Part shown: piece by piece, positions 1 through 46,022 of the stretch
How the letters are laid out: every line of letters starts with the position of its first letter
Numbering within the stretch: the first letter of the stretch is position 1
Source of the DNA: Candidatus Omnitrophota bacterium
GTDB lineage: Bacteria > Omnitrophota > Gorgyraeia > Gygaellales > Profunditerraquicolaceae
NCBI GenBank assembly: GCA_003644385.1
Contig: QNCD01000004.1
Location: 1 to 46,022 of the forward strand
Direction: 5' to 3'
DNA length: 46,022 nt
Program-made: the position numbers and the translations under genes
Notes under the pieces: generated by a model
Told to the model about the DNA's origin: nothing
Databases searched by the model: none
What the model saw: the letters and a program-made list of their open reading frames with translations, nothing else

Positions 1-797
1 ACCGTATTCCATCGATAATGCGGCGATTCCTGACAGAATCCGCAATAGACACCCTTTTAAGGAATAATATCAATGCTCCACAACAAGGAGGCATCCACTG
101 TATGCCCGCCGCAGGTAGCATGGTAATAAGCAGGGAATGCCTTACCCAGATAAAGAAGAATGGTATTTTCGGTCTCCTCTACTGCCTTGTTTGTTCGGTA
201 ACGCTCCGAGGTCTTCCCGCCGTATACTTGCGAATATACGTCGCTGGTAAGGTCAAAATCCTTTGAGCTATTCTGCTGTATATGATAAAAAGCGTAAGTG
301 CGGCAGGCTACTGCCTGTGCCTTTAAGGCCTCCATAGGCCAATAATGGGAAACTTCGTGATAAAGTATGCCTTTAATATAATCCTCCAAATTAATATGAT
401 TAACTGCTAAAACAGACTTTCCCTCTTTCCTTATAAACTCAATAACTCCCCGATAAGCGCGGCCGTTAATTAAAATTCCCTGGCTGGATCCTGGTTCCAG
501 TAGAATTCTATTGCCGAAAGTACCAAGGACCTTAAAGGAAATGCCTTCTTCTACCGCAACAACCTTAGTTTTTAAATTTTCCCCCCTATTCAATGTTTCC
601 CCAGTTTTTGAATCAGTTATCCTGTATGCTCCAGTTGACTCCAGGACTAACGAAGAGGCATCTTGAATTATAGCAATGCGGATATCCCTTGATGATTGCG
701 CAAAAGAACTGAAAGCTGACAGCTGAAAGCTGACAACTAGCATAAGACAAAAAATTAATCTTTTAAACCAATGATTCAGCGGCGAGACCATAGCCAA
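1..797 (-). pseudogene. spoIID: SpoIID/LytB-domain protein, interrupted by an in-frame TAA at 57-59; reading frame continues to the window edge
   Basis: ORF 57..797 contains LEDYIKGILYHEVSHYWPMEALKAQAVACRTYAF and YYHATCGGHTVDAS. Manual translation past the stop in the same frame gives KGVYCGFCQESPHYRWNT, the expected C-terminal SpoIID continuation. Confidence 0.8.
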
Positions 798-1015
798 AAT
801 ATTATAGAAAGGACGATACTGATTAATATTGACGTAGTAATGGGAAAATAAAAAGTAAAGTTTTTCTTCTCTACCAGTATATCACCGGGCAGGCGCCCCA
901 GGTAAGGAATTTTATTAACAAAAGTTAACAAGACCCCCAGGCCCACTAAAATAATTCCGAAAATTATTAATGCTTTGCCGATTTCCTGCATCGCTCTATC
1001 TCCGAATAAATGCAT
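776..1015 (-). CDS. DUF2905 family small membrane protein (start probably at internal MQEIGKAL)
   Basis: KIPYLGRLPGDILVEKKNFTFYFPITTSILISIVLS is typical of DUF2905. Confidence 0.85.
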   Translation of the reverse strand: MHLFGDRAMQEIGKALIIFGIILVGLGVLLTFVNKIPYLGRLPGDILVEKKNFTFYFPITTSILISIVLSIIFWLWSRR

Positions 1016-1509
1016 CCGCAGTATTTCTGGCAGTATATGCCGCCGGATTTCGCCTTTTCATGCGCCCTCTTAAATCCGGAGCGGAAATCCTCGTAATAAA
1101 AATTAATGCCTGATTCTTCTGCTGCTTCTTCACCGATTTTCTTAAGTAACTGCTGATCCTGATAAGGGCTGACTAACAAGGTAGTGGAAAAGGCTTGAAA
1201 ATTTTTTTCTTTTGCCGCCTGCGCGGTTTTCACCAGGCGCAGCTTCCAGCATATAGAACACCTCTGCTGGCTAGACTCATTCAAATTAACTGCCTGAAAG
1301 TATTCCTGGGGCGCGTACTCCGGGTAAAAAACTTCTGCATTCTGTGTCTTACTATAATCCTCAACCGCTTTTCGTCTGTTTTTATATTCAGAAAAGGGGT
1401 GGATATTCGGGTTATAGAAAAATCCGCTTACCTGATAACCCTTTTCTCTCAAGCGCTCTAAAGGATAAATCATGCACGGCGCACAACAAGTATGAAGTAA
1501 CAGTTTCAT
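967..1509 (-). CDS. queH: Epoxyqueuosine reductase QueH (DUF208)
   Basis: LLLHTCCAPC N-terminus, FFYNPNIHPFSEYKNR, CSICWKLRL, CQKYCGCIYSE motifs. Confidence 0.9.
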   Translation of the reverse strand: MKLLLHTCCAPCMIYPLERLREKGYQVSGFFYNPNIHPFSEYKNRRKAVEDYSKTQNAEVFYPEYAPQEYFQAVNLNESSQQRCSICWKLRLVKTAQAAKEKNFQAFSTTLLVSPYQDQQLLKKIGEEAAEESGINFYYEDFRSGFKRAHEKAKSGGIYCQKYCGCIYSEIERCRKSAKH

Positions 1510-1914
1510 AAATTAAATTTAATAAACCTGTTTGCTTTCTCGCTCAAGTCGGTTTTTCCCGCCTTCGGCGGGACGCCAAAGGTCTCTCACATTTTCGGCG
1601 GCTGCGGAACTCGCCGTCCGAATGCTTTCGCGTTCGGATTCCCGAAAATGTTCGAGCGTGCTTTGGCTAAAACCTCCATTCGCTCGAAACCAAACAGCTT
1701 CATTAATTTAAACGAGTTGCTTTAACCCGATCTTTTGAGGGGGTGGCTTGGGCTGATTTCGAGCGGGGCCTCCGAGGATGCCGAACGGGCACGGTTCACC
1801 CGCTATAACAAGTATGTGAGAGTGAGGCACCGCAGGGGAGCGAAATTTTGCCACGCTGGGGCAAAATGAGCGTCCCCGCGAGAAACAGACCGAGACAGGA
1901 CCCGCTCAAATTAT
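1510..1914. other. Structured noncoding island of about 400 nt (candidate ncRNA or dispersed repeat element)
   Basis: No ORF in the track; multiple perfect inverted repeats: CCCGCC/GGCGGG 1558-1572, CATTTTCGG/CCGAAAATG 1590-1598/1642-1650 enclosing two hairpins, TTCGAGCG/CGCTCGAA 1651-1658/1681-1688, ATTTTGCC/GGCAAAAT 1845-1852/1860-1867. Confidence 0.6.
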
Positions 1915-3033
1915 TTAAAATAACTCGTTTTGATTCTCTTTTTTGTATTTCAATCCGAAGTGCTCAAAGGTAAGCCTGGTCGCCATCCTCCCGCGCGGAG
2001 TGCGCTTGAGGTATCCGGCTTTCCGTAAATGTGGCTCAACTGTATCGGCGATCGTATCAACTTCTTCGTTAAGGCTGGCAGCAAGTGACTCAATCCCTAC
2101 CGGCCCCCCGTCAAACGCCTCTAATATCGTCTTTAAAACCCTGCGGTCAATATCATCGAGACCTGCCTTATCAATGCCCAAGTCAGCCAAAGCCATACAT
2201 GTAGTCTCCATGTTTATCTTATCTATTTTTAAAACCTGGGCATAATCTCTGATCCGGCGCAATAACCGGTTGGCAATACGCGGGGTTCCGCGTGAGCGAT
2301 TAGCAATCTCCAATGCCGCCTGCTCTTCGATATCAAGGCTTAATACTTTAGCGGAATTTTTTATAATTTTAGCCAGGTCTTCAGGCGGATAAAAATCCAG
2401 ATGGTAGAATATGCCAAACCTCCCCCGAAGAGGTGCAGCCAACAGGCCTGTCCTGGTAGTCGCGCCCACCAGAGTAAAGGGCTTAAGGTTAAATTTAATT
2501 GTCTTGGCATACGGCCCTTTATCAATGATAAAATCAATCTGAAAACTCTCCATTGCCGGATACAAAAATTCTTCCACTACTTTGGATAAACGGTGTATCT
2601 CGTCAATAAAAAGAATATCGCCTTTCTCCAGATTTGTTAATATACCGATCAAATCTCCAGCCCTTTCTATGGCCGGGCCGGAAGTAGCGGTAATCTTACC
2701 TGACATTTCATGGGCGATAATATGAGAAAGCGAAGTCTTTCCTAATCCAGGAGGCCCGCTTAAAAGCACATGCTCCAAGGGCTCTTTTCTTTGCTTTGCC
2801 GCCTGCATGGAAATCTTTAAATTTTCGACGATCTCCTTATGACCGATGAATTGCGAAAGTTTTTTCGGCCTTAAGGAAATATTGAGGACTATGTCTTCCT
2901 CAGATTCCTGTCCCTGGCGAAGATAATCTTTTTCTAAAGTATCTAGCTCTTCCCGCCTGTCTTTATCAGATGCTTTTTTATCGGAGAAGGTTTTTTTTGC
3001 TTTAATTATTTTCTGTCTTATTCCTTCTGTCAT
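1915..3033 (-). CDS. ruvB: Holliday junction branch migration helicase RuvB, with N-terminal extension
   Basis: LRPKKLSQFIGHKEIVENL, LLSGPPGLGKTSLSHIIA, GDILFIDEIHRLSKVVEEFLYPAME, RGTPRIANRLLRR. Confidence 0.95.
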   Translation of the reverse strand: MTEGIRQKIIKAKKTFSDKKASDKDRREELDTLEKDYLRQGQESEEDIVLNISLRPKKLSQFIGHKEIVENLKISMQAAKQRKEPLEHVLLSGPPGLGKTSLSHIIAHEMSGKITATSGPAIERAGDLIGILTNLEKGDILFIDEIHRLSKVVEEFLYPAMESFQIDFIIDKGPYAKTIKFNLKPFTLVGATTRTGLLAAPLRGRFGIFYHLDFYPPEDLAKIIKNSAKVLSLDIEEQAALEIANRSRGTPRIANRLLRRIRDYAQVLKIDKINMETTCMALADLGIDKAGLDDIDRRVLKTILEAFDGGPVGIESLAASLNEEVDTIADTVEPHLRKAGYLKRTPRGRMATRLTFEHFGLKYKKENQNELF

Positions 3034-3757
3034 AGGGGACTATATTTTCTTTATTGCGGGTTATTTCTATCTTATGAAATAATCCTTTCTGGCGTGCCAC
3101 AATTTCTCCCAGCCTGATTAATTCCAATATTGCCAAAAAAGTGACGATTATCTCCATTTTATTCTTTGCCTTGGCGAATAAATCATAGAGATCAATACTC
3201 TCCTCTTCAAGCAGCATATGTAAAAGCTTATGGATTTTTTCGGCTACAGTAAATTCATCCTTAATTACTTCGTAGAATAATTCTTTAGGCGCCTCTTTAA
3301 GCGCCTGGGAAAAGGCGCTGATTAAATCAAAAAGGCTGGCTTCAAAATATACTTCTTTTTCAGGCTGAATCTCTTTTTCCGCTGGTACTGGCCTTTTAAA
3401 TACCTGTTGTTGATTTTGCTCTCGCCGCCTTAAATCCTGGGCAATCTCTTTAAACTTCTCATATTCCAAAAGGCGCTTCACTAATTCCGCGCGCGGGTCC
3501 TCCTGCTCTTGCTCTTTTGCTTCTTCCTCTGCCGGAAGCAGCATTTTCGATTTTATCTGCATAAGCGTAGCCGCCATTACCAGAAATTCTCCGGCGATAT
3601 TTAAATTAAGCAGGCGCATTAATTCTAGATATTTTAAATATTGTTCCGTAATTGCGGATATGGGAATATCGTAGATATTAAGGTGGTCTTTTTTAACCAG
3701 ATAAAGAAGTAAATCCAGAGGGCCTTCGAATATCTCTAGTTTTATTTTATAACTCAT
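3002..3757 (-). CDS. scpA: Segregation and condensation protein A
   Basis: FEGPLDLLLYLVKKDHLNIYDIPI N-terminus. Confidence 0.93.
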   Translation of the reverse strand: MSYKIKLEIFEGPLDLLLYLVKKDHLNIYDIPISAITEQYLKYLELMRLLNLNIAGEFLVMAATLMQIKSKMLLPAEEEAKEQEQEDPRAELVKRLLEYEKFKEIAQDLRRREQNQQQVFKRPVPAEKEIQPEKEVYFEASLFDLISAFSQALKEAPKELFYEVIKDEFTVAEKIHKLLHMLLEEESIDLYDLFAKAKNKMEIIVTFLAILELIRLGEIVARQKGLFHKIEITRNKENIVPYDRRNKTENN

Positions 3758-4755
3758 ATCTTCATTACTTCTCTTGCTTCTTTAATAGTCTTGGAAGCGC
3801 TTGCCTTCGCCTTTTCGGCTCCTTGAGCTAAAATATTTTTTACTTTTATTTTATCTTTTACTAATTCTTTACGTTTTTCCTGAAGGGGTTTTAATTTTTC
3901 GATTAATTCCCGGGAAAAATTCTTTTTACACTCGGTACAGCCTACTTTTGCGTTTACACACCAATCATGGACCTCATTTTTTATTCCGTCCGCAAATATG
4001 GAATAATAGGAAAAAACATTGCAAGATTCAGGATGCCCTTTATCGCTGAGTTTGATTCTCTTAGGATCAGTAAACATATTCTGCACTTTCTTCTTGATTG
4101 TCTCGGCAGAGTCAGCCAAGATAATGGTATTATTATAACTCTTACTCATTTTTCTGCCATCCAGGCCTAAAAGCCGGCTAGTCTTAGTCAATAATGCCTC
4201 TGGTTCGGGAAATAACTCCTTTTTATCTGCCCCGTTTGCAATGCGATAAAGACTGTTAAAACGCCTTACTATCTCCCGGGTAAGCTCAAGGTGCGGCAGC
4301 TGATCTTGACCTACCGGAACTTTATCTGCTTTATAAAGCAGGATGTCAGCGGCCTGTAAAACAGGATACCCTAAAAAACCGTACGTGTTCAGGTTGCGTG
4401 TCTTCACTTCTCTAAGCTGTTCTTTATAGGTAGGACACCTCTCCAGCCATCCTAAAGGAGTAAGACAGGAAAATATCATATATAATTCCAGGTGCTCGGG
4501 AACATCAGACTGAATGAATAGTGTAGATTTTCGCGGGTCTATGCCTGCGCTTATCCAGTCTATTACATTATCGATGATCAAGCCGGATAAATCAGCGGTA
4601 TTTTCATATTCACTCATCAAGGCATGCCAATCCGCTACCATAAATAAACAGTCATATTCCTCCTGTAATTTCGCCCAGTTCTCCAGCGCTCCTACAAGAT
4701 GGCCTAAATGTAATGGACCTGTTGGCCGCATCCCGCTCAATATTCTTTTCTTCAT
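3754..4755 (-). CDS. trpS: Tryptophanyl-tRNA synthetase
   Basis: SGMRPTGPLHLGHLVGAL, LTKTSRLLGLDGRKMSKSYNN (KMSKS). Confidence 0.96.
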   Translation of the reverse strand: MKKRILSGMRPTGPLHLGHLVGALENWAKLQEEYDCLFMVADWHALMSEYENTADLSGLIIDNVIDWISAGIDPRKSTLFIQSDVPEHLELYMIFSCLTPLGWLERCPTYKEQLREVKTRNLNTYGFLGYPVLQAADILLYKADKVPVGQDQLPHLELTREIVRRFNSLYRIANGADKKELFPEPEALLTKTSRLLGLDGRKMSKSYNNTIILADSAETIKKKVQNMFTDPKRIKLSDKGHPESCNVFSYYSIFADGIKNEVHDWCVNAKVGCTECKKNFSRELIEKLKPLQEKRKELVKDKIKVKNILAQGAEKAKASASKTIKEAREVMKI

Positions 4756-4795
4756 AGCTTTTTAAATCTTGTTCTGAGCCTACTCAAAATTTTTT

Positions 4796-4828
4796 AGCTG
4801 AACGCTGATGGCTGAAAGATGACAGCTT
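4796..4828. repeat. Degenerate heptad tandem repeat (GCTGA-type) in the infB-trpS spacer
   Basis: agctgaa cgctgat ggctgaa agatgac agct. Confidence 0.6.
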
Positions 4829-6929
4829 ATAATTTACGCGCTATCTTCTCAATACCGTAAGCTTCTATTGTATCGCCTGATCGAACATCCTCGAACCCGC
4901 CTAAAGAAATACCGCACTCATACCCCTCTAGAACTTCCCTGACATCGTCTTTAAAGCGCTTTAGAGAAGAAAGGCTGCCTTCAAAAACAACTGTGCCGTT
5001 TCTGATCACGCTGACAGATAGATTCCGGCTAATTTTACCTTTAGTTACAAAACATCCGGCTACTGTTCCGGCGCGGGATAATTTAAATACTTTTCTCACC
5101 TCTGCCCTGCCGACAAAGACCTTTTTTATTTTTGGCTCTAATATTCCTTCCAGAGCTGCCTTTATATCTTTAGAAATTTCATAAATAACGTTATATACAC
5201 GAACGTCAACTCCCTCCTTATCCACTGCCGATTTGGCGGATTCTTCGACATTGACATTAAATCCTAAAATCAAAGCATTAGAAACTGCAGCCAATATAAC
5301 ATCGGAATTATTGATATTTCCCACACCTTCATGTATGATACTTAATTTTATCTCCGGATGGCTCAACTTGACTAAAGAATCTTTTATTGCCTGTAAAGAC
5401 CCGCCGACATCGGCCTTGATAATCAGTTTGAGTTCTTTTAGTTTGCCGGCTTCTATCTGAACATGGATATCTTCCAGGCTGATCTTCTTTGCTGCCTTCA
5501 TCTGCTGCTGCTTTTTCTCTTCCTCTATGCGCTTTGCGGCTAAATCACGGGCAAGCTTTTCGTCTTCGAGGACAAAAAACTGTTCTCCTACTTCAGGAAC
5601 GCCGGAGAGGCCGGAAACTTCAACCGGAAAAGAAGGAGGTGCCTGGGTTATCGAGCGGCCCAGGTCATCCTGCATTGCCTTTATCTTTCCGTAGTATTTA
5701 CCTACGATTATCACGTCGTTTAAGCGCAGGGTTCCGTTTTTAACCAATAAGCTTGCGACCGGGCCCCTACCTTTTGTCAATTTAGCCTCTATTACTACCC
5801 CCCTGGCCAGGCGTAAAGGATTAGATTTCAATTCCAACATCTGCGCTTCCAGAATAATCATCTCTAACAGAGTATCTATCCCTTCTCCTGTTTTAGCGGA
5901 AACAGGTACGGTTATGGTTTTACCACCCCAGTCCTCGGCTAAAAGATCAATGGCAGAGAGCTGTTTTTTTACCTTATCGATATTCACCTGCGGCTTATCG
6001 ATTTTATTAATCGCTACTACTATAGGTACTCCTGCTGCCCGGGCATGATCAATAGCCTCCTGCGTCTGGGGCATAAGCCCGTCATCCGCAGCGACCACAA
6101 GCACTACTATATCAGTTATACTTGCTCCGCGTGCGCGCATAGCGGTAAATGCCTCATGGCCCGGAGTATCTAAAAATGTTATTTCTCCGTTTTTCAAGTG
6201 TACCCTGTATGCGCCAATATGCTGAGTTATGCCTCCGTGCTCGGATTCTACAACTTTAGTCTCTCTAATCGCGTCCAAAAGAGAAGTTTTGCCGTGATCA
6301 ACATGCCCCATTAAGGTGACAATCGGAGCTCTCGGCTTAAGTAGATGCGGCTTATCCTGCTCTTCGTGCATACTTAATGCCGCTTTCTCTTCGCTGGGCG
6401 CTTTTTTCAGCTGATAACCGTATTTTTCGCAAATTTTAACTACTACCGGCTCATCAAGGCTCTGATTAATTCCCGCCATCAACCCTAATTCCATAAGTTT
6501 TTTGATTAAAACAGAAGGCTTCTCCTGCAATCTAACCGAAAAGTCTTTAACGGTTATGGGTAATTTTAATTCAATTGTTTTTGTTGGCGCCTCTATCTTA
6601 GGCTCCGCCCTAGGCTCGACTACAGAGGGTTTTTCTATTTTCGGCGGTATAATTTCAGGTTGAACATCGGCTTTTTTGATTTTCTGCGGCTCGACAGCTT
6701 CTTCTTTAAGAACAGGCTGCTCGCTTGTCAGAACCTTTTCCCTGGGTGGGGTTATTTTTTTCTTGCGCGCAACCTGAGACTTTGTTTTTTTAGGCAGAGC
6801 CTTGGCCTTAACCGTTTTTTTAGCTGCTGCTTTCTTTGCCGGTTTTGGCTTAACTCCCTTCTCAGCGGCAGGCTTCTTTATTTTTTCTTTTTTAGGCGCC
6901 TTGGATTTTTCTTTTTTATTCTTAACCAT
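4827..6929 (-). CDS. infB: Translation initiation factor IF-2
   Basis: [38 protein letters not shown], Lys-rich N-terminus. Confidence 0.97.
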
Positions 6930-8130
6930 CAGTTACCTTCTTCTTAGAACCCTTTTTCTTCGCCTCATCAATGAGTTTCTCGGCTTTCTTTTTGCCTATA
7001 CCTTTAACTTTAGTTAAATCCTCCGGGCCTGCCTTGACAATATCGGAAATCGTTGTAAAACCTGCTTTTTTAAGGCTGGCGATTGTTTTTTCTCCGATAC
7101 CTGATAACTGCTCCAGGTCCGCTGTAACTTTCTTTTTCTTCTTAACTGCTGCTTCTTTTTCTTTCGGCTTTTTCTCTTGGGCCTCCTCTATCATTTCTTT
7201 TGTACGGATATCCAGCTCCCATCCCAAAAGACGCGAAGCTAATCTGACGTTCTGGCCGTGTTTACCGATAGCCAGGGATAGTTGATCATCGTTTACGATA
7301 ATCTGTGCCTTGGAATTATCCTTATCAAGTTTTATCTCATGTACTTGAGCCGGAGAAAGAGCGGCCTTTATATATTCCTTTATGTCCTCGCTATAGCGGA
7401 CAATATCGATTTTCTCGCCCTGAATTTCATTGACGATATTTCTAATTCTGTTTCCGCGCATACCTACACAGGCGCCCACTGCATCGACTTTATCGTTTTT
7501 AGACCAGACTGCGATTTTGGTGCGTACGCCTGCTTCCCGGGAAATAGACTTTATCTCGATAATTCCTTCATAAATTTCCGGCACTTCCAGCTCAAATAGT
7601 TTTTTAATCAGTTGAGGCTGGGTGCGCGATAAAATAATCTGTGCACCCTTGCTTTCTTTTTTAACGTCTATTACATAGGCGCAGATGCGCTGGCCCTGCC
7701 TGAAATTTTCCTTAGGAGACTGTTCTCGCTTGGGTATAAGCGCCTCAGCCCTGCCTAAGAGGTCGACAATTATATTGCCTTTGTCAAACCTATAGACTGT
7801 GCCGCTTACCAATTCTCCTACTTTATCCTGGAATTCGCCGAATACCACTTCTTTTTCTGCCTCGCGTATCTTTTGGATAATCACCTGCCTGGCAGTAGAT
7901 GCGGCAATGCGGCCGAAATCAATAGAAGTTATCTCCTTATTATCCTTAAATGCCTTGATTTTACCGGTTGTGCGGTCAAGTTCGACCTTTAAATCCGCAT
8001 CAGCTTTTAGCCCTAAGGTCTTACGGGCAGCGCTCAACAATGCGCTCTCCACAGCTTCAATCAAAACCTCTTTGCTGATGCCTTTTTCCCTTTCCATCTG
8101 ATCAAGTATTGCCAATAATTCCTGACTCAT
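6922..8130 (-). CDS. nusA: Transcription termination/antitermination factor NusA with C-terminal HhH region
   Basis: VDAVGACVGMRGNRIRNIVNEIQGEKIDIV, KH domains, LSGIGEKTIASLKKAGF. Confidence 0.96.
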   Translation of the reverse strand: MSQELLAILDQMEREKGISKEVLIEAVESALLSAARKTLGLKADADLKVELDRTTGKIKAFKDNKEITSIDFGRIAASTARQVIIQKIREAEKEVVFGEFQDKVGELVSGTVYRFDKGNIIVDLLGRAEALIPKREQSPKENFRQGQRICAYVIDVKKESKGAQIILSRTQPQLIKKLFELEVPEIYEGIIEIKSISREAGVRTKIAVWSKNDKVDAVGACVGMRGNRIRNIVNEIQGEKIDIVRYSEDIKEYIKAALSPAQVHEIKLDKDNSKAQIIVNDDQLSLAIGKHGQNVRLASRLLGWELDIRTKEMIEEAQEKKPKEKEAAVKKKKKVTADLEQLSGIGEKTIASLKKAGFTTISDIVKAGPEDLTKVKGIGKKKAEKLIDEAKKKGSKKKVTDG

Positions 8131-8143
8131 AATAATCTCCGCA

Positions 8144-8614
8144 TTAAATATCCTCTATTATCTGTTTAGCTTTATTAATTTTTTCCAAAGGTATGCATAT
8201 ATCTTTATCTTTGGTCCGGACCTCAATCATATCTTCTTCTGAAACATTTATGAGTTTACCTGCTATCTCTATTTTCCCTTCAACCGGTTCCTTAAGAAAA
8301 AACCTGGCGGACCTGTTTAAGCAGCGCATAAAATCCGCCTTACTCTTTAGCGGCCTGTCTAAGCCCGGAGAAGAGACTTCCAGAATATATCTTCTTTGCA
8401 ATATATCTTTCTCATCCAAAATAAGTCCTATCTGCGTGTTTAAAACCGCGCATTCCTCCATAGTTATGCCGCCTTGCGGCCTATCCACCAAAATCCTTAA
8501 AAATAAGTCTTTTCCTTCATAGCGGTGGATAATATCCACCAGCTCAAAACCCTGTTCTCTTATGCAGGCGCTGACAGCTTCGCTGACTTCTGATATAATC
8601 ATCTGCTTATCCAT
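8144..8614 (-). CDS. rimP: Ribosome maturation factor RimP
   Basis: position upstream of nusA; RILVDRPQGGITMEECAVLNTQIGLILDEKD, LEVSSPGLDRPLKSKADF. Confidence 0.93.
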   Translation of the reverse strand: MDKQMIISEVSEAVSACIREQGFELVDIIHRYEGKDLFLRILVDRPQGGITMEECAVLNTQIGLILDEKDILQRRYILEVSSPGLDRPLKSKADFMRCLNRSARFFLKEPVEGKIEIAGKLINVSEEDMIEVRTKDKDICIPLEKINKAKQIIEDI

Positions 8615-9857
8615 TTATATACCTTTTGATTTCTTTTAAAATCGCGCTTTTTGCTTTTATGCTTTTTTTATGATTTTTTCTTAATTTTAACTCTAACTTA
8701 TTGTTCTTTAAAGATTCGCGGCCTACCACCACCTGTAACGGGATCCCCAGAAGGTCGGCGTCTTTAAATTTTACTCCTGCGCGTTCATCGCGGTCGTCAA
8801 ATAATACTTCAATTTTTTCTTTTAAAAGCTCCTTATAAACCGAAAAAGCCGCCTTCTTGATCTTTTTATCGGTAATATCAAGCGGCAGTATTATCACGCT
8901 GTAAGGAGCTATTTCTCCAGGCCAGATAATACCGTCTTTATCTGAATTTTGTTCGATTATTGCCGAAATCAGACGCGAGACTCCGATACCATAACAACCC
9001 ATAATTACTGGCTTAAGAGTTCCTTTGGCATCCAGGAAATTCGCCCCCAGGCTAGAAGAATATTTAGTGCCCAATTGAAAAATATGCCCTACTTCGATAG
9101 TATTTATTTTTTCTAACCTGGTACTGCATTTTGAACAATTTTCACCTCCGCCTTCCTTATACGCCTGGGTAAATTTGCACTCAGGGCAACTAAGTACCAC
9201 GTCTTCGCCGCTTTCAGCAGGAACCATAAACTCATGAGATAAACTTCCGCCCATTACGCCCGGATCCGCAGCTACGGTCAAAAAATTTAACCCGCACCTC
9301 TTAAATATATTATTATAGGCCTTATGCATTGCTTTATAATTCTTATTTAAACCTTCTTCATCCTTATCAAAACTATAGGCATCTTTCATTATAAACTCAC
9401 ATGCTCTTACCGGGCCAAACCTGGGACGAACCTCATCACGAAATTTGGTCTGTATCTGATATAAGACCAAAGGCAATTGTTTGTAAGAAGAAATGTAACC
9501 GGCAACTAAATCCGTAATTACCTCTTCGTGAGTAGGACCCAAACATACATTCCTGCCTCTGCGGTCGGTAAACCTGACCATTACCTCACCCATATCTGTA
9601 TCCCGGCCGGAACGCATCCAGAGTTCTCTAGGCTGTAATGCCGCAAGTAGTAATTCGCTTGCTCCGGCGGCCTCCATTTCCTGGCGCACTATCTTCTCTA
9701 TATTATTTAATACTTTTAATCCCAGGGGCAAATATGAATATACACCTGCCATAAGCATACGCATTAATCCGGCCCTGAGTAAGAGTTGATGGCTGACAGA
9801 CTCTGCTTCCTGGGGTATTTCTTTCAATGTCGGAATAAGCGTTTTTGACCAAAACAT
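8607..9857 (-). CDS. proS: Prolyl-tRNA synthetase, short form lacking the INS editing insertion
   Basis: GLMRMLMAGVYSYLPLGLKVLNNIE, GPTHEEVITDLVAGYISSYKQLPLVLYQIQTKFRDEVRPRFGPVRACEFIMKDAYSFD; 416 aa. Confidence 0.94.
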   Translation of the reverse strand: MFWSKTLIPTLKEIPQEAESVSHQLLLRAGLMRMLMAGVYSYLPLGLKVLNNIEKIVRQEMEAAGASELLLAALQPRELWMRSGRDTDMGEVMVRFTDRRGRNVCLGPTHEEVITDLVAGYISSYKQLPLVLYQIQTKFRDEVRPRFGPVRACEFIMKDAYSFDKDEEGLNKNYKAMHKAYNNIFKRCGLNFLTVAADPGVMGGSLSHEFMVPAESGEDVVLSCPECKFTQAYKEGGGENCSKCSTRLEKINTIEVGHIFQLGTKYSSSLGANFLDAKGTLKPVIMGCYGIGVSRLISAIIEQNSDKDGIIWPGEIAPYSVIILPLDITDKKIKKAAFSVYKELLKEKIEVLFDDRDERAGVKFKDADLLGIPLQVVVGRESLKNNKLELKLRKNHKKSIKAKSAILKEIKRYING

Positions 9858-9874
9858 ATAAGTCCTCTGTTGAT

Positions 9875-10966
9875 TTAAGCTTTATAAAATTGTTTTATTT
9901 CGGTTAATAATAAATCTGCGCAACGGTTATGGGAAATCTTTTTTATGGGCCTACCTTTTTTGAATAATAACCCCTCTCTTTTACCGAATGCCAATCCAAT
10001 ATCAGCTTCTTTTGCTTCGCCGGGACCGTTGACTACGCAACCCATTACCGCTACCTTTAATGGCCTTCCGGTACGGAGTACAGAGTACGGAGCACAAAGC
10101 TTTCTTTCTAAATCTTTGACTATTTTTACTAGATTGGCTTCGCAGCGGCCGCAGGTAGGACAACTGATAATCTCAAAACCGCTAAAACAACGCAGCCCCA
10201 AAGTCTCTAAAATTACCTTGGCTGCCTTGACTTCTTCAGCCGGTTTTTCGGTAAGAGATACCCTTATTGTATCACCGATACCCTCTAATAGCAACGAACT
10301 TATTGCAATAGCAGATTTTATTATCCCGCGCTGCTGGCCACCGCTAGCTGTCACTCCCAGATGAAAAGGGTAATCGCAAATTTCTGTCATTTGCCGATAT
10401 GATTCCATAGTGCTGAATATATCTGAGGTCTTAAGAGAAACTACAATATCGTTAAAACCAACTTTTTCAAGTATCTTTATGTAATTCACAGCGGCTTTAA
10501 CCATAATACCTGCTATTGGCCTCTGATTAACGAATATATTCTTTATGCCGGGTAAGGAGCCGGAATTCAGGCCTACCCTGATAGGTATACCGGCGTTTTT
10601 TGCCTCTCTGGCTATCTGGCGGACTTGTTCTTTTTTATAAATATTACCCGGATTTAACCTGATTTTATCTACGCCGTTATCTATCGCCAAAAGCGCCAGG
10701 CGCCAGTCAAAATGAATATCGGCAACCAGAGGAATTTTAGACTTTTGTTTAATTTTCTTTAATGCCTTTACATCAGTCTGGTCTTTGACTGCTAAGCGCA
10801 CGATCTCGCATCCCGTAGTTTCCAGTTCTTTAAGCTGTATCAGGGTGTTTTTGAGGTCGCTGGCTTTAGTTTTGAGCATAGACTGCACAGCAACCGGATT
10901 ATTGCCTCCGATGGCAATATTACCGACTTTTATAACCCTGGTTTTTCGCTTTTTAGTTTTAATCAT
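9875..10966 (-). CDS. ispG: 4-hydroxy-3-methylbut-2-enyl diphosphate synthase
   Basis: NPVAVQSMLKTKASD, PLVADIHFDWRLAL, CPTCGRCEANL, MGCVVNGPGEAKEADIG. Confidence 0.95.
   Translation of the reverse strand: MIKTKKRKTRVIKVGNIAIGGNNPVAVQSMLKTKASDLKNTLIQLKELETTGCEIVRLAVKDQTDVKALKKIKQKSKIPLVADIHFDWRLALLAIDNGVDKIRLNPGNIYKKEQVRQIAREAKNAGIPIRVGLNSGSLPGIKNIFVNQRPIAGIMVKAAVNYIKILEKVGFNDIVVSLKTSDIFSTMESYRQMTEICDYPFHLGVTASGGQQRGIIKSAIAISSLLLEGIGDTIRVSLTEKPAEEVKAAKVILETLGLRCFSGFEIISCPTCGRCEANLVKIVKDLERKLCAPYSVLRTGRPLKVAVMGCVVNGPGEAKEADIGLAFGKREGLLFKKGRPIKKISHNRCADLLLTEIKQFYKA
10070..10095. repeat. Heptamer tandem repeat GTACGGA inside ispG
   Basis: gtacgga gtacaga gtacgga gcac. Confidence 0.7.
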
Positions 10967-12045
10967 TTACTAAAAAAATCTGCGATTCTTTCTCCGAAGA
11001 ATCTGACAATATCATTATAAGTTACAAATAAAGCCAGTGTTATAATAGCGCTTAAGCCCACCTGAGTAATAATGCGTTCTGTCTTTAGGCTTAAAGCCCT
11101 GCCTCTTAATTTTTCTATTATCAAAAATAAAAGATGGCCGCCGTCAAGTACCGGGATAGGTAAAAGATTAAATATTGCCAGGCTTGTGCTCAAAACAGCA
11201 ACTAATTGTAAAACAGCAACAAGCCCTATCTGAGTCGCTTTGGAAGTTATATAGAATATACCTAACGGACCAGTTACCGACTCGCGCATCGATAATCTGC
11301 CGGTAATCATTCTTCCCAGGGCACGGTAGGTAATCGCTGTTAAATTCCATGTCCTATTCAATGCCAGGTTAAAAGATTCTAAAAAACCCTGCCTGACTGT
11401 CACCACTTCATCCGAAGCAACAATACCAAGCATGCCTATAGAACGGCCCTCTCCGAATATATCATTAACTTCTTTTGATTTTATCTGAACGCTAAAATCA
11501 TATTTTTCATCTTTCCTGAGCACGGAAATCTCGACACTGGCACCTGATTTCTGCTTTTGAATTATTTCCTGAAGCTGGTGCCAATACTGTATTTCTTTGC
11601 CGTTAATAGCCGTAATCCTATCTCCTGTTTTAATACCTGCTTCCTGCGCTCCAAAGCCTTGGACTAAATCGCCCACCTTTGTGGTAAGGGTAGGATACCC
11701 TGTAAAAAAAATCAGCCAGAAAAATAAAAAACCTAGAATATAATTTAATAAAGGTCCGCAAAAAATTATTTTAGCGCGCTTGCCTACTGGCTGACTAAGA
11801 TATTCATCAGGGTGTCCTTTAAATTCCTCTCTATCATCACCCGCTAATTTTACATATCCCCCCAGAGGAATCACGCTAAGGCTATACTCGGTTTCGTTTT
11901 TTTTCTTTGTAAACAATCGCGGTCCAAAACCTATAGAAAACCTTTCTACTCTGACCCCCGAACGTTTAGCTGCAAGAAGATGGCCGAATTCATGAACAAT
12001 AATCAAAACCCCTAAGATAATTATAAAAACAAGTATACTAAGCAT
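10963..12045 (-). CDS. rseP: Site-2 protease RseP, PDZ-containing
   Basis: ILIIVHEFGHLLAAKRSGVRVERFSIGFGP (HExxH), GGYVKLAGDD, NLLPIPVLDGGHLLF. Confidence 0.95.
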   Translation of the reverse strand: MLSILVFIIILGVLIIVHEFGHLLAAKRSGVRVERFSIGFGPRLFTKKKNETEYSLSVIPLGGYVKLAGDDREEFKGHPDEYLSQPVGKRAKIIFCGPLLNYILGFLFFWLIFFTGYPTLTTKVGDLVQGFGAQEAGIKTGDRITAINGKEIQYWHQLQEIIQKQKSGASVEISVLRKDEKYDFSVQIKSKEVNDIFGEGRSIGMLGIVASDEVVTVRQGFLESFNLALNRTWNLTAITYRALGRMITGRLSMRESVTGPLGIFYITSKATQIGLVAVLQLVAVLSTSLAIFNLLPIPVLDGGHLLFLIIEKLRGRALSLKTERIITQVGLSAIITLALFVTYNDIVRFFGERIADFFSK

Positions 12046-12048
12046 AAA

Positions 12049-13203
12049 CTATCCTAACCTTTCAGCTTCACGGGCAGCCTCTATTCTCGCCCAGATATCG
12101 GCATCCAGAATATCTTCCAAATACGGCCTAGCTTTATTTTTATGCCTGTGCATTACTCTTTTGATGATTTCCGGTATAGAACCGAATTTTATCCTCTTTT
12201 TTAAAAACTCATCCACCGCTACTTCATTAGCCGCATTTAATACCGTTGGAAGTGTCCCTCCTTCGTATGCTGCCAGATAAGCTAATTTTAAGCAGGGAAA
12301 TTTCTTATAATCCGGCTCTTCAAAATTAAGTTTTTTAAGCTTAAAGAAATCGATTCCGGGTAAGCGATTAATTAGCCTTTCCGGGTAAGAAAGGGCATAT
12401 TGTATGGGAATCCGCATATCGGTAACCGATAATTGAGCCATAATCACCCCGTCGACAAATTCCACCATGGAGTGGATTATCGCTTCGGGATGAATGAGCA
12501 CTTTTATCTTTTCTGGCGCTACATTAAACAAGTACATTGCCTCTAAAACTTCCAGGCCCTTATTCATCAGAGTCGCGGAGTCAACGGTAATTTTCTTCCC
12601 CATCTTCCATCTGGGATGATTCAAAACCCTGTTTATGGATATGTTTTTGAGCTTTTTTTCAGGAGCCCCTCTTAACGGCCCGCCTGAAGCAGTCAAATAA
12701 ATAACCTTTAATCTGTCCGGATCCTGGCCGTTGAGGCACTGCCATATTGCCGATTGTTCGCTGTCTATAGGCAAAAGTTTTACTTTATTTTTTGCTACTT
12801 TCTTCATCAGGACCGGTCCAGCCATCACTAGCGCCTCTTTGTTCGCCAAGGCCACATCCATACCTTTTTCAACCGCGGCCAATAACGGAAAAAATGCCTC
12901 TGTCCCGCCTATAGCTAAGACTATAATGTCCGCATTGCTTTTACGGATTAACTGGAGTAATCCGGTTTCTCCCTGAAAAATCTTAACTTTATTTTTTAAT
13001 CTTTTTTTTAAACTTAAGGCAGAATCTTTATTTCTTACGCAGGATGAGCCGATTGAAAATTGCTTTATCTGTTTATGTAAAATTGCGATGTTGGAATTAG
13101 TGCTTAAACCTACGACCCGAAAGCGGCCGGGGAAACTTTTTACCACATCCAGCGTACTCTGCCCTATTGAACCGGTTGAACCTAATATAGCGATTTTTTT
13201 CAT
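12049..13203 (-). CDS. dxr: 1-deoxy-D-xylulose 5-phosphate reductoisomerase
   Basis: IAILGSTGSIGQSTLDVV, ALANKEALVMAG, TLMNKGLEVLEAMYLF, NAANEVAVDEFL. Confidence 0.96.
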   Translation of the reverse strand: MKKIAILGSTGSIGQSTLDVVKSFPGRFRVVGLSTNSNIAILHKQIKQFSIGSSCVRNKDSALSLKKRLKNKVKIFQGETGLLQLIRKSNADIIVLAIGGTEAFFPLLAAVEKGMDVALANKEALVMAGPVLMKKVAKNKVKLLPIDSEQSAIWQCLNGQDPDRLKVIYLTASGGPLRGAPEKKLKNISINRVLNHPRWKMGKKITVDSATLMNKGLEVLEAMYLFNVAPEKIKVLIHPEAIIHSMVEFVDGVIMAQLSVTDMRIPIQYALSYPERLINRLPGIDFFKLKKLNFEEPDYKKFPCLKLAYLAAYEGGTLPTVLNAANEVAVDEFLKKRIKFGSIPEIIKRVMHRHKNKARPYLEDILDADIWARIEAAREAERLG

Positions 13204-13994
13204 TTAAAAATTATGCTTAAGTAGAAATAAAAGACCGGCGCCGTAAAAAGCAGGCTATCCATTGAATCCAATACCCCACCCAAACCTGGAAAGAGCCTGC
13301 CGGAATCTTTTACCTGGCAGTCCCGCTTAATCAAAGATTCGGATAAATCTCCCAGCTGGCCGATAAGGCCTAAGAATATCCCCAAAAATAAAAGATGCGC
13401 AAAAGAAAAATTTAGAAAGGGGCTTGAGGCAATAGCGCCCAAGAGGCTGAAAAATAAACCTCCCGCTGCTCCCTCAAGGGTTTTCTTGGGGCTTATGCGG
13501 GGTATTAAGAATGTCTTTCCAAAGCGCGAACCAATCAGATATGCCCCGATATCCCCCCCTTTTGTAATCAATAACAATGCTGCCACTAATCCGCTTCCTC
13601 CGGGAAAATATCTTATTCTGATTAGAAAACTGAAAAACCAAGAGACATAAAGTATCCCGAAAATGGTGGCGGAAATATCCGCAACTACGCCGGAATTCTC
13701 GCGGCGCCTGAATTGCATAAGGATTAAGAACAATAACCCTAAAACAATAAATAATAATTCCCAGCTTTTGTTAAGCTCGAAACGGAAAATCAGAGAAAGT
13801 GGAATTATACTGCCCATAACAATGCCGAAATATTTGTAGCTGATTATTCGCTTATTTTCCAGCATCGCAAAAAACTCATAAAGACCGAAAATAATAAAAA
13901 GAGTAGCCAATAATCCAAAGAGCCAGTTTATAAAAAGACTGGCAATAATTATGATGATAAGGATTATCGAACTGATTATTCTTTTTGTAAGCAT
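13200..13994 (-). CDS. cdsA: Phosphatidate cytidylyltransferase
   Basis: TM-rich; IGQLGDLSESLIKRDCQVKDSGRLFPGLGGVLDSMDSLLFTAPVFYFYL. Confidence 0.93.
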   Translation of the reverse strand: MLTKRIISSIILIIIIIASLFINWLFGLLATLFIIFGLYEFFAMLENKRIISYKYFGIVMGSIIPLSLIFRFELNKSWELLFIVLGLLFLILMQFRRRENSGVVADISATIFGILYVSWFFSFLIRIRYFPGGSGLVAALLLITKGGDIGAYLIGSRFGKTFLIPRISPKKTLEGAAGGLFFSLLGAIASSPFLNFSFAHLLFLGIFLGLIGQLGDLSESLIKRDCQVKDSGRLFPGLGGVLDSMDSLLFTAPVFYFYLSIIFK

Positions 13995-14695
13995 AGCGCA
14001 CCGTACCTGCGTTCCCTTTCCTGGTAAGCCTCTATTGCTTTTTTAAAATCTTCAATTTTAAAATCAGGCCAGTATTTTTTAATAAAATACAACTCTGTGT
14101 ACGAAATCTGCCAGAGTAAAAAATTGCTGATTCGGAACTCTCCGCTGGTGCGGATTAAAAGGTCAGGGTCCGGCAAACCTTGAGTATAAAAAAATTGGCT
14201 GAATTTTTCCGCGTCTAAATCTTCTATCCGCGCCTGGCCTTTTTGCACTAAACGGCTGAATTTCTTTGCCGCATCCACAATCTCCTGCCTGCTGCCGTAA
14301 TTTAAGGCTAAAACCAGCGTGAGGCCGGTGTTATCATGCGTTAGCTTCTCTACGTTTTCAATTTTTTTCTGAAGGAACTTAGGCAGCGGGGCCCCTCTTC
14401 CTATTACTTTCAACCTGGTATTATTTTTCATTAATTCCTTAGGTTGGCGGTCTAAAAAATTAGCCAGGCTCTTCATAAGCATATTGACTTCTTTTTTCGG
14501 CCTCAACCAGTTTTCAGTGGAAAAAGCAAAAAGAGTAAGAACCTTAATTCCTGACTCTTTAGCTTCTCTGACAATTTCCTTAACCCTAGCTATGCCTGCA
14601 CGATGACCGGCGCTGCGGGGAAGACCTCTTTCTTTTGCCCAGCGGCCGTTGCCGTCCATTATTATAGCGATATGCTTGGGAATATTACTTTCCAC
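13976..14695 (-). CDS. uppS: Isoprenyl (undecaprenyl) diphosphate synthase
   Basis: HIAIIMDGNGRWAKERGLPRSAGHRAG, LTLFAFSTENWLRP, DPDLLIRTSGEFRISNFLLWQ. Confidence 0.96.
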   Translation of the reverse strand: MESNIPKHIAIIMDGNGRWAKERGLPRSAGHRAGIARVKEIVREAKESGIKVLTLFAFSTENWLRPKKEVNMLMKSLANFLDRQPKELMKNNTRLKVIGRGAPLPKFLQKKIENVEKLTHDNTGLTLVLALNYGSRQEIVDAAKKFSRLVQKGQARIEDLDAEKFSQFFYTQGLPDPDLLIRTSGEFRISNFLLWQISYTELYFIKKYWPDFKIEDFKKAIEAYQERERRYGALCLQKE

Positions 14696-14722
14696 TTATC
14701 CTTACCTTAAATTAAAATAATG

Positions 14723-14781
14723 AGCTTTTTGGCTTTTAAGCCTCTGGCTGGGACTGCCAAAAAGCTTATAACCAAGAGGCT
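14723..14781 (-). promoter_or_regulatory. Interleaved inverted repeats (H-type pseudoknot topology) in the uppS leader / downstream of GH57 gene
   Basis: AGCTTTTTGGC 14723-14733 with GCCAAAAAGCT 14756-14766; AGCCTCT 14739-14745 with AGAGGCT 14775-14781. Confidence 0.55.
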
Positions 14782-14783
14782 CC

Positions 14784-16361
14784 CTATTGATGCAGCCGAT
14801 AGTCTAAATCGGGGAATAGGTTATCTTTTGACTCTACGTCCGCAAGCCACTGAATATCTATAGAATTGGCTTTGACATCTTCATATAAACGTAGGAATCT
14901 CAAAAGATGATCTTTGGTTCTTTTTATAGCGTAACTTGTATGTGTCCCTGTGCTCAATATAAACGCCCAGTCTGAACTCTGTGCTAATAAAAGTTCTCTT
15001 AAGGCCTGATTTAAGGCCCGCCTGAGCAGGCCGTCAGCAGAAGGGAAACTCTTTGCTAATTCCGTCATCTTGAAAGAAGCTTCATGCAGATGCCGGTAAA
15101 TCCAGTCATTTGGGCCCTGCAGCCAAATCTCGCTGTAACCTTTCCATCCCCAACTTGATAATGAAGGAGTAATCGCCTGATTACGCGGATTTTCGAATAA
15201 ATATTCCGAAGGGGTAATCATTTTGATAATATTCTGGTCAAAAGCAAATTTCCTGAAAAGAAAATCCAGCCACATCGGCCCCTCATACCACCAATGCCCG
15301 AATAACTCTGCGTCATAAGGGGAAACGATTATAGGCTTTCTTTTCATAAAATCAAAAAGATACTCTATCTGCCTTTCGCGGTTAAACATAAAGTTTCCGG
15401 CATGCGAAGCTGCTTTTTCCCGGGCAGCCTCAAAATTATAAGGCTGCTTATTTTCACTTCCGGTAATCCGGTAATATTTTATTCCGGTATTTATACGCAC
15501 GCCATCAGGATGAATATAGGGCTTTATGTATTCATAATCCAGGTCAAAGCCGATATCACGGTAAAATTCTCGGTAATCATGATCTCCGGGGTAGCCTTCT
15601 ACCGAAGACCAGACCTGTTTGGAAGATTCCAAATCTCTTCCAAAACAGGCAATGCCTGTCTTTTTACAGTAAACCGGGGCAAAAACTCCGTATTTGGGCC
15701 GCGGTGTTCCGTGAAGAACGCCGTGGGAATCAGTAAAAAAGTAGCGCAGCCCGACTTCCTTTAAAATCTCATCGCTGCCCGGAACATAGCCGCATTCCGG
15801 AAGCCATATTCCCTGGGGCTTTCTGCCGAATACCCTTTCATACTGGTTAACCGCAACCTTGGTCTGCGCGCGTATTGATTCCGGGCAAACTTCCATCAAA
15901 GGAAAATAACCGTGCGTCGCCGCACAGGTTATAATTTCAAGTTTACCCGCATCCTGAATATTTTTAAAAGCTAAAGTTAAGTTTCTTTTAAATCTTTCAA
16001 AGGTTTCACGCGCCCTGCAGAAGTTATTAAGGTAGGTAATCGCTAAAGACTGGAACTCAGGCTGCCAGCGCGTGCGCTCAACCTCTTTATGCGCAAGCTC
16101 GATAAGTTTATTCAAGTGCTTCAGGTATCTTGCCTGAAGTAATCCGTCTGTAAGCATGGAAATCAATGTCGGGCTCAAAGACATGGTAACCCTAAAATCA
16201 ACTTTATCCTCCAATAGCTTCTCGTATACCCAAATAAGAGGGATATAAGTTTCAGTAATCGCTTCGTAAAGCCAGTCCTCCTCCAGAAAATCTTCGTACT
16301 CAGGATGCCTTACAAAAGGAAGATGGCTGTGTAAAACCAGGCAAAAATAACCTTTCTGCAT
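14784..16361 (-). CDS. Glycoside hydrolase family 57 / DUF1957 1,4-alpha-glucan branching enzyme-type protein
   Basis: GYFCLVLHSHLPFVRHPEYEDFLEEDWLYEAITETYIPL, GIWLPECGYVPG, SPYDAELFGHWWYEGP. Confidence 0.9.
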   Translation of the reverse strand: MQKGYFCLVLHSHLPFVRHPEYEDFLEEDWLYEAITETYIPLIWVYEKLLEDKVDFRVTMSLSPTLISMLTDGLLQARYLKHLNKLIELAHKEVERTRWQPEFQSLAITYLNNFCRARETFERFKRNLTLAFKNIQDAGKLEIITCAATHGYFPLMEVCPESIRAQTKVAVNQYERVFGRKPQGIWLPECGYVPGSDEILKEVGLRYFFTDSHGVLHGTPRPKYGVFAPVYCKKTGIACFGRDLESSKQVWSSVEGYPGDHDYREFYRDIGFDLDYEYIKPYIHPDGVRINTGIKYYRITGSENKQPYNFEAAREKAASHAGNFMFNRERQIEYLFDFMKRKPIIVSPYDAELFGHWWYEGPMWLDFLFRKFAFDQNIIKMITPSEYLFENPRNQAITPSLSSWGWKGYSEIWLQGPNDWIYRHLHEASFKMTELAKSFPSADGLLRRALNQALRELLLAQSSDWAFILSTGTHTSYAIKRTKDHLLRFLRLYEDVKANSIDIQWLADVESKDNLFPDLDYRLHQ

Positions 16362-16419
16362 ACAACTCCTTTATTTAGTTATTATTATGCGCTATTTGTA
16401 CTGATTGCGTAGGCTCGAG

Positions 16420-17430
16420 TTACTTGGTTTCCTTATTCACAATCGGGGTAATTTTACGCTCTTCCTCTTTATCGGCAGATATTGCTTTGACGGGTATAAC
16501 CTGTTTTCCGTTAGGAAGGGCAAAACGTAAAGTAAAAGTCCCGTCAGGCCTTAATTGTATGGGCTTATCTTGTACAAACACGGCTGCATCAGGCTCGGTT
16601 GCTCCATATACAATCAATTCTGTATTTACCACCAACCAAAATTTTCTTTCTTTTGGTTTTTGCATCGGGCTGCTCGGCGAAGCAAGCGCGCCGGAAAAAA
16701 GCTGTCTTTTTATTCTTTCCTGCCAAGCTTTTCCGATGGGAGAACTGCGCCCTAATCCGAAACCAATGCCATAAAGCCGGGCAAACATCTCCTCCGGTAT
16801 CATCCATTCCTCATCGGTAATCCAGCAAGGCCCTTCAATAGGAGTGGTTACGGTATTGGAGCGCACTATGGTAATAAACCTGCCTCCAGGCAACAATAGC
16901 CCTAGATCTACACACCAGGATTTTCCCGGCCCCTGGGTATCGACATACCAATTGTTGGAATAGTCGTTTATCTCGACGTCAAAAAAACTGTTGGCATTAC
17001 TGCCGTCAAATACGATGTAGCTGACGTCGTAAACACGCAATACTCTCTTTGCTTTATAAAATTCATCACACAGTTCATCTCTTAACCTATTCCAGGTATC
17101 GCTGGTTACTTCCCAGTAAGAATGGATCCAGCGCGGATCACGCACCTGAATGATTATCCTGTTTACTCCGTATCCTATTGGTAATTCCTGAGGCATCATA
17201 CGGACAGCCTTTGTAATCTGGCCGGTATAAAATTTTGTTTTTCTAACAATAGTCTCCTGGGTACCTAAAATTTCCTCTTTTGGCTTGGCTGTTTCTTTCT
17301 TGGCTGTTTTCCTGCCAAATAATTTTTCCGTTATAGACTTAGAGACAGGCTTCTTGTTCACATCGGACAAAGAGGCATTTTTGTCCTTTTGGGAGATACT
17401 TTTTAATCTTTCTCTTATTTTTCGCAACAT
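16420..17430 (-). CDS. DUF4912 domain protein
   Basis: IIQVRDPRWIHSYWEVTSDTW, GRFITIVRSNTVTTP..., FGLGRSSP; adjacent to GH57. Confidence 0.8.
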   Translation of the reverse strand: MLRKIRERLKSISQKDKNASLSDVNKKPVSKSITEKLFGRKTAKKETAKPKEEILGTQETIVRKTKFYTGQITKAVRMMPQELPIGYGVNRIIIQVRDPRWIHSYWEVTSDTWNRLRDELCDEFYKAKRVLRVYDVSYIVFDGSNANSFFDVEINDYSNNWYVDTQGPGKSWCVDLGLLLPGGRFITIVRSNTVTTPIEGPCWITDEEWMIPEEMFARLYGIGFGLGRSSPIGKAWQERIKRQLFSGALASPSSPMQKPKERKFWLVVNTELIVYGATEPDAAVFVQDKPIQLRPDGTFTLRFALPNGKQVIPVKAISADKEEERKITPIVNKETK

Positions 17431-17460
17431 CCTGCTCCTCCTTTACCTTTTCGTACCAAT

Positions 17461-17488
17461 AAAAAAGGGGAATTATATCCCCTTTTTT
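17461..17488 (-). terminator. Intrinsic (potentially bidirectional) terminator
   Basis: AAAAAAGGGG aattatat CCCCTTTTTT perfect 10-bp inverted repeat with A/T tracts on both sides, downstream of the 17559 stop. Confidence 0.85.
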
Positions 17489-17558
17489 ATAAAAGGTAAT
17501 ATTATCGGCTCCTTTTTACATTTTAATCTTTATAAAGTAACGGTTTAACACAGTAGTA

Positions 17559-17903
17559 TTAATTCTCTTCAGCCTCTTCTTTGATTTCAATTATTTGCTT
17601 GGGATTTTCTTCCTGGTTTTCAGCTGCGAGGTCTTCCTGCCCGAGCGAATCTTTAAGAGATTGATGAGCAGATCTTTCCTCTTCAAGCTCTTTACGGAGT
17701 CTGGCTAACTCTTCTTCGGCGGTTCTTTTCTCCTGGAGGGCCTTATTGATTTTCTCCTCCATATCTAAACGCAAAGAGAGCTCTTTCTCACGCGAGATCC
17801 TCTGACGGTTTGCCTGGCCGCAGGAAGCTACGGTGGAGATAAAAAATATAATTACTAAAATTAATAATATTAAAATCAGTTTATTTTTTGAATCTTCTCT
17901 CAT
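17559..17903 (-). CDS. Small predicted lipoprotein/membrane-anchored coiled-coil protein
   Basis: N-terminal hydrophobic segment ending ...STVASCG, then Glu/Lys-rich heptad-like helix. Confidence 0.65.
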   Translation of the reverse strand: MREDSKNKLILILLILVIIFFISTVASCGQANRQRISREKELSLRLDMEEKINKALQEKRTAEEELARLRKELEEERSAHQSLKDSLGQEDLAAENQEENPKQIIEIKEEAEEN

Positions 17904-17938
17904 ACCTAAATTAGACCTTGGCTGTTATGCTAAAGCGA

Positions 17939-18583
17939 TTATTTTACTTTGGTTTGAGAATAAGCCGCTGTAACCCCTTCATCCTTTGCCCGCTTGGTTA
18001 ACTCTGGGAGTATTACGATTTCAACCCTTCGGTTTAACTGGCGGCCTTCTTTTGTAGCGTTTGATGCCACAGGCCGGTATTCGCCGTAAGCTATAGCTGC
18101 AAGACGGGAAGGTTCAACCCCGGCATTATCGCTAAGATAATGCAAAACGCCAAGCGCGCGCGCAGAAGATAACTCCCAATTGGATTTCCAGCCTGAAAAC
18201 TTAATCGGCACGTTATCAGTATGCCCTTCTATGCCTACGTTTAATAACGGAACATTTTCTTTTAAAACCCTGGCTACTTTATCTAAAATAGAATAGCTTC
18301 TGCTCCTTATGCTGGCTTTGCCTGAGTCATACAGAACATCTCCTAAGACCGTAATTACCAGCCCCTTTTCCTGCATTTTCAGTGATACTTCTTTATCTTC
18401 TATTTCACTCTGAAGCCGCTCTTCTAAAAGTTCCCTTGCCCTGCCTAGCTCGTTTAACTGCCGGGTTAATTCCTTGATTCTCTCCACATCCGAACGCCTG
18501 CCCTTTTGAAAAATAAACGTACAACCGGAAAAAGAAATAACTAAAAACAATACCAGCACGAACCTGAAAAGTTTTGACTTCAT
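17939..18583 (-). CDS. OmpA/MotB C-terminal domain lipoprotein
   Basis: LVISFSGCTF lipobox, GDVLYDSGKASIRSRSYSILDKVA, NVGIEGHTDNVPI, SSARALGVLHYL, GQ-type NRRVEIVI. Confidence 0.9.
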   Translation of the reverse strand: MKSKLFRFVLVLFLVISFSGCTFIFQKGRRSDVERIKELTRQLNELGRARELLEERLQSEIEDKEVSLKMQEKGLVITVLGDVLYDSGKASIRSRSYSILDKVARVLKENVPLLNVGIEGHTDNVPIKFSGWKSNWELSSARALGVLHYLSDNAGVEPSRLAAIAYGEYRPVASNATKEGRQLNRRVEIVILPELTKRAKDEGVTAAYSQTKVK

Positions 18584-18632
18584 AACTACCTCCTTAAAAA
18601 TGTGAATTTTAAAATTTTCGGTGAGGAACTAA

Positions 18633-18661
18633 ACTATAACACAATCAATGGGTTTAGTCAA
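18633..18661 (-). promoter_or_regulatory. Sigma-70-type promoter for the OmpA lipoprotein gene
   Basis: minus strand TTGACT - 17 nt (aaacccattgattgtgt) - TATAGT, followed by aaggaggtag RBS before the ATG. Confidence 0.75.
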
Positions 18662-18685
18662 GTTGTTTTCCATAAGCCCTTTGGA

Positions 18686-19981
<1,296 letters not shown>

Positions 19982-20011
19982 TCACAAAGCCACAAAGACA
20001 CAAAGTCACAC
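19982..20011. repeat. Octamer tandem repeat CACAAAGN
   Basis: cacaaagc cacaaaga cacaaagt cacac. Confidence 0.7.
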
Positions 20012-20081
20012 CTATTTCTCAAATTACCATTACTTGTGAGATGATGACGTTGTGTCGTGTAACCCATTCTTTCCCTGGATA

Positions 20082-21317
20082 TCAAGGGCTCATCGTGAAA
20101 ATCTTGCGCGCAATCTCCGGATACTTGCCGATAAATTTCAATTCTTCATCTACCAGAGGCTTCTGGTTATGCACATTGGCATAGCGGACTAATTCCAGGA
20201 TCTCGGCTGCTTCTTTTTCGTCATGAAAGGCGATTTCTAATTTCTCATATACGTTCCTGAAGCCTTTTATCCCGGAATATTCTCCTGCCGTAATCTTGCG
20301 GCCGGTCTCAATAATTTCCGGTTCGCCGCGTCCTAATTCCTCAAAATCATAAAGCTCATAATTACGCCTGTCTTTAAGGGCGCCGTCGGCATGAATACCA
20401 GATTCGTGCGCAAAGGCATTCGCTCCTACACCCGGCTGGTTTATGGGAATAGATACCCCGAAAGCATAAGAAGCGTACTTGCATATCTTCCAGGCTAATT
20501 TCAAATTTATTCTTTCATCCAGAGAATAATCCTTCATGCCGCTGCCGTACTTGATAGCCAGAATTACGGAAATCAGATCTGCATTGCCGGCGCGCTCACC
20601 CATGCCGTTAACACAGGTATTTATGTAGGCATCAAGCCCGCAATCATTGGCTGCCTTTGCTCCGGCAATTGAATTAGCCACTACCAAACCTAAATCATTA
20701 TGGCAGTGTATTTCTAAAGGCAACTTCACTTTTGCCGCAATCTTCTTTATCCGTTCATAAATGGTGAAGGGCGTATCGCAACCTAAAGTATCGCAATAAC
20801 GAACCCTATCCGCCCCTGCATCTTTAGCAGCCTGTGCAAATTCGATTAAATATTCTATCCTGGTACGGGAAGCGTCTTCTGCGTTTACTCCCACACTTTG
20901 GGCTCCTGATTTTTTTGCTTCTTTGACTGCCTGTATCATTTCGCTGATCACTGACTTATGGTCTAATTTTCCTTTAAACTTGTGCATGATCATCTGATCG
21001 GAAGTAGAAATCGAAAGATTCAAATGTTTTATCTGGGGCACAAGGCTAAATGCGTTTTTTACATCCTCTCTTGTAGCCCTGACCCATCCGCCCAGCCTGA
21101 TAGGCGAAAGTAAGCCTTTTTTAACCAACTGAAGGTTAGCATTTAGGTAATTTGTTTCATGGCGTGTAACCGGAAAGCCGAATTCAGACTGAAAAGCGCC
21201 GAATTCGTTAAGGTAAATATTAATCATTGTCTTCTGCAGCTTAGAAAGGCAGATTCTCGAAGTCTGCACTCCGTCGCGGTTAGTGACGTCGATAATGTAA
21301 ATTTTAGGTTTTTTCAT
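20082..21317 (-). CDS. Homocitrate synthase / isopropylmalate synthase superfamily (HMGL-like) enzyme, substrate uncertain
   Basis: IIDVTNRDGVQTSRI, EIHCHNDLGLVVANSIAGAKA, NTCVNGMGERAGNADL, FAHESGIHADGALKD. Confidence 0.85.
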   Translation of the reverse strand: MKKPKIYIIDVTNRDGVQTSRICLSKLQKTMINIYLNEFGAFQSEFGFPVTRHETNYLNANLQLVKKGLLSPIRLGGWVRATREDVKNAFSLVPQIKHLNLSISTSDQMIMHKFKGKLDHKSVISEMIQAVKEAKKSGAQSVGVNAEDASRTRIEYLIEFAQAAKDAGADRVRYCDTLGCDTPFTIYERIKKIAAKVKLPLEIHCHNDLGLVVANSIAGAKAANDCGLDAYINTCVNGMGERAGNADLISVILAIKYGSGMKDYSLDERINLKLAWKICKYASYAFGVSIPINQPGVGANAFAHESGIHADGALKDRRNYELYDFEELGRGEPEIIETGRKITAGEYSGIKGFRNVYEKLEIAFHDEKEAAEILELVRYANVHNQKPLVDEELKFIGKYPEIARKIFTMSP

Positions 21318-21334
21318 GCTACTCTCCTATCCCG

Positions 21335-23140
21335 CTATTTGCCGATAATATCTTTCCACTCTTCTTTACTGAGCGGTTTTGCGGACCCGAATATTTGCTG
21401 ATTGTTTAAAAGGTATGCTGGGCCATAACTGACCTCTAACTCCTTGTTTAGCCTGATATTTTCCCTAAGAAGCTCTTTGGCCTCATTACTCTTTGCGCAA
21501 TCTGCTATTTTTTCTGCTTCGATTTTATCATCCAGGCAATCCTGCCACCAGGAACTCTTTATGTCCTTAGTGCGGCAGCAAAGATAACCCTGGTAAAATT
21601 GCGGATAATACTTTTCCAGACAAACACAACGTAGATACTCTTCTAATTCTGCCCTGCCGAAGGCGGTAATGAAAATGCCCTCTTTGGCTTCATCGGCTAA
21701 AAAATGTATTTTTGGCCTAAAATCTCTGATTCCCTCCAACACCTTCGGGGTATCTCTTGAGTATAAACTTATAAACAAATCAAGGTTTCCTTTTGTCTTC
21801 TTTCTGTCTAAAAAATAATTCAAACCGCTGAAGTAGGGCTTTACTATATAGAAACCTAGCTTACTTTCGATATTTTCTTTTAACTGCGCAAACCCCGGAT
21901 CTTCTTCTACCTCTTTACGGAAAATATAGGCCGGTAAAGCAGTAATCCCCAATTTATTTATTAACCTCCGCGCATGCCAGTCGGGATAGGATAAATAACG
22001 GGGTTTTATCCCCCGGATAAAAACTTTTAGTTTTGCTATAGTTGCGCTGGTATCGCAGCCCAGACAATCTTCAGAGCTAATCACTAAAAGTTCGACTTCT
22101 TGTGGCTTTTCAATCAAACACTCAGCTTGGGCTGTACCGGGATTTTTGCATTTACCGCGTGAATCAGCTTTGCTGCAATTTCGATCGCAAAAACAAGCCG
22201 GTAAAATAGAGAGTATTGAAGGATCGTCAGCGATTATATCCGAAACGCGAATCTGCTCTTCTTTAAAATTAATGATTTTCTTATCTTCGATTTCTAACCA
22301 TAAACTGCTTAACTTTCGGGCCTGCCAGACGGGACGGGTAAAAATCGTTGAGCCTATTTTGCGCGGAACCTGGGATTGTCCGCCGACATGGCCACTAAGC
22401 AATATATCAATCCCCTCTATTTCTTTAATTAAATTTAAATCTTCCGATTCGCCAAGATGGCTGAGAAGAATAATAATATCCGCATTATCTTTTTTTAAAT
22501 CCCTGATTGTTTTTCTTATTGCTTCTTTTGGCTCAATAAACCCCAACCCTCCCGCTATTGTTTGAGCACCAGGCGTAGTAACTCCTACAATGCCTATCTT
22601 GATCCCGGATAAATCTTTTATAATGTACGGTTTAATCGGTAAGCTTTCAGAACCCGGTTTGGCTACAATATTACAAGTGAGAAAGTTTAAGTTTCTATTT
22701 TCTAAATTTTCCAAAAGAAAGTTCTTTCCGAAATTAAATTCGTCATCTCCTATTGCCGCAGCATCATAACCGATCAACTCCATAGATTTAAGATTTAACA
22801 GCGTCCTTGCCATATCCAGTTCTACGTTCTGGGTATAAGCATCCTGCAGGCCGCCGGCAAAAAAACCACCTGTATCCAGCAATATTAGGTTAGGACTGGC
22901 TTCTCTTAACTGTTTTAGCAAAGTTGCACGACGAGCCACTCCTCCGTCTCGCTCTACCGGACAATTACAAGGATATAGCATAGCGTGGGTTTCACCGGTA
23001 AATAAAATAGTAACTTCTTCGCAGTAAGCCGAATTAATGACAAATGACAAATGACAAATGACAAATAAAAGCCAGGCAACGCTGAAAAAAAGAAAATCTG
23101 CTTTAAATCTTTTATTTTTCATTCTAAAATTTGAACTCAC
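21335..23140 (-). CDS. Secreted 5'-nucleotidase/UshA-type metallophosphoesterase fused to a Cys-rich thioredoxin-like region
   Basis: ILFTGETHAMLYPCNCP, LILLDTGGFF, DAAAIGDDEFNFG, IIILLSHLGE, IDILLSGHVGG; C-terminal half SSEDCLGCDTSATIAK ... GPAYLLNNQQIFGSAKPLSKEEWKDII. Confidence 0.75.
   Translation of the reverse strand: MSSNFRMKNKRFKADFLFFSVAWLLFVICHLSFVINSAYCEEVTILFTGETHAMLYPCNCPVERDGGVARRATLLKQLREASPNLILLDTGGFFAGGLQDAYTQNVELDMARTLLNLKSMELIGYDAAAIGDDEFNFGKNFLLENLENRNLNFLTCNIVAKPGSESLPIKPYIIKDLSGIKIGIVGVTTPGAQTIAGGLGFIEPKEAIRKTIRDLKKDNADIIILLSHLGESEDLNLIKEIEGIDILLSGHVGGQSQVPRKIGSTIFTRPVWQARKLSSLWLEIEDKKIINFKEEQIRVSDIIADDPSILSILPACFCDRNCSKADSRGKCKNPGTAQAECLIEKPQEVELLVISSEDCLGCDTSATIAKLKVFIRGIKPRYLSYPDWHARRLINKLGITALPAYIFRKEVEEDPGFAQLKENIESKLGFYIVKPYFSGLNYFLDRKKTKGNLDLFISLYSRDTPKVLEGIRDFRPKIHFLADEAKEGIFITAFGRAELEEYLRCVCLEKYYPQFYQGYLCCRTKDIKSSWWQDCLDDKIEAEKIADCAKSNEAKELLRENIRLNKELEVSYGPAYLLNNQQIFGSAKPLSKEEWKDIIGK
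23037..23064. repeat. Heptamer tandem repeat ATGACAA x4 inside the signal-peptide region of the 601-aa ORF
   Basis: atgacaa atgacaa atgacaa atgacaa. Confidence 0.9.
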
Positions 23141-24720
23141 AACTTTATAATCTTAACTGAGAGGATATTCTCGGTCTTTTTTATTTTATTTAGTAATTCC
23201 GGAGAAACAGGGCTATCTACGTTCAATACGGAAACTGCTTTGCCTCCTGGAGTATCTCGGCCGAAAGTCATCGTCGCAATATTGACGTTATGTTCAGCTA
23301 AGAGGGTTCCCAGATTACCGATGACTCCGGGCCTATCCAAATTCTGTATCACAATCATCTCTCCAAAAAGCGATAATTCTACGTAATATTTATCGACTTT
23401 TACGATCCGGGGTTGTTTATTAGGAGAAAGGGTACCGTAAATTGTCCTGGCTTCCTTATCAGTTTTAATTTCAAGCTTTATTAAAGTTACAAAGTCTTCC
23501 TCCTTGGAAGACTTCACTTCTTTGATCTTGATCCCCCGCTCTTTAGCAAGCGCCGGAGCATTAACAAAATTAACCGTTTCTTTTAAAATAGGTTCAAGTA
23601 TTCCTTTAATCAAAGCCATGGTTAGGGGGCTTAAATCATACTTGATAATCTCACCGCTGTAAGTAATATTTACTGCACTGAACCTACCCTCGGCCAATTG
23701 TCCGGAGAATACTCCTATTTTTTCAGAAAGCACTATATAAGGTTCTAATATCTTATAGACCTCTGTCTCAACAGAAGGATAATTTGCGGCATTGCGTATA
23801 CCTTTGCCTAAAAGGGCATCGCGCACAATTTGCGCCACTTCGATTGCAACATTAACCTGAGCCTCTTCGGTAGACGCACCTAAATGAGGGGTAGTCAATA
23901 TGTTATCTAACTTAAGCAGCTGGGAATCCGCAGGAAGCGGTTCTTGTTCGTAAACATCCAGAGCGGCTCCTGCAACCTTACTCTCCTTAACGGCCTCGAC
24001 CAATGCCTTTTCGTCAATAATCCCGCCCCTGGCGCAATTGATTACACGCACGCCTCTTTTCATTAAAGTGAATTCTTTCGTAGAAATCATGTGTTTTGTC
24101 TCATCAGTTATAGGCGTATGCACGGTAATGTAATCAGAATTCTTCAGTAGTTCATTCAATTCCGCTACCTCAACACCTGTACCTTCTGCTGCTTCAATCG
24201 ATAAGAAAGGGTCATACGCCAAAATTTTCATCCCAAAAGAAAGAGCGCGTTTTGCTACTTCTTTGCCTATTCTTCCTAATCCTATAATACCTAAAGTCTT
24301 GCCATAAAGCTCTACCCCCATAAATTTTGAACGCTTCCATTCCCCTTTCTTCAATGATTCATTGGCCTGGGCGATATTCCTGGATAGCGCCAGAACCATG
24401 CTCATTGTATGTTCTGCGGTAGATATAGTGTTGCCTGCCGGAGTATTCATTACGATGATTCCTTTTTGTGTTGCCGCCTCCAAATCCACATTATCCAGCC
24501 CCACTCCGGCGCGGCCGATTACTTTCAGCTTTGTTGCTGCTTCAATTACTTCTTTGTTTAACTTGGTTGCGCTTCTTACTAAAATAGCATTATAATCTTT
24601 AATTATATTTTTTAACTCTTCGGGTTTTAAACCGGTTTTCACCTCAACGCTAAATTCCTTAACTTCTTTAAGAATCTTCAAACCCTCGTCGGATAAAGGG
24701 TCACTAACTAAAATCTTCAT
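23137..24720 (-). CDS. serA: D-3-phosphoglycerate dehydrogenase
   Basis: GRAGVGLDNVDLEAATQKGIIVMNTPAGNTISTAEHTMSMVLAL, LGIIGLGRIGKEVAKRA, C-terminal ACT domain. Confidence 0.96.
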   Translation of the reverse strand: MKILVSDPLSDEGLKILKEVKEFSVEVKTGLKPEELKNIIKDYNAILVRSATKLNKEVIEAATKLKVIGRAGVGLDNVDLEAATQKGIIVMNTPAGNTISTAEHTMSMVLALSRNIAQANESLKKGEWKRSKFMGVELYGKTLGIIGLGRIGKEVAKRALSFGMKILAYDPFLSIEAAEGTGVEVAELNELLKNSDYITVHTPITDETKHMISTKEFTLMKRGVRVINCARGGIIDEKALVEAVKESKVAGAALDVYEQEPLPADSQLLKLDNILTTPHLGASTEEAQVNVAIEVAQIVRDALLGKGIRNAANYPSVETEVYKILEPYIVLSEKIGVFSGQLAEGRFSAVNITYSGEIIKYDLSPLTMALIKGILEPILKETVNFVNAPALAKERGIKIKEVKSSKEEDFVTLIKLEIKTDKEARTIYGTLSPNKQPRIVKVDKYYVELSLFGEMIVIQNLDRPGVIGNLGTLLAEHNVNIATMTFGRDTPGGKAVSVLNVDSPVSPELLNKIKKTENILSVKIIKL

Positions 24721-24758
24721 TTATTTCCTCCTCTAAATTATCATACTTTATTTTTTAT

Positions 24759-25796
24759 CTATTGCTTGAATGATTTTGTACTGTAAATTTCGTAGGTATC
24801 TGAACTGATGAAGCCGCTTTCAAAAAGCATATCCAAAGACTTTTGCATTGAATGCATTTTGTATTGAGAACTTGTCTGAATTATCGATGGTAGCTGGGTA
24901 AATTCTTCGTTTCTTATAATTCTCTTTACCGCGGTATTAACTGTACAAACTTCGGTTGCCAAAACGCGTTTAGTGCCGCTTTTATGAGGCAGGAGCTCCT
25001 GGACGATTACTGCCTTAAGAGAATGCGATAAGCGATTACAAATATAATGCCTTTGTTCTGAAGGAAAAAAACTTAATATTCGCTCAAAAACTTGAACGGA
25101 GTCGGTACTGTGTAAAGAGATTATTACCAGATGCCCTGTCTCTGCTGTCGCAATCGCTGCCTCGATACTGTCAGAATCAAAGATCTCCCCGACAATAATT
25201 ACATCGGCATCCTGCCTTAAAGATGCCTTAAGGCCTGCCGCAAACGAAGTAACATCTACACCCACCTCTTTTTGTTTAACTATCGCCTTGACATTGCGGT
25301 GCATATATTCTATAGGCTTTTCTAAAGAAAGGGTCGCGCCTCCCTTTGTTTTATTTATAATGTCAATCATTAGCGAAATGGTGGTGCTCTTACTCGAACC
25401 GGTAGCCCCTCCTATAATCACTATCCCGTCGTTAAGCTGACAGAGATCGGTAATAATCTGGGGCAGGCCTAACTCGTTCATGTTATAGATATAAGGCAGG
25501 ATATTTCTAAAAACTACCTCGGTTGCTTCCCGCTGTTGATAAGTACCCACTCTGAACCTTGAATCCGAAGAAGGAGAAAATGAAAAATCTAAATCCTTAT
25601 TGGCCTCTAAATGCTGCTTTTGCCATTCGCTAAGAATGCTATAAATCATATTTTTAATTTCCTGCGCAGACAAAGCCTGGTTATCCAGCGGGATGAGGTC
25701 TACGTATCTTCTTACCATTGGCGGAGAATTGACTGTAAGGTGAAGGTCGGATAACTCTTTATTCTTAACTTTTTCCAAAAGATTCATAATATCCAT
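24759..25796 (-). CDS. PilT/VirB11-family retraction-type ATPase, divergent motifs
   Basis: SDLHLTVNSPPMVRRYVDLIPL, GGATGSSKSTTISLMIDIINK, LRQDADVIIVGEIFD, AETGHLVIISLHSTDSV. Confidence 0.88.
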   Translation of the reverse strand: MDIMNLLEKVKNKELSDLHLTVNSPPMVRRYVDLIPLDNQALSAQEIKNMIYSILSEWQKQHLEANKDLDFSFSPSSDSRFRVGTYQQREATEVVFRNILPYIYNMNELGLPQIITDLCQLNDGIVIIGGATGSSKSTTISLMIDIINKTKGGATLSLEKPIEYMHRNVKAIVKQKEVGVDVTSFAAGLKASLRQDADVIIVGEIFDSDSIEAAIATAETGHLVIISLHSTDSVQVFERILSFFPSEQRHYICNRLSHSLKAVIVQELLPHKSGTKRVLATEVCTVNTAVKRIIRNEEFTQLPSIIQTSSQYKMHSMQKSLDMLFESGFISSDTYEIYSTKSFKQ

Positions 25797-25818
25797 CCTA
25801 TTGATATGCTCTGTAATT

Positions 25819-26143
25819 TCATTTTTTTGCCTTCCGTAAATTTAGAAAGTCTACGCCGATATTGTAAATGCCCTCAGCTATCTTTTCCGCTCTGGTAACC
25901 TTCCTCTCGGTTTCTATATTTTTAGGAGGCAATCCCCGGCATCTCAATAATTAATTTCATCTGTGTATCCAGGGGTATCTGTCCGCTATTCTCAAAAGGC
26001 AGACCCTTATGGCTGATATTCTTAGTCAAAGAACTCTACATTATTCCCTTAGGCCCGCAAGGAGTTAACAGCTGGTACCTAAATTTTAATTCTAAGGATA
26101 AACGTGAAGCGCCGCACCTCTCTTTTTCCGTTTGTTTTTTTAT
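25819..26143 (-). pseudogene. PilZ-domain protein pseudogene
   Basis: Manual translation: (I)KKQTEKERCGASRLSLELKFRYQLLTPCGPKGIM*SSLTKNISHKGLPFENSGQIPLDTQMKLIIEMPG / frameshift / LPPKNIETERKVTRAEKIAEGIYNIGVDFLNLRKAKK*; NISHKG matches PilZ [D/N]xSxxG. Confidence 0.8.
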
Positions 26144-26190
26144 AACCTCCCTCCCTGCCACTGAAAGAAATTCTTTTATCGAATACCTGA

Positions 26191-27333
26191 TTATTTCTTT
26201 AAAAATTCTTCTTCGGCTACCCTGATTCCCGCTCCAAGGCTAAATTTAAAACCAAGTTGATTTAACACCTTCTCCAGGCAGGAAATGCAAAGAATAATAT
26301 CGAATTCTTCGATATAGCCCATGTGGGCGATCCTGAATACCTTGCCCTTAAGCTCTGACTGGCCTCCGGCAATAGTAACGCCGTAAGTATCACGCATTAT
26401 CTTTACAAGTTTTTCACCGTCAATACCCGCGGGAACTTTGACTGCCGTTACCGCGTTAGAAGCGGCATCCGGCACAAATAACTCCAGGCCTAAGGCCAAC
26501 ACCGCTTTTCTGGTAGCCTCAGCCATTTTTTTATGACGTAAAAATACGTTTTCTAATCCGTCCTCCTTTATCATTGCCAAGGCTTCATTCAACGCAATAA
26601 TCAGAGTAATTGCCGGTGTAAAAGGCGTATCCGTCTTATCCAAAGCTTTTTTCGCCTTTCTTAAATCAAAATAATACCTTGGCAAACTTGCGCTCTCAAC
26701 TAATTTTAAGGCTTTAGGGCTGACGGAAATAAATCCTAAGCCCGGAGGAAGCATTAATCCTTTTTGAGAGCCGGAGACCACCACATCACAGGACCATTGA
26801 TCCGTTAGTAGAGGAATCGCTCCTAGCCCGCTGATAGCATCTACTACCAAGACTGCCTCGGAATCTTTGACTATCTTACCAATTGCCTCCAGGTCGGTTA
26901 CTACACCGGTTGAAGTTTCACAATGCGTTACAAAAACCGCCTTGATTTTCGATTGAGCATCTTTTATCCGGGATCTAATTTCTTGGGGGTCAACTGCCTT
27001 GCCCCATTCAACTTTAATTACTTCGCAGTTTATGCCATAAGCGCGGCAAATCTCTGTCCAGCGTTCGCCGAATTTACCTGCCTCTACGCAAATCGCGCTA
27101 TCGCCGAAAGAAAGCAGATTTACTACAGAAGCCTCCATTGCCCCGGTCCCCGAAGAAGCTAATATAAAGACATCGTTTTTAGTCTGAAGCACATACTTAA
27201 GGCCCTCGGTTGCTTCTTTTAGAATAGCTTGAAACTGCGGCGTGCGATGATGGATTATCGGCCGGGACATTGCCTGGCAAACCTCTGGCGGCAAAGGTGT
27301 TGGGCCGGGGGTAAGCAGATATTTTTTTCTCAT
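26191..27333 (-). CDS. Class V aminotransferase (alanine-glyoxylate / serine-pyruvate type)
   Basis: LTPGPTPLPPEVCQAMSRPIIHHRTPQF, SSGTGAMEASVVNLLS, VVDAISGLGAIPL, VVSGSQKGLMLPPGLGFIS. Confidence 0.92.
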   Translation of the reverse strand: MRKKYLLTPGPTPLPPEVCQAMSRPIIHHRTPQFQAILKEATEGLKYVLQTKNDVFILASSGTGAMEASVVNLLSFGDSAICVEAGKFGERWTEICRAYGINCEVIKVEWGKAVDPQEIRSRIKDAQSKIKAVFVTHCETSTGVVTDLEAIGKIVKDSEAVLVVDAISGLGAIPLLTDQWSCDVVVSGSQKGLMLPPGLGFISVSPKALKLVESASLPRYYFDLRKAKKALDKTDTPFTPAITLIIALNEALAMIKEDGLENVFLRHKKMAEATRKAVLALGLELFVPDAASNAVTAVKVPAGIDGEKLVKIMRDTYGVTIAGGQSELKGKVFRIAHMGYIEEFDIILCISCLEKVLNQLGFKFSLGAGIRVAEEEFLKK

Positions 27334-27349
27334 AATTCCTCCTCAATGA

Positions 27350-27444
27350 GCGGATCACTTATGGAGCACGAAGTGCGACATAAGTGATAGTGAAACGTCC
27401 GCGAATTGACACCTACAACTGCGTTTTTTGTAGTTGTAGGGTGT
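27350..27444 (-). promoter_or_regulatory. Two strong hairpins in the 5' leader of the aminotransferase gene
   Basis: CACTTATG-ga-GCAC-gaa-GTGC-ga-CATAAGTG (27356-27386) within GCGGA/TCCGC (27350-27354/27398-27402); ACACCTACAACT/AGTTGTAGGGTGT (27409-27420/27432-27444). Confidence 0.6.
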
Positions 27445-27479
27445 AACTGATGAATGAACGTGGATTTTGCTTTTAGAAC

Positions 27480-28085
27480 TTATTTACCTTTGCGGGTAAT
27501 TACCTCGTCGATCAGGCCGTATTCTTTCGCTTCCTCAGAGGACATAAAATAGTCTCTATCGGTATCTTTCTGGATTTTTTCTAAAGGCCTGCCGGTATGC
27601 TTTGATATTATTTCGTTTATCTTATCTCGCATTTTCAGGATTTCTTTGGCATGTATAGAAATATCCTCGGCTACGCCCTGGATGCCTCCCCAAGGCTGGT
27701 GTATCATTATCCGGGAATGCGGCAGGGCAAAACGCTTACCTTTTGTTCCGCAGGCTAATAAAAGAGCGCCCATGCTCGTAGCCTGGCCTACGCAATAGGT
27801 AGCTACATCGCATTTTACAAACTGTATTGTGTCGTAAATCGCCAGGCCGGATGTAACTGACCCGCCCGGAGAATTTACATAAATATTTATATCTTTGTTG
27901 ACGTCTTCCATTTGTAAAAAGAGCATCTGGGCAATAACTAAATTTGCGATATTGTCATCTATCGGAGTACCGATAAAGATAATCCGGTCCTTAAGTAGCC
28001 GCGAATATATATCATAGGCCCTTTCGTAACCGCGGCTAGTCTGTTCGATAACCATGGGTACCAAAGCCTGCGCCCTCTCTTTCAT
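27480..28085 (-). CDS. clpP: ATP-dependent Clp protease proteolytic subunit
   Basis: [56 protein letters not shown]. Confidence 0.97.
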
Positions 28086-28111
28086 TCTACACCTCCCTAA
28101 TTTTCATGCTT

Positions 28112-28996
28112 TTAATCGGATATATTCCAGTCCGCTTCCTTTAATAAGAATTCTACGACCTTAGCCGGCATCTGCTCATCCAAAGGGATATTTTCCCTCT
28201 TGGCGATCTCGGATAAAACAAGGTAAACTTTAACCTGCTCTTTTGCCCTGGGCTCTAATTCTTTAGACAATGTTTCTTCATGCTCTTTTATTTTTTCGGG
28301 TGACGCTCCTTTTAAAGCCAGGTCTATTTTAGCCTGCCTGATTAAATCCTGAAGCTGGCGCTTAACCATTGATTCGGGTATCTTAAAGTTAAGTTCTTTA
28401 GTAATATCATTAATAAGGTCTTTTTCAATCTTCTGGCGCTGCTGATTTTCTTTTTGCAGGAAAAACTGCCTTTCTATTGCCTTCTCTAATTCGGCTAAAT
28501 CCGGATAACCTAAACCCCTGGCAAAATTATCGTCTATTTTGTCAATTTTTCTTGACTCTTTTAATGAATCTAAATTCCGTTTTATATCATCACTGGAAAC
28601 CGTGATTTTTTTAAAATTCACTTTTATTCCTTTGTAACGCTTAAGCTGGATTTCCGGCGATAACTCCACTGTAGCCTTGAAAGAAAGAATATCTTTATCC
28701 AGCCTAACGTCGCTAATACTAGGCAGCTCTATGACATCCAAATTTTCCTTTTTGATTGCCTGATTATATATATTAGGCAGAAGTTCTTTAATTACATATT
28801 CATGTGCGGTGGATGAAAATTCCTTTTCCAGAATATCGCGGGGTACATGGCCGGGCCTGAAGCCTTTGACTTTTGCGTCTTTGCCTATGCGCGTGAATAC
28901 TTCATCAAATTTTTTCCTGACTATATCCCCGGTTAATTCAACTTTGATTTCCCTTTTTGTCGCGTCAAGTTTTTTCACCTCTGTTTTCATAAACAA
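28112..28996 (-). CDS. tig: Trigger factor, short form lacking the PPIase domain
   Basis: KTEVKKLDATKREIKVEL, KVKGFRPGHVPRDILEKEF signature, adjacent to clpP; 294 aa. Confidence 0.93.
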   Translation of the reverse strand: MFMKTEVKKLDATKREIKVELTGDIVRKKFDEVFTRIGKDAKVKGFRPGHVPRDILEKEFSSTAHEYVIKELLPNIYNQAIKKENLDVIELPSISDVRLDKDILSFKATVELSPEIQLKRYKGIKVNFKKITVSSDDIKRNLDSLKESRKIDKIDDNFARGLGYPDLAELEKAIERQFFLQKENQQRQKIEKDLINDITKELNFKIPESMVKRQLQDLIRQAKIDLALKGASPEKIKEHEETLSKELEPRAKEQVKVYLVLSEIAKRENIPLDEQMPAKVVEFLLKEADWNISD

Positions 28997-29014
28997 ATGG
29001 CTCCCTTTCTCTGT

Positions 29015-29737
29015 TTACATCTGGAATTTTTCTCCTAAATATATTTCCCGGGCTTTGGGATTATTAATCAAATCATTAGCGCTGCCGGAAATAAGGATCC
29101 TGCCTTCGGCAATGAGGTATGCCCTATCCGTTATCGAAAGGGTTTCTCTGACATTATGGTCGGTAAGTAAAATACCCAGCCCTTTTTCCTTCAATTCCTT
29201 GATAATCTCCTGTGCTTCGTTTACCACTATCGGGTCTATTCCGGAGAAGGGTTCATCTAGAAGGATAAAAGAAGGATTAGTAACTAAAGCCCGTGTAATC
29301 TCCAGGCGCCTTCTTTCGCCTCCTGATAAAGTATAGGCCTTACTCTTTGCAAGATGTGCAATATTCAATTCTTCCAAAAGACTCTTTAATCTCCGCTTCC
29401 TCTCGCTTCTGCTTAGAGGAAGAATTTCCAGAACTGACATAATGTTTTCTTCCACGCTTAGTTTGCGGAATATGGAAGGCTCCTGGGCAAGATAACCGAT
29501 GCCGTAACGCGAACGTATATGAATCGGTAATTTTGTCAAATCATAATTATCGAATATTATCGATCCTGAACTCGGAGGGATTATTCCTACCACCATATAG
29601 AAAGTGGTAGTTTTGCCTGCCCCGTTAGGCCCCAGCAAACCGACTATTTCACTACGCCTGACTTCCAGATTCACGTTCTTAACTACTTGTTTGCCGTCAT
29701 AGGATTTGGATAATCCTTTAATCTCTAAAAACTGCAT
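29015..29737 (-). CDS. lptB: LPS export ABC transporter ATP-binding protein LptB
   Basis: GLLGPNGAGKTTTFYMVVGII, LSGGERRRLEITRAL, LLDEPFSGIDPIVV, LLTDHNVRETL. Confidence 0.96.
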   Translation of the reverse strand: MQFLEIKGLSKSYDGKQVVKNVNLEVRRSEIVGLLGPNGAGKTTTFYMVVGIIPPSSGSIIFDNYDLTKLPIHIRSRYGIGYLAQEPSIFRKLSVEENIMSVLEILPLSRSERKRRLKSLLEELNIAHLAKSKAYTLSGGERRRLEITRALVTNPSFILLDEPFSGIDPIVVNEAQEIIKELKEKGLGILLTDHNVRETLSITDRAYLIAEGRILISGSANDLINNPKAREIYLGEKFQM

Positions 29738-30674
29738 TTAAATCCTCCGTAGAATAAATCACTAATTTCGGCTTCCCGGATAAAGTGATTTTTTTATCCA
29801 TAGCGGTATAAACCGCTTCGTCGCTATAAGAAATATTTTCTCCGCGCACGATCTTGACGTTGCCACGGGCAATGATCTTCTCTATTTTTGTTCCCATCAT
29901 TGAATTAGATTCCAGTTTGCCGGGAGGCCGGTCTTGCGAAGTTAAAAAATAGACTTCCATGATATCGCTGTAGATTACTACGTCCTCGCTATCCACCTTT
30001 ACGTTATTTTGAAATATGGCAATATTTTTTTCGTAATCGACTTCTAGCGGGCCATCGCAAGTTATAGCGATCCTGTTCGTTAAAGCCTGTGCCTGGCCGC
30101 TGGCTCCTTCTTCCTCGAGTATGTCTACCTTGACGTCCCTTTCTAAAGTCATCTTGTTCAGGCCGGGCTCTGCTGTTGCGCCCTGGGCCTCGGTACACAT
30201 ATTATCTCTTTCTATATGAACTATATCCTTTGTGCTGACCATTTCTTTTTTTCTGTCCCAATCTAAAGACTGGGTGGCCAATCTTGATCCGGTAGAAGTA
30301 GTAACCACTACATTATCCTCTAAATGCACTCTTCCTTCTTTTTTATTAAAAGCTCCGCGGTCTGCTTTTAAATTAATCTCCTCTTCTTTACCGTATAAAT
30401 TACCCACCACTTCATTTAATTTTATTATCTCTGAAAATATATCTGCAGATTTTCCGGAAATCTCCCAGCTTTTTTGGCCTTTTTCTTCGTGGCCAGAAAG
30501 AGAAAAATCCATAATCTGCTGCTCTGAATCCTGGGAATTCTGGCTTAAGGCATAAGAAAAATTGCCGATAGAAAATATCAAAGCAAAAACCAGAATTAAA
30601 CGTTTAAATATCATAAGCTGAAACCGCCTCCTGCCATTTCTTCTGAGCCTTAAGGATGAGCTCCGAAACTTCAC
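29718..30674 (-). CDS. lptA: LPS transport periplasmic protein, LptC-like region followed by LptA/OstA-like region
   Basis: signal-anchor; MDFSLSGHEEKGQKSWEISGKSADIF (LptC-like) and RIAITCDGPLEVDYEKNIAIFQNNVKVDSEDVVIYSDIMEVYF (OstA-like); probable start at internal MIFKRL. Confidence 0.8.
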   Translation of the reverse strand: MKFRSSSLRLRRNGRRRFQLMIFKRLILVFALIFSIGNFSYALSQNSQDSEQQIMDFSLSGHEEKGQKSWEISGKSADIFSEIIKLNEVVGNLYGKEEEINLKADRGAFNKKEGRVHLEDNVVVTTSTGSRLATQSLDWDRKKEMVSTKDIVHIERDNMCTEAQGATAEPGLNKMTLERDVKVDILEEEGASGQAQALTNRIAITCDGPLEVDYEKNIAIFQNNVKVDSEDVVIYSDIMEVYFLTSQDRPPGKLESNSMMGTKIEKIIARGNVKIVRGENISYSDEAVYTAMDKKITLSGKPKLVIYSTEDLNAVFRD

Positions 30675-31131
30675 GCACCGCTCCCCTGCCGCCGTGCTTA
30701 AAGGTAACGTAATCGCAGGCTTTTTTTATTTCACTAGAGGCATTAAACACCGCTACTTTAAAACCTACTTTTTTTATTAAACATAAATCCACCAGGTCGT
30801 CTGCGATAAAACATATCTCCTCTGGCTTCACCTTGAAGCGCTTTAAAATTTTTTCCAAAACCGCTGACTTGGGAGAGATATTTTGAAAAACAGCAGAAAT
30901 ACACATATCCCTTGCCCGCGGCCTTATTGCCTTTGAGCCCTTGGCAGTAACGATTACCGTTGGAATTCCTGCTTTTTTTAAAATATATACGCCTAATCCG
31001 TCGTGGACGTCGAATAACTTCAGATCTCTTCCTTGGGAATCATAAATTATCCTGCCGTCGGTTAAGACACCGTCCACATCCAGAATTAACAACCTTACCT
31101 TTTTTGCCTTTTCTAATACCTGCTCTTCCAT
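30604..31131 (-). CDS. kdsC: 3-deoxy-D-manno-octulosonate 8-phosphate phosphatase
   Basis: LLILDVDGVLTDGRIIYDSQGRDLKLFDVHDGLGV, ICFIADDLVDL. Confidence 0.94.
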   Translation of the reverse strand: MEEQVLEKAKKVRLLILDVDGVLTDGRIIYDSQGRDLKLFDVHDGLGVYILKKAGIPTVIVTAKGSKAIRPRARDMCISAVFQNISPKSAVLEKILKRFKVKPEEICFIADDLVDLCLIKKVGFKVAVFNASSEIKKACDYVTFKHGGRGAVREVSELILKAQKKWQEAVSAYDI

Positions 31132-31145
31132 TATTGTTTTTTATT

Positions 31146-32117
31146 TTATACTATGCCGGCTTTTAAAAGATCCTGAATATCCAAAAGCCCAACCGGTTTT
31201 TCCTTATTATCGGTTACCGGCAACTCATCTATCTTTTTTTCGCGCATTATCCTCATTGCCTCGGTCGCCAACATATCCGTTCTTACAGTAGTAGGGTTTT
31301 TTGTCATTACTTCCTTAACTCTGCGCATAGAAAGATTGGGATCCCTCTCCAAATGCCGGCGCAGGTCACCATCAGTAAAGATACCGGCTAATCTGCCTTT
31401 TTTATCTACAACTGAAGCGCATCCTGCGCGGGCAGCGGTAATCTTAAATAAAACCTCTGATATTTTTCTATTTTCTTTGACTATCGGGTTGGCCGCCTGG
31501 GTACGCATAAGGTCGCCTACTTTCAGGAGCAGTTTTTTGCCCAAAGAACCGCCGGGATGATAAAAAGCAAAGTCTTTTTCCTTAAAACCTTTTATTTCTA
31601 AAAGACAAACCGCCAGAACGTCTGTCATAGCTAAAGTGGCTGTAGTAGAAGCCGTAGGCGCTAAACCTAAAGGACAAGCCTCTTTTTTTACCGAAACATC
31701 CAAGGCTACGTCGCTATATTTAGCTAAAATTGATTTTTTATTTCCGGTCAAAGCAATAATCTTAGACCCGATTTTTTTTAATAGAGGAAGGAGTTGTTTT
31801 ATCTCCTGGTTTTCTCCGCTGTTAGAAATTACGATTACTGAATCATCCGAAGTTACCCTGCCCAGGTCTCCGTGAACAGCTTCCGCCGAATGCATAAAAA
31901 GGCTGGGAGTCCCTGTTGAAGAAAGGGTCGCTGAGAATTTCTGGGCGATAATCCCGGTCTTGCCTATTCCGCTGACTACAATTCTTCCTTTGGTTTTCAA
32001 AATTAATTCCAAAGCCTCCTTAAAATCCTTTCCTAAGCGGGATTTCAGGTTACGCACCGCCTGAGCCTCGATATCTAAGACGTTTTTTGCACGTTTTAAA
32101 ATATCTTTTCCCCTCAT
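31146..32117 (-). CDS. kdsD: D-arabinose 5-phosphate isomerase (SIS + CBS)
   Basis: [43 protein letters not shown]-terminal CBS pair. Confidence 0.95.
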
Positions 32118-32926
32118 ATAGCCGCCTGAATTCTAATAACTTGTTTAAGTAATTTTTCTAATTCCTTCAGGTCAATCATATTTCCAGCGTCACAAAGCGC
32201 CTTATCCGGATAAGGATGAACTTCAAGAAATAAACCTTCACAGCCAAAAGCTACTGCGGCGCGGGATAAGCCGGAAACAAACTCACGCTGCCCTCCTGAA
32301 GATCCCCCTTTTGCCCCGGGCAGCTGTATGCTGTGCGTAGCATCAAAGATTACCGGATAACCAAATGCACGCATAATCCCCAGGCTTCTTAAATCGGAAA
32401 CCAAATTATTATAACCGAAGCTTGTTCCCCGTTCGCTGATTATAATATTTTTATTACCGGTTGATTCTGCTTTGCGGATTATATGTAAAATATCCCAGGG
32501 CGCAAGGAATTGTCCTTTTTTAATATTTAGCGCCTTACCGGTCTTTGCTGCGGCTACTACGATATCCGTCTGACGGCACAAAAAAGCGGGAATCTGAATT
32601 ATATCCAATACTTTTTTGGCCTCTTTAATCTCTTCTCTGCAGTGTATGTCGCTTAATACAGGTGCTTTTATTTTTTGTTTTACTTTGTTTAAAATATCAA
32701 GGCCTTTTTTTAAACCCGGGCCGCGATAAGAATTTAAAGAAAGCCTGTTTGCCTTATCGAAACTGGATTTAAAAATAAAGGGTATCTTAAGTTTGGAGGT
32801 CAAATCCTTTAGCTTCTTTGCCGTATCCAGGCACATTGATTCTGATTCTATAACGCATGGCCCGGCGATGAGTATGAGCGGGTTTTTGTCTCCGATTTTA
32901 ATATGGCCGACCTGTACCTGTTTCAT
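32114..32926 (-). CDS. kdsA: 3-deoxy-8-phosphooctulonate synthase
   Basis: [58 protein letters not shown]. Confidence 0.96.
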
Positions 32927-33664
32927 TTATTGCTCTTTCTCTAAATAAGTTGTCACCTTTTCTAAATCTTCGGGCGTATCCACCCCTACGGTCTCGTATT
33001 TTGTCTCTATTACCTTTATCCGGTAACCGTCCTCTAAAACCCTAAGCTGCTCCAGGCACTCTACCTCTTCCAAATGAGAAGAAGCTAAGTTCTTATAAGT
33101 AAACAAAAAATCTTTTGTGTAACCATATAAGCCGATGTGCTTATAATAAATCACCGAAGGCGCTTCAGAATTTTCTGCCAGATGAGGGATTCTGCTTCGT
33201 GAAAAATACAAAGCAAAATTATTCTTATCTTTTACCACTTTAACCACATTGGGATCTTCGGCTTCTAAGGGGTTTTCTATCTTCTTAATAATAGTGGCCA
33301 TGGAAATAGATTTATTGTCCGCCAAAGCCGTAACAACATTGTCAATCATGGTAGAATGGACCAAGGGCTCGTCTCCCTGAATATTTATTACTATATCTAC
33401 GTCTATGGGATTTACCACTTCGATTATCCTGTCAGTTCCGGAAGCGTGGCCTCGGGAGGTCAAAACGCATTTTGCGCCGAAGCTGATTGCTGCTTCCTGC
33501 ACCCGTTCGTCGTCACAAGCAATAATCAAATCCTCCAAAAAGCGCGCCTGCCTTGCGCGTTCCCAAACATGCTGCAGCATGGGTTTACCCAAAATCTTGG
33601 CTAAAACCTTGCCCTCGAATCTGGTTGAAGAATATCTTGCCGGAATTATTCCTATAGCTTTCAT
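32927..33664 (-). CDS. kdsB: CMP-Kdo synthetase
   Basis: GIIPARYSSTRFEGKVLAKILGKPMLQHVWERA, NIQGDEPLV. Confidence 0.95.
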   Translation of the reverse strand: MKAIGIIPARYSSTRFEGKVLAKILGKPMLQHVWERARQARFLEDLIIACDDERVQEAAISFGAKCVLTSRGHASGTDRIIEVVNPIDVDIVINIQGDEPLVHSTMIDNVVTALADNKSISMATIIKKIENPLEAEDPNVVKVVKDKNNFALYFSRSRIPHLAENSEAPSVIYYKHIGLYGYTKDFLFTYKNLASSHLEEVECLEQLRVLEDGYRIKVIETKYETVGVDTPEDLEKVTTYLEKEQ

Positions 33665-34680
33665 CTGTTCCCAAGCGTCTGCAGTAGTTCTTTTTTATTA
33701 GTTGTAGCTGTACCGATTTTACCAACCACAATACCTGCGGCAAAATTAGCCAGATGCGCTGCCTGGATTTTACTTGCCCCCGAACATAAAGCTAGAGTAA
33801 AAGTAGCAATCACTGTATCTCCTGCTCCGGATACGTCAAAAACCTCCTGCGCAACCGTAGGTATATTGGTAATGCGCCCGTTTTTTTCGATTAACTTCAT
33901 ACCTTGCTCTCCCAGGGTAATCAAAATTGACTCCAGGCCCAGGTACCTTAGAATTTCTTTTGCCGCTAAATTTATTTCTCTATCGCAGGATAAATGTTCC
34001 AAGTTAAGCCTGAACTGATTACAGGTATCCTTGATTTTTAAATTCCGGATTGCGTTTTCCAGCTCACGGCGGTTAGGAGTGATAGAGGTTACCCCTTTAT
34101 AATACTGAAAGTGTCCGACTTTAGGGTCAACGGTAATAATTTTTTTGCGGCTATGCGCCAACCGGATCAAAGATTCCAGTAAATACATATTTATTACACC
34201 CTTACCGTAATCTTCAATGATGACAGCGTCAAATTTATCAATAATCTCTTCTACGAATTTCATGATTTTCTGGTTTGCCTGCCTCGGCAATGAATCCGTA
34301 TCTTCCCAATCCAGCCTTACTACCTGCTGATGTCCGGCGATAATCCTTGTCTTAAGGGTAGTTGTTCTTTTTACATCTACAACAACTCCAGCAACAGAAA
34401 CTTTTCTCTTTTTTAACTGCGATAGAAAAATATCCCTGTTTTTATCATTGCCGATTACCCCTACCAAAGTTGCTTTACTGCCTAAGGAACTTATGTTACT
34501 GGCTACGTTAGCAGCGCCTCCCGGTATATACGTCCTCCTATTCGCCCAGACTACCGGCACAGGCGCCTCCGGAGAAATCCTCTCTACCTCCCCCCAGATG
34601 TATTCATCCAGTATCAGGTCGCCGACTACCAGTATTTTTGCTTTTTGAAAATTATTGATTATTTTCTTAAAATTGCTCAT
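33661..34680 (-). CDS. rfaE1: D-glycero-beta-D-manno-heptose-7-phosphate kinase (HldE/RfaE kinase domain)
   Basis: ILVVGDLILDEYIWGEVERISPEAPVPVVW, GGAANVASNISSLG, VFDVSGAGDTVIATFTLAL. Confidence 0.93.
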   Translation of the reverse strand: MSNFKKIINNFQKAKILVVGDLILDEYIWGEVERISPEAPVPVVWANRRTYIPGGAANVASNISSLGSKATLVGVIGNDKNRDIFLSQLKKRKVSVAGVVVDVKRTTTLKTRIIAGHQQVVRLDWEDTDSLPRQANQKIMKFVEEIIDKFDAVIIEDYGKGVINMYLLESLIRLAHSRKKIITVDPKVGHFQYYKGVTSITPNRRELENAIRNLKIKDTCNQFRLNLEHLSCDREINLAAKEILRYLGLESILITLGEQGMKLIEKNGRITNIPTVAQEVFDVSGAGDTVIATFTLALCSGASKIQAAHLANFAAGIVVGKIGTATTNKKELLQTLGNR

Positions 34681-35606
34681 ATTGTTTCTATAACGGCCTG
34701 CGCAAATAAGGGAAGCATTATCTCATGCTGTCCGATAATATAATAACCCTTTCCCCCGGACATCACCGGACGAGCCACTACATTAACCGAAGGCCGGTAT
34801 TGATAAACCATATCGAAATTTGCAGCCGTAAAATCCCGCACTTTATTGCCTAAATTACGCGCCAGGTTCAAGGCTTTTAAAAATACCTCCGGCAATATCA
34901 CCGCCGAGCCGAAATTCAATACTACCCCGCCCTGATTTAAATATCTAAGCTGCTCTGCAAATTGATAAAAATCCCTTATACTGCCTTCGGCGGTAAGCGC
35001 GGCATTAAAGGAAGGATGCTGATGAATAATATCAGTTCCTATGGCAACAAATACATAAACCGGAATTCTGTGTTTATAAGCATTAAATAACAGGCTTAAG
35101 TTCTTATAGCGCAGCCTGGATTTAGTAATTTTGCTTGCTATCGCCTCTCCCAAACCCCGTCCTTCTGCTACCCCATCCGCGGCAGCGTTATTCAGGAATT
35201 CTGCGGTTTCGCGGCCCATACCGAATTTACCGTTCTTTAAATTCTTAGCCACGTCTTCCGAAGTCATTCCCTGAAAAGCAATTTCAAAGTCGTGGATAAT
35301 ACCTGCGCCGTTTAAGCAAAGAGCAGTAATGACTTTTTTCCTTAGCAACTCAATAAGCACAGGGTTCAATCCGCATTTAATCACGTGCGCCCCGGCCATA
35401 AATACTACCGCCTTTTGCCTTTTACGCGCTTTTACCACAGCCTCAACCACAGCACGAAAATCTTTGCCTTTTAATATGTTAGGGAAAGAATTATAAAAGG
35501 CCGAAAAACTTTTTTTCTTTAAAGGCGGCCTGGCAAAATCGCGGGTATTCACTTTGCTGAACCTCTTTTTTATGGAATATGTCTTGACTTTCTCTATTTT
35601 TATCAT
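34677..35606 (-). CDS. Deoxyhypusine-synthase-like protein of unknown function
   Basis: VVFMAGAHVIKCGLNPVLIELL, ALCLNGAGIIHDFEIAFQG, NFGSAVILPEVFLKALNLARNLG. Confidence 0.7.
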   Translation of the reverse strand: MIKIEKVKTYSIKKRFSKVNTRDFARPPLKKKSFSAFYNSFPNILKGKDFRAVVEAVVKARKRQKAVVFMAGAHVIKCGLNPVLIELLRKKVITALCLNGAGIIHDFEIAFQGMTSEDVAKNLKNGKFGMGRETAEFLNNAAADGVAEGRGLGEAIASKITKSRLRYKNLSLLFNAYKHRIPVYVFVAIGTDIIHQHPSFNAALTAEGSIRDFYQFAEQLRYLNQGGVVLNFGSAVILPEVFLKALNLARNLGNKVRDFTAANFDMVYQYRPSVNVVARPVMSGGKGYYIIGQHEIMLPLFAQAVIETI

Positions 35607-35691
35607 ACCAAAGTTATAATTTTAGCACAAATCCAGCTTAAATCAACCTATATTTGCCCTCTTTAGTATTATTAAATACTGTCCCTTTTTA

Positions 35692-37722
35692 TTATAGAAG
35701 TTCCTCTGCAGTATTTATTAACTCTTCTGCGCCTATTGCCTTAAGGCAGGCAAACTCCTTCTTGCAATTATGTGCCAGGCACTCAATGCAGCCGACTTCT
35801 TTATGTAAAATCCTTGCCTTTTCTCCAATCGGGCCCCAGCGCACAGAACTAAGGCCTCTCTGGTTCCTACCAAAGATGGAAATTACCGGTATACCTAAAG
35901 CTGAAGCAATATGTACCGGCCCTGAATCATTAGATATAAACAAGGAAGACCTTTTGAGTATACTGGCTAATTGACTCACCGAGATCTTACCGGCAAGGTT
36001 AACCGCCTGATGGCGCATATTCTTTGCTACTTTTTCTGCTATCGGTAGATCCTTTGGCCCGGCAATAATCAGCGTTTTAAAATTATATTTATCGATTAGC
36101 TTATCAGCGGCTTCGGCAAATCTCTCCGGCGGCCAGATTTTTGAAGGGCAGCTTGCTCCGGGATGGATCGTCAGTAATTTCTGGTTTTGCGGAATCCCTT
36201 CTTCTTTTAAAAAATTTTCCGCCCATTTTTCCGAAGCGTCTTTAATCGGCATATGTAATTCTTTTTCCTCGGCCTTTATACCTAAATGATCCAGCAAATC
36301 AAAATTATAATCTAATTCGTGCTTTTCGCCCCGCTGCTTAGTATGTTTTATTTTATCCGTAAGTAAAAATCCCATTTTGCGGTCGTATCCTAATCTTTTA
36401 GGTATTCCGGATAAAAAAGTCAAAAGATGCGCACGGATGGTAGGATGCAATATAATTGCTAAATCGAACTTTTTCTTCCTTAAAACCCGGGTGAAATTCA
36501 GGGAGTTGTACCAGCTTTTATGTTTTGCTTTTTTATCGTAAATTATAATTTCATCCAGATAGGGGTTGCCCTCGATTATCTCTTTTGTATAAGGCCTGAC
36601 CATCATTGCTAAATATGCCCCGGGATAAGCATCCCTTAATGCTTTTATTACCGGCGTAGACAAAAGCACGTCTCCGATTCTATCCGTCCTGACTATCAAT
36701 ATCCTTTGGAAATTACTTCGGGTAGGGGGTACGGGGTACGGAGTACGGCGCAAAAATAAATTCTTTGCCTCCCTAAAGACATCCTCTACCTTTACTAACT
36801 GCATGCATTCGCTAGTGCCGAACCTGCACTGCGCCTTTTTGCAGGGGCGGCAAGAAATATCTTTTTTTACTACAATACAGTTTCCTGACCAAGGACCGTA
36901 TTTTCTTTCATCAGTAGGGCCGAATAAGGCTACGATGGGCCTATTAAAATAACTGGCCAGATGTAGAATTGCGCTGTCATTCGTAACCACGAGCTTGGCT
37001 TTTTTTAGCAGAGCAGCAAGCTGGCGTATATTGGTCTTTGCGCTTAAATCAAGCGCTGAATCTGCGGCTTTGCTGCAAATATATTCTGCTATATTTTGAT
37101 CTGCTTTATCTCCGGCTAAAACTACTTTTGCCTTAAGATCCTCTGCCAGTAAAGAAACTAATCGGGTGAAGTTTTCCTTTGGCCATCTTTTTATATGGCT
37201 GCGTGCTCCTGCAGCAATAACAATCAATTCATCGGAATCTGTAATTTTATTTTCTTTGAGTATTTTATTAATATATTCTTCGTCTTCGGTATTTATATTT
37301 AAAAAAGCCGCCCGGCTGATTTGTTGCCGGCTGACATCTGAAAGTTGAAGACTGAGCACTCGAAATAAATGCCTATCGCGCATATGCCTGATATTTTTAG
37401 GAAAAATTAAAAAGGGGTTAGTCCTTATTCTAGCCGGAAGAAAAGCGCCGAAGAAAGTGTTGCGTAAATCTACCACCAGGTCAAAATTTTCTTTACTCAA
37501 ATCCTGATATAACTTTATTTTACCTTTCAGCCCCGAATGTTTATCATAAACAATAAGCCTGTGTATTGCAGGATTATTTTCGAAAATCTCTTTCGGGCGG
37601 GGCGAAGCAATAACAATGATTTTGCTCTCAGGGAAATTTTCCTTTAAGTAATCTAAGACCGGCAAAGTCAGGATTACGTCACCTATGTTACTGAGGGTAA
37701 TGAATAAAATTTTAGCGATCAT
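35692..37722 (-). CDS. Tandem heptosyltransferase (two GT9 domains in one protein)
   Basis: N half ILFITLSNIGDVILTLPVLDYL...LVVTNDSAILHLASYFNRPIVALFGPTDERKYGPW; C half ILIVRTDRIGDVLLSTPVIKALRDAYP...LFISNDSGPVHIASALGIPVISIFG. Confidence 0.93.
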   Translation of the reverse strand: MIAKILFITLSNIGDVILTLPVLDYLKENFPESKIIVIASPRPKEIFENNPAIHRLIVYDKHSGLKGKIKLYQDLSKENFDLVVDLRNTFFGAFLPARIRTNPFLIFPKNIRHMRDRHLFRVLSLQLSDVSRQQISRAAFLNINTEDEEYINKILKENKITDSDELIVIAAGARSHIKRWPKENFTRLVSLLAEDLKAKVVLAGDKADQNIAEYICSKAADSALDLSAKTNIRQLAALLKKAKLVVTNDSAILHLASYFNRPIVALFGPTDERKYGPWSGNCIVVKKDISCRPCKKAQCRFGTSECMQLVKVEDVFREAKNLFLRRTPYPVPPTRSNFQRILIVRTDRIGDVLLSTPVIKALRDAYPGAYLAMMVRPYTKEIIEGNPYLDEIIIYDKKAKHKSWYNSLNFTRVLRKKKFDLAIILHPTIRAHLLTFLSGIPKRLGYDRKMGFLLTDKIKHTKQRGEKHELDYNFDLLDHLGIKAEEKELHMPIKDASEKWAENFLKEEGIPQNQKLLTIHPGASCPSKIWPPERFAEAADKLIDKYNFKTLIIAGPKDLPIAEKVAKNMRHQAVNLAGKISVSQLASILKRSSLFISNDSGPVHIASALGIPVISIFGRNQRGLSSVRWGPIGEKARILHKEVGCIECLAHNCKKEFACLKAIGAEELINTAEELL
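36721..36748. repeat. Heptamer tandem repeat (GGTACGG) in the linker between two GT9 domains
   Basis: ggtaggg ggtacgg ggtacgg agtacgg. Confidence 0.85.
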
Positions 37723-38767
37723 CAGCGAGATTTTCTTTTATTTTCTGAAAAACTTCTTCGGGAGTGATTATTTTCATACAGCGGTTATCCCGGCAATTCA
37801 CAACGTAACAGGGAACTTTACAACCGATATCTTTACGCAAAACTACCGTATTACTTTTTAAAGGATAAGGGCCTGTGATATTTGGTGAAGTGGGCCCAAA
37901 AATCGCAATAATATGTTTGGCGTTTAAGGCATTTGCAATATGTAAAGGCCCGGAGTCTGCAGTAATAAACAGGTCGGCTTTTTTTATAAGCCCTCCCAAT
38001 TGTTTTAAATTAAACTCACCAGCTGCAATTATGGGGCTTGCTTTCATCAAATCCCGGATTTTTTTTGCTAAAAGCCTATCCTGCACGGCGCCGCTGATTA
38101 TTACCCGAGCATTTAAATTCTCTATAAGCATATCCGATAATCTCGCCCAATATTCCGGCGGCCAGCGTTTACAGAACCAGTTCCCCCCGGGGTTTATAAC
38201 TACAAGGAAATCCGAACTGCCCAAAGAATGTTTTTTTAGAAAATTTTCTGCGGATTCCATGTCATGCGCTTCGATATAAAAATCTGCGTGGCTATCCTCT
38301 ACTCTCAAGCCTGCTTTTTCAATAAGGCCCAGGTAATAATTAATCCTGTGAATACTTTCAATCTTAGGGGGACTGATTTTGCAAGTCAAAAGAAACCCGC
38401 GTTTTTTGGTATAATAACCAATTATCTTTTTGATGCCCGCTAAGCGTGTAATTAAGGCGCGGGTAAAAGAACGGTGCAGCAAGAACACCGTATCAAAATT
38501 CTTACGCCTGAGATAATTTATAAATTTTAATTTTGCAAGAAGGCTTCTATGCCTGTCTTTTTCGTCATAGATGATAATCTCATCCAGGCTAGGGTTATTC
38601 TTTAAAATAAAGTAACAACGGCTGGGAATAATACAGGCGAGGTAGCTTTTCGGAAAGTTGCGGCGGATGTTCCTGATTACTGCAGTGGAAAATAAAACAT
38701 CGCCCAGCCAGTTCACGTTAAAAATCAGTATGCGTTTAATTTCAGCTTGTTTATTCATACCTGCCAA
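37712..38767 (-). CDS. Lipopolysaccharide heptosyltransferase (GT9)
   Basis: ILIFNVNWLGDVLFSTAVIRNIRRNFP, LFITADSGPLHIANALNAKHIIAIFGPTSPNITGPY. Confidence 0.93.
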   Translation of the reverse strand: MAGMNKQAEIKRILIFNVNWLGDVLFSTAVIRNIRRNFPKSYLACIIPSRCYFILKNNPSLDEIIIYDEKDRHRSLLAKLKFINYLRRKNFDTVFLLHRSFTRALITRLAGIKKIIGYYTKKRGFLLTCKISPPKIESIHRINYYLGLIEKAGLRVEDSHADFYIEAHDMESAENFLKKHSLGSSDFLVVINPGGNWFCKRWPPEYWARLSDMLIENLNARVIISGAVQDRLLAKKIRDLMKASPIIAAGEFNLKQLGGLIKKADLFITADSGPLHIANALNAKHIIAIFGPTSPNITGPYPLKSNTVVLRKDIGCKVPCYVVNCRDNRCMKIITPEEVFQKIKENLADDR

Positions 38768-38784
38768 TTCAAAAACGAATTTAT

Positions 38785-39579
38785 CTAATCATCATCGCGG
38801 TGCTCTTTAATAAAAGTGTAAAACCCCGAGCTTTCTAACCAGAAAACAAATAAGTTATCCGAAGTTGAGGAAATTCTTAGCCTCTTCAATAAAAAAACGT
38901 CGTCATCAGGATACCTTTTTCCGGGAGAAGTCACAACTGCCAGTTCATAGCCTGCGCGCCGGACCATGTTTTTAATCTTTTCGCTGAATCTTCCCTCCGG
39001 ATAACTGAAAGCGGCAATAGGAATCCCCAGCTTTCTTTCCAGTATTTTTTTAGAAAGAAGTATCTCTTTTTGTATCTTTGAATCTGAGGTAAAGTTTACT
39101 AATGGCTCAGGCCCCAGGCAATGGCTGCCAAAATCAACCAATCCCGAACCACGCATTTCTCTGATTTCCTGCCAGCTTAACCTGTCATTCTGGCTCCTTC
39201 CTATTTCATTGACGATTAAAAAAACCGTTGCCGGTATTTGATACTCTTTAAGTACCGGAAAGGCGAATTTATAGTTATCTTTATATCCATCGTCAAAAGT
39301 TATGGCGACTGTACGCATGGGGATAGTCTTTTTTTCCCTGATCAACTTGGCCAATTCATCCAGAGGCAACACATTATAATTAAACTTTTTTAAAAACTGC
39401 ATCTGCCGTTTGAAAGATTCTGCAGAAACTGCCAGCCTGTTTTCCTTTTCGGCGTCCGGCCTGACTGAATGATACATAAGTATGGGGACAACATACTGCT
39501 GCCTGATAAAACTTACTGCCAATAGCACAAAAAGAAAAATTGAAATAAAAAGATAAGTTAATTTCTTATGTTTAAGCAT
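38785..39579 (-). CDS. Polysaccharide deacetylase (NodB/CE4)
   Basis: PILMYHSVRPDAE, VAITFDDGYKDNYKFAFPVLKEYQIPATVFL. Confidence 0.93.
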   Translation of the reverse strand: MLKHKKLTYLFISIFLFVLLAVSFIRQQYVVPILMYHSVRPDAEKENRLAVSAESFKRQMQFLKKFNYNVLPLDELAKLIREKKTIPMRTVAITFDDGYKDNYKFAFPVLKEYQIPATVFLIVNEIGRSQNDRLSWQEIREMRGSGLVDFGSHCLGPEPLVNFTSDSKIQKEILLSKKILERKLGIPIAAFSYPEGRFSEKIKNMVRRAGYELAVVTSPGKRYPDDDVFLLKRLRISSTSDNLFVFWLESSGFYTFIKEHRDDD

Positions 39580-40739
39580 CCTGAGTAAACCTCCTCGGTA
39601 CTCACAATCATTTTTTCTTTTGTAAAATTTTTTTCTATGAATTGTTTAGCTTTTTTTGCCAAAGATTCTGCTTTTGTCCTATCCGAAATTATTTTAAGAA
39701 TTGCCTGCGAGAGAGCAAAAGAATCCCCAGGTTTTACCATTAATCCGTTTTCTTGGTTCATTAACAAATCCTTGATCCCGCCGATGTCTGTCCCTATCAC
39801 CGGAACAGACATAGTCATGGCTTCCATTAAGCTTAAGCCCAGCCCTTCTTTCAGGGAGGGAAGGACAAACACATCCATAACTGACAAAAATTTTCTGGTA
39901 TCAAAAACAGAAGGGAAGAATATGACGCTATCCTCTAATCCTAAAGAGTTAACCTCTGTCAACAGTTTTTCTCTCATTCTGCCTTCGCCTATAATAATTA
40001 ATCGTATATTGTTAACTTGCTCTTTGGCTTTTTTAACCGCCCTAATAAGATAAATATGGCCTTTCTCCTGTGACAATCTGGCGATAATGCCAATCACCGG
40101 GCCCTTATCTAATCCCAACTCTTTCTTTGTTTCTTCTCGATACTCTGTACTTGGTGAACAATACTTACTAAGATCTATTCCATGCCTGACTACTTTTATC
40201 TCCTGCTCCTTGAGTTTAAAGTCTCTCACCAGGTGATGTTTTACCTCTTCGCTTATGGCAATGACTGTCCTGCCCCAACAGGGCCAGAGCCGGCGTGAAA
40301 GCCTGGTTTTAAAAAAACCGTGGCAGGTGGATACATAAGGAATATGCAAAATTTTACTGAGCAGGCAGCTTAAAACCTGAGTTACCCGCGTATTAGCATG
40401 CAGGATCTCAATTTTTTCCTCTTTGATTATTCTCAAAAGTTTAAAAAAACTAATCAGGATTTTAAAACTCAATTCCGATTTTGTTCTTATCGGAATCGGT
40501 ATAAATTTTATTCCTGAATTTTGAAATTCTTCGGTTAACCTGCCGCCGCTGGAAGCAATATATACGTTATTGCCTCTTTGCTTCAGGCCACCAGCCAACT
40601 CCAATACATATTTACTGATACCGCCGATATTAAGATGGTTGGTTAAGAATAGGATGTTCATTGTTAATGTCAAATGACAAAATTCAAATGACAAAATAAA
40701 TTCCTGCCTACCGTCAGGCAGACAAATGTCAAATATCAA
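39558..40739 (-). CDS. GT4 glycosyltransferase (true start probably 40661, MNILFLTNHLNIGG)
   Basis: LNIGGISKYVLELAGGLKQRGNNVYIASSGG, GIIARLSQEKGHIYLIRAV, PSLKEGLGLSLMEAMTMSVPVIGTDIGGIKDLL. Confidence 0.93.
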   Translation of the reverse strand: MIFDICLPDGRQEFILSFEFCHLTLTMNILFLTNHLNIGGISKYVLELAGGLKQRGNNVYIASSGGRLTEEFQNSGIKFIPIPIRTKSELSFKILISFFKLLRIIKEEKIEILHANTRVTQVLSCLLSKILHIPYVSTCHGFFKTRLSRRLWPCWGRTVIAISEEVKHHLVRDFKLKEQEIKVVRHGIDLSKYCSPSTEYREETKKELGLDKGPVIGIIARLSQEKGHIYLIRAVKKAKEQVNNIRLIIIGEGRMREKLLTEVNSLGLEDSVIFFPSVFDTRKFLSVMDVFVLPSLKEGLGLSLMEAMTMSVPVIGTDIGGIKDLLMNQENGLMVKPGDSFALSQAILKIISDRTKAESLAKKAKQFIEKNFTKEKMIVSTEEVYSGCLNIRN

Positions 40740-40800
40740 AACCTTAGATTTGTCATTTGGTGTCTGTCATTCATTTGTCATTTGTGCTTTGGTATTTGTC
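40670..40800. repeat. CAAATGA-type short repeats around a CTGCCT-accgtc-AGGCAG palindrome, at a gene-gene junction
   Basis: caaatgacaaaattcaaatgacaaa ... ctgcctaccgtcaggcag ... caaatgtcaaat ... tcatttgtcatttgtg. Confidence 0.75.
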
Positions 40801-42890
40801 TTTAATAATTTTTCTATTGCCTCTAATACTTCTTCCGGAGTAATCATCTCCATGCATTTTTTTCTTCTGCATTTTGATTTATAACATGGGCTACATGAGA
40901 GTGTTTTCTTTATCAATATATATCTTCTGGCATAAGGCATGTGCCTGCGCGGATCAGTAGGCCCAAAAAGCGCGATAAGGGGTACGCCCTGGCTGGCAGC
41001 AATATGCAAAGGGGCGGAATCCGCTGATATATAAACATTGCATTTCCTGATCAAACAGGCAAGCTGGTTTATGCTGGTCTTTGCGCAGGCATTGATTAAT
41101 TTTATATTTTTTAAACTCACCGAAAGGGAATTTGCAATTTTTAAATCTTCCTTTGAGCCGGTGAGCATAACCCGCATATCGCGCTTTGCTAATTCTTCAC
41201 ATAGCCTGGCTAGATGATGAAGCGGCCAATTTTTGCTCATCCATCTGTGACTTGCGCTGATATTTATTCCGATAATTACCTGATTTCCGCTTATCCATTG
41301 AGACCTTAGAAATTCTTCGGCAAAAATCCGGTCTCCCTCGCCGGGCCATAACTCTAAGGAAGAATCCTTTAAATCAATATCCAGCATTTTTAAAATCCTG
41401 AACTGATGATTTACAGGATCTAATATTATTTTGTCATTTTTGACTCTTTTTTTAAGTAAGAAGCTTAGCTTTTTATTGTTATATCCGTAACTCTTTAAAG
41501 GCAGGCTGAGCGCACAAAGTAAATGGCTCTTGCGGTTATTCTGCAGGTCTACAATCAAATCAAAGTTTTTCTTTCTTAATGATGCTGATAAATTTAAAAG
41601 CTGCCTTAGGCCCTTGTCGCGGTATTTATAATCAAATACAATCAACTCGTCGATATATGGGCAGTTTAAAAGTATATCCTTGTATTCCTCCCCGATTAAT
41701 AAGCTGATTTTATGATTTTGCGCAGGGAACCTCTCTCTTAAAGCCCTTAATGCAGGGGTAGACAGGATTATATCGCCTAAAGAGCTGAGCTTAATCACTA
41801 AAATTCTCAAATTACTGAGCGCATCCTCGTATACCTCTTCTGTCTTATCTGCCATAAGACCTAAATTATATTTCTCCTTTACTTTCTCATAAGCGCGGCT
41901 GGCTAAATTACTCCTGAGGTTCTTGTCCTTATAAATCTTTATTACCGCTTCTGCCATGCTTATCGGCTCAGCAGGAGGAACAAGCAGGCCGGTCTGATTA
42001 TCTTCAATAATATCTACCACCCCTCCCACGCGGGTAGCCACCACACATACACCGCTTGCCTGGGCTTCAATGATTACCCTGCCGAATGCTTCATGAGTAG
42101 TAGTAGCTAAAACTAAAACATCTAAATCCGCCATTATTGCAGGGATATCTTTCTGAACCCCTAAAAATTGCGTACGCTGCCAAAGCCCGTATCTCTTTGT
42201 TAAATCCTGGATTTGTTCTCTATACGCTGATTTCGAATCCGGGGCATCGCCGACAATCCAGATTTTAAGACCTGGGGTTTCTTGTGATACCCTGGCCATT
42301 GCCTTTATAAAATGTAAATGGCCTTTTAGCGGAGTCAGTCTTCCCACTATGCCTACGTGGAACTCATTCGCATTTCTGTTATCGGGAGGAATAAATTTAA
42401 ATTTTTCCAGATCAACGCTGCGGGGGATCAATTTTATCCGCTCGTAAGGCACAGCAAAATCATCTATCATATGTCGCGCGATTACGTTACTCAACACTAT
42501 AACCCTCTTGCCCCAGCCCATCACAGAACTAAAAAAGTTTTTTCTGTAATAACCGTGACATGTTGTAATAAAAACTTTTCCGGTTATACGGGAAGCAAAA
42601 TAAGCAATCCACCCCGGGACCCGCGAACGCGCGTGAATGATATCTACATCTTCCTTTCTGATGATTTTGGCTAACTCAAAAATCATTTTTACCACTTTAA
42701 TCAGAGATTTCTTGTGCACAGGCAGTTGATAGTGGACTGCCCCCATGGCTCTGAGATCTTTAACCAAAGCGCCTCCGCTTGAAACTACAACCGCGCCATG
42801 GCCTTTTTTTACCAAATATTTAGCTAAATCTAATGTTCCTGTCTCAACGCCACCGAAATTTAACGCCGGCAGTATCTGTAATATTTTCAT
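40767..42890 (-). CDS. Fused GT4 glycosyltransferase - GT9 heptosyltransferase
   Basis: N: LQILPALNFGGVETGTLDLAKYLVKKGH...VGIVGRLTPLKGHLHFIKAM; C: ILVIKLSSLGDIILSTPALRALRERFP...VYISADSAPLHIAASQGVPLIALFGPTDPRRHMPY. Confidence 0.93.
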   Translation of the reverse strand: MKILQILPALNFGGVETGTLDLAKYLVKKGHGAVVVSSGGALVKDLRAMGAVHYQLPVHKKSLIKVVKMIFELAKIIRKEDVDIIHARSRVPGWIAYFASRITGKVFITTCHGYYRKNFFSSVMGWGKRVIVLSNVIARHMIDDFAVPYERIKLIPRSVDLEKFKFIPPDNRNANEFHVGIVGRLTPLKGHLHFIKAMARVSQETPGLKIWIVGDAPDSKSAYREQIQDLTKRYGLWQRTQFLGVQKDIPAIMADLDVLVLATTTHEAFGRVIIEAQASGVCVVATRVGGVVDIIEDNQTGLLVPPAEPISMAEAVIKIYKDKNLRSNLASRAYEKVKEKYNLGLMADKTEEVYEDALSNLRILVIKLSSLGDIILSTPALRALRERFPAQNHKISLLIGEEYKDILLNCPYIDELIVFDYKYRDKGLRQLLNLSASLRKKNFDLIVDLQNNRKSHLLCALSLPLKSYGYNNKKLSFLLKKRVKNDKIILDPVNHQFRILKMLDIDLKDSSLELWPGEGDRIFAEEFLRSQWISGNQVIIGINISASHRWMSKNWPLHHLARLCEELAKRDMRVMLTGSKEDLKIANSLSVSLKNIKLINACAKTSINQLACLIRKCNVYISADSAPLHIAASQGVPLIALFGPTDPRRHMPYARRYILIKKTLSCSPCYKSKCRRKKCMEMITPEEVLEAIEKLLKTNTKAQMTNE

Positions 42891-42912
42891 CTTTATGCTT
42901 GGGAATTTTATT

Positions 42913-44853
42913 TTATAGTATTTTTTTTAAAGCTTCCTTGACTAAACTGCGGTCGTCTGGTTGGTATATTGGCGGCCTATTCACGTGCAGCTCTTTTAAA
43001 AGAGTGCTTATCCGGTCAAGATCAGACAGATATATATATTTATTTTTACTGAAGTGCTCCAGGAACCGCCGGTGTTTTTCGCTCAAGCCTAAAACTTTTA
43101 AAACTAATATATATTTTTTGCTTTTTACCGCTTCCGAAATCATCGAAATACTCTCCGCAGAGACTATTATAATTTCACTCAAAGCAAGTATGCCGCCTAC
43201 TGCATAAGCTAAATTTTTTTCATTGGCAATCACCAGTAATTTACAGCGCGAATAACCCGAAAATTCTTTTTTTACCAGCTCTTCAATTTCTTTTGAGGTC
43301 CTTCGAGAAGTAGTAATCAGCACCTCGCCGTCATATCTTTCTAAAAAAAGTTTTATCTTGCTGAATAACTGTTTTATTAAATTCGGGTTTAGGCTGAATT
43401 TTTTTGTATCTCCTCCTATTAATATGCCCAAAACAAGCTTCTTGCTCAGATTTATTTCTTTTTTAATAAGGCTGGCCTGAGAAAGCAGATAATCATCGTT
43501 TATTAAATTTAAGGCTCCTTGGGTAGCTATAACCGGCCCTCTATTTGGCGGCCTATCGTGCCTTGGCAGAATTACCGCATCAAAACGCCTGAAGCTTAAA
43601 AACGAAGGCCGCATAATCACTATAGACTTAGCCAGATTTTCTCTCGAAAGAATGTAATTTAATCCCGCTAACGACGAACCGCAGGATACTATTATATCCG
43701 GCTTTAAAGCGGACAAATTCTTATAAACATCCTCCTTTAAAAAAAATCTCAGGCAGGCCAGGCAGCCCTGACATTGAAATCTAGCGCTCAGGGCGCTGCT
43801 TAAACTTAACGCCCTTCGGGAAAAATTATTTTTGAATTTGACTTCGAGATAATCGGTATTGGCTTTAAAATCTTTTTCTTTCAGGGCCTCTTCTAATATT
43901 ACGCTGACTGCCTGAGACTGCCTTAAATGCCCGGCCTTGCCGTCATTAAGCACCAGGATATTCCTCTCTTTGGAATATTTCCAGATCTTATAAGTCCAGA
44001 GATATTCCTGGGGATAGCTTCTGATATATCCTTCAAATATCCGGATAATGTTCTGTAAATTAAGCCGGATATCATTTTCTGAATTCCCGGTTTTCTTCAT
44101 TTGATATGCAGGCCCAAAAATAATTTTAATGTAAGGGCCGGATCTTCTAAAACTATAGCTTGGTATAAGCGCACAACCGTAGTTTAACGCTAACTTTACC
44201 GCGCCCTGGCCCATAGAGGCGTCTTTGCCAAAAAAATCAACCGGCAATCCTGATTTCCCTCCCTGGTCAATAGAGATCCCTACAAGCCCACCGGCCTTGA
44301 TAGTCCTAATCAACTCCTTAAGCCCGGCGTCTCTCTCGATTACTCTGCATCCTTTTAACTGACGGTACTCATTCAGTATCCGGTTAAGATAAGGATTTCT
44401 TTGCCCCCGTACAAAGGTGGTAAAATCTATCCCCTGGCAAGCCAAAAGAATACCTGCAAGCTCCCAGCTGCCTGCGTGCACAGCTAAAATGAATACGCCT
44501 TTACCCCTGCTTAGCGCCTCCTTTACATGCTCCAATCCCTCTATTTCTACGTATTTATTGGTGTAATCTTTATCTATCAAAGGCATGAGAAATATTTCCA
44601 TCAGGTTCTGTCCGAAAACTCTGTAAAATTGCCTGGTTATTTTACGAATCTGACAAGGAGATAAATCATTGCCTAAGGCAGTCTTTAAATTTGAATAAGC
44701 AACTGCCCTGTGCTTATAGTCAAACAGAAAAAACAACTCTCCTATTCTTCTGCCTAAAAAAAAGGTAAAATTAACCGGGATCCTTCTAAACAAAGGTCCG
44801 AATAATTTAAGCAGAATATAACCCAAGTAATCGATTGATAAAATCCTGCTCAT
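42913..44853 (-). CDS. Lauroyl/lysophospholipid acyltransferase (LpxL/HtrB) fused to ELM1-like (mito_fiss_Elm1/DUF1022) domain
   Basis: N: FILAVHAGSWELAGILLACQGIDFTTFVRGQRNPYLN, LVGISIDQGGKSGLPVDFFGK; C: NILVLNDGKAGHLRQSQAVSVIL, LITTSRRTSKEIEEL, VSAESISMISEAVKSKK. Confidence 0.87.
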   Translation of the reverse strand: MSRILSIDYLGYILLKLFGPLFRRIPVNFTFFLGRRIGELFFLFDYKHRAVAYSNLKTALGNDLSPCQIRKITRQFYRVFGQNLMEIFLMPLIDKDYTNKYVEIEGLEHVKEALSRGKGVFILAVHAGSWELAGILLACQGIDFTTFVRGQRNPYLNRILNEYRQLKGCRVIERDAGLKELIRTIKAGGLVGISIDQGGKSGLPVDFFGKDASMGQGAVKLALNYGCALIPSYSFRRSGPYIKIIFGPAYQMKKTGNSENDIRLNLQNIIRIFEGYIRSYPQEYLWTYKIWKYSKERNILVLNDGKAGHLRQSQAVSVILEEALKEKDFKANTDYLEVKFKNNFSRRALSLSSALSARFQCQGCLACLRFFLKEDVYKNLSALKPDIIVSCGSSLAGLNYILSRENLAKSIVIMRPSFLSFRRFDAVILPRHDRPPNRGPVIATQGALNLINDDYLLSQASLIKKEINLSKKLVLGILIGGDTKKFSLNPNLIKQLFSKIKLFLERYDGEVLITTSRRTSKEIEELVKKEFSGYSRCKLLVIANEKNLAYAVGGILALSEIIIVSAESISMISEAVKSKKYILVLKVLGLSEKHRRFLEHFSKNKYIYLSDLDRISTLLKELHVNRPPIYQPDDRSLVKEALKKIL

Positions 44854-45892
44854 TATCTATTAGTTTTATTTCTATGCGTAAAACCAGTAATTCAAACCGC
44901 CAGTCATTACGGTAAGATAAATAAGGACTTATTTTAACGAAATCTTTTTCGGTAGTAATCATTGTATTTATAGCAGAACTTTGTAGCTGACGGTCTAAGC
45001 GTTCCAGATCTCTATATGAATAACGGTGATGATCGGCAAAGGTATAGACTGAAACAATGTTTATGCCCAATCCCGTAATAAGGTTACTAAAAGAATCGGG
45101 GTCGGCAATCCCGCAGATTATAACGGCTTTTTTTTCTTTTATACTTTCCGGCCTTACTGGTTGGTCCTGCTTATTTAACCTGTACAGCCCTATTGGCTGA
45201 TGAACGGATTTCAATATAAGTGCTTTAGGATTAATCTGATTCAAATAAGAAACCGCCTCCTGAACATGAAAATTAAGGTTAGTCTTAGTCAAAATAAAAA
45301 TATCTGCGCGCCTAAGCCCGGATAATGGTTCGCGCAATAATCCTCTTGGGACCATATTGCCGTTACCGAAAGGGTCGGTCGCGTCTATAGTTACGATTTC
45401 TAAATCTTTTTTAATCCGCCACTGCTGAAAACCGTCGTCTAAAATTACCGAATCAACCCCGTATTCACTGATTGCTTTTTTCCCCGAGCGTATTCTATCG
45501 GCATCAACTAAAACCGGAACGTCTCCCAGTTTCATTTTAAGCATATACGGCTCATCTCCCATATTTTCATAACTTGTGACGTTGTGACGTTGTGACGTTG
45601 TAACCTTTCTTCCATACCCCCTAGTTAGTACTGCCACTCTATGCCCCTTTTGCTTAAGTAGTTTAGCGATATATTCAGCTAAAAGAGTCTTTCCCGTTCC
45701 GCCCAAAGTAATATTGCCTATACTAATCACCTTACAATTAAGGCGCTGCTGTAGCAGCCTGTTTTTAAAAATTAAAAATCTGATTATTAAAGCATAAATT
45801 TGGGAAAGTAAAAATAGAAAGAACTTTACCAGGTCTGGCAAAATTCCGCGGTATTTATCCGTGGCCAGATTATAAAGAAAGTTTAACATCAC
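44807..45892 (-). CDS. lpxK: Tetraacyldisaccharide 4'-kinase
   Basis: ISIGNITLGGTGKTLLAEYIAKLLKQKGHRVAVLTRGYGRK, VILDDGFQQWRIKKDLEIVTID, ITTEKDFVKI. Confidence 0.95.
   Translation of the reverse strand: MMLNFLYNLATDKYRGILPDLVKFFLFLLSQIYALIIRFLIFKNRLLQQRLNCKVISIGNITLGGTGKTLLAEYIAKLLKQKGHRVAVLTRGYGRKVTTSQRHNVTSYENMGDEPYMLKMKLGDVPVLVDADRIRSGKKAISEYGVDSVILDDGFQQWRIKKDLEIVTIDATDPFGNGNMVPRGLLREPLSGLRRADIFILTKTNLNFHVQEAVSYLNQINPKALILKSVHQPIGLYRLNKQDQPVRPESIKEKKAVIICGIADPDSFSNLITGLGINIVSVYTFADHHRYSYRDLERLDRQLQSSAINTMITTEKDFVKISPYLSYRNDWRFELLVLRIEIKLIDNEQDFINRLLGLYSA
45574..45597. repeat. Octamer tandem repeat TTGTGACG x3 inside lpxK
   Basis: ttgtgacg ttgtgacg ttgtgacg ttgtaacc. Confidence 0.85.
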
Positions 45893-45906
45893 TTTTTTCT
45901 ATATTA

Positions 45907-46022
45907 TTACTTAAAATTATAATGCTTCTTCACCGGCTCTTTTATTTCCCAGACACAAGCCAGGCCCTTGGGAAAAGTGACAAAATCACCTTGTCCGAAT
46001 TCAATCTTTTCTCCAGCATCAG
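45907..46022 (-). CDS. C-terminal fragment of a cupin (DUF861/cupin_3-like) protein, truncated by window edge
   Basis: Manual minus-strand translation: DAGEKIEFGQGDFVTFPKGLACVWEIKEPVKKHYNFK*. Confidence 0.75.
   Translation of the reverse strand, partial: DAGEKIEFGQGDFVTFPKGLACVWEIKEPVKKHYNFK

Follow-up and report, generated by a model that had tools for sequence, protein, structure and literature searches.

The window analysed here, a stretch of 46,022 nucleotides, belongs to the 1.74-Mb draft genome (G000) of an Omnitrophota bacterium, and the relatives in which the same repeats are found are likewise Omnitrophota. Two of its minus-strand genes, queH and ruvB, each confirmed by a Pfam match, are separated by a gap of 405 nt, bounded by the start of queH (1509) and the stop of ruvB (1915). 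An earlier, sequence-only reading had described this gap as a single non-coding, hairpin-rich island of about 400 nt, with a higher GC content than its flanks. The absence of coding capacity and the abundance of hairpins, as well as the difference in composition (49-56% GC in the gap versus approximately 42-47% alongside), were borne out. No Pfam match was obtained with any of the open reading frames of the gap, no Rfam family fits it, and its hairpins are far stronger than those of shuffled DNA. The gap is, however, not one island: a BLAST search against its own genome returned two distinct sets of copies, which correspond to two adjacent and unrelated repeats, here called A and B. The features of the locus are as follows.

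967-1509, minus strand: queH (PF02677, E 2.5e-61), the downstream neighbour
1513-1712, minus strand (the better-folding one): element A, a palindromic repeat of approximately 200 bp, from copies in its own genome and in relatives, and from folding
1551-1674: conserved inner stems of A, from folding and alignment
1558-1572: inner hairpin H1 of A, CCCGCC-TTC-GGCGGG, variable, with other hairpins or almost none in its place in relatives, from alignment
1590-1650: stem CATTTTCGG/CCGAAAATG of A, enclosing the hairpin TCCGAATGC/GCGTTCGGA (1617-1638)
1734-1910, plus strand: element B, a palindromic repeat of approximately 177 bp, from copies in its own genome and in relatives, covariation and folding
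1845-1867: apical hairpin of B, of the ATTTTGCC-ACGCTGG-GGCAAAAT type, with compensatory changes among copies
1915-3033, minus strand: ruvB (RuvB_N, E 2.8e-72), the upstream neighbour

Architecture of the elements

Element A, the outer end of which lies 3 nt off the queH start codon, yields z = -9.5 on the minus and -6.5 on the plus strand when folded with DNA parameters and compared with dinucleotide shuffles; the corresponding values for B are -6.4 on the plus and -2.6 on the minus strand. In A, folding and alignment give inner stems between GGTTTT (1551-1556) and AAAACC (1669-1674) and between GCCAAAG (1575-1581) and CTTTGGC (1661-1667). Most of the individual stems that had been noticed by eye were recovered, namely CATTTTCGG/CCGAAAATG (1590-1598/1642-1650), TCCGAATGC/GCGTTCGGA (1617-1638), CCCGCC-TTC-GGCGGG (1558-1572) and, in B, ATTTTGCC/GGCAAAAT (at about 1845-1867), but a further one, TTCGAGCG/CGCTCGAA (1651-1688), is absent from both the folds and the comparative structure, other pairings occupying that region. 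The three-way junction proposed at the same time is found in the window copy, which is without a further arm, H2, between 1610 and 1613; in most relatives this extra arm sits between GAACTCG and CCGTCC.

Across copies, A measures approximately 200-260 bp and B approximately 165-190 bp. The ends of A are of the form AATGAATCTG.., and its outer stem can be of wholly different sequence with the pairing retained. In B, the outer stem is TTTGAG...CTCAAA, the ends are GGGGTGGCTTGG..CCGAGACAGGACCCGC, the B-type end motif being GCGGGTGGCTTGG.., and the apical hairpin is replaced in other copies by TTGCGGC/GCCGCAA or GGTGCGCC/GGCGCACT. The ends of B are also those of mini-B, a hairpin of 62-66 bp with near-identical copies at many sites of two genomes (G029 and G032), and, judging from the sequences, B looks like this basal hairpin enlarged by others added at its tip.

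A third palindromic repeat, C, starts with TTTATGGTTTTCGCTTCCGG and ends with AAAACCATAAA (L040, L044 and L074 of genome G010). It travels with B, and is also nested within a B-type hairpin in L220. A composite of C and B of approximately 360 bp is present at three sites of G010, with 94-98% identity and unrelated flanks.

Distribution among genomes

By BLAST, copies of A lie on contigs C36, C24 and C1 of the source genome and those of B at two sites on C5, and further copies were found in relatives; in all, 42 of the 58 genomes considered (the source genome and its relatives) contain matches to the elements, the copy counts of both A and B being derived from sequence searches. A frequently has B directly after it. 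The core of A is matched exactly 32 times in a collection of 85k species, 31 of these entries being labelled Omnitrophota or Omnitrophica and one just 'bacterium'; it is present in 25 of 285 genomes sampled across the phylum, mainly from the same family and order. The range of B is wider and includes other families of the class, plus one genome outside it.

Well-placed copies of A and B are intergenic, and no common neighbour gene was seen. Three apparent insertions into genes were discarded, the translations, inspected by eye, looking like spurious open reading frames; in the apparent case at L217 the true start likely follows the element, also as judged by eye. Nothing similar was found in phage records, and matches to the end motif in IMG/VR, in which the right arm is missing, look like chance. 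Neither A nor B was found at the 30 RNase P loci examined (L167-L196), where the RNase P RNA matches span 326 to 562 nt. The literature search found no account of palindromic intergenic repeats in Omnitrophota.

Signs of movement and nesting

In a comparison of empty with filled junctions that is one between species, with no same-species empty site in the sample, the gap between ruvB and queH was found to be just 0-18 nt long in 14 of 30 genomes and to hold A, B or mini-B in eight, that of the window included. The make-up and orientation of the elements differ among these eight genomes, in four of which queH is not recognised downstream of the element-carrying ruvB junction; the remaining junctions contain other palindromes, GGGGAC-type repeats or an open reading frame. 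At this site, in G001 and G030, B lies within the stem of A. Furthermore, at a locus shared by two genera (L061 in G048:C32 and L063 in G052:C256), A occurs in opposite orientations between the same flanks, so that it has either been inverted in place or been inserted twice.

A perfect palindrome of 20 bp, CCTGCCTGCCGGCAGGCAGG, with approximately 45 copies in G029, interrupts mini-B or B between ACAG and GACCC, between CCCAA and GACAG, and between AACCC and GAGCGG, with no target duplication. It also occurs in G048, G050, G017 and others (e.g. L231, L233, L235 and L020), is often located inside B-type elements, and was not found printed in the literature searched.

Complementarity continues into the flanks of B-type elements over approximately four to five bases, a 4-nt inverted match being present in 15 of 32 copies, compared with 5.1 expected. 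TA is found on both sides in 17 of the 32, and most of the exceptions, among them TT facing AA (six times), GA facing TC and CA facing TG, are again complementary rather than directly repeated. Beyond TA there is no direct repetition, with a 3-nt direct repeat in one copy of 32 only. Such flanks fit either insertion at small palindromes or paired ends that drift.

Pairing at the DNA or at the RNA level

The sequence-only reading had left the choice between a structured RNA and a mobile or palindromic element. Covariation is indeed strong: the consensus of B comprises 55 pairs with 88.1% of cells paired, double-sided changes affect 43 of the 55, a level that none of 500 shuffles attained, and pairing is halved when the partner is slid. 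Thus, both the copies and the covariation, the absence of which from relatives had been named beforehand as evidence against an element, are present. In spite of this covariation, the conserved pairs are Watson-Crick almost without exception and G-U exceeds A-C only slightly. G-U pairs have shares of 2.8% in B (plus strand) and of 2.0% and 3.4% in A (plus and minus strand, respectively), whereas RNase P RNA from these genomes, taken through the same alignment-and-fold pipeline, has 13.9%, a comparison that is made among related copies and with one RNA family as the control. The ratio of G-U to A-C is 40:33 for B (plus), 46:58 for A (plus), 84:43 for A (minus) and 324:91 for RNase P RNA; folding per strand inflates the G-U of that strand, and the values for the elements span 0.8 to 1.95. 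A cruder test, counts of 1x1 mismatches with G-U barred from the folding, failed to tell the elements (A 30:20, B 16:10) from RNase P (29:21) and plays no part in the argument. The scarcity of G-U pairs alongside covariation is read as pairing at the level of DNA, and conservation in this form, rather than as an RNA gene, is what the alignments look like. Pairing might be kept up because a folded strand of DNA is under selection or because template switching corrects it.

For these reasons, A and B are unlikely to be structured non-coding RNAs not described before, whether cis-regulatory or trans-acting, that were duplicated by happenstance, although strong covariation, conserved internal loops and the better folding of one strand in each element (minus in A, plus in B) would agree with such RNAs. 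The same holds for orientation: in tandem contexts A lies on the strand of the neighbour genes in 19 cases and on the opposite one in four (n = 23), and this might point to a function in transcribed form. The lack of an Rfam match, the 2-3% of G-U pairs, the lack of a shared neighbour gene among the copies seen, the multiplicity of copies per genome and the missing element at the same junction in relatives speak against an RNA. The copy of A in the window is among the exceptions to co-orientation, and for B the co-oriented and opposite cases number 17 and 15 (n = 32). Of the two possibilities in the original reading, therefore, the mobile one is strongly supported and the RNA one is disfavoured.

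Relation to known repeats and candidate movers

Short non-coding palindromic repeats between genes include ERIC, Correia and RUP elements and the Rickettsia palindromic elements; such repeats either keep conserved ends, usually with duplications of TA or the like, or lie within genes, as the Rickettsia elements do. A and B differ in that their outer stems covary and their copies are intergenic. In cyanobacteria, small dispersed repeats made of hairpin units of approximately 21-27 bp are reportedly inserted with precision into other repeats (Elhai, 2008); although they belong to another phylum, their likeness to the 20-bp palindrome is greater than that to A or B.

The terminal inverted repeats and the 17 of 32 B-type copies with TA on either side would suit miniature inverted-repeat elements (MITEs) that belong to a TA-targeting DDE transposon of the classical kind. 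We consider this improbable, in that TA is itself self-complementary, the flank exceptions are mostly complementary and not directly repeated, 3-nt direct repeats are missing from 31 of the 32 copies and the outer stems of A vary freely in sequence. Moreover, within the TA-targeting IS630 type (DDE_3), the DDE family covered by the search, transposase genes were found in three of the 58 genomes and in none of G000, G010, G029 and G032, with no link to the elements.

REP units are 21-65 nt long, usually carry a GTAG or CGTC tag and adjoin a RAYT gene, although atypical classes with other tags exist (PMC6006769, PMC3733652). With REPs and BIMEs, A and B share being intergenic multi-copy DNA hairpins, with several families per genome and mosaics, but A (approximately 200-260 bp) and B (approximately 165-190 bp) are nested and too long for this class, mini-B alone being near REP size, and they carry no unpaired 5' GTAG or CGTC tag. 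Mobilization of A and B as REP/BIME-like elements by Y1 (RAYT) transposases is accordingly a proposal of low probability. Y1 genes are present in 43 of the 58 genomes (in 34 of the 42 with element matches and in nine of the 16 without) and one copy of A is near a Y1 gene in G040, but elements occur in genomes without any Y1 match, e.g. G029, which is 98% complete, a B-type end was found at none of 30 Y1 loci, and several Y1 genes carry different repeats, such as the inverted GGGGACGTTTC beside that of the source genome. A and B are not associated with Y1 genes here, and the link to Y1 transposases is weak. At L120, L121, L111, L129 and L136, Y1 genes are flanked by inverted repeats of the GGGGAC/GGGACACCC type, which also fill the ruvB-queH gap in some relatives.

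Transcription terminators between operons, which strong hairpins between tandem genes might suggest, are very unlikely. An intrinsic terminator has its T-tract after the GC stem, whereas here the T-rich flank precedes the hairpin and the A-rich flank follows it; a scan gave one terminator-like site, versus a shuffle mean of 1.3, and tandem placement (92%) equals the local baseline (92%). Integron attC sites were also discarded, the RYYYAAC...GTTRRRY boxes being absent from the ends of A and B and the neighbours being housekeeping genes.

The closest behaviour among the systems compared is that of the GC clusters and double-hairpin elements of fungal mitochondria, which are gene-free, mostly intergenic palindromes of approximately 42 nt with a putative AG target duplication, and which disperse, fuse and are reshuffled into hairpins of larger size, with stems more conserved than loops and by a mechanism that is unresolved (PMC4478555). 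Like them, A and B are gene-free intergenic palindromes that spread and merge, but in bacteria, with a size range of 62-260 bp for the whole set and with no duplication of at least 3 nt seen.

Proposed mechanism and implications

Taken together, it is likely that the gap between queH and ruvB consists of two adjacent mobile palindromes, one of family A and one of family B, which are non-coding and non-autonomous and belong to a wider set of hairpins. We find it similarly credible that members of this set have inserted time and again, in many genera of Omnitrophota, into the gaps between genes and into one another. As regards present activity, for which the comparison is between species only, mobility is putative. 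A parasitic or neutral nature is probable for A and B, in preference to a role as RNA gene or riboswitch, and the gap is best filed as an interspersed palindromic mobile element, a new variety of a known kind.

For these mobile palindromes, a single-strand hairpin intermediate would be the preferred mechanism: the elements may travel as single-stranded DNA in folded form, recognition depending on its shape and on short internal loops that are conserved, and incoming hairpins would tend to enter the centres of palindromes, growth of the elements thus proceeding from within. The mover could be host replication or recombination, or an undetected recombinase. A more far-reaching version, which we put forward tentatively, is that of a self-assembling bacterial mobile DNA, in which single-stranded hairpins with no transposase of their own favour palindrome centres, growth is by nesting and correction at the DNA level keeps the arms complementary.

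The finding carries a caution, namely that covariation between genes, however strong, does not by itself signal an RNA; the paucity of G-U pairs sets these palindromes apart from RNase P RNA in one pipeline. Such elements would account for gaps rich in hairpins, puzzling otherwise, throughout a large phylum that is uncultured, and the empty and filled junctions would offer a natural system for studying the insertion of hairpins into hairpins.
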